A DNA stretch of 64,000 nt from Zychaea mexicana (taxonomy: Eukaryota > Mucoromycota > Mucoromycetes > Mucorales > Lichtheimiaceae). This document shows, in pieces, positions 1-64,000 of the stretch; position 1 is the stretch's first letter, and each line of letters starts with the position of its first letter. The translations under genes were made by a program, and so were the position numbers. The notes below the pieces were generated by a model that did not search any database, was not told the origin of the DNA, and worked only from the letters and a program-made list of their open reading frames with translations. The stretch is taken from contig NW_026516818.1 of assembly GCF_025766255.1 (NCBI RefSeq), positions 1 to 64,000 on the forward strand. Direction: 5' to 3'.

Positions 1-404
1 AAAAAGAACAATAAAACTGTCATCCTACTTATAATTTACCTAGCACCATTACAGTCAATGTTGATTGGAAGGCTGAGCTATATATTGCACAAATGCTTAC
101 CACTAATGTTACACTACCTTCTTAATATGGAAATCGCCGATTCAATGTCATATACTATAGTGTATAGTAGGGTGGACATTCTGACAAAATCCTCTGCTAA
201 ATTTTGAAATCGACACTAACTTCAACACTTTATTTCTCATTTTTTTTTGCTCGTATGGATACAAAAACGTTTCATAGAATTATTTTTTGAGCCTTTCTCT
301 ATCGTTCTATGAAGCCAAAAAAGTAGGTTGTATAAGTGAAAAAAGTTGAAATAAAACATTGAAAATTGGTCCAAAAATTTACATTTCTAGGTGGCGGGCA
401 CCAT
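1..404. other. Unassigned flank
   Basis: I see no convincing gene, repeat or RNA here. The sequence is AT-rich. It joins the truncated Rep fragment abruptly at about position 405, inside the codons for the Walker A motif, so this is flanking or inserted DNA rather than part of the Rep gene. Confidence 0.4.
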
Positions 405-694
405 ACCTACATTTGATGGACCTACAATCCAGTATTGTGGTATCTTATTTTTGCCACCAAACATTGTTTCAATACCAAACATAGACCACATATGTAATTT
501 ATTTCCAGGGTTATTTTCCATATCTGCATCATGAAAGTAAGAATTTAAATTTGATTTTACAGTATTATATTTCCATAGCAATTCTGGATATATTGCGGTA
601 GCCTTCCACATATTAAGCTGCTTAGTAATTAATTGATATCTAAGTAACTGTTGGTGCATTTTTCTGGTTTTAATTTCATAATTTGGATCCATAT
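405..694 (-). pseudogene. CRESS-type Rep, copy 1, distal fragment
   Basis: This minus-strand fragment is nearly identical to part of the longer Rep copy at 27063-28922 (residues about 125-220 there). It covers the linker between endonuclease and helicase and runs into the Walker A motif, where VGPSNVG is read just before the homology stops at about 405. The rest of the helicase is missing. Its upstream half lies at 9658-10031, and the two halves are separated by the LTR retrotransposon. The 4-bp duplication ATAT (691-694 and 9658-9661) marks that insertion. Reading frame is open across the fragment. It is certainly not functional as it stands. Confidence 0.8.
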
Positions 695-1176
695 TGTAGT
701 GACAATTCCCCGCTTACAATAAAGATTTCTTTCTTGCCACCATACTCGATTTCGTCCACATAAATTCGCGCACTCTTACTGGTTCCTTGCTAATGTCAAC
801 TTGGTATTTGCTTTTATCACATTAGCATTAGCTTTTATCACATTAGCATTAGCTTTTGTCGCATTAGCATTAGCAAACCACGAATCACATAGCTAGAAAC
901 CGACACATCAATTAGTATAAATAGCCCCTTTCCTTCCATTCGATTTCAGTTCAGTTCATCTCTTATCTCTTTTTCTTAACTCTTCTTCTTAATAAAGAAT
1001 CTCTTAAGTGGCTTTCGGACGTAAACATTCCCGAATCTTGAACTCCCACTTCTTCTTTCTACTTCTCATCAGATCAGCATTGATAGCTCATTTAAGGCCC
1101 ATAAATTGCCTTTTTCCTTTATTCTCACTTCATTTCCATTGTATCCAGAGTATAGCCGACGCTCTGCGATACTACA
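695..1176 (+). repeat. 5' LTR
   Basis: Direct repeat of 9176-9657. It carries three tandem copies of a roughly 20-bp unit (cattagcattagc core, about 815-875), which look like U3 promoter elements. A TATA-like stretch (agtataaatag, near 915) is followed by a pyrimidine-rich initiator region. An AATAAAG polyadenylation-type signal lies near 992. Confidence 0.92.
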
Positions 1177-1178
1177 TT

Positions 1179-1196
1179 TGGTGCTCACTAGAGGGA
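1179..1196 (+). other. Putative primer-binding site
   Basis: The sequence TGGTGCTCACTAGAGG begins two bases after the 5' LTR. The leading TGG is expected for pairing with the CCA end of a tRNA. Which tRNA primes it cannot be decided by eye. Confidence 0.5.
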
Positions 1197-1368
1197 TCGT
1201 TTAACAAGAAACGGCCCATATAACAACTCAATAAATCACAAAACAAACATTTATTAACCTTTCAAACATACTCTCCACAAAATAACAATAATAAGAAAAC
1301 CACACATATACAACCCATAAACATTACCTTAAATCCAACCAACAATAAGAAACCAAGCAAACAGCAAA

Positions 1369-4300
1369 ATGAGCAGTCAATCCAAGTACGCACCCCGAAC
1401 CTCTCGCGAAACCGACGACTATGTTGGATCCTCATCCGACATACCTCTGTTGGCACATGGCACCGATACATTGAGCTACAAGCCGAGACTCGTCGACTTT
1501 TGCGGCTATGAGGGCGAAGATTTCCGCTATTTCAGGGAGACCCTTGAGTCGTACTTTGCGATTGCAAACATTACCGATACCAAACGACAAGCCAGCATCT
1601 TGAATGCACAAGTCAAAAAATATGCACGCATTTTCCTGCAAGGATTGATCCGTGCTGACAATAAACTTGGAAGCGACTATCACGAATTGATCAAGCAGTT
1701 GGAACGAGAATATGTAACGCCAGACGTTATCGAATATTACAAGGACGCATTTGACCAAATCACGCAAGGAGAGGATGAACCCCCACGAATGTTCCTGGGT
1801 CGCATTCAGCAAGCTGCGGATCTGGCTGCCTTGTCTTCTGGTGAAGCTGATGCATTGATAGCGGCAAAATTTAAGTCAGGATTGTTGCCTCGTGTTAAGC
1901 AGCATTGCTACATGATGGGAGCAAACACCTTCGAACAATATAAGAAATTCGCATACGGTTATTGGCGAGGTCGACATGGAACCACCCTGTATCCTCAGGA
2001 TAACCCTTTCCTGCCACAAGCAGAGGAGGACAGAATCCCTACCTCATGGATAAGCAGAAATCAAACCCCTAAAGAAACCATAAAGAAGGCCCATACCAAA
2101 GCCTTCCGCCCACCTAATCTGAATAACGCCAGCGGTAGCACGACTCCTGCGATCGACGCACTCACCAAACAAATGCAAAACCTGGAATTATTCCAACATG
2201 AGTCGGCCGATGTCGATAACACCGCTCCGCAAAGCTTGGAAGGCATGCTGCGCCGCCTAATCCAGGAAGAAACGAAGAGAGTAGCTGAAAGTACCTTTAG
2301 AAACAACGATTATCGCTCGCGATATAACCGAAACCAAAACCGCAGTGATAATTACCAGCATAACGGTAACGGGAGGAACAACTCGTACCGCTCCAATGAC
2401 TATAACCGTCGTGATAGTTACCAACGGCCCTACAACTCGAACAGACGGGAAAACGAAACGCGTTACTCCCCACGAGAAGACGGAAATAGGGACCGTAACC
2501 ACCAACGCAACGATAGCAATAGGGAGCCACCCGCTCGACCTAACTCGCCTTCAGGAACGTTCGCCTTTATGGAGGAATATGACTATACACCGGTGGAAAG
2601 AGACCTGTATGAAGACGACGGGTATTTCGAAGATTGTGGGTCAGAGTACGAAACGGACTATGAGGACGACGAAGAACTGCATGTTCAAGATGACGAGCTG
2701 TACGCGGCTCAACAACCAGCAGTAAGATCGACCACACGACAATTACGCCCTCGCAACGAAGCAGGTAAGGTACAAAAGAACAATTCGCAAAAGAGAGTAG
2801 AATTTCGAGACCCTCCTGTTCGACGACGAAAGAAACAAGCCACGACCGGTCCCACGGTACCTCGTGATGAGCCCCTAACGAGACAGGTCCCCATGACAAC
2901 GCCCATTAGCAACCAAGTCAACACACAAACCAGACCAACACAGCCAACCCTTGCCGCACCTACCACAGGTCTACAATCAGCCTTCGGACAGACGGCCCTG
3001 TCCAAGAACAACACGATGCCGGCCGCGAAACAATGGACTCAGCTCAGAACCCCTACAGATAACATGGACATTGACTCACCATCGGAGGGAGCTGAGGTCA
3101 AAACGAAACAAAATACCTCGCCATTCGCACCTACACCACCTACCCCAGCAAAAAACAGAAGTGTAGCGGGAAGAGCCGCGCAAGAAAAATCGACCCCTCA
3201 GAAAAATAAAAATACACCCAAGAGAACCCAAAAATCGCCAACCCAAAATAGAAACAGAAAACCCGTAAACACAACCCAGACCAACATCAAACGTACCCCA
3301 TACGATGTCTCTGCAGACTTGCTAAGCAGAACAGCCGATATCAGTTTCGGTCAACTACTAGGCGTCGCTCCATCTCTACGACGACAAGTTACTAAAGCGT
3401 GTCGAGACACACGTACCTTGGCCGTATTAGATGAAGAGTCTGTACCGTCGCCCGCGACAACAGCGCTTTACACGACCTTCTTATTGTACGACACGCCCGT
3501 AAAGACCTTGGTAGATTCAGGCGCCAGCCGCACCTGTATGTCCCAACGTCTAGCACAAAAACTCGGTCTTGAGATCGATGAACCATCGACAGCTGTCTTC
3601 AAACTAGGCAATGGAGCCCGCCACGCTTCGTTGGGCATCATAAACAACGTAGAGTTGCAACCACACGGGACGGATTCTGTCCCTGCTGCAGTAGAAGTAC
3701 TACCCTCCTGTCCTAACGACCTTATTATCGGAAATAACTGGCTCAAGCAAGCCCAAGCTACGATCGACTATAAGACCAAGCTCTTATGGATACATCACGG
3801 CGAAACTCGGTCAATTCCCGTCACTTATGAACGACCAAAGTTGAGTCTAGAACAACCATGGGAAGAAGAACCCACTACAGATGACGACGAAGCGGCATCC
3901 GCCACGACAGAAGATTCGACCGCATCGACTACTGGAAACGAATCGTCAGACCAAGAGTCCTCGTCCCTAGCTGATGAGATGCTGACCAACGAATATTGGC
4001 TTGAGGATGAGTTGTTCGCCATTGTCGAAACCGCTCAGCCACTAGAATTGATAAAAGAACACGACACGCTGCATCTGATAACCAACGATTCTATCGACAT
4101 CGAAGCTGCATCCTACCAGACATATGAGATAGATATCCCAACAATATTGAAATCTTCCAACACCTATATCTTCGATACCACGCAAGCTTTACCTGATCAC
4201 ATTGGAATCCACTGCGGAATCCTCTACCCAACCGATAAAACTTTCAGAATTTCAATCATCAACATGTCAGACACGCAGAGCTTTACCTTCGGAGCTGATG

Positions 4301-5877
4301 AAATACTTGGGGAATTATACGCTGTCACCACCCATGACCAAGGCTACGAGCTGGTCATTGAGCCTAAGACGCCGCGACAAATAATCTCCATGCCTACCGA
4401 ACTTAAACCACTTACTACGGCACAACGAGAACTCTTCAATCTAGGAGAACTAGATCCAGAGCTACGAGCAGAATTCTACCATTTGATTACTCAATTCCAA
4501 GACATATTTGACTGGGACGGAGAGACTATTGGGAGAACAGATTTTATCAAACACGACATCATCACTGAAAAAGACACGGCTCCCATCCGTCACCGACCAT
4601 ACCGCATGAGCCCTTTGGAACTCAAACATCTCAAAATTGAGCTCGACAAGTATTGTAAAATGGGTATCATCCGGCCATCCAACAGCCCTTGGGCCGCACC
4701 CATTATCATGATTCGCAAGAAAAGTCTACCAGGCGACACCGAGCCACGGTATCGTCTCGTTGTTGACTATAGGAAATTGAACGCAGTAACACGCTTTGAT
4801 GCCTATGCAGGCGTGCCACGAATTGACGAGCTCCTGCACAACCTCACCGTTACCTCATCCACCGCCTTTAGCAGCCTTGACCTTTCTAAGGGATTCTATA
4901 ACGTGCCACTCAGCGAAGACGCTATCCCTAAGACTGCGTTCACCACCCGCTTTGGCCTGTATGAGTACTTACGCATGCCTATGGGCCTTGCTAACTCGGT
5001 ACAGACGCTCGGTCGCGTAATGAGTAGTTGCTTACGCGCCCTACTTAACCGCACTTGTCTTATTTACTGCGATGACTTGATTTGCTACGAAAAAGATCAG
5101 CGATCACATATCCGTAACCTGCATCACGTATTCTCCTGTTTACGCCGCGCTGGCTTGATCCTCAACCCTCAAAAGTGCAGTTTTTTCCAGAAAGAACTCA
5201 AATTCCTCGGCTACATTGTATCAGCAGAAGGAATCCAAACTGACCCTGCCAAAGTCGAAAAAATCGCTAACTTCGAACGGCCTCAAACCGTCAAAATGCT
5301 TAAAAGTTTCATCGGTTGCGCCTCCTATTACCGGTCATTCGTAAAAGGCTTTGCCAAAATTGCACGACCATTACACGAGATGACAAAAGATGGCACCATC
5401 AAGCTCCAGTGGACCCCGGACGCGGTTACCGCGTTCGAAGCGCTGAAGGAAGCACTCTGTACAAGCCCCATACTTGCCTATCCGGACTATAACAAACGAT
5501 TCGTCCTATGCTGTGACGGAAGCTCCCACGGATATGGTTGTGTCCTTAGCCAATACGGCGACGACGGCAAGGAACATGTCATTCTGTACCTCAGCAAAGG
5601 CCTGCAGCCAAATGAACGCTCATGGTCCGCCAGCAAACTCGAATGCGGCAGTGTCATTTTCGCCGTAACACGTCTAAGACCTTACCTTCTTGGCTCCAAA
5701 GAGAAATTTCTCATCCTGACCGATCACGCCAGTCTAAAGGGACTACTAAACGCAACAAACCTAACCGGCATTTTAGCCCGATGGGTGCTCACACTCTCCG
5801 AGTACTCCTTTGAAGTCAAATATCGACCTGGCAAAGAGAACAAGAATGCCGACTTTCTCAGTCGCTTAGGATATTAA
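1369..5877 (+). CDS. Gag-protease-RT-RNase H polyprotein
   Basis: A 1502-residue ORF. Residues about 40-250 resemble a retrotransposon Gag capsid region. A long Arg/Asn/Tyr-rich stretch (about 310-385) follows and probably binds RNA, as no CX2CX4HX4C zinc knuckle is visible. The aspartic protease motif DSGA is near residue 715, with IIGNNWL downstream. RT motifs include LVVDYRKLN (about 1130), LDLSKGFYNVPL, and YCDD (about 1232) in place of the more common YLDD/YIDD. RNase H carries CCDGSS (about 1381), TDHASL and a terminal ADFLSR. The ORF ends right after RNase H, so no integrase is fused. The start at 1369 follows a 190-bp leader. No stop or frameshift is visible, so it may be active. Confidence 0.92.
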   Translation: MSSQSKYAPRTSRETDDYVGSSSDIPLLAHGTDTLSYKPRLVDFCGYEGEDFRYFRETLESYFAIANITDTKRQASILNAQVKKYARIFLQGLIRADNKLGSDYHELIKQLEREYVTPDVIEYYKDAFDQITQGEDEPPRMFLGRIQQAADLAALSSGEADALIAAKFKSGLLPRVKQHCYMMGANTFEQYKKFAYGYWRGRHGTTLYPQDNPFLPQAEEDRIPTSWISRNQTPKETIKKAHTKAFRPPNLNNASGSTTPAIDALTKQMQNLELFQHESADVDNTAPQSLEGMLRRLIQEETKRVAESTFRNNDYRSRYNRNQNRSDNYQHNGNGRNNSYRSNDYNRRDSYQRPYNSNRRENETRYSPREDGNRDRNHQRNDSNREPPARPNSPSGTFAFMEEYDYTPVERDLYEDDGYFEDCGSEYETDYEDDEELHVQDDELYAAQQPAVRSTTRQLRPRNEAGKVQKNNSQKRVEFRDPPVRRRKKQATTGPTVPRDEPLTRQVPMTTPISNQVNTQTRPTQPTLAAPTTGLQSAFGQTALSKNNTMPAAKQWTQLRTPTDNMDIDSPSEGAEVKTKQNTSPFAPTPPTPAKNRSVAGRAAQEKSTPQKNKNTPKRTQKSPTQNRNRKPVNTTQTNIKRTPYDVSADLLSRTADISFGQLLGVAPSLRRQVTKACRDTRTLAVLDEESVPSPATTALYTTFLLYDTPVKTLVDSGASRTCMSQRLAQKLGLEIDEPSTAVFKLGNGARHASLGIINNVELQPHGTDSVPAAVEVLPSCPNDLIIGNNWLKQAQATIDYKTKLLWIHHGETRSIPVTYERPKLSLEQPWEEEPTTDDDEAASATTEDSTASTTGNESSDQESSSLADEMLTNEYWLEDELFAIVETAQPLELIKEHDTLHLITNDSIDIEAASYQTYEIDIPTILKSSNTYIFDTTQALPDHIGIHCGILYPTDKTFRISIINMSDTQSFTFGADEILGELYAVTTHDQGYELVIEPKTPRQIISMPTELKPLTTAQRELFNLGELDPELRAEFYHLITQFQDIFDWDGETIGRTDFIKHDIITEKDTAPIRHRPYRMSPLELKHLKIELDKYCKMGIIRPSNSPWAAPIIMIRKKSLPGDTEPRYRLVVDYRKLNAVTRFDAYAGVPRIDELLHNLTVTSSTAFSSLDLSKGFYNVPLSEDAIPKTAFTTRFGLYEYLRMPMGLANSVQTLGRVMSSCLRALLNRTCLIYCDDLICYEKDQRSHIRNLHHVFSCLRRAGLILNPQKCSFFQKELKFLGYIVSAEGIQTDPAKVEKIANFERPQTVKMLKSFIGCASYYRSFVKGFAKIARPLHEMTKDGTIKLQWTPDAVTAFEALKEALCTSPILAYPDYNKRFVLCCDGSSHGYGCVLSQYGDDGKEHVILYLSKGLQPNERSWSASKLECGSVIFAVTRLRPYLLGSKEKFLILTDHASLKGLLNATNLTGILARWVLTLSEYSFEVKYRPGKENKNADFLSRLGY

Positions 5878-6280
5878 CGTCATTACTATTTTCGACCAGT
5901 ACCCGGGAAGTCGTTAAAAGCATGAGGACACGCTTTTCTTTTTACCGGCGCAACCCGGCACCCCCTATTTACAACTTTTTGCTACACTTAAACAAACAAA
6001 ACACAATAAACCCACACAAAACACAAGAAAACAATATAACCCCACAAAAAAACAACTCCTTTCTACATATCCACACTTTCGCTTATAATCTTTTATTTTC
6101 GCTATTCACATTTTCTTACTCTTATCTACATGCATTTTCGCGCATTCAACTGCCGCGCTGATCAACACAACATTCTCATTTACCCAAACACAACTTACCC
6201 TTTTTAATTACAACACAAACCACACCATCATCTGACAACTGACAACTTCACAAATTCTGACAACTCTGACAATACACACA
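5878..6280 (+). other. Spacer between pol and integrase ORFs
   Basis: About 400 bp with stops in all forward frames separate RNase H from integrase. It is A/C-rich on the plus strand. Just before the integrase ATG it contains repeated tgacaact units (about 6233-6275). I see no strong GT...AG intron pair and no slippery site that would fuse the ORFs. It may hold a promoter or act as a 5' leader for integrase. Confidence 0.5.
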
Positions 6281-8035
6281 ATGGACACAAAGAAATTAGC
6301 TTTATTACATCATTATCTCAACACGCTAGAATACCCTCCGGGTATCACAAAGCAACAGGAACGATACCTAGCATCACAAAGCAAAAATTATCTCGTATAC
6401 AACGACCGCGTTTACCGACGACAAGGTGCCGGTATCCGCCTTGTACTCAACAAGCAAGAAGCCGACAATGCTATCTGGACATACCACTTCTATCCTACCG
6501 GCGGTGCTCATTATGCGCTACACACAACATACCAACGCATAGCACAACGCTATTACTGGGAAGGAATGCGACGCGACATACAGCTCACAATAGCACAATG
6601 CTCCCGATGTCAACGACATGGAAAACCCGAGAAAATCGAACTACTACACCCGATACCCGTTGAACCAGAACCATTCACGATGGTCGCACTAGATATCAAA
6701 CACCTCAGACCATCTCGTGCTGGTCACTCATACGTCATTGCAAGTATCGACTATCTGACGAACTACGTCAACGCAAAGCCGGTCCGCCTCGCAAACGCCA
6801 CAGAGGTCGCTCTATTCATATATCAAAACATCATCTGCACGCACTCACACATCAAAGTACTACTCACCGACAGAGGATTGCCAGTCAACAACAAAATCAT
6901 CGACGAAATCTGTAACAACTTCAATATCGAACACCGCATGGCGAGCGCTTTCTCACCTAGCGTAAACGGAAAAATTGAACGATGGAACCGCAGCCTAGCA
7001 CAAGGATTGAAGCGATTATCTAACGAAGAAAAAGCAGACTGGAGCGCGTACCTGCCCTCGCTGGTACTCAGTTACAATAGCCGCATCCACTCGACAACGA
7101 AGGCATCACCCTTCTACTTACTATACGGCCGTCACCCTTGGACACCGTTCGACAGATCCGTACCACAAATAGAAAGCAACACAGATGTGACAGCCTGGAC
7201 ACAAAAGGAATATGACACCTGGATGGACACACATCTCAGACTTCTCAGGAACATCCGGCAGAACGCAGCCGACACCATCAAAGTATCCCAGCAAAATCAA
7301 AAGAAAGCACTAGATCGGAAAATACTCGGCAAGAAAAAGCACCTGCTGCAACCACCGTTCAAAATTGGGGACGCAGTGCTAGTTTATCATAACGCCATCG
7401 AATCGTCGTTCTCAGCAAAAATGGAAGACATGTGGAATGGTCCTTACATTGTGCACCACAGCAACGGAAAACACGGATACACTCTTAAGACACTAGAAGG
7501 GAAAATGTTACGAGGCACGATACACGGAAACCGAATGCGTATATATACCATGCCCAACGTAGCGTTTCGACCGACATACACCTCCCGATACAAACAACCC
7601 GAAGAAACGATGTCGACACCCAACCATCCTGACATCCTCGCGTCCCTGGATGAAATCGCGCCGCCTGCAGGACCCCAAAACCAAGGCTACAGCCACGATG
7701 ACATCTTGGCTATCCTCGCGCAACTCGACGAGACGAAACTCTCCCCAGCTTTGGTAGACCGGGTCAGAGACCAACTCGAGCGGGAAAGCGTGGCGCGACG
7801 AATCCACGAAACACGAGCAGAAGTAGTTAATCTCCTCGTGCAAGAAATCTTTGACAAAGACGCATTATATCAACAATGCCGCCGTCACAACGCCCGACAC
7901 GCTGGACTCACAGCAATCTTCCGGGCCGTAGGCTTGCCTACTGGCGCATTAGATCCTTCGCACCCGTTCTGCAAGGCATTGACCAAAGCCTTTTCGGCTG
8001 CCGCCAGGGCACGACGTAATATAGTGAACGCTTAA
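6281..8035 (+). CDS. Integrase in a free-standing ORF
   Basis: A 584-residue ORF with the full retroviral-type integrase layout. The N-terminal H-H-C-C zinc domain ends in CSRCQRH (about 107-113). The catalytic triad is D in ALDIKHL (about 137), D in LLTDRGL (about 196) and E in NGKIERW (about 232). The last two are 35 residues apart, the usual DX35E spacing. A C-terminal DNA-binding-like region follows, then a tail of roughly 170 residues I do not recognise; no chromodomain is evident. Integrase is normally the last domain of Pol in this family, so its separation by stops and about 400 bp is unusual. The ATG at 6281 leaves the zinc domain complete. Confidence 0.9.
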   Translation: MDTKKLALLHHYLNTLEYPPGITKQQERYLASQSKNYLVYNDRVYRRQGAGIRLVLNKQEADNAIWTYHFYPTGGAHYALHTTYQRIAQRYYWEGMRRDIQLTIAQCSRCQRHGKPEKIELLHPIPVEPEPFTMVALDIKHLRPSRAGHSYVIASIDYLTNYVNAKPVRLANATEVALFIYQNIICTHSHIKVLLTDRGLPVNNKIIDEICNNFNIEHRMASAFSPSVNGKIERWNRSLAQGLKRLSNEEKADWSAYLPSLVLSYNSRIHSTTKASPFYLLYGRHPWTPFDRSVPQIESNTDVTAWTQKEYDTWMDTHLRLLRNIRQNAADTIKVSQQNQKKALDRKILGKKKHLLQPPFKIGDAVLVYHNAIESSFSAKMEDMWNGPYIVHHSNGKHGYTLKTLEGKMLRGTIHGNRMRIYTMPNVAFRPTYTSRYKQPEETMSTPNHPDILASLDEIAPPAGPQNQGYSHDDILAILAQLDETKLSPALVDRVRDQLERESVARRIHETRAEVVNLLVQEIFDKDALYQQCRRHNARHAGLTAIFRAVGLPTGALDPSHPFCKALTKAFSAAARARRNIVNA

Positions 8036-8087
8036 TTACATGTAATAGCTCCACCATCACCACCACAATATTGAAATAAAGCAATTC

Positions 8088-8124
<37 letters not shown>

Positions 8125-8300
8125 AAACACAAAACAAAACACAAAAAAGAACAGTTACAAAAGCGAAACACACAAGATGTCCAAAACATATACAACACAA
8201 TATACAGAACAAGTATCGATCACTGCTCTACTGTTACCCGCATTCGCGCGCGGCTGCATTAACATTAAACCAACCCGGATCGTCAAACTCGCAGAGCCGC
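8036..8300 (+). other. Internal polyadenylation signal and A-tract
   Basis: About 40 bp after the integrase stop, AATAAA (8075-8080) is followed seven bases later by an uninterrupted run of 29 A (8088-8116). More A-rich sequence comes after it. This looks like the end of a polyadenylated mRNA copied into DNA, in the middle of the element. A replication-slippage A-run is the alternative. Confidence 0.6.
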
Positions 8301-8550
8301 TCAAGGCATAAGCTAATTCTCCCTTAGCATAAGCTAATTCCCTAGCATAAACTATTCCACTATAGCATAAGCTGCGTCCGAGATAGCAAATGCTAACGCT
8401 ATACAAGCATAAACCGACACCACCATAACACGAAGCACGACACCCGCATTGTATCGAAACCGAATAATATAAATATCTGTACATCTCCAAACCATCCGTC
8501 TTCATTAATCTAATCGTCACAATAAACCTTTTCTTCTTACGAAATCGACC
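8300..8550 (+). promoter_or_regulatory. Putative internal promoter for the third ORF
   Basis: Repeated agcataagcta units (8305-8370) resemble the tandem cattagcattagc units of the LTR. They are followed by an aaccgaca stretch also found in the LTR, a TATA-like taatataaata (8465-8475) and a pyrimidine-rich region before the ATG at 8551. The order matches the LTR U3 promoter, which suggests the third ORF is transcribed on its own. This is inference from layout only. Confidence 0.45.
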
Positions 8551-9162
8551 ATGCCCTACAACAGCTACCCCTCGCCATCCTATTCCCCATCGTCCTTGTT
8601 CGACTCTCCCCCCTCAACGACAACTGCTTCATCGGCACCGACACCCGACCAAATATCGGAATGGGATAAGCCTGTCGAGTTGCCCATTCATACTCACCAA
8701 GATCACGCCGACGAGCCACCACAGTACCAACCGAACCCAACCGCACCTTGCCTTGTTGACTGTAGCGGTGGCAAACTTGTTTATCGATTATACGACCCCG
8801 ACTTTGTACCGCCGCCCTTATATCCAGAATCCAAGGACCTCCGAGTCGAAATGGGATATTTCTTTGACCTCACCCAAGAGTGCGTTGCCCAACATATCAA
8901 CCACCGCAAAGCCAAGGAAAAGCTGGCTACTGCCCGCCGTCTCCTCGCTCACCGCATCGCCGTCCGTTTGTCTACCGTCCTCCGGCGTTACCGGGATGAA
9001 GCTGCGCGCCAGCGCGTTATCCGTCGCTATGTCCACTTGCACATACATGACACGTTTATTTCGACCGACGAATCACTTTTCTCCCTTATAAACATCTATT
9101 ATAACAAGATGCTCGGGGATGGTCTGCCCGCAGACATGGCCGCCCGGGACGTGCGGATCTAA
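8551..9162 (+). CDS. Third ORF of the LTR element, unknown function
   Basis: A 203-residue protein located between integrase and the 3' LTR, where some elements carry an extra gene. The N-terminus is rich in Ser, Pro and Thr. The middle and C-terminal parts are Arg-rich with a helical look (residues about 110-160), suggesting nucleic-acid or protein binding. There is no signal peptide or clear membrane span, so an envelope role is not supported. It ends 13 bp before the 3' LTR and includes the PPT side. I do not recognise the family. Confidence 0.7.
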   Translation: MPYNSYPSPSYSPSSLFDSPPSTTTASSAPTPDQISEWDKPVELPIHTHQDHADEPPQYQPNPTAPCLVDCSGGKLVYRLYDPDFVPPPLYPESKDLRVEMGYFFDLTQECVAQHINHRKAKEKLATARRLLAHRIAVRLSTVLRRYRDEAARQRVIRRYVHLHIHDTFISTDESLFSLINIYYNKMLGDGLPADMAARDVRI

Positions 9163-9175
9163 AGCCAGGGGGCTA
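9161..9175 (+). other. Putative polypurine tract
   Basis: The stretch AAAGCCAGGGGGCTA lies directly before the 3' LTR, in the position of the plus-strand primer. It is only partly purine, so the core is probably AGGGGG. Confidence 0.4.
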
Positions 9176-9657
9176 TGTAGTGACAATTCCCCGCTTACAA
9201 TAAAGATTTCTTTCTTGCCACCATACTCGATTTCGTCCACATAAATTCGCGCACTCTTATTGGTTCCTTGCTAGTGTCAACTTGGTATTTGCTTTTATCA
9301 CATTAGCATTAGCTTTTATCACATTAGCATTAGCTTTTGTCGCATTAGCATTAGTAAACCACGAATCACATAGCTAGAAACCGACACATCAATTAGTATA
9401 AATAGCCCCTTTCCTTCCATTCGATTTCAGTTCAGTTCATCTCTTATCTCTTTTTCTTAACTCTTCTTCTTAATAAAGAATCTCTTAAGTGGCTTTCGGA
9501 CGTAAACATTCCCGAATCTTGAACTCCCACTTCTTCTTTCTACTTCTCATCAGATCAGCATTGATAGCTCATTTAAGGCCCATAAATTGCCTTTTTCCTT
9601 TATTCTCACTTCATTTCCATTGTATCCAGAGTATAGCCGACGCTCTGCGATACTACA
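9176..9657 (+). repeat. 3' LTR
   Basis: Copy of the 5' LTR, same length. Visible differences are three transitions (for example cttattgg against cttactgg). It is followed by the ATAT duplication. Confidence 0.92.
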
Positions 9658-10031
9658 ATATTATAACAAATATAATCTTTTCCTTTCATACAATAGCTAA
9701 TAGACTTTTGTGGATTACCACCTGGTTTAATATTTGGAGTAACACTATCAATAGTAAAGAATTTACGTGCTGTTTTTATGTCGAATCGCTCATCCATTTG
9801 TATCCATATGTGTACATGTTTCTCATTGGTTTCTGGTGCAATTTTATCACATGCAATTGCCTTTTCAATTCGATAACCAATACGTTCATGTTTTATAAAC
9901 CATTCCATGATTTGTTCTTTTGTTAAATGGAAGTCCTTACAAATATATGTGAACAGCCCTTTAGTGTTTTGGAATCGGAATTCTTTGCCGCCCTGCGAGG
10001 AATCTGCACCAGAGGTGTTACCCTCTAACAT
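9658..10031 (-). pseudogene. CRESS-type Rep, copy 1, N-terminal part
   Basis: The first ATG is at 10031. The reading frame is open up to the retrotransposon insertion. It encodes the HUH endonuclease domain of a circular-Rep-encoding ssDNA-type replication protein. Rolling-circle motif I is LFTYI (about residue 26), motif II HVHIWIQ (about 72) with both metal-binding histidines, and motif III YCMKGKDY (about 113) with the catalytic Tyr and the Lys of the YxxK pattern. Unlike the copy at 27063-28922, it has no nonsense codon here. It continues at 405-694. A small ORF (10124-10318) precedes it on the same strand. Confidence 0.85.
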
Positions 10032-10123
10032 TGCATCGGAAAATTGAGGATTTGAGGATTTGAGGAATCTCACATATTCTCGAATTCTTCCAATTATTTT
10101 ATTGCGTGTATTATTTTTAGTTT

Positions 10124-10318
10124 TTAATCAACTTTAGCCTGTATAAGGTCTTTTTCGAGTTCTGACCTCAGTTGTGTGACAAGAGGTTCATACTCAATAT
10201 GCTGATGGTTTTCAGCAAGGTGTTTTGCTCTTTTAATTAAGAGCGTCAATGTAACTCCTAAAATAGGAACAAATTCAGCCATAATGGCTAAGAATGCGAG
10301 AAGGTTGAGTTGGTTCAT
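10124..10318 (-). CDS. Small membrane-type ORF upstream of Rep (copy 1)
   Basis: A 64-residue ORF starting at the ATG at 10318. The first half contains one strongly hydrophobic segment (LLAFLAIMAEFVPILGVTL). The second half is charged, with two Lys/Arg/Glu helices. It is almost identical to the ORF at 28985-29209, which sits in the same place before the other Rep copy. Its preservation in both suggests it belongs to the Rep module, as a membrane anchor, leader or separate small protein. No family is recognised. Confidence 0.55.
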   Translation of the reverse strand: MNQLNLLAFLAIMAEFVPILGVTLTLLIKRAKHLAENHQHIEYEPLVTQLRSELEKDLIQAKVD

Positions 10319-10337
10319 GTCGATTGTTGAAGTAATA

Positions 10338-10726
10338 CAGTGAACCCCCGCTTTTTGCACCCCCGTTTATTGCAGATCCCCACTTATTGCAACTTTTTTG
10401 AGCAGATTCCCGCTCAACACTTAGTAAAATTGCAGATTCCTCGGTTTTTGCAGATTGCAACTTGGAAATCGGGACCTGCAATTTCCCGCTTCAGCCTCAT
10501 ATATTGTATATTAATCTCAAGCTTCAGAGACAGTGAGACTCGAACCAGTGACAAAAGAGATACACTATTGTATTCTATTATTTAAGAGCTTTTAAACTAA
10601 ATAAGGAAAGATGTGATTGCCAGCTTATCGATCCCACTTGTGTAACATATTCACATTTTGCAGTCCCTCAGATTTTGCAACTTTTTTAACGGTATTCCCG
10701 CTGTTGCAAAAAGCGGGGGTTCACTG
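10338..10726. mobile_element. MITE with CAGTGAACCCCCG ends
   Basis: A 389-bp element with inverted termini CAGTGAACCCCCGCTTTTTG, flanked by TA on both sides (10336-10337 and 10727-10728). The CAGT start and TA duplication fit a non-autonomous Tc1/mariner-pogo element. It has no coding capacity. It lies exactly where the homology between the two Rep modules ends. Confidence 0.85.
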
Positions 10727-10804
10727 TACCAACGCAATCATCAAGTTGAAGCTGGCTTAGCTCCACGAGTTCTAATATATCTCGAGACCCATTGCGCTGT
10801 TGGC

Positions 10805-11340
10805 TCAGCTTTTTGGGGAGATGTAGACTTGATCTACAAGTGAGCGGCTCCGAAGGCAGTGAATCATTTTGTTTAATAAAGTGTTAAGAGCGTCATTGGT
10901 AAGGTCATTTGGTGACTTGTACGCATAACCAATGATTGTAAAATTGTCCTTCTTTAATCCCTGGATAAATGATATGTAGCGATCCTGGTAATTGCTGATA
11001 TTTTGTACTAGAAATGCTTTACATTCAGTGTTAGACTTTTTCACCATTACAGCAGGTATACAGTTATACAGTACCTCTATCAGCTAGTTTCATCACATAT
11101 AAAGCTTTATGCTGTATGCATGCTCCACCACTTAGGCGTTTTCTCGTATCATTAGCTTTTAGATATGCAACCTTCTTACTGCTTGCGAACTGCGTGAAGT
11201 TTGAGGTCGTTCTTCCATTGAATAGTGTGGTGTATGTTGCGGCGATTTCGAAAATTTGCTGTGCTGTCAGTTCAGTGTATTTGTAAACTGATTCGTTGTA
11301 TAGATTGTAGGGGAGAAAGACGTGGTTGATGAATTCAGGG
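10805..11340 (-). pseudogene. Repeat-family hypothetical gene fragment
   Basis: Minus-strand coding-like sequence in two blocks. The upstream block (11075-11340) reads as a soluble protein with the phrase FNGRTTSNFTQFASSKKVAY. The downstream block (10805-11047) contains KKDNFTIIGYAYKSPN and ends with a Leu/Ser-rich stretch. I recognise the style from repeated Mucoromycota genes of unknown function but cannot name a family. The two blocks are separated by a stop, so it is decayed or interrupted. Confidence 0.45.
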
Positions 11341-11775
11341 AATTGTATATTCCATTAACAAAAATAATAAAGAAAATAATACCATAGAACCAATTAGTGG
11401 TTTTACAAATCCAACAAATTGAGTTAGATTTAGCTCAGTAGTATTGAATAGATCCCATTCATAGATTGAATCAACAGTAATATTTTCTGAAGATGGATTG
11501 GAATTATTTGATTGGGATGAAATAGTTTGAGTATTTGAAGAAGATTTTGAATCTAATAATTCTTGAAATTGTTTATTCTATTTTTCTTTTTCAAACTCAA
11601 ATTTATCTCTTTCTAAAAGATGTTTTTGTTCTTCAAGAATTAATTCTCTTTCTTTCAATCTTGAATCATTTTTTAATTTCATTTTAGTTAAATGATATAT
11701 TGAAGTAAGACCACCTAATGTTCCAATTGCACCTACTGTTTTAAAATATTGCTTTGAATCAAAATGTGTGAACAT
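11335..11775 (-). pseudogene. Decayed membrane-protein gene, AT-rich island
   Basis: A 147-codon frame from the ATG at 11775 to a stop at 11335, broken by one internal TAG at about 11578. The N-terminal part has a Gly-rich hydrophobic segment (VGAIGTLGGLTSIYHL) and then a charged coiled-coil (ERELILEEQKHLLERDKFEF). After the TAG come a Ser/Asn-rich linker and a second hydrophobic segment near the C-terminus. Composition is much more AT-rich than the host genes. It is divergent to the ORF at 12402. Organelle or plasmid origin is possible but not shown. Confidence 0.5.
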
Positions 11776-12401
11776 AATATTATAATAAAGGAGAATCTCT
11801 TAATCAAGGGGTTGGTTTACATTGTCATCTCCTTACTTTTATAGTTTGTAAGAAAGACTAAAACTAAACAAATTTGAGGTGATTAAGATTGGTAGAAGTT
11901 CAACTATTAAAAATCTTAAATTGAAATAATCCTCTATGATGCAGTAAATCTATTTAGGTATTAAATATCCCCAATCAACCCATATGTTATCCTTGTTTGT
12001 GTGAATCTAGGATAAACTCTGGGTAAGAATCTCTTGTATAATTGTGAATAACAAATAATTTATATACATAAAATAATCTATTTATTATTTATCTTGTTAG
12101 TAGTAGTCTATTAAAAAGACGAGGGAGGAAAAGGGGAAATCAAAATAAAAGGTAGGTTTTAAGGTTTCTTGTCGTCTTAAAACTATACCGCTTTTGCACC
12201 CTAGATATCTAGGCAACAAACCAAACCAAGCAAATGTTAATGGTATTAGTATTAATTATCTTTATGTGATATAGTTATTTAAAAGTATAGAGAGATTCTT
12301 TTCATTTACTAAATTATCTTAAAAGTAATTCAATAAAGATATGTAATGTATTAATCTTTAAATCTAATCGATGGATGTTTTGCCTTGATTAGATTTTTAT
12401 T
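11776..12401. other. AT-rich spacer between divergent island genes
   Basis: No ORF, tRNA or rRNA is recognised. It probably contained the promoters of the two divergent genes. A short GC-rich tract lies near 12170-12235. Confidence 0.35.
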
Positions 12402-13037
12402 ATGCCTAAAATCTTATTAACTGTTATCCCCACTATTCTAGGTGGATCTTATCTTGATATTCATAAGAATGAGATTCTTCTATACTTAACTATTATCTAT
12501 ATTCTAACTATTTCAGTTAGGATGTTTACTGACCTTAGACAAGCTAGATTACTATCTTCTATTCATGATATGAATTTAAAACAAATTGAATTATTAGATG
12601 ATCTTCTTTATAATCAAGTTAAAGATCTTGAACTTAGCTATAAAACTATAGGTTTAGTTCTAGATCAAAAGGATCCTGAAACTGAATCTGTAATTCAAGA
12701 TTCTCTTAAAACTGAACCTATAATTCAAGAGAATGATGTTTCTTTAACTAATATAAAGGAAACATCATTAGAATCAGGATTTAAAACTTGGTATGATAAT
12801 AATGTAGAAAGATCTAATAATTCCTCTACTCGATTAGGAAAGAAAGATACTACTTCAGATAAGACTCTGTTTGGAAATTACTTGCAATATTGTAAAGATC
12901 ACAATATTAATGTATATAAATTTAGTGATCTTACTGATAATTTATTTAAAGTCCTGAAGTTATACAAAGATCTTACACACGAAGAGATTAGAATGGGTAG
13001 AAGCCCTGCTACTACTAATCTAAAATTAAAGAAATAG
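12402..13037 (+). CDS. AT-rich hypothetical membrane protein
   Basis: An uninterrupted 211-residue ORF in the AT-rich island. The first 40 residues form one or two membrane segments (ILLTVIPTILGG and LYLTIIYILTISV). The rest is polar with a likely coiled coil (about 55-95) and a Lys-rich end. It is the only intact gene of the island. Codon use strongly favours A/T in the third position, unlike the host genes further right. I do not recognise the family. Membrane topology recalls accessory proteins of mitochondrial plasmids, but that is a guess. Confidence 0.55.
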   Translation: MPKILLTVIPTILGGSYLDIHKNEILLYLTIIYILTISVRMFTDLRQARLLSSIHDMNLKQIELLDDLLYNQVKDLELSYKTIGLVLDQKDPETESVIQDSLKTEPIIQENDVSLTNIKETSLESGFKTWYDNNVERSNNSSTRLGKKDTTSDKTLFGNYLQYCKDHNINVYKFSDLTDNLFKVLKLYKDLTHEEIRMGRSPATTNLKLKK

Positions 13038-13106
13038 TATAGCTTATACTATTTTAATAATTTAAAATAAATCTATGGCATCTTTTAGGCCTTATACAAA
13101 TTAATT

Positions 13107-14680
13107 ATGTTATTTATTTATTTATCTTTATTGTTCGAGAATTTGAAAAAGTATCAACCAACTTCAAATTCTAAAGCTATTGTTAATCCTATTTTCTCTA
13201 TATTCGAGGATAACTTTAGTAATTTCTTTTCTTCAAGAGAGATTTCTCAATCAGCTGTATTTAATTCATTAATTGATGACTTTAATCTATTTTCTATTGG
13301 ATTACCTTCAATTCAATTACCAAGTATTTAATTTCCTAAGTTTGAATATCCTGAGATAAAATTACCAGATAATATACCAAGTAGTAATAGTATTTTTGAA
13401 TCAATTAAAAATAAAGTTAGTAATCTTGATTAGAGTTCAATCCCATAGATTCTTTCAGAAATTGAATGGAATCATTACTTGAATGTTATTTATATTTCAG
13501 GATCTTTAATGATTACTGGTTCATTTTGTATAAGACTTATACAACTGTGTCTGCAATTTATGCATATGCTAGAACTCCTTATGATTTCTTAATAGATGGA
13601 TTGATTCAGGTATTGAAGGATTTGATTCAAGTATTGAATGGATTAATCCTACTGCAACTATGTTTATTCTTCTATTACTGCTCCATTTAGCTCTAGTATT
13701 GAATGGATTAACAATACTACTAGTATTATTAGTAATACAGTAAGTACTTCATTATTAGTGATGAGTTAATTAACTCAGGTATTAATCGATTTGATTCATT
13801 TTATGATTCAGATGATGATTTAGAATCTGATTCTGAATCTGAGGATTCAATTATTAATATTGAACCAGAATTGAATACTAATTCAAGAGCAAGTTTCCTT
13901 AGTTTCGCTCAATATTATATGGCTAGGGTTAGACCTGATATTAATATTAATAATATTAGTATTCTTAATTTATTAACTTATTTTATGAATAGAGATAGAG
14001 ATAGTGATTTTGATCGAATTAGATATTCATCAATGAGGATTGAAGATAATTCATCTCTTCTGATTTCAGAATCATTAGGTATGAGAATCTATAGAACTAT
14101 TAGAATTTAAGATTAAACTATAATTTTCTAACTTATCTCGAGGTAATAATATTGATCTAAATAATAATAATATTAGTAACACTAATATTGATGAAATGAT
14201 TATTTCTAATTCAAATATTGGAGGAATCATTTCTTCTGATTCATTTAATCCACAGAAGAATTTAATAGATTATCTTCTCAAACATTAGAGAATTTAATTC
14301 AAGAAGAACTAATTGATGATTCAATTAGGTTATTTCAAAATATCAATATTTTAACTATGGATCCTCTTACAAGAGATGCTACTAGTTTTACACATGTAGA
14401 TATTAATTACTGTTTACAAAATCATATTGTTAATCTCCAGAATTTAAGGATTGAACCTGAATTAGGAATTATTAGTAATATTAGATTATATATGAATCAT
14501 ATCAATAATGAGTCTTCTCTTAGATACTACATTCATAGGCTAATGAATGAATACTTTAATTACCTAGTAAACAATTGGATTATTAGAGAATCGTCTAGAG
14601 GAGTAGATTTTAGATTAAGAGATGACTTTGTATTAAACTATATTGATCATTTATCTAATAATCTATCTAATACATATTAA
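13107..14680 (+). pseudogene. Large decayed gene of the AT-rich island
   Basis: Coding-like sequence continues on the plus strand for about 1.5 kb but is broken by stops and at least two frameshifts (near 13680-13750 and 14270). Several breaks replace expected Gln codons: TAA at about 13331, and TAG at about 13432 and 13448. That is consistent with C-to-T changes. Recurrent phrases such as SSIEWIN suggest internal repeats. An acidic Asp/Ser block is encoded around 13800-13860. The last open piece (14357-14680) ends in YIDHLSNNLSNTY. It may once have been one protein of some 500 residues. Function unknown. Confidence 0.5.
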
Positions 14681-17431
14681 GTGTAGCAGAGCAGAATATT
14701 TGAGTACTTAAGATTTTCAATTCAAGTCAAGACATAATAGAAGTTAAGCAGTACAAAGCCAATGTCAAGATGTAGTAGTATGGCTGTTTCACTCGTGACA
14801 AGAAGCTTGTAGGCTAATGTACAGGAAATGGCAAGGGTGCGTCAGAGACTCACTGTATGCATAAGCCTATTTTGCTGCTGTGGGAACAGGGCCTGAGCGT
14901 TTCCCCTTATTTCATTTTACCCGGGTTGAGTTTGAAACAGATTGGAGGCTGGTGGCTGAGGTAGCTGGAAAGAGTGGGGTTTGTTAGCAGCAGCAGGGAT
15001 CTTTTTTTTTCTCATTAGCATTCGCCATGGCAAATCAACAGCTGCGACGCACACTTGTAAATGGCTCCTACTCTCTTCACGATGAACAAAAAACAAGGAA
15101 AACAAAACGGCGCAATCCACGGATTTATTGAAAAACGAAATGAAGGTAACTGTTTTCTTAAGAAAAGCATGGGCTCAAGATTTGTAAGGAGTAGACCGCC
15201 GTTACTGCTGCTTAAAAAAAACGCTGGGTAAGTGAACAAGGGAAGGAAAAGGTTATCGGTTGTGCTTGGGGTATAGCTTAAGTGGACATATGCCCATTCA
15301 GAATTACTGCTTCTTTCTCTTTTTCTATGTATATACGTGATGCACCATCTTGCACCAATCCAACGTCAAACGTACGTGCGTAATACAACATCGTCCTCTA
15401 CCTGCACAAACGATTCGTACTCACAACAAGAACGACGCAACAATCTTCTTCTCCATTACTCAAACACAATCATATACAACATGACGCTGATCCGCCATTG
15501 GCTTGCAAAACATACAGCCTGACGCGAATACTTTTTACCTTTTACATATACCAACGTTAACATCGCTGGTCTTTATGGATAAATGAGCTGTAGATAGCAG
15601 GAAGGATAACTGATGGGTTTCTTTCCTTTTGTGTTGCTGTGGATTGGATGAAAATAAAGTATGTTGACCATTATATAAGAAAGACAACGAAGAAGGTTCC
15701 ACAAGAGTTATACAAGTGCGAAGGATGTTGTTTCGTGGTGAAGGATGGTTATTGTAATTATTGATATTGCATGGCAGAGCGTCTGGTGCCATGCACGGTC
15801 TCGCGTTTGTGAACCCATTTGTAGCCACACAATTCTGAGATGCGATCCTTGAAGATCTGCCATTGAGCAGCAGGAACGCACACGATTTCATTTGGAATGA
15901 GTGCAAGAACTCCACGTACAGTCGAGTGAGAGAGAGCGTAGCGAATGTCGTCAAGGGTAGTAACTTGTCGGTTGTTCATAGTTGTTGTTATTAACAACAA
16001 ATAAAGTTGCTGTTGTAATAGCAAAGAAATTTCCTCCTTCATAAAAACAAACGCCTTTTCTTCTTTGTCCCTGCCATATTATCAACACCGCTCAGAGCTA
16101 TATCCGTGAAGCACTTGTAAAAACATACAATCCCATCTCACACCCGTTCCTGCAAACAACTGAAACATAATGACTACATAATGTATGATCTTTTACTTTT
16201 ATTATTTTATCCCAACCATAACATCTACAGTAACAATAATAAAACCCTACATTCCACCTGTCAGCATATATAACTACCTTATCCATCAAGACCGGCAATG
16301 TTGTATTGGCATATGCAAAAAGAAAGGTAATCGTCGTTGCCATCGTGTGTGTGCGAGTACAGTGAATTGCAGAGGAGGATTATAGTTGTGGTGGTGTGTA
16401 TGCATCATAAGAATATAATTATCATTGCGTTGATGTGTATACAAACAGCAAAGAAAGAGATGACTGTCATTACGATGATGATGTGCTTGAGCGTACAAGT
16501 ATTAAAACAAAAGACCGGCGTCATAGTCGTCATCGTGTAATATGGGCGTACATGATAGTGAAAGGTGAATACGTCAGGCTGTATGTTTTGCAAGCCAATG
16601 GCGGATCAGCGTCATGTTGTATATGATTGTGCTTAAGTAATGGAGAAGAAGATTGTTGCGTCGTTCTTGTTGTGAGTACGAATCGTTTGTGCAGGTAGAG
16701 GACGATGTTGTATTACGCACGTACGTTTGACGTTGGATTGGTGCAAGATGGTGCATCACGTATATACATAGAAAAAGAGAAAGAAGCAGTAATTCTGAAT
16801 GGGCATATGTCCACTTAAGCTATACCTCAAGCACAACCGATTACCTTTCCCTTCCCTTGTTTACTTACCCAGCGTTTTTTTAAGCAGCAGTAACGGCGGC
16901 CTACTCCTTATAAATCTTGAGCACATACTTTTTTTAAGAAAACAGTTACCTTCATTTCGTTTTTCAATGAATCCGTGGATTGTGCCGTTATATTTTCTTT
17001 GTTTTTATTCATCGTGAAGAGAGTAGGAGCCATTTACAAGTGTGTATCGCAGCTGTTGATTTGCCATGGCGAATGGTAATGAGAAAAAAAAAGGTTGTAT
17101 TTTTCCTCCCTGCTGCTGCTAACAAACCCCACACTTTCCACCTACCTCTGCCACCAGCCTCCAATTTGTTTCAAACTCAACCCAGGTAAAGTGAAATGAG
17201 GGGAAACGCTCAGGCCCTGTTCCCACAGCAGCAAAATAGGCTTATGCACACAGTGGTGAGTCTCTGACACACCCTTGCCATTTCCTGTACATTAGCCTGC
17301 AAGCTTTTTGTCACGAGTGAACCAGCCATAGTACTATATCTTGACATTGGCTTTGTACTGCTTAACTTCTATTATGTCTTGACTTGAATTGAAAATCTTA
17401 AGTACTCAAATATTCTGCTCTGCTACACTTA
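14681..17431. mobile_element. Fold-back element with ~850-bp inverted arms
   Basis: The arms 14681-15532 and 16566-17431 are inverted copies with small differences. They end in AGTGTAGCAGAGCAG on the left and its complement on the right. The roughly 1-kb centre has no transposase. Its best ORF is on the minus strand (15758-16042, 94 residues, beginning in a Gln/Leu-rich stretch), which I do not recognise. Flanks are AT-rich and show at best a degenerate duplication (catatta/tatatta). A MULE-like or Foldback element is most likely. Confidence 0.8.
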
Positions 17432-17449
17432 ATATATTATCTACTTCAA

Positions 17450-17870
17450 CTTTTATTATGTCTTAGTTGACTAAAACTATGTCCAGGTTGACTGTTATTA
17501 TGTTCAGGTAGTCTATTATTCATGTTTAGATTGATTTTTATTCTTGTCCAGAACGATTTTCATTCATGTATAGAATGATTTTTATTTTGTCCAGATTGAT
17601 TTTACTCATGTCCAGATCGATTTATATTCATGTCCAGGTCGATTTATATTTATGTCCAGATCGTTTTATATTCATGTCTAGAACGATCTTTATTCATGTC
17701 CAGCTCGATTTTCATTCATGTCTAGATCGATTTTCATTCACGTCCAGCTCGATTTTTATTCATGTCCAGCTCGATTTTCATTCATATCCAGATCAATTAT
17801 TATTCATGTCCAGATTAACTTTCATTCATGTCCACTCAGATTAATATTCATGTCCACTCTGCCTAAAATT
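17450..17870. repeat. 22-bp minisatellite
   Basis: About 18 imperfect tandem copies of a 22-bp unit with core tgtccagatcgattt(t/a)attca. ORFs seen in it reflect the repeat only. It starts right after the fold-back element. Confidence 0.85.
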
Positions 17871-17889
17871 AAATCCCTTCTGCCTAAAT

Positions 17890-18470
17890 AAAAGTTCAAA
17901 CGTCCGCTAGGAGATGAAAAATCCTGTATATTATAATAATTAATATACTTAGAAAAACAATTCTTTTTTCTTTTTTTCCTTAATTTTGAAATATATTTAG
18001 GCAAGGGGGGTTCCATTACCCCTTGCTATATACGGGTGTATAACACCCGTCTGGTATATATATTATAATATTATATTGAATTAATAATTATCAGCTTGCT
18101 ACCGCAAGCTTTTAACACCTTCAGGTGTGATGTTTATTATATTTAATATTACATTTAATATTAATTAAGTTTAATATAGAAATAATATATATATAAAAGA
18201 AATTATATTTCTTTTATTATATATAACTAAACGGGTCTCTGACCCTAGAAGAAATGGTAATGGAACCCATTTCTTCAATAAACAGTAAAATGATACATTT
18301 TACTTTTTATTTATATATATTTGAAAGATTAAAATCTTTCTAGATATATATTAACCAGAAGGAAAGAAGAAAAAAGAATTTTTTTTGATTATTTTGGGAT
18401 GATAAAATTATTATAATTTTATCATCTATACTGAATATTATATTTATCAACCAGACACCTGATTAGAGAG
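17890..18470. other. Mitochondrial-like hairpin-rich segment (possible NUMT)
   Basis: Very AT-rich sequence is punctuated by short GC-rich hairpins: aaggggggttccattaccccttg, acgggtgtataacacccgt, agcttgctaccgcaagct and acaccttcaggtgt. Such hairpin clusters are typical of fungal mitochondrial intergenic DNA. No mitochondrial gene is recognisable, so nuclear transfer is an inference. Confidence 0.45.
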
Positions 18471-18474
18471 GTTA

Positions 18475-18698
18475 GGAGACTGGTTGTTATATTAAAAATT
18501 GTGAAAAAAATAATAATTGAAAAATATAATATCAATTTAAAAGTAAAATAAAAATTGAATTTTTATATTATAAAAAATAGATTATTTATTATTTCTAACA
18601 AAATTGTTACTCTTAACTCATCTTTATTATTGAATAAAAATGATTTAAAAACTAATTTAAAAAATAATATAGTAGAATTTTTAAATATAGAATTAGAA
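18475..18698 (+). mobile_element. Third PIF-like element end (fragment)
   Basis: GGAGACTGGTTGTTATATT follows TTA (18472-18474), matching the GGAGACCAG... end and TTA duplication of the element at 21279. A start of an ORF (about 18555 onward) resembles the first part of the Cys/His-rich gene at 21494 in its NL-x-EFL-x-ELEEL pattern. The fragment is cut by the fold-back terminus at 18699, and its remainder is not in the window. Confidence 0.55.
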
Positions 18699-19859
18699 GA
18701 GTTGTGGATGCATGTCAAGGTTATATTATACCTGTTTAATTTTAAATTCAGAAACTCATGAAGCGTCCACCTTGCATCTACCTTGCATCCATTCATGTCG
18801 CCACCAGTCATAACCCGTGCTCAAGCAGCTTGCATTTTCTATGGTCAACCCATAAGTCTAGAGAATGAAAAAATATGTGAATTGCGAGTTAATGGATTGA
18901 AGACATGGACCTCTGCTTCATAAACGATGACCCGACAGAACCTTATATCATAGCAATGCAGCATATACTTTTCTCTCCATTTCTTACCTACGATACGACC
19001 CACCAACACAGACGCTGACAGCTCTTCTTCCGAATCTGCCGAAACTAGTGAATAGGGCACTCTCATCAATGCAACAGAAGCTGTAGAGGAAGAGTCATGG
19101 AGAGTTAAACATAAATCTGATGATTATAAAAAATTCTTAATTTTTTTATCATCTATAATATTTATATAGTTAATATAAATAGTTTTTATTATATGATTAT
19201 AAGAAAAATAAAACAAATTGTTTTCTATTTCTGTTCCTCCTCCTCCTCCTCTTCAAAATAAATAACAATAGCAATAATAACAACAAACCCTTAACAGGCT
19301 TTTTATATTCTTATTTATATATATTAAAAAACAATTATTTATAAAAAATTTAACTTTTAAATATATTGACAGATTATTGTTATTGTTATTTATTTTGAGG
19401 AGGAGGAGGAGGAGGAACAGAAATAGAAAACAATTTGTTTTTTTTTCTTATAATCATATAATAAAAACTATTTATATTAATTATATAGATATTATAGATG
19501 ATAAAAAAATTAAGAATTTTTTGTAATCATCAGATTTATGTTTAACTCTCCATGGCTCTTCCTCTACAGCTTCTGTTGCATTGATGAGAGTGCCCTATTC
19601 ACTAGTTTCAGCAGATTCGAAGAAGAGCTGTCAGCGTCTGTGTTGGTGGGTCAGTATCATAGGTAATGAAATGGAGAGAAAAGTATGCGCTGCGTTGCTA
19701 TGATATAAGGTTCTGTCGGGTCATTGTTTATGAAGCAGAGGTCCACGTCTTCAATCCTATTAACTCGCAATTCAAATATTTTTCATTCTCTGGACTTATG
19801 GGTTGACCATAGAAAATGTAAGCTGCTTGAGCACGGGTTATGACTGGTGGCGACATGAA

Positions 19860-19946
19860 TGGATGTAAGGTGGACATAAGGTGGATGTAAGGTAGACAGA
19901 AGGTGGACGCAAGGTAGACACAAGGTAGATGCAAGGTAGACACAAG
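19860..19946. repeat. Short tandem array (caaggtagaca)
   Basis: Imperfect copies of an about 11-bp unit lie in the right arm of the fold-back element. The array resumes at 29466-29535 beyond the inserted transposon. Confidence 0.7.
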
Positions 19947-20154
19947 GGCGTCCTGCTATTAGTTGTCTAACCAAACATAATCTACTAGCTGTAATATAGA
20001 TAATAAAATTGCTATGACCGGTATAACTATCAGTGGCTGAAATAATTATTGATTTATAATTAAAATAATAAAAATTGATTTTTTTTATTTATATTAGTAG
20101 CCTCCCACGAGAAAAAAAAGAGCGATTGTTTAAAGTATATAACAGCAAATAAAA

Positions 20155-21278
20155 ATGTACACAACACAACACACTGAACAACTCGATATTGAAATTAAAA
20201 ATTTAATTGATAATAAATGGACTTTTCTTGATAAAGCTTAGCCTGAAATGCAACATAGATTTAATCATAGAACAGCTATTAAAGATATGAAGAATAATAC
20301 AATAAATGATATAAAGGATGTATTACTTCATAGATTTGGATTTATACCTGTATTTTATTTTCTTACAGTTTTATATAGAAATATTGAATATCCAGGGCCA
20401 TACCGCGAGATTGAAAAAGGACTTGCATTATTATATCATATAGTATTAGGTGTATCAGGAAAGGATATACATACTGTTATGCCATATGCAACATTTTATG
20501 ATTTATATAAGCAGTTCTGGATTACTAACTATAATGAATTGAATAAAAAGGTAAAACAAGATTTAGATAGGATGTTCTCATCACCACGTATTCGCATTCT
20601 ATCAGCCATAATAAAAAATCCAGATGGTTTTAAGAATGCTACACTATTTATTGATAGACATGATAGTAAAATAAAGTATTATAAACCAAATGAGTCACAT
20701 TCACAGTTATATTCATATAAATTAAAAGACCAAGCTATACGTACACAAGTTATACAGGATATGAATGAAATAATTACACATGTTTCAGTATCTGAAAAAT
20801 GTGCTATCGGAAATGATGATACTATGTTTATTAATATGAAACTATATATAAAAATAAGTGAGGCAGATTGTTTAGGAATGGATGGTGGATATAACTTATT
20901 TATACAAAAGTTTAAAGATAATGCGACAGATGCTAGATATAGTTTTTATGACCGTAATTTTTTACATCCATAAGAAAAGAACCAGGACAAAAGTTAACAA
21001 TCAATGAGACATACTTTAATAACAAGTTTGGATCATTTCGTTCAGCAATAGAAGCACAGTTCTCTATGTTAGGCTCTAAATTTGAACGATTTAATAATAA
21101 TCGTGCAGCATTGCAAATAACCGATATAAGATATTATAATATTCAGTTTCGTGTTGCTTGTATTCTTACTAATATATGGCGATTTGTAAATAAGTATAGT
21201 ATAGAGGTACAACCACATCATAAATTATGGTATGGATAAGATTTTGAATTCCCAAGTAAGAAAAACAAACTTGACTTA
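20155..21278 (+). pseudogene. DDE transposase, first part (Rep-bearing element)
   Basis: Begins at the ATG at 20155 and is over 80% similar by eye to the transposase at 23930-26462. Catalytic regions are readable: the first Asp region TLFIDRHDSK (Gly replaced by Arg next to it), LGMDGGYNLF with the second Asp, and the SAIEAQFSM block with the likely Glu. Damage includes TGG to TAG at 20239, a one-base deletion near 20970 causing a frameshift, and TAA at about 21237. The gene is then cut at 21278 by the sister element and resumes at 26742 in frame with the chromodomain. Confidence 0.8.
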
Positions 21279-21493
21279 GGAGACCAGTCGAGGTTATATT
21301 GATTATACTCTGGTCTATTAGTAGTGTCTGGTTGGATAGTTGAAAGAAAATAGTATAGCCAAATTAATTTTTATTAATTTAATCTATACACGATAGTCTT
21401 GGCATGCATATATTTAAAAATTTTGAAAAGTAAAAATTGAATTATTATTTATATAAAAAAAATAACTCACTAAAAGATTTAATCAATTTCAAA

Positions 21494-23902
21494 ATGGTTG
21501 CTTTAAATACGTTTCTTCCCTTAAACCATATCCAATTAAGCAACAACTTGTGTAAGGAACTAGATTACTTCTTGGCTTCAGAATTTGACCATTTTATTAC
21601 AGAAAATATAATACAAAAAATTAAAAAAAAAATAAATAAAAAAATAAAAGATTTGTTTTCATCTGATTATTTCTTATATTTAAATATTAATAATAGTTTT
21701 TGTACTCACAAATTCAAGCGTGGAAAAAAAGAAGGAGAGTTTTGTGCTAAAAAGATCAAGACAAATTTAAATGGCCAAGATCCTGATTATCATTGTTGTA
21801 AACATAGTAAAAAACATATTAAAAAACAAAAGAAAAAGCAAGAAATAAATAAAGTTATAGATATAATTAATGAGAAGTGCTACGGGTACGAGTTTTTTTT
21901 CTTACGCATACGAGTTTTTCTAAGCGGGTTTTTAAGGTGGTTGTGTTGTGAAACCTCATATGGCCAATCCGATTGCCGTCTTACACGTACGAGTTTTTTG
22001 CTAAAGGAACTGAACAGCATATGCGTACGAGTTTTTGTCTACCCATCAGTCTTCCCTTTTTTTAGATGGCCTTGTTAAAATAACTAGCTATTGTCATACT
22101 TCTTGATGTAAAACTGCTCATTAAATCGGCGCAATGGATTTAATTACGCTGTTCTTTTCGAAATCTTACAGGATTCTGTTCTGCCACTATACAGTGATGG
22201 CATATACAAGTTTTGCATTCCTTCTTTTCTTTAAGTTCTTGGCCTTTTCCCAATATTAGATGGCACACTAAGCTCGATATCAGGTTTCCAATAAATCTAG
22301 CAATTCATTTGTTTGTGTGGAGGAGTTTTCTACTGAGTCCACATAGGTAACAATCACTTATAAAAGAACTCTGGGCAGCGCTCTTTTACGCTTACGAGTT
22401 TTTTTTAATCTGGTTCCACGTAAATCATAATTAGCGGGGACAGATTTAGACAATTGTCTGCTTACGCGTACGAGTTTTTTCTATCCTGGTTCTACGTAAA
22501 TCATGACTAGCTGGGACAAATTTTGACAGCTATCTACTTACGGGTACGACTTTTCTTAAGCCTGGTTACAGTGAGTTATTTGTTAATCTGAAGACCGTTC
22601 AAACAGCTCCATAGGAAGTTGGAGGTTCATAGGAGACTTGCTCACTGTACTTTCGAGTACCATATGCTTTTCAAATGTAGAAAGACTATGATCTGATATT
22701 TTAAGTAGAAATAATAGTGAGGGTAAGTACTAACTTCCTACTTCATAGTAAGACCAAGACTCTAACATCGAAACATTGCGCCTTACATACATGACTTACA
22801 TTCAAATGATCCTTGCACCCGAAACAGCCATTTTATCTATAGCTGACGATCTGGAAGAAGGTACTGTAGAAGGAGCAAAAATCTAAATGAATGGGGATCT
22901 AATGCAGATAGAAGGTGTTGAAGATCTCACGTCTTATGCACGAACTCGCATGTGGAAAAGTGCATATTTCGTTCCATTGTTTCTAGAAACGTATAAATAG
23001 TATTGACAATTTTCATTACCTTTTTCCCGATAATATCTTGTTGTAACAACCCATTTGTTAATCTCTCCTCCATTTCATTTCTATTTTTCTCTTTCAGACA
23101 CAATTACCGTTATTCACCTTATACTTACTCTCACATGAATTAGCGTCTTAAATCTCTTATGTCTTCTTTTGCCTTTTACCTTTTTATAATAAACACCGAT
23201 TCCCTACTGCAACAGCTTATGCTCAGGGAATGTTTTACACGTGGAACCAGATTAAAAAAAACTCGTAAGCGTAAAAGAGCGCTGCCCAGAGTTCTTTTAT
23301 AAGTGATTGTTACCTATGTGGACTCAGTAGAAAACTCCTCCACACAAACAAATGAATTGCTAGATTTATTGGAAACCTGATATCGAGCTTAGTGTGCCAT
23401 CTAATATTGGGAAAAGGCCAAGAACTTAAAGAAAAGAAGGAATGCAAAACTTGTATATGCCATCACTGTATAGTGGCAGAACAGAATCCTGTAAGATTTC
23501 GAAAAGAACAGCGTAATTAAATCCATTGCGCCGATTTAATGAGCAGTTTTACATCAAGAAGTATGACAATAGCTAGTTATTTTGACAAGGCCATCTAAAA
23601 AAAGGGAAGACTGATGGGTAGACAAAAACTCGTACGCATATGCTGTTCAGTTCCTTTAGCAAAAAACTCGTACGTGTAAGACGGCAATCGGATTGGCCAT
23701 ATGAGGTTTCACAACACAACCACCTTAAAAACCTGCTTAGAAAAACTCGTACGCGTAAGAAAAAAAACTCGTACCCGTAGCACTTCTCATAATTAATATA
23801 CCTATAAAAATAAAAACTGAAAAAAAGAAAAAAAAAAGAAAACCATTCAAAATTATAGTAGGTAATCCTTTTTCCTTATGTTTTGATAATATTCTTCCAT
23901 AA
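21494..23902 (+). pseudogene. Cys/His-rich cargo gene, split by a MULE
   Basis: From the ATG at 21494 the frame is open to 21871, then resumes at 23798 after the MULE and the second copy of its duplication, ending at TAA 23900-23902. The uninterrupted gene would encode about 160 residues. The N-terminal half is helical. A central motif reads CTHKFKRGKKEGEFC, then about 18 residues to YHCCKH. This C-x-H ... RGK-x3-G-x2-C ... C-C-x-H pattern resembles small zinc-binding modules of large DNA viruses and some transposons. The C-terminus is Lys-rich. It occupies the place Rep has in the outer element. Confidence 0.65.
21872..23788. mobile_element. Non-autonomous MULE
   Basis: A 1917-bp element with inverted arms of about 550 bp, starting GAGAAGTGCTACGGG and ending in its complement. 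It is flanked by a perfect 9-bp duplication ATAATTAAT (21863-21871 and 23789-23797). Long arms and a 9-bp duplication are diagnostic of Mutator-like elements. The arms contain repeated CGTACGAGTTTTTT motifs that could bind a transposase. The centre encodes only short peptides (for example from 22793), so mobility would need a transposase supplied elsewhere. Confidence 0.9.
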
Positions 23903-23929
23903 ATTACTATATATATGTCTATATAATCT

Positions 23930-26462
23930 TTATGCTACATTACTTAGACTATGCTCTTCAATATATGCTTTTAACAATTCTTTTTGATTAAATTTATCAA
24001 CTGTTAACCAACTATTATCATCTATGCCATATCCAACCCATTTAACTTCAAAAATATATCTATTATTTATATATGCATGCCCTACAATGTTTTCAATTTC
24101 ATATGAATCATTATGCTCTTTATTTCTTTGTTCCTTTCCCTTTTGATTTTTTCTACATAAGTTATTATTAGTTTCTTCTTCACTATCTATTATCATATCT
24201 ACTGGCTGATTTATATTAAGGGATAAAAATTTTTGTTGAATATCAATCATTTCATTATATTCAGCATTTACCTTTTGTTCATTTGAAAATACTAAATCAA
24301 GTTTATTTTTCTTACTTGGAAATTCAAAATACTTTGTATGCCATAATTTATGATGTGGCTGTGCTTCTATGTTATATTTATCAACAAATCTCCATATATT
24401 AGTTATAATATATGCTACACGGAACTGAATATTGTAATACTTTATATCAGATATTTGTAGTGCTGCACGATTATTATTGAAACGCTCAAATTTAGAACCA
24501 ATCATAGAAAATTGTGCTTCAATTGCTGAACGGAATGAGCCAAACTTATTATTAAAATGTGTTTCATTAAGTGTAAGTTTTTGTCCAGGTTCTTTTCTTA
24601 TAGGATGTAGGAAATTTCTATCATAAAAACTATAACCAGCATCCATTGCATTCTCTTTAAATTTCTGTATAAATAGATTATAACCACCATCCATACCTAG
24701 ACAATCTGCTTCACTATTTTTTTTATATAGCTTCATTTGTAAAAACATAGTACCATCATTACCAATTGCACATTTCTCAGATATAGAAACATGTGTAATA
24801 AATTCATTCATATCTTGTATAACCTGTGTACGTATAGCTGGTCCTTTTAGTTTATATGAATATAATTGTGAATGTGATTCACTTGGTTTATAATATTTAA
24901 TTTTAGAATCATGTCCATCAATAAATAACGTAACATTTTTAAAACCATCTGGATTATTTATTAATGATGATAAAATGCGTATACGTGGTGATGAGAACAT
25001 GTTATCAAGGTCTTGTTTTACTTTTTTATTTAATTCACTATAGTTAGTAATCCAAAACCGCTTATATAAATCATAAAATGTTGCATATGGCATCACATTA
25101 TGCATATCCTTTCCTGATACACCTGATACCATATGATATAACAATACAAGCCCTTTTTCTATTTCACGATAAGGACCTGGATATTCAATATTTCCATTAG
25201 GGATCCGTATCAGAACCGTAGAACCGGAACCGAACCGAACCGAAACCGAGAAAATACGGTTCGGTTCCTGTCAAGAACCGAACCGGAACCGAACCGGTTC
25301 TGTATAAGTAGAACCGAAGAACCGAGAGGCAGAAGATTGCAATCAGCGATTTTGGTAATTAGTATAAAGTAGGCTATAATGGAAGTTACGAACAATGTTA
25401 TTCCGAAAAGACCACGAAGTAGTGTATTTGCAAGCCATACTTTATTAAAAAACTTAACAAAACCTGCAAAAGCAGAAGGGAGTAAAAAATAGTAAAGAAG
25501 AGAAGAGAAAAAAATAAAAAAACACTTCTTCTGACGGCAGCTTGCTTTCTCCGCCCATGACGCACATCATTACTTGTTCCTCTACTTTGCTACCCACAAT
25601 GCATTTTTCTCCATGACGTACTACTTTACTAGATTTATCATGGCTTCTCGATCAGTTTTATCAAGTTTGTGCATTCCGTTTGAGATTGCGCATTCTGGGG
25701 CTCATAACAGAATTATCTTACCCATTCACCCTTTGCCTTTTATGAGACACTATACACTATACACACGTAGAGACACAGCAGCTGTATGTACTGCCGGTTG
25801 TGGTTCAATTCCTCCAATGTTACGATAACATATTGTACTAGTAATACTAAGTCGCTCTACGTAAGTACTATAAGCTCCACTTTTTTTTGTAAAAACTGTG
25901 CTTCAATCTTTTAACCATGCAATGACCCACATCGTATGAGAATGTTTACATTCTGTTTCTCTTATTCATTTTGAGATCGCTGTTCAATGTACAATAATAA
26001 ACTATTCTTTTTTACTGCAGTATTCAAGTATACCGCGACATTTGAACACACACATCAGCTTTCATTTAAAGATACCGAATCTTGCCTTTTTTATATACAT
26101 GATGGGTTCGGTTCTTCGGTTCGGTTCTTCGGTTCTACGGTTCTCGTCGGTTCTAGTCGGTTCGGTTCTTGCTTTAGACGGTTCGGTTCGGTTCCCTTTA
26201 AGAACCGAACCGAACCGAACCGTGCGGATCCCTAATTTCCATATAAAACAGTAAGAAAGAAATACACAGGTATATATCCAAATCTATTTAATAATACATC
26301 TTTAATATCATTAATTGTATTATTTTTCATATCTTTTATAGCTGTTCTATGATTAAATCGATGATGAATTTCAGGCCAAGGTTTTTCTAGAAAATTCCAT
26401 TTATTCTCAATTAATTTTTTAATTTCTATATTAAGTTGTTCAATAGCTGGTGCTGTGTTCAT
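23930..26462 (-). pseudogene. Chromodomain DDE transposase, split by a hAT element
   Basis: Starts at the ATG at 26462 (MNTAPAIEQL, matching the start of the other copy). It is interrupted after TVLYGN by the hAT element (25198-26234) and continues from 25189 to the stop at 23930. Apart from that insertion the frame is open over 495 codons. DDE signatures are FIDGHDSK, LGMDGGYNLF and SAIEAQFSMIGSKFERF. The last is typical of the DDE_4/Harbinger fold. A C-terminal chromodomain follows (about 440-490), with YEIENIVGH, YIFEVKWVGY and NSWLTVDKF. A chromodomain would direct insertion to marked chromatin; it is common in gypsy integrases but rare here. Confidence 0.85.
25198..26234. mobile_element. 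Non-autonomous hAT-like element
   Basis: A 1037-bp element with ends TAGGGATCCG and CGGATCCCTA, flanked by a perfect 8-bp duplication ATTTCCAT (25190-25197 and 26235-26242). The 8-bp duplication and TAGGG ends are hAT hallmarks. Dense subterminal GAACCGAACCG repeats lie at both ends and may be transposase-binding sites. There is no transposase gene. Confidence 0.9.
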
Positions 26463-26741
26463 ATTGTTCGATCTTTTAACTTGAAAAAGCAATCAGGAAA
26501 ATCTAATAACCCTAGACAGAAATGTCAAATTATTTATAAAATAAATGTTTTTGTTTATTATATTTAGAGCACAACCCAATATAAATTTAAAAATTCAATT
26601 TTCTTATTTTTAAATAATTTAATTAAATAAAAAATATTTTAAATTTGATCAGTAATAGTTATATCGACCATAGAAAATTTATTCGGTAGAGTATAGATAA
26701 TAAACACAAATTGGCTAGACAACTAATAGCAGGACGCCTTA

Positions 26742-27101
26742 GTATTTTCAAATGAGCAAAAAGTAAATACTGAATATAACGAAATGGTTGACATGCAGCA
26801 GAAATTTCTACAGCTTAACATTAATCAATCAATAGATATGGCTATAGATAGTGAGGACGAAACTGAAAATAATACATGTAAATGCAAGAGAAAAAATCAA
26901 AGAGAACAGAGAAATATAGAACATAGTAATTCATATGAAATTGAGAAGATTGTAGGACATGTGTATACTGATAATAAGTACATATTTGAGGTTAAGTGGG
27001 TTGGATATAGTGTAAAGGATAATAGTTGGTTAACAGTTGATAAGTTTAATTCCTGGGAAATGCTACATGAATATATGGCCACACATGGTATTCAGCTCTA
27101 A
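26742..27101 (+). pseudogene. DDE transposase, chromodomain part (Rep-bearing element)
   Basis: Continuation of the gene at 20155-21278 after the sister element. It opens with the LVFSNEQK equivalent, passes an acidic/Lys linker, and ends in a chromodomain (YEIEKIVGH, YIFEVKWVGY, NSWLTVDKF) at a stop at 27099-27101. The last 39 bp overlap the 3' end of the Rep gene on the other strand. This part has no stops. Confidence 0.82.
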
Positions 27102-28922
27102 ATTAATTTCTTTACTTATTTGCTTATTAAAAAATTTCATATTGAAACTGACCGCATCAACCTTTTGTTTACTTGCCCAATTATATTTATGTTTTATGCA
27201 TTCATTAGTTATACTTGTACTTATATTAGTATCTGTTAATTTATTTTTAACGTCAGTTTCTTTTGTTATATCTATATCATCTATTATAGCCTTTTTTATA
27301 TCCTTATGCTTTTTCAAATATCCTTTTGGCTGTATTTCTTCTACTATTTGCTTGTTTCTCCGTTTATTTTTATTGTGTCTTTTTTTCTTTTTACGTTTTG
27401 GTATATTATTTGGTATGTTGCAGTCACTGCTTTTCTCTGATTCAGATGTACTTACATCTATGTATTTATGTTTCTCTATATCTTCTGGTGGGTTTTCCCA
27501 ATCAGTAGTATCATTTACAACATCATCACATTTTATATCATTAAACACATCTTCCCAATGCCTACAATCTACTGATGATGGTACCTTTACAGTTGACCAT
27601 CCTCTATTATTTTGTTGAGGCGGATTATGTTGTTTATTGTTCTGTGTATTATTACTATTATGTTTTTCTTCTTGTTCCTTCATATATTCTTCTGTGTCAG
27701 CTAATTCTTGTAGTTCCTCTACTGTTTTATCCATCGGTGTATATTTTTTAATATCATCCTGACCACTATTATGTGCATAACGGATAAATGTATGCTGATC
27801 TTGGTATTCGTTTTCGAATTCACCTTTGTATAAGTCCTCATATATATCCATGTTTTCATAATACATGAATTTATTTTCATAATCCATCACCTTCATTGTG
27901 TATGGATTCCATATTATATGACCTTTAGGGTTCTTATCAACATAGATAATATATAAACGATTGAGCGTTGGCTCTAACTCATATACTGATTTGTTTTTGT
28001 ATAACATGTGCGGCATATAGTTACTATTCAGTATTATTGGCATATTTTTCTTTTTAGTTATTGACTTTGTGAATTTGCCATTAAGTTTTAACTGTGTTCC
28101 TTCTAACATTTGGTTTAAAAATGTTAATTTGAAATCAGAACCTGTTTCTTCATTATACATAAAATCATAATCATCATCCTTATAATCTGACCAATCATTT
28201 TCTTTATTCATTAGATATGCTCGATGACCACCTTGTTCTAATACATCAATGTTATATGTCTTACCTACATTTGATGGACCTACAATCCAGTATTGTGGTA
28301 TCTTATTTTTGCCACCAAACATTGTTTCAATACCAAACATAGACCACATATATAATTTATTTCCAGGGTTATTTTCCATATCTGCATCATGAAAGTAAGG
28401 ATTTAATTTTGATTTTACAGTATCATATTTCCATAGCAATTCTGGATATATTGCGGTAGCCTTCCACATATTAAGCTGCTTAGTAATTAATTGATATCCA
28501 AGTAACTGTTGGTGCATTTTTCTGGTTTTAATTTCATAATTTGGATCCATATTATAACAAATATAATCTTTTCCTTTCATACAATAGCTAATAGACTTTT
28601 GTGGATTACCACCTGGTTTAATATTTGGAGTAACACCATCAATAGTAAAGAATTTACGTGCTGTTTTTGTGTCGAATCGCTCATCCATTTGTATCTATAT
28701 GTGTACATGTTTCTCATTGGTTTCTGGTGCAATTTTATCACATGCAATTGCCTTTTCAATTCGATAACCAATACGTTTATGTTTTATAAACCATTCCATG
28801 ATTTGTTCTTTTGATAAATGGAAGTCCTTACAAATATATGTGAACAGCCCTTTAGTGTTTTGGAATCGGAATTCTTTGCCGCCCTACGAGGAATCTGCAC
28901 CAGAGGTGTTACCCTCTAACAT
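27063..28922 (-). pseudogene. CRESS-type Rep: HUH endonuclease and SF3 helicase
   Basis: From the ATG at 28922 to the stop at 27063 there are 620 codons. The HUH domain holds motif I (LFTYI), motif II (HVHI-IQ) and motif III (YCMKGKDY). The SF3 helicase holds Walker A GPSNVGKT (about 215-222), a Walker B-like DFMYNEE (about 253-259) and motif C IILNSN (about 296-301). A Lys-rich tail of over 200 residues follows, much longer than in ordinary viral Reps. Two TAG codons break it: 28884-28886 (CAG in copy 1) and 28695-28697 (TGG in copy 1, inside motif II). From 28688 down it is open. It is convergent with the transposase. Confidence 0.88.
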
Positions 28923-28984
28923 TGCATCGGAAAATTGAGGATTTGAGGATTTGAGGAATCTCACATATTCTCGAATTCTTCCAA

Positions 28985-29209
28985 TTATTTTATTGCATGT
29001 ATTATTTTTAGTTTTTTATCAACTTTAGCCTGTGTAAGGTCTTTTTCGAGTTCTGACCTCAGTTGTGTGACAAGAGGTTCATACTCAATATGCTGATGGT
29101 TTTCAGCAAGGTGTTTTGCTCTTTTAATTAAGAGCGTCAATGTAACTCCTAATATAGGAACAAATTCAGCCATAATGGCTAAGAATGCGAGAAGGTTGAG
29201 TTGGTTCAT
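28985..29209 (-). CDS. Small membrane-type ORF upstream of Rep (copy 2)
   Basis: A 74-residue ORF. It matches the ORF at 10124-10318 except for a T-to-A-type change that removes the earlier stop and adds ten Lys-rich residues. One hydrophobic segment is followed by charged helices. It lies about 60 bp before the Rep start on the same strand. It could be a separate protein or a 5' exon; no clear donor-acceptor pair decides this. Confidence 0.55.
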   Translation of the reverse strand: MNQLNLLAFLAIMAEFVPILGVTLTLLIKRAKHLAENHQHIEYEPLVTQLRSELEKDLTQAKVDKKLKIIHAIK

Positions 29210-29762
29210 GTCGATTGTTGAAGTAATACTGTAAAAATAAAAAATATAACAAATATATTTTGCTTTATATTCTGTGGTATTATTTTTATATTAAAAAAAA
29301 TTCAATTTTTATTTTTTTTCAAAAATTTAATTGTATGTATGCCAAGACATTCGTGCATGAATTATTTCAATAAAAATTAGTTTGGCTATCCTGACATATC
29401 TTAGCTAATTAGTCATCTAGGGTTACTAGACTGCATTAAAATTATCATAACTATGGCCGGTCCCCAAGGTAGATACAAGGTAGACACAAGGTGGATGTAA
29501 GGTGGGCTGAAGGGGGACGTAAGGTGGACGCAAGGTGGCCTTTTCACGAGTTTCTGAATTTAAAATTAAACAGGTATAATATAACCTAAGGTGCATCCAC
29601 AACTCGCTGTATGATGGATTTCGTAAGCCACTAAGCATAAAACCTATATTGAATTTTCGTAATCCTGGAAAACCAGGGATTTTAGCAGCGCTTTATACTC
29701 TATTAAACAGTACGTCCAGTCAGGTCATCAGTGTAGAAATATACAGAAATATAAGATAGAGC

Positions 29763-30480
29763 TTACTGGTCATGTATAAGCTTGATAGCTTTAGAGCTAT
29801 GCAGATCACGAATCATCTTTTCAAGGCACTGGAGTAGCTGCTTATATAAACCTCCACATTGGTGCATATCATCAATGACGAGTTTCTCGTATACTGAAAC
29901 ATTGTCTAGCCCATCAAATTTCCAAAATGCATTCTGAATTCAAGTAATCAAAAGCTACAGTCGACCCCCGTTAACGTCAACCCTCAGGGTACCAGTAAAA
30001 GTGTTGACCATATCGAGGGTTGACGACCACCGGGGGTAGAGAATAGGCAAAATCTTTAACTATTAAATTTGAAAGGGTACCAGCGAATCGGTTGACGCTA
30101 TCGGGGGTTGACATTATCGGGGTTGACGTTAACGGGGGTTGACTGTATCAGCATACAATTATGATATTCCAGAATTTTCTTATATACAATAAATGTCTGC
30201 ACCTTGACTGGAAAGATTGAGTGTTTCTTGCAAAATTTCTTGATCTTGCTGCAATTCCTTTACTGATTGCTTCAAAGTACAGTTCTTGCATGTCATCTGA
30301 GCTTCGAGATTTCATTCCATTTACCGCCAATCCAGAATATACCGTTTCAGTATAGCATCTCAGGCACAAATACGTGGTATTTCCACTCTTGACATTAGCT
30401 ACTAATCTTTTATCTGGTAGGTCGCAGCAGTATGCTGCTAATAGGGGGATTGTTCGATATATTCCATCGAACAGTCCTTT
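29763..30480 (-). pseudogene. Plavaka/KDZ-like transposase fragment
   Basis: Two coding blocks on the minus strand. The upstream one (30148-30480) reads IPLLAAYCCDLPDK... followed by a CLRCYTET zinc-like pair. The downstream one (29763-29930) reads DDMHQCGGLYKQLL and ends KLIHDQ. A zinc-like Cys pair followed later by a D-x-MH motif recalls the Plavaka/KDZ group of large fungal transposases. The blocks may be joined by an intron (GTATGC near 30154 to TTCAG near 29936), which contains a MITE. Only a fragment remains. Confidence 0.4.
29958..30145. mobile_element. MITE with CAGTCGACCCCCG ends
   Basis: A 188-bp element with termini CAGTCAACCCCCGTTAACGT-like, inverted at both ends and flanked by TA. 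Internal gttgac motifs recur. It is a non-autonomous Tc1/mariner-pogo type, related in end sequence to the element at 10338. Confidence 0.8.
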
Positions 30481-30779
30481 AAAAAACAGAGCTGATGGAT
30501 ACCATATGATAAAATAATTTGTATCAAGCGAATCAGTATTTATGATGAATAATCAGTAATCATAATTTATTTTTTATATTACTACTTAATATATTATTCT
30601 ATAATTTAAGATCATTATAGGTTGCTCTCATTTCGCTCCGAACAGAGAACCCAAAATAGTTTTGCAAGAATCCAAAGTCCTCTCTACTCAGATCGAACAT
30701 AAAGGCGCACCGCGCCAAGAAACTTCCTTTTCTGTACAACCCCGAGGTGTTGCATGAATAACAACGCGATTGCCATAAG

Positions 30780-30820
30780 AAACTTTGTACCCGACTGTAT
30801 ATATATATATATATATACGC
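30780..30820. repeat. (TA)n microsatellite
   Basis: A run of about ten TA dinucleotides at 30798-30818, upstream of the Myb-like gene. Confidence 0.8.
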
Positions 30821-30902
30821 TGTGAATATAGTAGAAGCTAATAAATAAATTTCTCTATAACTCACTTCATCCATTGCCTCTCTATTTTTGTTAATACCTA
30901 TT

Positions 30903-31820
30903 ATGCCAAACAACAGCAACAACCACAACAACTTTCAAAGCTTGATGTGGACACCCGCCAGTTAATCATCAGATCCTCAGCAACAGCAGCAGACACAGCA
31001 ACGGCAAGATTCAGAAGCACCGATGCAAGCACAAGAATCCCAAGTTCAAGATGCATTGCCTGCAACAGCGGCCATTGATGGTGATGACAATGATGGCAGC
31101 AACGACATGACATCAACTCCACCCGGTTCGCAGACACCTGTTCGTACTTCTACACGACGCCATACATGGGACGAGGCTCACATCGACGCTCTCATTACTG
31201 CTGTTAGAACTAGATACGATAGACTGAAGACTGTCATTGAAACGCAAGCCAAAGGCCGCATCTGGAACGAAATACTTTCTGAATATGTTGCAGCTGATTT
31301 GTTGGGTCGAAGTAAAGAAGCATTGCAGAAGAAATGGCAAGATCTGGTCGATGAATATCGCGATGTTAGGGCTATGATTCGCAACAGTGGTGAGAACGGC
31401 CCTTCAGGTCAGGAGCGATGGTGCTACTACGACGCTGTAGACAGAATTGTGGGAACTGACCCTGCAATTGTACCTCCTGTCACGATGGATTCCCTCGATG
31501 GCCTCATTGTCAATAGCACCCGACGAGAAAGGGATAACGATGACGATGTCAGCAAGCGGTCCACACAGCGACGACGAACAGCGGCATTTCAAGAGCTTGT
31601 CCTTGAGAATGCCGATCGGCAAACCGATCGCCTCATTGCCAGCATCAGCGAGGCATTCCAGCGGTTTGAGGAAGCAGAAGACCGGCGTTCGCGAGAGGCG
31701 CAGGAAGCAGAAGACCGCCGGCATGATATGTACTTGCAGACACTAAGAAATTTGTTTGGTAGCCCTACAAACACAAATAGAAGTGGAGAGCCTAGTAATT
31801 TTAACGAAGAAGAACAATAA
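30903..31820 (+). pseudogene. Harbinger-type Myb/SANT-like protein
   Basis: The frame from the ATG at 30903 is broken by one TAA (about 30963). It is otherwise open to 31820, with a usable ATG at 31023 giving 265 residues. Residues about 45-130 of that form are a Myb/SANT-like DNA-binding domain (HTWDEAHIDALI...GRSKEALQKKW). A C-terminal coiled coil rich in Glu/Arg follows (EEAEDRRSREAQEAEDRR). This is the usual partner protein of Harbinger transposases, which helps bind the element ends. A convergent transposase remnant lies at 32091-32507, giving the classical two-gene layout. The shorter form could still be made. Confidence 0.7.
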
Positions 31821-32090
31821 ATTTTTTCATATTATAATATGACATTTATTCAGAATTGTTAAAAGTGTATCTAGAATACCCTGTGTGATGATTAATATCT
31901 TCTAATATAGCACTTTACTGCACTTTACAGAATGTGAAGAAGAAAACTAGTCATGACATTACAGACAATAACTGCTACGAAAAGATGCCTAATAATTTTA
32001 TACGCGAACTTTTAGTACCAAGCAGCACTTCACGTCAATATCTAAAAGATATAGAGCAGATATACTGGAGCAATGTATAAGGTATTGCGT

Positions 32091-32507
32091 TTATTGATTT
32101 GAGGACAATGATTCTTTAAGCATATCGCGTTTCTGACGCCCTTGTGCAAACAACCTTGTACTGTCTTCTCTAGCACTAGACTGTCTATCAGTATCTATTA
32201 TTGATATACGTCCGGTTTGTTCATCCTCTTCTGTGTTCAATGGAAACAGTTCGTCAGAGTGCGGATCGAGCTGCTCGATACAGATATTATGGAGTATGCA
32301 ACAGGCATAAATCACCAGCGTCAGGCTTGTATGATCCATGAGGTACATGTAATTTCGCATAAACCTCCACCGGGAAACAAGACGACCGAATGCTCGCTCA
32401 ATAGCCATTCGCATTGAAGAATGGACTTTGTTGAATCGTTTTTCCGCTGGATCAGTTGATGAGCTAGGATACGGCGTCATGATTGTTGGCCGCAGATGAA
32501 ATATCAA
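32091..32507 (-). pseudogene. Harbinger DDE transposase, C-terminal part
   Basis: A 138-residue remnant containing KRFNKVHSSMRMAIERAF, which carries the catalytic Glu region (IERAFG-LVSRWRFM) of DDE_4 transposases. The family's closing motif YACCILHNICIE follows. The Asp-bearing N-terminal two thirds are missing beyond about 32510. It is convergent with the Myb-like gene, about 270 bp apart. Confidence 0.8.
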
Positions 32508-32809
32508 AAACCATTTAAGCCTTGGAAGGTCGTTTTAGGTGTCCGAAAGGCTACAAACGACAACAAACAGTAATTTTTGGACGTTTGGGATTCCAACCCG
32601 GATATGGCACAATGCATAATTCTAATGGCATAGCCTACAATGGTTAATATCTTAGTGGACTTTTAAGTGAATTAAAGTGGTGACAACGAGATTATGATTT
32701 TTACGTTATCTTTTTGGTATGTGGTGGCTCGTGCGTAAAGAAGCGCACAAAATGTGGGCTCGATAAACGGTAGTTGCTGCAACGGCGACCATTACTAGAA
32801 GTAGTACTA

Positions 32810-32970
32810 CAGTGGTTCCCCGTTTAATTTCAACCTTGAAGGGGGTTTATAAAGTGCTGTATATTACTGAGGGTTGACACAAAACGAGCGTAATTCAAGC
32901 AGTGTTCTATGCTTAAAGCGGGTATAGAAAAACTCTTATTGAGAAAGTGAAATTAAACGGGGAACCACTG
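32810..32970. mobile_element. MITE with CAGTGGTTCCCCGTTT ends (copy 1)
   Basis: A 161-bp element with perfect inverted ends CAGTGGTTCCCCGTTTAATT, flanked by TA. A second, more diverged copy is at 58921-59098. It is probably a pogo/Tigger-type non-autonomous element. Confidence 0.88.
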
Positions 32971-35290
32971 TACGTATGCTCATTTTACCTGTGAACTGTA
33001 CTACGAAAACAGATAATATTATATAAATCGTTATTATGGGTAATCCTCGAGCTTCTCCTAGATACATACATATTATTGCTATATATACAAACGTTAGTAG
33101 TAGTACTAGTAGCGAAAACGAACAACTGAAGCAGATAATAGCAAGGCACGCACTCTCTTCGACTGAAAAAAAAAACAGTTTCACAAATACCTCAAGGCAG
33201 ACTCACAGCAAGAGGCGCGCACAAGGAGACAGCCGACCACAAAGGTAAGGGACCATCAAGGAATGTTAAAGATGAGTATCTGCGTCGTGTTAATCCAACA
33301 TGGCTTCGCTTAATAAGGCTTAATAAGGCAGGACAAAGAGCCGGAGCATTTGCACAGGTAAAGTATCAACGTGAGTAAGAAGTTCCAATTTAGGTCAGAA
33401 TTTTGCGCAAACGAACCCCCCCCCGTGGTGCTTTCCGGGCAACGTTTAGCCAATACAATCGGCTGACGCGTTTGTAGTTCCTTTATTCTTTGCACTTTTC
33501 TTGATAAAATCAAAACAGTACTTGGTCTAATTGATATTTCAAGTTATCATGGGCGGGTCTACTTTATCAGTAGTAGCATAAAATTGGTGGATGATGGTAC
33601 TTTACTAGCAGCCAGCATCAACTCATCATGAGCGGGTCTGCATTAGCAGTAACAGTATACACTCAGGATGGAGGATTCTACTTTACCAGCAGCAACGCAA
33701 ACTCATCATGGGCTGGTCCACTCTAGAAGCAACATCAACATACACTTGGGATGAGCTGGTTTGTAATGATAAGGTAAGCCGTCAGAGTCTCTTCTGTGTC
33801 GGGAGAAATCTGTAAATAAGCGCTTCTTTTTCTATTGATGTCGATGTAAAAAGAACGGCGACTCGTTTCATCATGACGGATCCTTAGAGAAAGGTCGACT
33901 TGATGCTTGATTGTATGGGTCTTGGTCAGATGGATAGGAGAAAACTGGAGAGAAAGCTTTTTCTATAACTCAGTCATATACAAACGAGCAATCATCCACT
34001 GCACACGGTGCAGTTCGGAGAACTGTTAACGGATAGCGAAAATGGTAAAGCAACAGTTGACGAGCACGGTTCAAAATAAAAGATGCGATGGGATTAAGTG
34101 TATTTTAACGATGCCCGTACACAAACAACGTTATGCACCACACTTACAGTCAAAAGGTACTGATAGACTGAAATTGTATGTAAACTACGCTATATATCTT
34201 GTCAGTTACGCCTATTCTCCCGTCATTTACTGCTCGCAGAAAAGCACTTCTTCCGTGAATCTACTTGCTCATTCGCATTCGTGTCTTTATTTTCGCTTGA
34301 CACGGTGCCGTGCACGGCCCCACTCACAAACAAGCGGCGACGTCGTCGGAGGTACAGCTGCCCATAGTGAAAGACACGTACCACCACATACCGCCGCAGC
34401 ACATTTGTTTAGATGACCACCAAGCACACCCCCTTTCCTTTCCTTTCGTGATAGTCCCTTTGAGCCATATGCTGAAAGCCATACTATTAAGCAAAAGCCA
34501 ATGAAAATCCATGGAACTTGGTGGAACTTTTTGGAGTCCCGAACGTGACAGTCAAAAAAACGTCTATATAAAGCGAGCAGTTTCGCTTTTCTTTTACTTC
34601 TTTTTTTTTCTTCACTTTAGTTCGTTTTGGAAAGGCATTGGGCTGTATGCGCGGGAGTCACTGTCCGTGCTATGATCAGTTCCGTGCCAGTGCTGGCGAT
34701 TGTTCAGAGTTTTCTGATGATTGGATGGGCTCAGTGGTCCGCCATGAAGAGATGACTGCAATGTACCAGTGCGGGTCAGTGGAGGGTGAGGAACGAACAG
34801 ATTATTATTACTATTATTTATTACACACATTATTACACACAAATAAAAAAAAAATGATAAACACTATAAACAAATCTTTATTCTTTCTCGCACTCTTCTC
34901 ATAAACGTTTTACCGTTTTTTGCTTTTTTTGCTTTGCCCTTTTTATGTGCTTGACAAGTTCAGAGCTCTTTTTTTATTTTATTTTTATTTTTTTTCGCGA
35001 CCATCCTTGTTTTTCTCATGTATCATACATCACCCGCACATACGTCGAAGGAATAACACAACGTCCGATTGGCTTTGTGTTATTACTGCTGAGGGAGGTG
35101 GTTAATAAATTGAGCAAGCTAAACAACAAGGTCAACTTCAAGCAGCAGCTTGTATAATTTAATAGTAGTTCTAGGATGACGCGCTTACTATGTTAAAAAC
35201 AGCCATGCTGTTCTAGAGTCTGCTTCTTGGCAAGCTGGCCACATCCATCATTGCGGGCTTGGGGGTGGTGGTTGATCGGCAATCGATGAT
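32971..35290. other. Gene-poor region
   Basis: No gene is convincing. A diverged tandem repeat lies at 33540-33765. A TATA-like box (tctatataaag, 34562) precedes a short ORF (34650-34900) whose second half is simple sequence, so I do not call it. Other short ORFs lack recognisable features. Confidence 0.4.
33540..33765. repeat. Diverged ~40-bp tandem repeat
   Basis: About five units, each beginning with (a)tcatg(a/g)gcgggtct or ggatggaggattct and containing cagcagca-like middles. Units differ at roughly a quarter of positions. Confidence 0.55.
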
Positions 35291-35456
35291 TGCCGTGGCT
35301 ATATACTTGTATAAGGGAGCTTTTTTTATATCTTTGTTACACAATCCACCACATCACACCGCAGTCGATGCAACAACGGCCGAGACTTTCTACAATATCT
35401 CACTGGTTTCATGAATATTGACGCAGTACAACTTCCAAACAAACATCTTTTTCAAT

Positions 35457-35792
35457 ATGAGCAACATTGACCTGAACCCTGTAGAGAGACCCTTTGATCA
35501 TCGGCTTGAGCTTTGCATTAACCGAATCTTATACACTCCTAGTCATCCTGGTAATAAGCTATTGATTATGCTGTTCTTCTTCCACTACTGCTTCGAGCAC
35601 TTCTATAACACTATCCGCTATCATCCCCCGACCCCTCGTTTTTACCTGCCTCTGCCAGGTACTTTTCTTTTTGGATTTGAATTTACCAATATAACTTGTG
35701 ACAAGACATCCATTCTTAAGTGCATCATCAGCCGCCTTTGTAAATATTCGTATAAGAGATCAAGAGATCGCAAACGAAATCATATCGCGTAA
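35457..35792 (+). CDS. Hypothetical 111-residue protein
   Basis: The ORF starts at the ATG at 35457. Upstream is a TATA-like tatatacttgtataag (about 35311) and a C/A-rich leader ending in caatATGAGC. The protein has a hydrophobic, Phe-rich middle (LLIMLFFFHYCFEHF), a Pro-rich turn and a basic C-terminus (KRSRDRKRNH). Nothing matches a family I know. A small hairpin (gcccatatcgggc) lies just after the stop. It could be a real small gene or chance. Confidence 0.4.
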   Translation: MSNIDLNPVERPFDHRLELCINRILYTPSHPGNKLLIMLFFFHYCFEHFYNTIRYHPPTPRFYLPLPGTFLFGFEFTNITCDKTSILKCIISRLCKYSYKRSRDRKRNHIA

Positions 35793-35875
35793 GCCCATAT
35801 CGGGCTACTGCTTACATAAACTGGATCATACGAGTGTATTGTTGTCGTGCTTTACATAATTCGGATGGATTGCTT

Positions 35876-36579
35876 CTATGCTATCATTAAAGTATCGATG
35901 CAAAGCGGGCTGTGTTGACTCGTACACAAGAGAAAGATATTTGACAAGGCCAACAGCTCGTGCACAGATGGATCGATAAAGAGCAATTGGCTGGTTGTGA
36001 TTGTGGCGATGGCTTGCTTGAAACTTGTAAATCGTTCAGTCACGTTTGTGCCTCGATACATCCATGGCTGCAAGGGATTTGGGTTTCGCATATCATCCAA
36101 TATGGTTTCTGGAGTAGAGACGAAAATATCCTGATCGTGATCTGTTGGTGTAGTATCGGTAGTGGCAATTAGGGCGTGTAATGTGGGTGTCGTGCGGTGC
36201 AGGATGCTGTTGCGGCTTGCTGTAGCATCATCTGTGAGAAACAAATCAGACGTATCTGGTGCTGCTGATACTTTCCGGGGTTGCATATTGAGCAAGTCTG
36301 CTTCTTGATCAACGACATCTTGGATAAATACGCATCATGAACGTCTAGATTGATTTGTTTGCGTGTGCATTCCAACCAAAAGCGCTCAAAGTCTTGCGTT
36401 TGCTTGTAGATGCCCAGCTTTTTATCTAAGCGCGTCTTGTCCAAGGCGAGCAGTGGTGAATTGATGATACAGGATTTTGCATTTGATACCGGCCACGAAC
36501 CGCCAGGTTTTCCGCTTACGAAGAATAACTTTGTTCGCTTATGAAGCACAAACTTCTCCGCTTCAGTAGCGTAAGGCAA
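35876..36579 (-). pseudogene. Repeat-family gene with frameshift
   Basis: Two overlapping minus-strand frames form one protein-like sequence of about 230 residues. The upstream frame (from ATG 36579) reads through DFERFWLECTRKQINLDVHDAYLSK. Near 36290 it must shift to reach QPRKVSAAPDTSDLF and the rest. This indicates a one- or two-base indel. It resembles repeated genes of unknown role in Mucoromycota genomes. Confidence 0.45.
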
Positions 36580-36701
36580 TCATTGACTAGTGGTGGGTAA
36601 AGCCTGTGCCAAAACTGAACAGTTCTTCTATATTATGCGCCGCTTGCCGCTCGTTGCCATGAAAAAACAATCAAACTAATGGGCAATGTGAGCTTTTCAC
36701 T

Positions 36702-37178
36702 ATGCACTTTGATCCCATCCTGTCATCGCTATTCTCTGTTCCTGACAGAAGAGTGCTCCTGCGCTGGTCGAATGTCACATCTGATGAAAATGGCGAGATG
36801 CGCCCTGACGCCACAATCTCCAAGCTGCGGCAGCGCGACTTCGGATCCAGTCTTGGATATGGAGAGGCCAAAATTGCACGCCCCACCACCGATAACCACG
36901 CGCTATGGCACGATCTTTTGCGTTTAGCAACGCTAGCAAAAGATACCATTGATACCAATGCATTGGAACCCGCCCTGGCTTTCCAGGTGCATGGCTTTTA
37001 TATCACCTTCTTTCTGACTCGCCTCCGCCACGATGAAATCTATGTGATGTAAGAACTTACACAGCTTACATTTCCTCGATCTTTGGAAGAGCTAGCAACA
37101 TTCGTGTCCTTGAAAAATATGCGCACATTGATGATCCTATCTGATACCTATTTGGCGCTTGTGCCGACCTGTCCGTGA
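36702..37178 (+). pseudogene. Repeat-family hypothetical gene fragment
   Basis: The frame reads MHFDPILSSLF and contains RPDATISKLRQRDFGSSLG and HDLLRLATLAKD. It reaches TAA at 37051 and then stays coding-like in the same frame (LTFPRSLEELATFVSLKNM) until TGA at about 37178. The mid-gene TAA and missing start make it a pseudogene. Similar genes are frequent in Mucoromycota; function unknown. Confidence 0.5.
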
Positions 37179-37179
37179 C

Positions 37180-38410
37180 GCTCACTCATGGCAAGAGAAA
37201 CGCCGCCCCACTCATCCCTCCATTTACTCTTTGATTGATTCAACTATAAATCGCCACCGTTTCTGCGCCCTGCGCTCTAATTAAATGGGTTCCTTCGTAT
37301 ACATTCCCATATGCCAAGGATTTGATGCTGCTGTCAATTTATTTTGCGTCAATGATGTACCTGAATATTTTTTATCATGTCTATGGAAATTTCAACCATC
37401 TGCAGGTGCTACGCCCAGTATTGAATAACAACAAGTACAATTAATGGCACCAATATCAGCAAAGTACGAGAAACGAAGGTAACTTTGAAGCCATAGTCAC
37501 TCGACCATGAAACTTTTTTCTAAGCCGATAACGTATATCATATTAAGTCATTTGTGGGCTGCAAATGTGCGAAACTATTAAATCTTTTGTAAGATTTGCG
37601 GAACACGAGGGGTTGCAAAAACCGAGCGTACCATTCTCCGCTCGACAACAGCAGCATAGTATAAACGCCAGTGCTGGAACCCTTTTGCTCAAAAATTATC
37701 GTCAACCATTACTTTAATATTTCTCCTATTCCTGTATTACGACCTGATACCATACGTATTGCTACTATTGTTACTTCATTTTCGTAATCCGTGATAGCAA
37801 CCTTCTACTCGCACGAATACCTTTGCCACACACATAAAGTACATATTTTCTTTTATGACAACGCCAATAAAAACCCGAAAATGATAATCTTAGCTACTAA
37901 ACCAGCAATAATGGACAATGCAGTTGATAGATTCATAGTATGCGTTTGTTTGAGAGACTGTTAGTAGTTAATCTCGTGCTATTTTTTACTATGATGTTTG
38001 TTATCTCACAATCTTTTTTAATTGGCGGCCATGTTAACGCCCTTGAGGATTGTGTATGATTACCATGTGTGCATAGTGAGAAGTAGTGACAACCCTGCCT
38101 GTTATCCGTTATCTTCCTATGGAGTTACGTAGCTTGGAGGTTGTGGTCCATAATTTATTTCCTGCTTCACAATCTTACCGCACAGTACAGAGAATGTAAT
38201 TTAATAACACCGCATATAATATCTGAGAAAAAGTATTTTATAAAATTAAGATGTGCGAATGAATGTGGTTGAGTGTATGTGAGATATGTACATTTAACGA
38301 GGGGGAAAAGGAAGATAGAGAGAGCTAGAGAAGAAATATAGAGATACTGAGAAGAAAGAGAAAAAAAAGATTCAGAGTAGACGGGAGCGAAAGTGATCCA
38401 CAAAGTTCAT
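37180..38410. other. Intergenic region downstream of MCM5
   Basis: I see no gene. The segment just before 38410 is purine-rich (gaagaaagagaaaaaaaag) and probably forms the MCM5 3' untranslated region on the minus strand. Confidence 0.45.
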
Positions 38411-38425
38411 CCGGTCACTATTCTT

Positions 38426-41400
38426 TTAGACAGCTTGTCTGAACACCACCTTGCCTTGGCTTCGGAACTGTAAGATTTCTCTACGGCCAAGAATAGCCAA
38501 TGCTCTGACAATAGCTGCTTCCGAATAACCTTGCATCAAAAAGTCATTCTTGACCTTGGCCACGGACACTTGCGAACCAATGGGTAAACGACGGCCAATT
38601 TCTTCTTCAATACGTCTGACTTCTTGCATGACTTCACCGCGCGACATACCGTCGGCGCCACCACTTTGCACAGCATCCATGGTAGAGTATTTGAACAAGC
38701 GGATAGCTTCTTCAACGTGTTCTTCGGTTGCGATAGGTGAGAGTCTTAACTTGGCCAATGATTCGGAGATACGGATAATGGCCTCAAGTTGTCTAATTGA
38801 TACAATCATCGTTAGCTTCTTCTAGCTTAAATACAGCATCTAATCTTTGAAAGAAAACTGGCTGCTTTCTAGGAAGGCTGACTCTACCTGATAGTGATAG
38901 GGATCGATGAACGAACATTTGTGTCTCGCTCAGACTCTTTGACTTCCTTACGAATTGATACAAAGTGGCTACTGAGCTTTTCGGCTGCTTCGGCTGTTAA
39001 GCGAGGTGCGCATTTTCTGTAAAATAGGTTAAAAACGACCAATCATTAGTTTCTTGTAATAAGCAATCAATAAAAAAAATCATTTAGTTGAAGAATTAGC
39101 ACTTACGCTTTGCAGTAGTTGATGTATGCCTTCATTTTCTCCAGACTGATTTCACCCATGGATACCTCCATGCCTTGCTGGTTCATGTGTACATTTAGAA
39201 CGTGTCGTGCTATAGACTAGTTTTTAAAAGATAAAACCATTTTCACCACATCATATGTACAGATAGTTAGTATAATCAATCCTTCATGCTGCTAATACTA
39301 ACTATTAGTGTCCTTAATTTAATAGCAACACGTTACCATATCTCGTGCTTCGTTGTGCTCATCCTTGACAATAAAAATCATATCGAATCTGGACAAGATA
39401 GTTGTTTGGAAGTCGATATTCTCTCCTGGACTCTTCATGTCATCGTAACGACCAAATACTGGATTGGCAGCTGCCAAAACCGAAGTTCGAGAGTTCAATA
39501 TCGTTGTAATACCAGCCTTGGCAATTGAGATTGTCTGTTGTTCCATGGCTTCATGGATAGCAACACGATCTTCGTCACGCATCTTGTCAAACTCATCGAT
39601 ACACACCACACCACCGTCTGCAAGCACCATGGCACCACCTTCCAAATAGAAATCACGCTGTTTTGATTTTTTCAGTGAGTGAAGCTCCACAAAAAACCTC
39701 CCAGTGATACCACATACAGCCCATATCTTCCTTCTTGTTGATAAACTTACCGAGCTAGGATCACGAATGACTGAGGCTGTCAAACCAGCAGCACTACTGC
39801 CTTTACCGGAGGTGTAAACTGCAATAGGTGCTACCTTTTCGACAAACTTGAGCAACTGGGACTTGGCAGTACCGGGATCACCCAGCAACAAGACGCTAAT
39901 ATCACCTCTGAGTCTCATCTGATCTGGCAAGATCTTTTTGGAACCACCCATGAGCAAACAGGTAATAGCCTTCTTGATATCCCGGTTGCCGAAAATGGAG
40001 GGGGCGATACTGTCGGCAAAGATATCGTACAAATTGTCTTGCTGCGACATGCGGATGAACTCTTCTTCTTCGGAATCAGTGAAGATAGCCTTGCCACCCC
40101 TGCTGTTGTGTTGATCCATTTGAATGCCCACCATACGAATATAGGGTGTTCGCACTGCTGCAGCACCAGTAGATTTCTGGTATATTTCGTATGATCGTCC
40201 CAGTTAGCACTCATATCATATGCACAATACCAAGAATTAAAAAAAACTTACCGCGGCTTTGCTTTGGAAAATAGAATAGATGCCCATCACAACAACACGC
40301 ATACCAGGAACGACACGGTTCGTCAACCACCGGTCAGCGTTGAGAATGGTGTGGCGAGGAAGATCACCTACAGGGACCATATCGGGTGCTTCTTGCAACT
40401 TGAGGACCTGCGAGTCCACGAACCGGCTCTTATCGTGAACAATAACGAAAGGATCCACGGGACACTGGTTCTTACCAGCGTCAGCGTCTAAAGGTTGGCT
40501 AGAAATGTACAACCAAGACATAAGTATATGTATAATCTTTCCAGGTACTTATACGCTAGTTCTTTCTTTGTCCCTTCATCCCATGTCCTACAAGCGGGTA
40601 GTATTATCTATACCTATCACAAGATCTTGGAAGAGTGATTGCCCCAAATCCACCGTTGACAGGAATCATCTTGGTATGACGACACGAACGACACATGATA
40701 TTGACATAGGTTGCACGCGAGCTCAATGTCGAGGCACCGATCACAATACCAGGGATACGTACCAACTTGCCAATATAATCAGACTACATGAAAGTAATAC
40801 TCCAAAATCAGTCCCAGTCCCTTTTTCTGTTCAAACTCTTTGTTAATGCTTCTTTTTTATCTTTTTAGAAAAAGCCGTACGTTCAGTTCGCGAATTTGAA
40901 TCACGTTTGCATCGGATTTCAACATGACTTGACAATCAGGCACATCAACAGCCAAGGTGGGGTTGGGGCTAAGAATACGTTTTGCTGACTCCTTGACAGC
41001 GGCCTCGAACTAAAAACAGAAAGAGCAATCTTTCGTCAGCTATTTTTTATGTACATTTACCTGTTAATACACGTTCTTAATTGCAAATTAAACATACCAA
41101 AGGAAGCATTGCGGCGGGTTCAGCAATCAATCGATTGGCAAGGTCGGTATTGTAGCTGATAAGATGGCTCATGTCGACTTCAATAAAGTGTTGCTTCAAC
41201 ATAAGATTGTCCGAGAGTTGATCTCTGTGAATATATTCAGGAACGATTGTTTGCTTTTGTTAGAATATTGGAGGATCTTGTGCTGTCATATTTCAGGTGC
41301 GTTTTAGAACTACTTGCCTGTAAACAAAAGCATTGTCGATGCGAAAGTTCTGGATGAATTGCAGGAACTGAGAGGTCAGTTCAGCATGCGAATTGACACG

Positions 41401-41466
41401 GTCTTCACCAGGTAAAACGCCACCAGTCGAATAAATCTGTCCGCGATCCCAACCGATGGATGCCAT
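38426..41466 (-). CDS. MCM5: MCM5 replicative helicase subunit
   Basis: Ten exons (41466-41318, 41224-41098, 41009-40881, 40783-40614, 40498-40252, 40176-39751, 39657-39337, 39216-39107, 39016-38888, 38792-38426) sum to 2175 bp, giving 724 residues, close to human MCM5 (734). The zinc-binding region is encoded by MCRSCRH, LPRSCD and NQCPVDPF. The AAA+ core has Walker [10 protein letters not shown], Walker B CIDEFDKM and arginine finger SRFDMIF. The C-terminal winged-helix part ends FRQAV. MCM5 is part of the MCM2-7 ring that unwinds DNA at replication forks. All introns but the first use GT donors; the first uses GC (AG|GCAAGT). Exon joints keep frame throughout. Confidence 0.96.
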
Positions 41467-41944
41467 GATTGCTGTGTATATGTAATAACGTAGTTTGCGA
41501 GGTTAAAAAGAACGTTAGGAAAAACGAAAAAGTTTTGAAGCGGAACGCGTGCCTGACAAATTTTCGCGTTCTGACCACCGAAAGTCACGCTCTTGCTCGC
41601 GTCGTCTCTCTCTCTCTCAGAGTATGGATAGGGCTGAAACACGCTCATCAGGAGTACCATTTGAGAAGCGACTGCTGTCCACACAATCAATAGAGGAATA
41701 GGCTGGTGTACAGATGTTGGGAAGAAGAGTAAGCCGCCCTCTGTAAGCTTGCAAGGAACAGATTTTAACACTGGGTTAGTATGGTGGCTCCCTATTGCTA
41801 CGCACCATTTGTGTAAACTCAAAAAAGGAAACTCAAATTCTACAAGCGCGTTATTTCGTTCCTTCTCTTTTTACTCACACGAACACACGCACTGTGAAAG
41901 ACAAATACGCTTACATTCAGAATACGACTCTTGACACGACAACA
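41467..41944. promoter_or_regulatory. Divergent promoter MCM5 / UBR7-like
   Basis: The 478 bp between two divergent start codons must hold both promoters. A (GA)n-type tract (cgtcgtctctctctctct, about 41605) lies in the middle. I see no clear MluI-type cell-cycle box. Confidence 0.5.
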
Positions 41945-43644
41945 ATGACAGAACAAAACACTGACGAAATATTGACAGCTGTCGATATCGTTGATCAGCA
42001 ACGTCAACTTGAACAAGAAGCGCAACAGGTCTTACCGGGCAAGTTTGAAAAGTGTACCTATGACCAAGGCTATATTCGCCAAGCTCTGTATTCCTGCAAA
42101 ACGTGCTACCCAGAAGAGAAAGACCTTGCAGGCTTTTGCTATAGTTGTTCTATTGCTTGTCATGCCGACCACGAACTTTTTGAATTGTTCCCCAAGCGCT
42201 GTTTTCGTTGCGACTGTGGCATTGGACGTGACAACAATGACAATGACGTTTCCCGTTGCACCCTTCACGATAATAAAGAAAGCAATGTCAATAACAAATA
42301 TAACCATAATTTTCGAGGCCGGTATTGCAGGTATGGTTATCTCTGAACCAATTCACTATGGGTTATCACCATGCCGTAACTGACACAATAGCTCATTATC
42401 CTTTGCATTTTTTTCTTGGTATTCTAGATGCGATAAAGATTATGATCCAGATCAAGAAGACGGAACCATGTACCAGGTATATACTTTTTGATAGCAAAAA
42501 AGAAATTAGCATGATTTTTTGCTGGAGGGATGGAAAAAGAGCTTTAGTCAAAATTAACTTTAATGTTCTTAGTGCGTCGTTTGTGAAGATTGGTTTCATG
42601 ATCGATGTATTGGCGAGGTTGGTTTTACAGTCTCCTTTGATGATGGTTTATTATGTTGAATAATTAGATAGTGTTTTTTAACGCTGCGATTGATTGTCTG
42701 TTTCTTTGTAGCTGCCAGCTGATGTTGAAGACTTTGAAAGCTATGTATGTCGTGGTTGCACAAAGCAACATCCATTCTTGATTCAAAAGCCCGACAACTG
42801 GATCAGCATTGGGTTATCCAAGAATGAAGAAAAGATTCATCGATGGGTTACCGCTCCTGCTCCTCCTACCACTACTATTACTAGTAGTAGTGGTAGTGAT
42901 ACTGCTACTGTTGTATCGGGTCAAAAGCGCAAGCTGGACCAAGTTGAGAAAGATGAGAAGAAGGACGACGGGGAAATTAACAGTGATAGCAGTGGCAAAA
43001 AACAACAACTTGAACAACAATGTGGTCGAGGTAAAAGATTTCAATTTAACTTGGAATTTAAGTATTCTTTTCGTCTAAAAATTATGTTTTTATATTTATT
43101 TCCTTCACTTAGTGACCTATGACAACGAGGAAAACGTGGAACTCTTTCTCAAAGAAGGCTGGCGCTCACATCTATGTCAATGCAAAGAGGTATATGACTG
43201 GAAGCAACAGTGACCGATCTCGGCTTTCGTGTTCTTTGGTCAAGTGGTAATAATCGAATTTCAATATATAGTGTGCCCATGCATATAAAGATCACAAGAT
43301 CGAATATCTACTTTCAGAAGAAGAAACGTTCGAACCCGAAGAAGACGAAGATGCAGGTAATATACAAATTATCTAAGAAACGCTCTATGTTGGTTTCCCT
43401 GATCCGTGCCTTTGTTTGCTTCGATCCATTATTAGGAAAATCACTGGTCGATGCAGGTATGGAGCATATCATGCGTATGGATCGTGTACAAGCAATGGAA
43501 AGCATCATGGCATACAAGGCATTGTCATCACAAATCAAAGACTTTTTGCAAACGTTCAAAGATTCAGGCGAGGTTGTGACTGAATCACATATCCGCCAAT
43601 TCTTTGCGGAAAAGCGGTTGGAACTGGCAACCAAAAAGCAGTAA
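41945..43644 (+). CDS. UBR7: UBR7-like UBR-box and PHD-type protein
   Basis: Six exons (41945-42330, 42428-42476, 42712-43030, 43113-43189, 43272-43356, 43436-43644) give 1125 bp and 374 residues in one frame. The UBR box spans about 37-110: CTYDQGYIRQ, CKTC, GFCYSCS, CHADHELFELF and RCDCG. A PHD-like Cys cluster follows (GRYCRCDKDY, YVCRGCTKQHPF). A conserved C-terminal block contains WRSHLCQCKEC, EEETFEPEEDED and VTESHIRQFF. UBR7 proteins are E3 ubiquitin-ligase-type chromatin readers; the S. pombe relative is mlo2. A low-complexity linker (about 185-250) is rich in Thr/Ser and Lys/Asp. The start fits a Kozak-like acaATGA. Confidence 0.92.
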
Positions 43645-43738
43645 TTGCGGGCATAGCAGACCAAAAGAGAAGCAGTAATTAGAGAGACGCGGAAAATACT
43701 GTGTATCTTTTCTCATTTTAATACAATATACCAATACT

Positions 43739-43818
43739 TCCTCGCTTCGCTCCGTGTCATTCAACGGAAACGCGTCGCAAGGGGGTTCCCCCCAAACCCT
43801 CCTGTCGAGCGAGGTTGG
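43739..43818 (-). other. Possible Helitron/Helentron terminal hairpin
   Basis: The segment is bounded by cctcgcttcg and its near complement cgagcgagg. It contains a G-rich hairpin (gggggttccccccaaaccc). It lies on the 3' side of the helicase remnant at 44154, where a Helitron end would be expected. No CTRR end could be fixed. Confidence 0.35.
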
Positions 43819-43984
43819 ATCAATGTTTTGATATTAGATGCTTATTGTCTGTTTTCAAAATCAAAAGCAAGATTATTGTGCAGTGAGAAGTAGCCTATCA
43901 TAGAAAGTCGTCAAAGTTGGATACTTAACTATCTCCAGTTTAGAATACAATGCGAAAAGAAGTGTTGACAAAGATGATGTAGTG

Positions 43985-44155
43985 ATATTGATAAAAAGAG
44001 AATAGGCGTGAAAAAAAGAGAACAGGTGAGAAAAAAAGAGAATAGGTGATAAAAAAGAGAATAGGTGATAATAAAGAGAATAGGTGATAATAAAGAGAAT
44101 AGAAGATAATAAAGAGAATAGAAGATAAAAAAGAGGATAGAAGATAAAGAGAATT
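43985..44155. repeat. 16-18-bp tandem repeat
   Basis: About nine copies of a unit near aaaaaagagaataggtgat. The ORF on the minus strand here merely reflects the repeat. Confidence 0.75.
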
Positions 44156-44960
44156 AGAGAAGGACTTCATGGAAAACAGCATTTCGGGTGTTTTGGCCTT
44201 GCTGACCCGCGATACTTGAGTTCTCGGGATCTAACATGATTCTAATAGATGATGGGGTGCGGACGCGTGACATGGCTACATAGAGTAGACCATGCGTGAA
44301 AGGAGGTTCAGGTAAGTAGAGGCCAACAGTGTTAAAAGTTTGATCCTGTGCCTTATTGAGGGTCATAGTGAATGCCAGGCGAACAGGGAATTGGATGCGT
44401 TTGAAGAGAATGGGGGAGCGTATTTGTGATGGTGTTAAAGTTATGCGAGGGATCAAGACGATGTTGCCGGTATGAGGTCCAGTGGCTATTTCAGCATCAA
44501 GTACATATCGTTGGAGAGAGCGTAACAATCAGTCGTGTCTTATTGCAGAGTCCACTATGGGTGTGCAAGTTCCGCTTGGCACCAACAGCTCGGCACCATC
44601 ACCAATGCAAAGTAAATGTTGCATAGACTGGCCAAGTTCGTTTGCATCATTGGTGTTGGCAGCTTATTGGACGCGTATGTTGGTTTCAAGGCGATGGACG
44701 GTGACACTGGGTCAAATTGATGAACGATTTAGACACTGCTGTACGATTTGCGAGCGCGATGCATTTGGTATCACAGGAAGGACCTATTACCAGGTTTGAT
44801 GTAGATACTTTAACGTAAGTATTACCTCTCAATAGCAAAAGAATGCAAAGTAGAAGAGAGGATACAATGTTGAGTACCTGGCAAAAGTCAACACCAAGGA
44901 CCATAATTTTTCCATCAAATGGAACAACGGCAAGCGCGGGATCGCCATGTCTCATGAGAT
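44154..44960 (-). pseudogene. Helitron Pif1-type helicase remnant
   Basis: The 3' part (44154-44528) reads GNIVLIPRITL, FPVRLAFTMTLNKAQ and HGLLYVAMSRVRTPSSIRIM, which are the last helicase motifs of Helitron Rep-Hel proteins. Further upstream in other frames come the AANTNDANELG...LLCIGDG block and, near 44900, PFDGKIMVLGVDFCQVL (the GGDF-Q motif region). Stops and frameshifts separate them. No HUH Rep domain is left in the window. Confidence 0.8.
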
Positions 44961-45249
44961 TTTGGATACTCTTGTATACGTTGATACTTGTATTGATACT
45001 TGTATCCAGCGTGTTTAAAGCGATGACACTTCTCAGATGATGAAGGATTTGAAGTGAGCTTCATATCGTGTTTATAACGCTTATCCGCTTGAGTCTTTTC
45101 TCGATGCGATACCCGTCTACTCACATAGTCATACATTCATGTAGAATAAACTTTCTTATCTGGAGGAGCCACACACCTCGGCGCGTCATAAACGTGAGAG
45201 AGCAATCTGATTGTATAGATTGAACTGGCTCAAATGCCGTGTTCATTAC

Positions 45250-45258
45250 TCTATATAA
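45250..45258 (+). promoter_or_regulatory. TATA box of the intron-rich transcription unit
   Basis: tctatataac at about 45250 lies roughly 30 bp before a CT-rich stretch (45285-45300) likely to contain the transcription start. Confidence 0.45.
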
Positions 45259-45279
45259 CCGCGCGGCCGCAGCAATCAT

Positions 45280-47207
45280 GCCGCTCCTCTTCCTCCTCGT
45301 CAACGTTTGTAAGCAAAAGCTATTTAATGTGAGTATCATTGGAACGGATTAGAGGATCGAAGAGTGTATGTTTATGGTGGTGAGTGAGCAGAGCGTATGC
45401 AACCGGTTGCGAGTATCTTAAGATCCGTTTATCTCACTTTCTTTCTTTTTTGACACAGACCTTCTTCTCGTCTTAACCTGGTCCATCTCCCCCTCACGTT
45501 GGCTCTAAAAGCACAGATGCAAGAGTAAGTACAATATGGAAAATGTGAAGTGTGACTTGAGGCTTTGCTTGTGGATGTGATATACGAAAGAAGATCTGAA
45601 TTTTGACGTGTCTAAAGAAGTGTATGTACAGCATACAGCCGCTAATGTTATCCTCCTTTCTTCTCTGCTACTACTGTAGGATTCTGACTTTTTGAAATGG
45701 TTGGTTCGGTTTGTTGTTTGCATCCCACCCTTAAACATAAGCAACAACTGTAAGTACGGTAGGGAATGAAATGTGAGGATGAGTTGGAGAGAAGTCGAGT
45801 GTCTGTTGGAGGTGCTGATGCCATGACGTGTCAGGAATAGTTGCATATTAAGAACAGCCTGCTCATGATCTTTCTTCTTTTCATTCTACTTCAGGTTCCG
45901 CCTTATGCTGGTTGGGTTAATTGTGTCCTGCGGACAAGTTACAGATAGTAAGTATAAGCAAAAGGGGACTTGAACATTGGTATGATAGGTGAGTAGGATG
46001 GCATGGGTGTAGGGGATGACGCGTCAAAGGTGTGCAGTGTGTACAGCAGCGTGACGGGAAAGGGCTCCTGACCATGACGTATGCAATATGGCAGTCTCTC
46101 AAAAAAGTTTTCTTTCTCTCCTCCCCTTTCTTCTCTTATTCTTTTTTCAGAATTGGTCATCCCCTTCTTGCTTTTCCTCTCTCTAACTCAAGGCTCTCTT
46201 CCTCCAAGCCAAGGATGTCATAATAGTAAGTATCGCTGTGCTTGTGTTTGTCTTTGTGTGTTTGAAGAACCAGGAAGATGTCTGCCGTGACATGTCAAAA
46301 AGTGTATGCAGCTGCTCATAGATGTTTTCGTTTTTCTAATAGAGGATGGCTCTGCGGTGATCTGTTTGAACTTGGATGGGCTTAGACCCCATCTCTCTCT
46401 GTCTATAACTTTGCTGTAAAACGACAAACAAATTTAAGTATAGGTGGATCCAGCTTGGGATGGAGGAGGATGGTAATGCCGTGTTAAAAAATAAAGATAG
46501 CACAGTGGGTGCAGCCCTCTAATGATCTTTTTTTTTATCCAGCTAGAAGAAGTGTTTCTGTTCTGGCTGCGATTCTCTGCTCTACACTGGCTGGGTGTTC
46601 GGTTCTCCTGTGTCTCATCGTAGAAGTATAGGTAAGTATAGCACGATAGAATCTTGTATGTGTGTGGTTTAACAGTTTCCCATTAACTGTTCATCTCTTT
46701 TGTTTCTCGGAATGGCGATAGGGCACAGACATTTCCATGCTAGTCAAGATTGATGCTCCACTGTCATCCCGCTCCTAGAAGCCGACCTGTCAAGTAGTCT
46801 ATCGGCAGTGGTCAAGATCTATCCATCCATCTGGACGGTGGCGTGTGCTTTTTGCTTTGACTTGGACCTGAGGAAGTCCTTAAAAGCCTCATCTTCTTCT
46901 TTGCGTTCTTTATATATTTTATACCCCCCTCCCCTCCTCCCCTTGCTCTGACCCAGGAAGTCGTTAAAAGCGTCTATTGCGTTTCTTATATAGTTTATCC
47001 ACCTTTTCTCCCCTCCCCTTTGCTTTTCTTCTACAGTTCCTAGTAGCCTCTGTCTCGACCCATCTTCGGATGTTGCATCGTTTCACGCGAACGGCTGTTT
47101 TTTTACTCAGGCAGCCTCCGGGCGTAAGTCCTGCTTCATTTTCAATTTCCCCGAGCCCACGGGTAAAAAGTGCGGCCGAGGTCCCCATGAATTTGGGAAT
47201 GCTTTGC
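45280..47207 (+). ncRNA. Multi-intron transcription unit, probably non-coding
   Basis: At least eight short exons are separated by clear introns. The likely exons are 45459-45524, 45680-45749, 45895-45947, 46151-46225, 46343 to about 46415, 46543-46631, 46722 onward, and 47037-47123. Donors are almost all GTAAGTA and acceptors end a pyrimidine tract with CAG or TAG. The exons have stops in all frames when joined, so no protein is predicted. Introns (about 90-200 bp) share a motif like (A/G)TGACGTGTCAAA and often ACAGCA. Such architecture is typical of snoRNA host genes, but I could not find clear C/D boxes. A decayed protein gene is the alternative. Confidence 0.5.
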
Positions 47208-47209
47208 GT

Positions 47210-50200
47210 AAGTATTTACTTTCTCTTTTTCTGTCTGTGAATTTACATGGATGAGAGTTTCCTTTTTTGGATTTTTCAGCTAACTTTTAAAGATTTTAAT
47301 AATAAAGAAGAAGATACCAATAAAGAAGTACATAATGACGGAATAACGGTATTCTAGTAGTATCGGTTGCTGTGGGTATCTACTATAATGCTGCATATCA
47401 ACATTTTATTTCATTTCATACACAACGGTAGCATACTCGTGCTTATGCTTTCGCTCTTTCTTGGCTCTTTCATAACTTTCCATTCCTAAAACCCCAACAC
47501 CATCACTATTCAACAATACCGTTAAAACTCATCGATTTTGTTATGATGCTTCCGCAGGCCGGCGAGACAGACAACAATATCAATATTCATCCGGCTGATA
47601 TTTATTGTAGTGTATTATTTCCTGTAGATGCTTAGGTGATGTAATACGTGATTCATCGCCATGTCACACATAGATGCTGACCTGCTAAAAGAATAAAACA
47701 AGATTACTACGTACTTCTTGTTCTTCTGTTATGACTAGCCAATGCAATATTATACCATGTGAAAATCAACACGCACTACAGCTATAACGTTTTCTTGTCT
47801 ATTAGCATCAACGACATCTTAGAGACCAACGCAACATCATCAACGCAAGAGAAAATAAAAGTACATACTAGTATGATAACATGTCAGTAACCTTGATGGC
47901 TGAAAAAATTACAGCTTAAAATGACTTTTATATTTTGGAATACACCTGCTAATTTCTGTACACGTGAAAGTTTTGAAAGAGCAAAGCAAAGGAACGACAA
48001 GGGATGGCATGTGTTTTCTTCGGCTACATATTAGTACGCTGGTACTGGTCTAAAGAATCGTATTATTTTCTGTTTATCAGTAGAAATATATCACAGCATA
48101 GCTGTCTTGAGTGTACATATATTTGCTACACCGTGCCTTTGCTCTGATCGAATATGCTAATAGTTCCAAAGAAAAGAGAATCTATAGAGGAGTCTATGTA
48201 TATATTGAACATCTGCTCCTGATTGCCACTGTCAATGTGAGTAGTATCCTCATTTTTGGGTAGGATTACGAATCGACCTGAAGAACCTTACTTGTTGATC
48301 AGATTCAAAGGATATAACAAAAACGAAATGGTATATCAGAATAATAAGCTTGTATATCTGCCCCACAGAGAAAAAAGTGTTCTTTCTATTTTATGTAATC
48401 ATGTAAATCGTATAATTGCCGTGCAGTGCGAGCAGATTGTAGTCTACCTCATTCTGATGCACTTCTGTATCCTTTTCAAACCAAAAAAGGAAAGTTGCGC
48501 ACAGTAGCTAACACGATCATCGAGTACTTTATGGCCTTCTATCAACTCCACTCTTCCATTTTCGTATCATAGTTCGCGGACATGTGAGATAGATGATAAG
48601 CAAGCCGTATTACTGTAGTTTGTAATGCAAGCAAGGCAAAGAAGCGAAGTTATTAATGTCAGCGATACGGCGTCATCGATATATGACAAAAACCAACGTC
48701 ATGAAGGATGCGTTGGTGGCGAATATCAATGAATTGATTTTTTTGATATGATGGAACCGCCTTTCCGTGGATATAGCTGGATGGCGATAGGCTCTCCGTT
48801 CAATGTGGGTTATACGAACTGTATGGTCATTCGGCGATGGACAGCTGAAATTTCTTCATGAGTGGTTACATAGTAGCGTTAAACAATAAACGTGATGAAT
48901 CAATGACCTTCTACGTATGGTCCAGTTCAACATGTAGCTGTTAGTTGAAGTATAACATGGAGTCTGCAGTATCCCCAACCGCCCCCTTCTTCCGTGTCCC
49001 CTTGCAGCAGACAGCAGAAGCTCCGGCTCTTTGCGACAGTCTCGGCAAGCATAATCGCCAGCCCCTCCTTTTTTCATGATTGACCATGGAGAATAAACTA
49101 TCACTTTCTTATATCCCATCTCTTCATCAAGTGTTTCAGCTACTAAGCTATGATAAGTCATAGTGCTCTATAATGAAGTAAACAAGATAGCAGGCCTTCG
49201 TGAAAAAGGAAACCCATTACTAATCCCTATTTGGCCACATTGTAGACAATAAGCGATACTAAAATCCTGTGCAACCCGTAGCACTTTGGACGAGCACTCT
49301 GGATTCGACGCAGCCACCAGCACTGGTACTGCCGCTTTAGTCGCAATAACGAGAGGCTACCAAAGTTGATTATATGCGGTGACCTAGCAGACGTCGCATG
49401 AATAATGAAATCATTGACAGCTACTGCTTATATTGGATGCCATTGCTGTCAGTGGATAATGAAAGCTATATATAACAGTCAGATATACTTCAATTAAAAG
49501 TCATCGTGCTTCGCCCTTGGAGAGAGAAATGATTATCTTTCGTGCGATCAGGGTGTATGACTTATTACACACTATTGTTTGTGTCTACATTTTAGGTTTG
49601 ACATCCGACAGCCACACATACGCACATTTATAATACTATTAAGCGGCTATTGTGTGTGTTCGGGGTTGTGGTCGATTTTGGTTACATACGTTGACAACCA
49701 TGTGGGTTGCCATAAGCAACATCAACAGTAATCAGCCTTTTAATAGTGATACCACTAGACGCCACTAAACGCCATTGAATAATGAATGGCTACTGTCTGA
49801 TAGTATGCGGTGTGTATAGTATATCGAGTAAAATCCATCCTTGTAGATGTGTGTGTATGTATATATAGCCAGAAAAATGAAGAGCCGATCCCGATGTCAC
49901 ACCCCACTCTCTCTCTCTCTCTCTGCTATACATAGCTAGCCTCATACCACACTCAATATGATGCTGCAGCGTATGTACTACCTGTGCATACTACAGCAGT
50001 TAGACTGACGCAAATCAAGAATCCGCCAAAAGAAAGAAAGGATAGTATCTACCGATCCTCTCCCCTCCCCCCTGTAAGATGGAAAGCTTTTTGTTTCCAA
50101 CAGAATTAAGGGGGGGCTGGGTTCCCTTGAGGTGATCTACCTGCCACTTGGTCAAAAAGAAGCAACAGAGTAGTGGAAAGAAAAAACCACGGAGGTTCGG

Positions 50201-50960
50201 AGGGGGTGGGGGCATATTCTTTTTTGGCGGTCGTGTGACGATAGTGTATCGCGTGTCACTTTTTTCTTTTTGTTGTTGCGTGGCAACAAATTGCAACAAC
50301 AATCTACAACAGCATTGTGGAGAAATTAAGGAGTAGAATAGATAGAGCAATTTTGATTTAAATACAAAAAAAGTTCCAATTCTTTTTTTTTGTGTGTGTA
50401 AAATTGAAGAAAAAAGAAGAAAAACAGATCAGCTGTGCATTAAATAAAAGAAAAGAAAGAAAGAATCCCGAACAACAACAACAACAACACCAAGAAAAGA
50501 ACAAGAAAAGAGGCTCTTTCCTCTCTAACAAACAAACAAAGAAAAGGATTACAGGGAAGAAAAAAAGACGAAGAACTGGTATAGAAGAAAAGGGCTGTGT
50601 GTATGTGTGTGTTATGTAAGTGTCAAGTCAAGATCAGAGAGAGAGAGAGTGTGTGTGTGTGTGTGTGTTGATGCGGAAGCGAGAAGGGGAGGGTGCGGGT
50701 GAGAGTTTGTTTTTGATTTTGTGTGTGTGCAAAGAAGTATGTATAGTGAGTGAGTGAGTGAGTGAGTGCTTTTGTTGATAGTGCGTGCGTGCGAGTGTTG
50801 TATAAAAAAGTGTAAAGTGAAATTGAGTTGAATTGCGTGTGTGTAAAAGTGTGTAAAAGTGTGTAAGTGTGTAAGTGTGTCCCCTTCCCTTCTCGGTGCA
50901 ACTCGTTCATTTTTTTTAAATTTTGTACAATATGTATAATGGCTGTTGTTGGCTTGCATT
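47210..50960. other. Gene-poor region
   Basis: No ORF here looks like a gene. The right end (50640-50880) is simple sequence on the plus strand ((GA)n, (GT)n, gtga repeats), which likely forms the 3' region of the HMG-box gene on the minus strand. Confidence 0.45.
50640..50885. repeat. Cluster of microsatellites
   Basis: Contains (GA)n, (GT)n, (GTGA)n and gtgtaaaagt repeats in succession. Confidence 0.8.
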
Positions 50961-50967
50961 TTGTTTT

Positions 50968-53068
50968 TTACTTTGTCCGCCGTCTGGCTTTCTTGTACCG
51001 GTGACCGCTGGTGTCACAGCCGGATTGGCCTTCCGCAGCATGTACCTCGACCACTGCCGCTGTTGTTGTTGCTGCTGCTGCTGCTGCTACTGCATCGTGG
51101 TAGAGCAGTGTCGTCGTGGGCGAGGGCGATGCTAGCGATGATGACGACGATGAAGATGACGATGACGACGAGTGGCGTTTTGGGCAGTATCGGTACTCCG
51201 GGAACGCTTCCTTGTGTGCGAGCTTCTCCTGCTCGGCCAGATCATGCCATGGCTTCTTTTCTTTCTCCGTCAAACGGGCCCAGCGCCGCGATGCACGTCT
51301 GCACAACAACAACAATGTAAGTAAGTATGGGCGAAGGATAACAAGACAGACAGAGTTAAGGAGGGGAAAAAGTGAGAGAGAGAGAGAGAGAGTGAGGGGG
51401 GGGGACTGGATAGTAAGGGCCTGGAAGCCCAAAGCAAAAGAGCGAATCATCATGCTTACTTTGAGATCTCTTCTGCACGTAGCGTCGGGTCTTGAGTTTT
51501 CAATGCCTGGCCATAATGACATCGGAACTAAAAAGAAAGAATAAACAACAACAACAACAACAAGAAAGAAAAAAAAGGGGGTAGAAACATGCCAACAGCA
51601 AGCAGCCCATGTGTACATGGTCTCAGTTAGCGTTGAACACACACAAACAATAACGAAAGAGTAGTAGTGATAGTAGAACTTACGTGGATCCAAGCATTCC
51701 GTGGTCGTTTAATGTGAGCGTTCTTTGTCAGGAACTTTGTGTGATCCAGGCCAGTGGCAGCTTGAGCGGATTGCTTGTTCTGCATCACAAGTGACACGAG
51801 CTGCTCTTCTTGTGCCGCGCGGTGATGCGCATCCGCCGAAGCAGCAGCAAGTGCCTCAGCGGCCATGCGTGTGGCCTCGTCCTGCTCTTCGAGCAAAGCC
51901 TCGTCGTCACTACTACTGCTAGAGCTTGTGTCGTTGGTGGTAGAGGAGGACGAGGACAGGGAGCAAGGTGGCGGGGTGGTGCTACTACTACTACTACTAC
52001 TACTACTACTATTGTTGTTGTTCTCGCTGCTGCTGGTATTGCGCAGAGAGGACAGTCGGAGACAATTCAGAAATGATTCCGCAACTGTCGAGCCCGGGTG
52101 ATGCTGCACAGCAGCAGCAGCAGCAGCGGCAGAAGCGGTGGCCATCGTGGGCGACATTGGCGAATAATCGTCCTTACTGTCTTCTTGTTGTTGTTTTGGT
52201 GCTGCTGTTGCTACTGTTGGTGCTGTTGATGCTAACTGCTCCTGATGATGCTGCGGGGCATACTGCTGGTGATGAGAAAGATGATGAGGGCTGTGTTGCT
52301 GGTGGTAATGTCTGGGCTGAAGCAGCGGTGGCGTCGATGATGTAGTAGTGGTGGCAGTCGTGGTAGTGGTAGTAGTAGATGAAGACGAGGACGATGATCG
52401 GCGCGGAACGGGTATCTGCAGCGAGGGTATCTTGTGGGCAAAAAATTTCCATTTCCGAGGGTATTGCCTCTCCAAAGAAGACGTCGTTGTCGAGGAGGGC
52501 GACCGTCGATCAAATTTTTCTTTCAACGCAGAAAATAGGTGCGGCCGAAACGCTGACTCGTAGTGCCGATGGTTGTCAAGTTGCGGCGTTGGTTCCAGGA
52601 ACGCTGGTGCTTGTGCTGCTGCTTGTGCTTGCACTTGTGTTGCAGGTACTATGGCTTGTTTCTGCATTGCCAACTGCTCATCTCCACATGGTAGGGCTTG
52701 CTCATCTTTTTTGTTGGGCGAAGCTGGCGACGGCGGGCGCATCCCTTTTTGTTGTTGTGATTTTTTTTTGTGTTCAATAGAAAGATAATAACGGATTTTA
52801 TTGTTATTACTATAATTATATTATTCGCATGCTCTCTCTCTCTCTCTCTCTCACTATATCATTGTTATCGTTTTTATTGTTGTTATTGTAAGAAAGATAG
52901 CATACTGGTTGACAGGTCCAGAATTGGAGGCAGTTCCAATGCGGTAGCAGAAGGTGGCGGCGTGGATCCCACTACTACGGACGGACAAGCCGACGATTGT
53001 ACTGGCTGTGGCGCGTCCACAGACGGTGACGACGACGACGACGACGAGGACGAAACAAGTCGCATCAT
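50968..53068 (-). CDS. MATA-type HMG-box transcription factor
   Basis: Four exons (53068-52906, 52744-51684, 51527-51460, 51298-50968) total 1623 bp, 540 residues, in frame. The HMG box spans exons 2-4 (about residues 393-460): IKRPRNAWIH, FRCHYGQALK, EEISKRASRRWARL and KKPWHDLAEQEKLAH. This matches the MATA_HMG class of fungal mating and morphogenesis regulators, which bend DNA at short AT-containing sites in the nucleus. The rest is low complexity: long runs of Ser, Thr, Ala, Gln and His. Mucoralean sex-locus genes sexM/sexP belong to this class, but their usual neighbours (TPT and helicase genes) are not seen, so this is more likely a paralogue. The start is the first of two Met codons. 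Confidence 0.85.
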
Positions 53069-56000
53069 ATTATAATAAGAAAAAGGGGAGAAAGAGTGAA
53101 AAAAATGGGAAGAGGGTGTGAGGGGAAAGAAGAAGAAAAGACAAAGTAAAAGAAAACCAAGAAGAGGAAAGGGGATGTGGGTTTTGGTCCTTTGGGTTTG
53201 GATGTGCGAGTGAAAAAAAAAAAAAAAGAGAGAGAGAGAAAAAGAGGCTCGTAGTGCCAATGAATAATAGTAGATGTGAGAGGAAGGGGAAACAAAAAAA
53301 ATGCGGGTGGCCTGGGGACTCGCGTAAACTGACTTTCAAACACAAGTTGTTTGCACACGCACATAGCACACAACACGTAGAGCGAGCCAGTAGTGTGATT
53401 GATACAATAGGGAAATACATATGGGCTCGCTCTCTCTCTCTCTCTCTATTGCAATCTATTATTGTACTAATAGAGTCTGGTTTATTTTTTTTTCATTGTT
53501 TTTTCTCTTTGCCCGGGTAACCCGCGTCTGACTTGGAAGGTTACCCAGCGATCGCTTGGGTTGATATTGTGTATATTGTCAGGCCCGCTCCATGCGATAG
53601 GCTCTCACATATCATTCCGTTTGTCGGTGTACAACGCATCCCCAACAATGGAACACACCATTCTCTCTCTCTCTCTCTTGTACTTTCTCTCTGTGTCTCT
53701 TTTTACATTCTTCTTACAATACAACAATATAGATCATCCCAGTGCCCACGAAAATACAAGATTAGACTTCCGATTTGCATCTTTCTTTCTTTCTCTCTCA
53801 TCCGCCTCCCGCCCCTCAAAAACCCGGAGTTGACAACTCTCTTTTCCCAGGAGAAAGCGAGAGAGAGAGAAAAAGAGAGAGGGAAGTATACCTGTTTTCT
53901 TGCCATCATCACAAGAATGTTGTGTTGTTCTTTTTGCCACCCTCTCCCCTCTCTCACACCTCCCTCCTTCTTCCTCACACACACACACACACACACACAC
54001 TTGTTTTAATATCACATTCTGTTGACGATGAATGTTTGTGTCAGATGCCGTTTCTATATCAACTCCACAACAACAATCACCATAGCAACCAGCTCAACAA
54101 TAATCCCCACGGCAACCGATCTCCGTAGAAACGGTACCTTGGCAACAAATGTGACATGTGCCATCATTACCAGGCATCATCATCACTAGCCAACTCCAAG
54201 ATACGCGCTTTATGTGAGCCCGCTCATCGGTAAAGAACAATGTCTACATCCCTTTACCTAGTTACTGCTACCTATTAATACTACTTCTTTTTCTTCCCAA
54301 GACCCGCTCGAGGGGGGATTTTTTGGGGAGAAAGGGGAATGTACCTTCCCTTTACTATTGAAAGGAGACAGTTAAGAAAAAATGCGCGCTCAACTTTCAA
54401 CCATCATCATGATGATGAAAAGCGAAGAAGACGGTTGCATGTAACACAACCATTGCTAATGACACAGATTTATTTACTCATAACCGGCACCCCTCTTCCC
54501 TGAATTTTTTTTAGATCGGCTTCACCCAACTACTTTCTTTTCACACAACAATTGTCCTTTTGTTTTCTGTGTGAAATGACATTCTTCTTTCCTTTTTTTC
54601 TGCTATATGGATGTGTGTGATGCGAGAGGTAAAATTAAGTGTGTGTGTGTGTGTGTATGGGACTTTACAAGAAGGAGGGTTTCTGTATATCCCGTTCATA
54701 TCATATATTTCTTACACAATCCAGTGTGCCTTATTTAAACTTAGCCCAATCACAGACAAGCATTTCAGCCATGATCGCTCTTTTGTTGTTTCTTAATCTG
54801 CACGTTGATATCATATTAATGATATATCAAGTTTTACCAACATCAGTCAATGATAGCTCATTTGGTATCACATTCTTGAAATTTTATCCGGTATCTCTCT
54901 TTTTTTTTTGTGTGCTTTTCATATTATATAATGGGCAGTTTATAGTAATTGTTAAAAGCTAATATGTAAAAAGCACATGTATCTTGCATCTCGTCGGACG
55001 GCAGGTAATAATATTAAACCCAGAAAGTCCGAAACGGAACCGCTCTTGAGCATGTCTGTGTGTCGTACACACAACCCACCACCGCCGGAAAGGGGGAAGG
55101 AAGGGGTTGTGAGGTGGGATGTGAGGTTTGAGTTTAGGGCTGAACGGAGAAAGCGGAATTTGATCAGCAAAAAATCCGAGAGATACTTCTCTTATTCTAT
55201 GTATACTGCCACCCGCCTGCTGCTATTGCATTATTGTTATCATCCTGGAAACAAGGGGTGAATTGTACGGGGGAGCCAACACTTTCTGTTCTATTCTTCT
55301 TCTTCTTTGTGATCGCATGTTCGTCGTATATGATAATACTGTACGATTGTCGTGTTGGCGTAAATTCGCTCTACATATTAAGCTTTTTTATTCATCCTTT
55401 GGACTTACTGTGTGCGTTCCGCACAACAACAGCCTTCAACCTTCCTTTTTCCCTTCCGTTCCCTACTACTACCCTTGAAAAAGATGCATTATACCCGTAG
55501 AAACTACCCGCCTGGACATATTATACTGGTAATACTACTTAAGAAACCGTTTTTTGATCACATAACAGTACATACAATAAATCTTACCAAAAAAAGACAT
55601 GTAAGGTTTAAAACGACATGAAAAAAATTTGCATAATGCATCATTACAAGTACGGAAAGACACGCGACGACGACGGTATCGTTTGCTATATATTAAACAA
55701 CGATCACCGGGTATACAATCTGTATACGCACTGGCAGATAGGCAATGGATGCTACAGCAGTAAGGAGTGGTAGCACTTTACTTTTGCGATTGTCACACTG
55801 GTGTTGTTGCATTAACGTTCAGATCCCATATCTAAACGGTGATGACGGATACATAATGACATTAAGAATAGCGATATGTGAGTGTAAAGGTTTACCCTCC
55901 TGATGAAATTGACTTCAAAAAAGGAGGACTTGCTCTCTATTTTCTCCATATATGATGGATGATTGTGGCAAAGAGAAAGTTGAGTGCGCGCAATAATCCA

Positions 56001-56720
56001 CGATTTAAACCAGAAAAAAAAAAGGAGAGAAACCAAGCGCGAATCGTATTGCCCTTACTGGATCATCATCCTCATCGGCATCAGTTCCTGGACATCATTA
56101 GACGAAAAGCACACATATTATCAGGCTAAGGCAAAGGTAAAAAAAGTAAAAACAAACTTTTTTTGTGAACCCCGAGTGAGCGCCATAAAGAAGCAAATTC
56201 GCCAAATATAGAAAATTAGTTAGGGTAAAGAAAAATCCGCTATGCGCAACGGCCAGTTTTTTTTGTGCATTGCCGTTCAAAGTTGCCAAGAAACAATGAC
56301 TCCCACTCTCACTCTCAAAGATACTATATAACTGCAACAACAAAATTCACATCGACAGCAGAGCAGCATACTATAGCCGCACATAAACTGTCTTACACCT
56401 CACAAACAGAATGGATTATAAGTGATCCCCGTTGCAAAACAGAAGCCACAAGTTACACGTTTTATTGTTTACTTTTTACTGCTACGCTGTACAACCTTAA
56501 CTGCAGCATAAAAAACAACAACAACAACAACAACATGGTTGCTTGTCGAATTGAAAATAGCTGAGAGAGAGGGGCGTCATCGCTATTACTAGATCAGGGA
56601 AACGCTCTCCATTGCGCTCGTTCTTTTAAATCTTTATATACATGTGCGCGCACGCATAGTTATATTCATGACGAGTAGTATTCTTCATTTCTAAATTTAC
56701 ATTCTGTTCTCTCTCAGATT
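53069..56720. other. Long intergenic region rich in simple repeats
   Basis: It separates two divergent genes. It contains (CT)n tracts (53425, 53660), (CA)n (53975) and (GT)n (54640). No ORF is supported. The left kilobase is probably promoter and 5' leader of the HMG-box gene. Confidence 0.45.
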
Positions 56721-56722
56721 AA

Positions 56723-56730
56723 ATATAAAA
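56723..56730 (+). promoter_or_regulatory. TATA box of chitin deacetylase gene
   Basis: aaatataaaaag lies about 125 bp before the ATG, followed by CT-rich sequence where transcription probably begins. Confidence 0.5.
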
Positions 56731-56852
56731 AGTCCACCGATTTTTTCATCTCTCCAAATCGCGATTGATACTGTTTCTCTTCTTTTCACATTTTTCACTT
56801 GTCGTCGTGTATTACCTTACCCTGCTTATCACGAAATAGCTACATTATCTAG

Positions 56853-58456
56853 ATGTCGTCCTCTGTGCCTATCCCTTCTGCTTCATCACCCAGCACAACA
56901 TCCAGCGGCGACTCCGGACTCTTGGCCGTTGAATCGCCTACTTGGCTCCCCAACTTTGCTGTTCCATCGGGTGTTGCTACAAGCTACCAAACGAGTCGCA
57001 ATACGGATCCTACATTGTCTACAGCAACGCTCAACTTGACTGCGTATCCCGAGCCATGGGGTACGCCTACGACCGATCATGCTGAGGTCCAAGCTGTTAT
57101 TAATGCCATTGATTGGAACCATGTGCCCAATGCGACTGTCACTAAGGCGGGTTCCAACGGCGACTTGGACATGTCTGGTTATGACGCTGGTACCGATCCT
57201 TACTGTTGGTGGTCCGACACCAATTGTGTCAAGCCCAAAGTGTCTTACTTGCCCGAAGACATCTACTATTGTCCCCGCCCTGGTGATTGGGGCTTGACCT
57301 ATGATGACGGTCCTTTCAATATCCCTGATACTGGCAATGCTTCGTGGGCTGAACCCCATCTGTACAACTTTCTTGCTGAGCATAACCAAACTGCTACACT
57401 CTTTGTAAGTTACTTTTTATCATTGCCAGCAACGTTTATTGGGTGGAAGGAAAAAGGATTATCACTCTAATTGCCTCCCCCTTTTTCAAAATAATCATGA
57501 TGATTTTCGCACCAGTATATCGGTTCCAATGTAGCCACTTACCCAGCTGCTGCTCAACGCGCTGTCAACAACGGCCATGTGATTTGTATACACACATGGT
57601 CGCATCCTCAAATGACTGCACAGACAGATGAACTTGTTGTTGCCGAGCTTTATTGGTCGCTCCGTGCAGTGAAGGAAGCCACCGGTGTGACACCTAGATG
57701 CTGGAGACGTAAGTTGTAAAATGCTTCTGCACGGTCCAAAGACTGCTTTTTCTTTTGTTTGCGTGCTAATCCAATTTTACTCATTGCTACCGCAACCACT
57801 ACTACTACTACTATAGCTCCCTATGGCGATGTTGATGACCGTGTCCGCGCTATTGCATGGCAGATGGGTATGCGTACCATCATTTGGGACGAGGTAAAGA
57901 AGAATCAATGATCAATATTTTATATCTTTTCTCTCTTCTTCTTTATCTCGAATCTCATCATTACTATTTACAACAACAAAAACAGGACACAAACGATTGG
58001 GATATGCCTGGTGATGGCGGAGGCAGCTTGAGCCCCGATACAGTCGATGGCTACTTTGAAGGTTGGGTTGAGGCTCGCAAGAACGGTACTGACAACCAAC
58101 AAGGCCACATTATTCTTGAGCACGAATTGAATAACTCCACTGTCTCCATGGCTGAAAAATGGTTGCCCACGCTCCAACAGACGTTTAATGTCGTTACCGT
58201 ACAAGAATGCATGAACATCTCACAGCCTTACTGGGAAACGTCGTGGGTGTACTCGACCGAGGCTAACCCTACCATCTCATCTTCGAATACAACTGCTTCG
58301 TCGTCGTCATCCACAAGTGCAGGAGCTGCTGGAACAAGCAATGCAAGCGCCTCTGGGGATGCATCGCTTGACAGCATGGCTCCGGTTCATTTGGTTCCTT
58401 CTTTGCAATTGTTTGTGCTTTTGTTACTGGCATTTAAGTTCCTTCGCGTTTTCTAA
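56853..58456 (+). CDS. Chitin deacetylase, GPI-anchored type
   Basis: Four exons (56853-57404, 57516-57708, 57817-57893, 57986-58456) give 1293 bp, 430 residues. The polysaccharide-deacetylase (CE4) motifs are all present: TYDDGP (metal and catalytic Asp), HTWSHP (metal His), RPPYGD, IIWDEDTNDW and ILEHE. It converts chitin to chitosan at the cell surface by removing acetyl groups. A Ser/Thr-rich region and a C-terminal hydrophobic tail (LQLFVLLLLAFKFLRVF) indicate a GPI anchor. Oddly, the visible N-terminus (MSSSVPIPSASSPS) has no signal peptide. An upstream exon ending at the TAG before 56853 may be missing from my model. Neighbours are unrelated. Confidence 0.92.
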
Positions 58457-58920
58457 TAAACAATCACAAAGCATAACTACGAAGGAGTAGTAGTACTGCT
58501 AATGCTATTACCCATTTTTTTCTTTATTGTTTGTCTATTATCTCTATAATAATGGCTCTTGATTTTTGTCTATTAGCAGCACATGCATATGATAACACTC
58601 TCCTTTATCGATCAAATGACTTCCTTTTCTTCTCTTTCCCATTATCATCCCCTTCTGTATTACATACATCAATTTATGCTATATATCAAACCACCAAAAG
58701 TAACACGAATTAAATCTTGATGACTTTGCAGTATGATAGATAATAAATGGCGAAACCTTTTCTGCGTGTTCTAATGAAAGAGAAAAGGTCTCTATACATT
58801 TGCTCTTTAATTTCAAAGAGTAAGTACGTGGTACTACTTAAACAGTATGGAAAAACACCCGCTCAGAACGAGCTGTCAGAGCTTATGTAAATGGAATTAT
58901 ACCGATATTATATTTGTATA
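58457..58920. other. Intergenic, chitin deacetylase 3' side
   Basis: No gene is seen. T-rich sequence with several AATAA-like signals follows the stop. Confidence 0.4.
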
Positions 58921-59098
58921 CAGTGGTTCCCTGTTTAATTTTAACCTCAAAGGGGCTCTATAAAGTGTTAAAACTACTGAGGGTTGACACAAAACGAGGG
59001 TGATTCAAGCAGTGTTCTATGCTTAAAGGGGATATAGAAAAAAGTTGAAATAACCGAGGGTTTATTTTATTGAGAGTGAAATTAAACGAGGACCACTG
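58921..59098. mobile_element. MITE with CAGTGGTTCCC ends (copy 2)
   Basis: A 178-bp relative of the element at 32810-32970, sharing the ends and an internal block (gagggttgacacaaaacgag, attcaagcagtgttctatgc). It is preceded by TA; the right TA is two bases displaced. It is older than copy 1. Confidence 0.8.
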
Positions 59099-59099
59099 T

Positions 59100-61480
59100 G
59101 TATACTTTTAGCTAATCAATTAACGATTAATTGTATTGTGAGTTACTGAAGAGATTTCCGATGATGCTCTACTTTTCGTACAACACTAAGAGACTTGTAT
59201 AGTATGTTAAGAAAAGTGACCCAAGTACCAAAGCAGCAGTGACAAAAATGCAATGCACGTGTGATCTCGACCCTGTCGCTTATATTGTTGACGGAACAAA
59301 CCGGGCTCAACATTAGAGAAATTTCAAACATGAAGAACATCACTCTTTACTAGGGAAAATAACAAAGCATATCTGTATGAGCGACACAAACTTTTTATAT
59401 TGCACCTTGATGGAAAAGAAGGCTATGATGATCTCGTGCTACAGTACTACATTGTATATTTCAAAAATAAACACTTTCAAAGGGTCCTCTTGGTTTCATA
59501 TTGAACCACTGTGTACATACATGTATAGTAGGTTTTAGAGATGAGGGTTTTCTCTGCATTTTATGCACTAGCAGCTTTATTATCATGCTATATCACGCGC
59601 CTTTTCGTCATGTACCAAATGTCACACCAACATAGACCATGCTCATTGTTATTAATACCGGATCACAATGCAGTATCGCTTCCACTGTCGTACATACGGT
59701 ATTATTTTTTCTCAACTTTTGCCGGGGACGACGGGCAAGAACATCAGTACTGTATTTGCTATAAAAGACCGATTACTTGGAGAATGCCGATCAAAGTTTT
59801 TGTTATCTTCCCCTGACGTAATCTTTCATATTACTGATAAGACAAACTTTCCTTTAGAGTATATATTGTAGGATAGTAACAACACCGTATGTCATATACG
59901 AAGAAGTAGCGTATAATAAAATAAACACCCTATTAGCATAACCGATCGCTATTCTTATTGTTTAGCCCTGCTTATATCATATGTAGCGAATCGAATCACC
60001 CGGTAAGCGTCAGCATGATCTTATATATATGGATCAATATGATGTTTTACATTTCAGAATTGAAAAGTTTCAGAAATGATGATGTCCGTTCACACCGCTC
60101 TCGCTCTTGAGAATGCTGTTATTGATTCTCGGCTAGTTTTTTATATATATGGTTGATCCACTTACCATTTGTCTTTGTTGCCGGTATTCAAGATTAACAC
60201 TTTTTCTGTTGTTGCTTGTGCTTTTAAATGCCTTTCATCGTAAACTCATCAACGCCCGGTTTTGTCTGGCTAAGAGAACAACCAAGTGATTGATTAATCG
60301 GTAGTAGCCTTTGTGATCCTCTCTTATATTTCTCTTCTTTGAAAAGAAAAGCAGTAATATAAACATAATCTTTGGCCGCCAGCATTTCTTACAAACAAAC
60401 TTTATTTTTATGCGCGTTCGACTGAAGGCTCAACCGATGCATACGAATTAAACGCGTCGAAGCCATACATACATTAAAAAAATAATACAGCTTTGCTCAA
60501 AAACTTGAATCATGTTGATCGTATTGGTCCTGAAAATGTATCTCGTTGGTACAGTAGATACTTTCTATTCCAGGACTCTACCGCGGCGCACACAGTTGAT
60601 TTCGGCCTTGGATTGCCCTTGTTTCTTTTGATCAGCTTTTGCGTACAAATGCCTTGAATACGATACCTACATTTATATAGTTAGGAAACTGAAGTTGAAC
60701 CTTTTGTCTACGGATGACAGACGAGGTTTCGCCTAATATCGTGGATCCTTCTAATTTATGTGTATGATGACAGCTGCAAATGATATCACACAGCGTATAT
60801 CGTTTCAAGTTGATTGTACATACATTTAGCCCATAACGAGATTTGGACAAGAAGTACAAATAGAGATTTCGTGAATCAATTTACTATAGAAAGTAGCACA
60901 ATTAACACAAAATGGATTGGAGAATGTTTACCCTATATTTTACACTGAGCTAGCTTGGTCAAGACATACAGCTCATCATATGCCACTATTTCGCAGACAA
61001 CATGTTCGCATATCATTTTAAAAGTCCAAGGGTTCGCCCAAAGAAATTGATAGTGTTGTCATCCAACATGCTATCACGGATGGCCAAAAAATAATAATAA
61101 AAACAATGGTACCGTTTTAATTGATGCGCCACAATCTCTCCTTGAAGTTCTAATCGAATAGTAACCCAAAAGCCATAACTAATTAGATTATGTGGAGCAC
61201 CTTGACAACCAAAAGTTAGCCTAATCCTACTCAATCCTAAGCCATAGCACCGATTTACATAGACCAAACTAAACCTTCTCCCAAAGCCAGACTAACAAAA
61301 ATATGTTTTCTGCATGTATAGCCCTCCTTACTGCATCCTATCCTTCCCAAATGCGTACATACGCATATTAAACAAAGTGACGAGTTGCCAGAAAGAACAA
61401 TACAAGAAAATATGTCGACTGCAAAAAAGAGAGTGTGTGAGAGAGAATACTTTATTGCATAAGAGCGTACAAAAGAAAGA
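59100..61480. other. Gene-poor region
   Basis: I find no supported gene, RNA or repeat. Short ORFs lack features and are probably chance. Confidence 0.45.
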
Positions 61481-61483
61481 CAT

Positions 61484-62263
61484 TTATGATCTGGGCTTTT
61501 CCTTCTTCTCCTTGTACAAAGCAAGAAGCGAGACACCGGCGACCTTGACGACCTTGAAACGGACACCAGGAATATCACCAATGGCACGACCCTTACGACC
61601 GAAACCGGCAATAAGCACTTCATCGTTTTCGTCGACGTAGTTCAAGCAACCGTCGTTGGGAACGAAAGCAGTGACCTTCTTGCCGTTCTTGATAAGCTGA
61701 ACACGGACACACTTACGAATGGCAGAGTTAGGCTGCTTGGCTTCGACACCACTATTACGATAAAATTACATTATGCGTCAATTTTCAAAAATCTCTGATC
61801 TCCTTCCTTCCTTGAGCAGCGTAAAATTGTCCGCGCTTCTTCTTCATATGCACACGTTTTATAAAAGAGTTCTTACATCTTTTCAAGGACAATGCCCTTA
61901 GCGTGCGAAGCACCAGCAAATGGCGAAGAACGGAAAGCGGTGCCGAGAGCACGCTTCTTGTACTGCTTGTCAGCCCAACGTTGCTCGCGACGGTCAATGC
62001 GAAGCTTACGGGCGGCATTCAAACCTCTAGGTTGTCCCTTACCTGTAAGAGAATGTAGAAAAATTGTTAATTCACAATAAAAACCTGACACTGAACCCAT
62101 TCCGACATTGTGTGTATATGTCCCTCTGTCTAAACGCTTTTCGAACACGTATCCATCCATTTCGATCATTCATCTATCCATCCGCATTTCCATCCATCCA
62201 TTTTGGTGCTTCACCATTCCACATTCATCCCGTAATATATCTCATATACTCCAACGTACCCAT
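61484..62263 (-). CDS. RPS23: 40S ribosomal protein S23 (uS12)
   Basis: Three exons: 62263-62260 (ATG plus one base), 62042-61877 and 61751-61484, 438 bp in all, 145 residues as in other eukaryotes. Key stretches are [35 protein letters not shown] and KQPNSA with the conserved proline loop, then [12 protein letters not shown] and the end KEKKEKPRS. It is in the decoding centre of the small subunit. The four-base first exon is typical of this gene and is easily missed. It is divergent to the TRIP4-like gene, with start codons 202 bp apart. Confidence 0.96.
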
Positions 62264-62465
62264 GGTTGCTTATATGGTTTATCGGAAAGAAGGTTCCTAC
62301 AGTGGCCGCTGCCCCCAAGTGATATTGCCCGATTGCCGCAGCCGAACCGGACGGACTTTTAGAGAAATTGCTGTGTGGTCATTCACTGCGGTTCCGACGT
62401 TTTGGATTTAAGCAGCTTCTCTTAACTTTTCCCAAAACGTATTGTCTCCACTCAACGATAATAGA
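62264..62465. promoter_or_regulatory. Divergent promoter RPS23 / TRIP4-like
   Basis: A 202-bp gap between divergent starts. It has a palindromic-like GC-rich core (ccgattgccgcagccgaaccgg, about 62330) and no obvious TATA, as is usual for ribosomal protein genes. Confidence 0.5.
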
Positions 62466-64000
62466 ATGGAGCTCGAAACCTGGGCAGTGAATGAATTAAG
62501 TCAATTTCTCGGCATTGACGATGAGACTTTGAAAACGCAAGTTCTTCCATACTTGTTTTCTTTTGAATCGCCCGATGCACTGCGCGACCACTTGATGGTA
62601 CAGTTTTGACATTTCCAGCCTCCACTATATTCCCACCAATAGTGTATCTTTTGAGCAGAGAAAAGAACGAAAATCTCCTGACAGAAATCTACTTGTTTAC
62701 TCAAATATTGGCGAAATGAATTTAGGATATGCTCGGTACCAACGAAGACGCACTTGCTTTTATCCAAGAGTTTTCAACACGTCGCTTCAACAGAAACACT
62801 GGCAAAAAAGCTGCTACTGCTACTGCAACAAGTAGTTCCAGTCCGCAGCAGAAACCACAACAGCCGCAGCAAAAGCAGCAGCAGCAGAACGAACTGTTTC
62901 CAACCCTTCCAGCCGATCAATACCACAATGAAACTGAATGGCCTGCCAATATTAATGTGTACATGAAGAAGGATACCCAGGGCGACTACTATTCAGGGTA
63001 AGACCTGCATAACAGCAAATCATACTTGTGCTTGTTCGATTAATGCAGATGTTATTTTTACTAAAAACCGGCAGTGGTGGTGCCAAAAAGAATAACAAGA
63101 GCAAATTCAACTCTACTACAACTGAATCTAAAAAGAAAAAGAAGAATGAAATGACGCTCGAAGCAGCTTTGAAAGAACTCCACATCAAGGCATCTACAGA
63201 AGAGAATGGCGAACGACGACCATGTCAATGCCAAGGTATGGCGATACAACAAATTGATTTTTATCTGCTCTCCTATCGAGTATATAATGCATGGGCAGGC
63301 TATTAATTCAAACGTTCTTAGCCACAAAACATCAGCTTTTGACGATCGCGCCCAACTGCTTAAATTGTGGCAAGATTATATGTACTGTTGAAGGGACGGG
63401 CCCATGTACATTCTGCGGCACTCCTGTTCTCTCAAAAGAACAACAAGTAGCACTCATTGCAGAAGCCAAGCGCAAACGCACTGAAGAAAAACAGCGAATC
63501 AATGCACAACAACAATCAAGTAAAAAGCGAAGCAAAGCATCGGTAACACAATCTGTTGGTTATGCTGCCAAAGTCAGTGGTAGGATAATTCCTCAAAATG
63601 CATATGAGGAACCAACATTCACTCACGACCAAGAAGAGCAAAACCGACAGCATGCAGAAGCACATAAGGAAAAGCTACTCGAGTTCCAACGGAGCAGTGC
63701 GAAACGGACGACTGTTATTGATCAAGCGACTGACTTCACATTACCAACCGACCAACTGAACCCATGGCTTACACCTCAGGAACGCGCATTGGAAATGAAA
63801 AAGAATCAATCAAACATGAGGCGTCTTATGCGGTCAACGGACCAATCTAGACGACGTGTTATGACTATCGACGTTCAATCACGCCAAGTTGTCCTGGACA
63901 AAGCCGATTCGTCCTCAGATGAAGAATCAGAGCCAGAAGATTTACCTGCTGCCAACAGATCACAGAAAGACATGCAGCAGCATAAAGAAAACGACGGATC
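62466..64000 (+). CDS. TRIP4: TRIP4/ASC-1-like zinc-finger coactivator (partial)
   Basis: Exons 62466-62597, 62726-62997, 63075-63235 and 63322 to the window edge, all in frame. Residues 1-60 form the helical N-terminal part. A Gln-rich linker follows. The zinc domain is encoded by PCQCQ (exon 3) and NCLNCGKIICTVEGTGPCTFCGTP (split over exon 4), which is the C2HC5 signature of activating signal cointegrator 1. Downstream is a long charged region. The family assists transcription and, with ASCC proteins, ribosome rescue and repair. The C-terminal ASCH domain would lie beyond 64000. Confidence 0.88.

What the first reader, a model, noticed from the sequence alone, without database searches (positions are those of the whole stretch)
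19947..29465. A cut-and-paste DDE transposon that also carries a CRESS-virus-type Rep/helicase
A PIF/Harbinger-like element with readable ends (GG-C/G-G-T/A-CC), a 3-bp duplication and a DDE transposase fused to a chromodomain has a full Rep gene as its second gene. That Rep combines HUH motifs I-III with an SF3 helicase. Harbinger elements normally pair the transposase with a Myb-like protein. A Rep could nick and replicate an excised circle by rolling circle, so copy number could rise without host repair. I know of Rep genes integrated in fungal genomes, but not of one inside a DDE transposon.
Basis: partly seen in the sequence, partly recalled or inferred. Interest (0 to 1): 0.95.

Follow-up and report, generated by a model that had tools for sequence, protein, structure and literature searches.

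The report
Jumping gene carrying a virus-type Rep
In a fungal genome, a cut-and-paste jumping gene carries, in the place where several of its relatives keep a small helper gene, a replication enzyme of the kind used by small circular DNA viruses, and the enzyme shows signs of having been kept by selection.

Summary
Window 19947-29465 is one DDE transposon (element A) with a 3-bp duplication (AAG). It holds a DDE_Tnp_4/chromodomain transposase (Tnp) and, tail-to-tail, a Rep with geminivirus-type HUH and SF3 motifs. The genome search gave 86 Rep matches. 41 of 55 close Tnp matches have a convergent Rep match within 4 kb (17 at exactly 12 bp), against 1 of 45 distant ones. Of 40 listed left ends, 11 pair with a right end at 4,031-4,075 bp. 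13 of 27 elements show exact 3-bp duplications; in those 13, Rep lies between the ends. Between deep Rep lineages dN/dS is 0.07 (HUH) and 0.06 (SF3), so Rep looks like a selected element gene. Relatives, B included, can carry a small Cys/Lys-rich ORF in the Rep slot. Rolling-circle amplification of an excised circle is plausible but unproven: no origin or circle found, and 14 of 29 Rep copies share a stop in motif II. A decayed Rep-plus-transposase element is published from truffle (Liu 2011).

The parts
19947..29465 (.). Element A, whole (9,519 bp with nested element B; 4,056 bp by arithmetic without B and one TTA)
   Evidence: Ends match those of other family members; AAG on both sides
19944..19946 (.). 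AAG, left target-site duplication
29466..29468 (.). AAG, right target-site duplication
19947..20156 (.). Left (L) end of A, GGCGTCCTGC...
   Evidence: 40 matches listed in the own genome out of 77 first-look candidates
29316..29465 (.). Right (R) end of A, reads GGGGACCGGCC inward
   Evidence: 40 matches listed in the own genome out of 66 first-look candidates
20155..21278 (+). Element A transposase, first part (DDE_Tnp_4 region), broken by stops and a frameshift
   Evidence: DDE_Tnp_4 E=0.078 and 0.00019 for the two pieces, both below the curated cut-off
26742..27101 (+). Element A transposase, last part with chromodomain, after nested element B
   Evidence: Chromo E=1.7e-6, above its cut-off
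27063..29209 (-). Element A Rep gene: N-terminal region, HUH endonuclease, SF3 helicase, basic C-terminal region; this copy has one frameshift and two in-frame stops
21279..26738 (-). Element B, nested inside A's transposase, opposite orientation, itself carrying two insertions
   Evidence: TTA at 21276-21278 and 26739-26741; ends GGAGACC / GGACGCC (read; inverted pairing with A)
26235..26462 (-). Element B transposase, N-terminal part
23930..25195 (-). Element B transposase, main part with DDE_Tnp_4 and chromodomain
   Evidence: DDE_Tnp_4 E=2.9e-8; Chromo E=2e-5, just under its cut-off
21494..21889 (+). Element B second gene (ORF2), Cys/Lys-rich, in the slot where A has Rep; cut by the foldback element, so the last residues of the listed frame are not its own
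   Evidence: 150 relatives listed in the own genome; 22 of 60 Tnp matches have one convergent within 3.5 kb
21872..23788 (.). Foldback element (561-bp arms, 99%) inserted in B, 9-bp duplication ATAATTAAT
25198..26234 (.). 1-kb insertion with TAGGGATCCG ends and 8-bp duplication ATTTCCAT, splitting B's transposase

Best explanation
Element A belongs to a family of ~4.05-kb cut-and-paste transposons of the DDE_Tnp_4 (PHIS-like) kind, in what is probably a mucoralean fungus near Circinella. In this family the slot of the usual second gene holds a geminivirus-type Rep (HUH nickase plus SF3 helicase). Shown: structure, exact 3-bp duplications, conserved two-gene tail-to-tail layout, and a selection signal on both Rep domains. 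Inferred: Tnp cuts and inserts the element; Rep nicks and unwinds element DNA, most likely initiating extra copying of an excised or newly cut element before reinsertion; this gives a benefit that keeps Rep. Whether a circle exists, where the origin is, and at which step Rep acts are not shown.
For: Rep: 86 genome matches, some of them pieces of one copy. Tnp-Rep convergent within 4 kb in 41 of 55 Tnp matches >=65% identical to B's Tnp (37 of the 41 within 1 kb, 17 at exactly 12 bp; two of the 41, on C12, are pieces of one copy), and in 1 of 45 below 65%. 11 of 40 listed L ends pair with an R end at 4,031-4,075 bp (one of the 11, C53, lacks the outermost R bases). 13 of 27 exact 3-bp TSDs. Ratio of mean dN to mean dS of Rep: 0.63 (24 pairs, dS<0.05), 0.35 (20), 0.52 (16), 0.23 (18), 0.30 (4), 0.17 (71 pairs, dS 0.4-1), so a fall overall but not a smooth one; by domain in diverged pairs 0.07 HUH and 0.06 SF3 against 0.23 and 0.31 for the N- and C-terminal parts. 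In the 30 best Rep matches, catalytic residues are kept in 26 of 29 (both His), 28 of 29 (Tyr), 29 of 30 (Walker A), 30 of 30 (Walker B) and 30 of 30 (motif C). Rep profile matches four solved Rep sequences, E 3e-9 to 6e-9; Gemini_AL1 in 9 of 11 members. Rep relatives in Circinella minor and Rhizopus stolonifer.
Against: No conserved origin stem-loop or nonanucleotide recognised (a limited look). No circle could be tested. 14 of 29 Rep copies carry one and the same stop in motif II, so many copies were moved with a broken Rep, perhaps helped in trans. The four Rep-only elements examined keep Rep DNA but each Rep has lesions: stops in all four, the motif II stop in two, a changed motif II His in one. 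Related elements, B included, spread with ORF2. The end blocks shared with B and Z are not Rep-specific (by eye). By eye, no Tnp-Rep pair has both genes free of stops and frameshifts.
Confidence: 0.55

Rival explanations
1. Rep is a transposition accessory factor, not a replicase: it took over the job of the small ORF2/Myb-like second protein (binding ends, unwinding, handling cut strands) in ordinary cut-and-paste movement.
For: Rep occupies the slot and orientation of ORF2. B looks like a mosaic in which a Rep-lineage Tnp with a foreign 3' tail is joined to ORF2, so the two genes seem exchangeable. No origin recognised.
Against: Both the nickase and the helicase active sites are conserved, with dN/dS 0.06-0.07; mere end binding would not need both.
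Confidence: 0.3
2. Rep is passive cargo captured once and carried along.
For: Captured genes are common in transposons (recalled); young copies have dN/dS 0.63 and many stops; 14 of 29 copies share a stop in motif II.
Against: Deep-lineage dN/dS of 0.06-0.07 in the catalytic domains.
Confidence: 0.05
3. The whole thing is a circular virus or plasmid that picked up a transposase to integrate, so the replicon, not the transposon, is the backbone.
For: A circle of ~4.05 kb with two genes facing away from a joint R-L region would look like a CRESS genome (inference). The Rep half is a fine mosaic of deep lineages while the Tnp half is uniform, as in recombining ssDNA viruses (recalled).
Against: The Tnp family is larger (756 first-look candidates), and relatives with ORF2 have the same layout. 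No relative found in IMG/VR, phage or plasmid collections at the sensitivity of those tools. No capsid gene recognised in A.
Confidence: 0.08
4. Chance neighbours: a decayed Rep insertion lying beside or inside an unrelated transposon.
For: The window copy alone, with nested B and minisatellite flanks, could look so.
Against: Fixed 12-bp junction in 17 pairs, fixed 4.05-kb size, shared ends and TSDs.
Confidence: 0.02

Closest known systems
Geminivirus-like transposon of Tuber melanosporum (Liu et al. 2011, PMC3198968; passages and section 8 read)
   Same: Multi-copy fungal element with a Rep-like ORF and transposase ORFs between terminal inverted repeats.
   Different: There: interrupted Rep, one interrupted and one truncated transposase, 37-bp TIRs, no obvious TSD, transposase family not named in the text read. 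Here: 3-bp TSDs, two-gene family with fixed junction, open Rep frames in some copies and a signal of purifying selection.
PHIS superfamily (PIF/Harbinger, ISL2EU, Spy, Pangu, Nuwa; Han et al. 2015, PMC4482050; passages read)
   Same: DDE transposase of a related kind (by the Pfam match), 3-bp TSD, a second gene; the passage gives ~4,124 bp for candidate autonomous PIF/Harbinger elements.
   Different: TSDs here are not TWA; second gene is Rep (or ORF2), not Myb/SANT or YqaJ; transposase carries a chromodomain ('chromodomain' has 0 hits in that paper).
Harbinger elements with tail-to-tail genes in Ectocarpus (PMC12477816; passages read)
   Same: Two tail-to-tail genes, 3-bp TSD.
   Different: No Rep mentioned in the passages read; 'HUH' has 0 hits there.
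PHISTA and other fungal transposons carrying TET/JBP (PMC12730594; passages read)
   Same: Fungal DDE transposons with an unusual enzyme as extra gene.
   Different: The extra gene is a dioxygenase; TA duplications for PHISTA.
CRESS-DNA / geminivirus Reps
   Same: HUH catalytic domain plus SF3 helicase in one protein.
   Different: N-terminal ~110 aa and C-terminal ~260 aa extensions; borne by a transposon.
Helitrons (recalled)
   Same: HUH enzyme with a helicase in a eukaryotic transposon.
   Different: Helitrons lack DDE transposase and TSDs and use a different helicase type (recalled).

Membership tests
PHIS / PIF-Harbinger | DDE_Tnp_4-type transposase | tested here: met
   PF13359 E=2.9e-8 for B's Tnp, above its cut-off; A's two broken pieces match below it; relatives
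PHIS / PIF-Harbinger | 3-bp target-site duplication | tested here: met
   13 of 27 exact; mispaired control 33 of 702; 0 of 27 at 4 bp
PIF/Harbinger (narrow sense) | TSD sequence TWA | tested here: not met
   TSDs seen in the 13: AAG, TTA, ATG, AAT, TGT, TTT (two copies, one flank), GAG, CAA, ACT, CAA, GAG, TGA; B has TTA
PIF/Harbinger | Second gene with Myb/SANT domain | tested here: not met
   Second gene is Rep in A, ORF2 in B; no Myb/SANT Pfam match to either
PIF/Harbinger | Terminal inverted repeats | tested here: inconclusive
   Ends GGCGTCC and GGGGACC are only partly alike
PIF/Harbinger (as in Ectocarpus) | Two tail-to-tail genes | tested here: met
   Convergent Tnp and Rep, 12-bp gap in 17 pairs
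CRESS-type Rep | HUH motifs I, II, III with catalytic Tyr | tested here: met
   Gemini_AL1 in 9 of 11 members, but L012 alone is below the Pfam cut-off; four solved Rep sequences E 3e-9 to 6e-9; one relative (P0002) has HYY in motif II
CRESS-type Rep | SF3 helicase domain | tested here: met
   Walker A, Walker B and motif C conserved in A1 and in the copies; motif names recalled; only a weak Pfam RNA_helicase match in 1 of 11; fold prediction did not finish
CRESS-type replicon | Origin stem-loop with conserved nonanucleotide | tested here: inconclusive
   Limited look: one recalled motif scanned in the window copy, aligned ends read by eye, three junctions folded; one unconserved match at 29223 near the Rep start
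CRESS-DNA virus | Circular ssDNA genome | not testable with these tools
   Only assembled genomic DNA is available
CRESS-DNA virus | Capsid gene | tested here: not met
   Only Tnp and Rep recognised in the window copy of A; other 4.05-kb copies were not read in full
Helitron | No TSD, no DDE transposase (recalled) | tested here: not met
   3-bp TSD and DDE transposase present

The most novel reading that the evidence does not exclude
A eukaryotic transposon with two engines: a DDE transposase excises and inserts it, and a virus-type Rep copies the excised, circularised DNA by rolling circle, so copies multiply off the chromosome before they land. Fine mosaicism of the Rep half would come from strand switching, and the Rep-only derivatives would be parasites of the replication step.
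Probability: 0.35. Interest if true: 0.93.

Novelty: new variant of a known kind. Interest (0 to 1): 0.78.

Why it matters
The additional proteins of Harbinger-like transposons are said to have unknown functions (Han et al. 2015, passage). Here that slot holds an enzyme of known chemistry under apparent selection, so the role of the slot becomes testable. It also gives a concrete, multi-copy case of a virus-type replication gene inside a cut-and-paste transposon, a link between two replication strategies usually treated as separate.

Tried and rejected
Concatemer idea: seven head-to-tail R-15bp-L junctions share one spacer (up to 3 mismatches). I first took them as rolling-circle multimers. 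The spacer plus L end gave 6 matches, all six at those junctions; an R-R pattern gave 0; all 3 exact R-L matches within 30 bp have that spacer. But the left partner at C115 has its own TSD (TGA), and Z in C51/C194 fits its own TSD (ATT) if its end is placed one base further out, so side-by-side insertion plus recombination explains part of it. Searches for the empty site were inconclusive. I do not use these junctions as evidence for circles.

Origin: nothing recognised in a limited look. Passive cargo: disfavoured by dN/dS. Free viral or plasmid relatives: none found in IMG/VR with Rep, Rep profile or Tnp, nor in phages or plasmids with Rep. Divergent extra Rep lineages: a distant Rep query (P0002) returned 65 matches, which by eye lie at or within a few kb of places. 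The first tree had element C113 out of frame; corrected, where the added A-window piece was out of frame and is not used. Only 7 Rep+ Tnps were sampled, support 0.83-0.85, so a single capture is only modestly supported. Shared longest contig length 4459 of Rep P0002 and Tnp P0028 suggests a distant Rep-Tnp pair but could be chance. In one search, 15 loci were tried and 14 entered (L024 dropped). In one search, 29 of the 30 loci were used (L029 left out). In one search I entered 120 of the 150 ORF2 matches; one search added the other 30, which raised the count from 21 to 22 of 60. Two of those 60 Tnp matches (C120, C83) had a Rep match 1.7-3.8 kb off.

Full report
What is in the window. Element A runs from 19947 to 29465 and is flanked by AAG on both sides. 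On the plus strand it holds a transposase with DDE_Tnp_4 and Chromo domains; on the minus strand, tail-to-tail, a Rep gene. The interval holds a second element, B (21279-26738), inserted into A's transposase with TTA on both sides and in opposite orientation. B carries its own transposase, split by a 1-kb insertion (25198-26234, 8-bp duplication), and a small Cys/Lys-rich gene, ORF2, cut by a foldback element (21872-23788, 9-bp duplication). A without B and one TTA is 4,056 bp. The window copy of A is broken: its Tnp has an early stop, a frameshift and a late stop, and its Rep has a frameshift and two in-frame stops.

Is Rep part of the transposon? The window lies in a 50.3-Mb assembly of 305 contigs. 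Rep gives 86 matches there, several of them pieces of one copy. The Tnp search listed 100 matches out of 756 first-look candidates. Of the 55 at least 65% identical to B's Tnp, 41 have a Rep match convergent and within 4 kb (37 within 1 kb, 17 at exactly 12 bp); of the 45 more distant, 1 has. R end and L end each gave 40 listed matches. Of the 40 L ends, 23 have a partner R end within 20 kb, 11 of them at 4,031-4,075 bp; one of the 11 (C53) lacks the outermost R bases. I read the flanks of those 23 plus four Rep-only elements: 13 of 27 have identical 3-bp flanks, none identical at 4 bp, against 33 of 702 for mispaired flanks. Two of the 13 (C273) share a flank and are not independent. Of the 14 without a match, C46b, C79a and C174 share a left flank with a matched copy, so recombination between copies explains some of them. 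The 13 have Rep between the ends; Tnp was also seen in 9, was not in the capped list for C273a, and three (C68, C140, C115; 2.5-2.7 kb) are Rep-only elements. So Rep DNA travels even where most of Tnp is lost, though each of the four Rep-only copies examined has lesions in Rep.

What is Rep? Open copies give about 703 aa: an N-terminal ~110-aa part, an HUH domain, an SF3 helicase and a basic C-terminal part. Motifs: LFTYI, HVHIWIQ-type HxH, YCMKG-type YxxK, GPSNVGKT, YNEE, LNSN (motif names recalled). A profile of 11 relatives matches four solved Rep sequences, E 3e-9 to 6e-9; a fifth hit is a designed helical protein. One of the four, 1l2m, is a geminivirus Rep domain by recall. Gemini_AL1 is found in 9 of 11 members, though the genome copy L012 alone is below the Pfam cut-off. 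Relatives are few: 10 and then 16 proteins, including Circinella minor and Rhizopus stolonifer. None was found in viral contigs, phages or plasmids at the sensitivity of those tools.

Is Rep used? For 18 Rep copies (153 pairs), the ratio of mean dN to mean dS is 0.63 for 24 pairs with dS below 0.05, then 0.35, 0.52, 0.23 and 0.30 in the classes between, and 0.17 for 71 pairs with dS 0.4-1: recent copies drift, but the lineages that founded them were selected. By domain (14 sequences, pairs with pS>0.15), the ratios are 0.23 N-terminal (73 pairs), 0.07 HUH (57), 0.06 linker plus SF3 (55), 0.31 C-terminal (66; decayed tails may inflate it). Pairs are not independent and copies recombine, so I treat these as a pattern, not as a test with a P value. 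Tnp between the Rep+ lineage and B gives 0.11-0.13. Against this, 14 of 29 Rep copies carry the same in-frame stop in motif II, with 5 changes on a tree of recombining sequences. So a large part of the recent spread happened with a truncated Rep, helped in trans or not needing Rep.

Where did the arrangement come from? Of 60 Tnp matches without a close Rep, 22 have an ORF2 relative convergent within 3.5 kb, including B and its near-copy on C212. The other 38 were not resolved. Seven Rep+ Tnps group together (support 0.83-0.85), next to B and a Circinella minor protein, P0018. B is 87-92% identical to a Rep+ Tnp over its first 300 residues, but its last 60 residues are as close to an ORF2-type element (65%) as to the Rep+ one (63%), while those two are 49% alike. 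P0018 ends like A's Tnp, not like B's (by eye). I read this as module exchange at the 3' end of Tnp, with B the likelier recombinant; which gene was there first is open. In 16 pairwise comparisons the Rep half of the element reads, by eye, as a fine mosaic of at least three deep lineages, while the Tnp half is 93-100% alike between full copies.

How it probably works. Tnp excises and inserts the element (family knowledge plus TSDs). Rep keeps both the nicking and the helicase sites under selection, so a job that needs both is likely; starting replication of element DNA is the known job of this enzyme class (recalled). Whether this happens on a circle is not shown. I recognised no origin in a limited look.

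What is known. Liu et al. 2011 (PMC3198968; passages and section 8 read) describe a Tuber melanosporum element with an interrupted Rep-like ORF and two damaged transposase ORFs, 37-bp TIRs and no obvious TSD. That is a real precedent for Rep plus transposase in one element. Han et al. 2015 (PMC4482050; passages) give TWA TSDs and Myb/SANT partners for PIF/Harbinger; neither holds here. PMC12477816 (passages) reports tail-to-tail genes in Ectocarpus Harbinger elements. PMC12730594 (passages) reports TET/JBP genes in fungal transposons. PMC6668415 (passages) surveys HUH replicons and has no hit for 'fung'. In the listings of nine searches I saw no other report of Rep in a DDE transposon; most listed papers were not opened, the library holds open-licence PMC papers only, and Repbase entries could not be searched.

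Verdict.

Noticed in passing
G000 C115, C174, C51, C79, C303, C53, C194 (L033-L039): Seven head-to-tail R-end / 15-bp / L-end junctions with nearly the same spacer TG(A/T/G)ATTTTTAAAATT, although the partners are A-A, A-Z or Z-A. Not fully explained.
   Followed up: partly
L035 and L039 (E2), L037 and L038 (E1): A ~1.1-kb element 'Z' with A-like ends and, in L037, a single ORF of 293 aa that shares a short motif (SSNPxxSDAML) with the Rep linker; no domain search was run on it.
   Followed up: partly
L001-L030 except L029: The same in-frame stop in Rep motif II in 14 of 29 copies.
   Followed up: partly
L003-L026, Rep half: Fine mosaic structure: short stretches switch between deep Rep lineages while the Tnp half is nearly uniform.
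   Followed up: partly
window 21872-23788: Foldback element with 561-bp arms 99% alike, repeated TACGNGTACGAGTTTTT-like units and a 9-bp duplication; Mutator-like by TSD length (recalled).
   Followed up: partly
window 25198-26234: 1-kb insertion with GGTTCGGTTC-type repeats near its ends, termini TAGGGATCCG, 8-bp duplication; hAT-like by TSD length (recalled).
   Followed up: partly
window 1333-8035: LTR-retrotransposon-type ORFs: protease, reverse transcriptase, RNase H, integrase.
   Followed up: no
window 30966-31820: ORF with Myb/SANT-like DNA-binding domain just outside element A; no link to A tested.
   Followed up: no
window 19862-19946 and 29466-29547: 11-bp minisatellite (AAGGTGGACGC-like) that flanks element A on both sides.
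   Followed up: no
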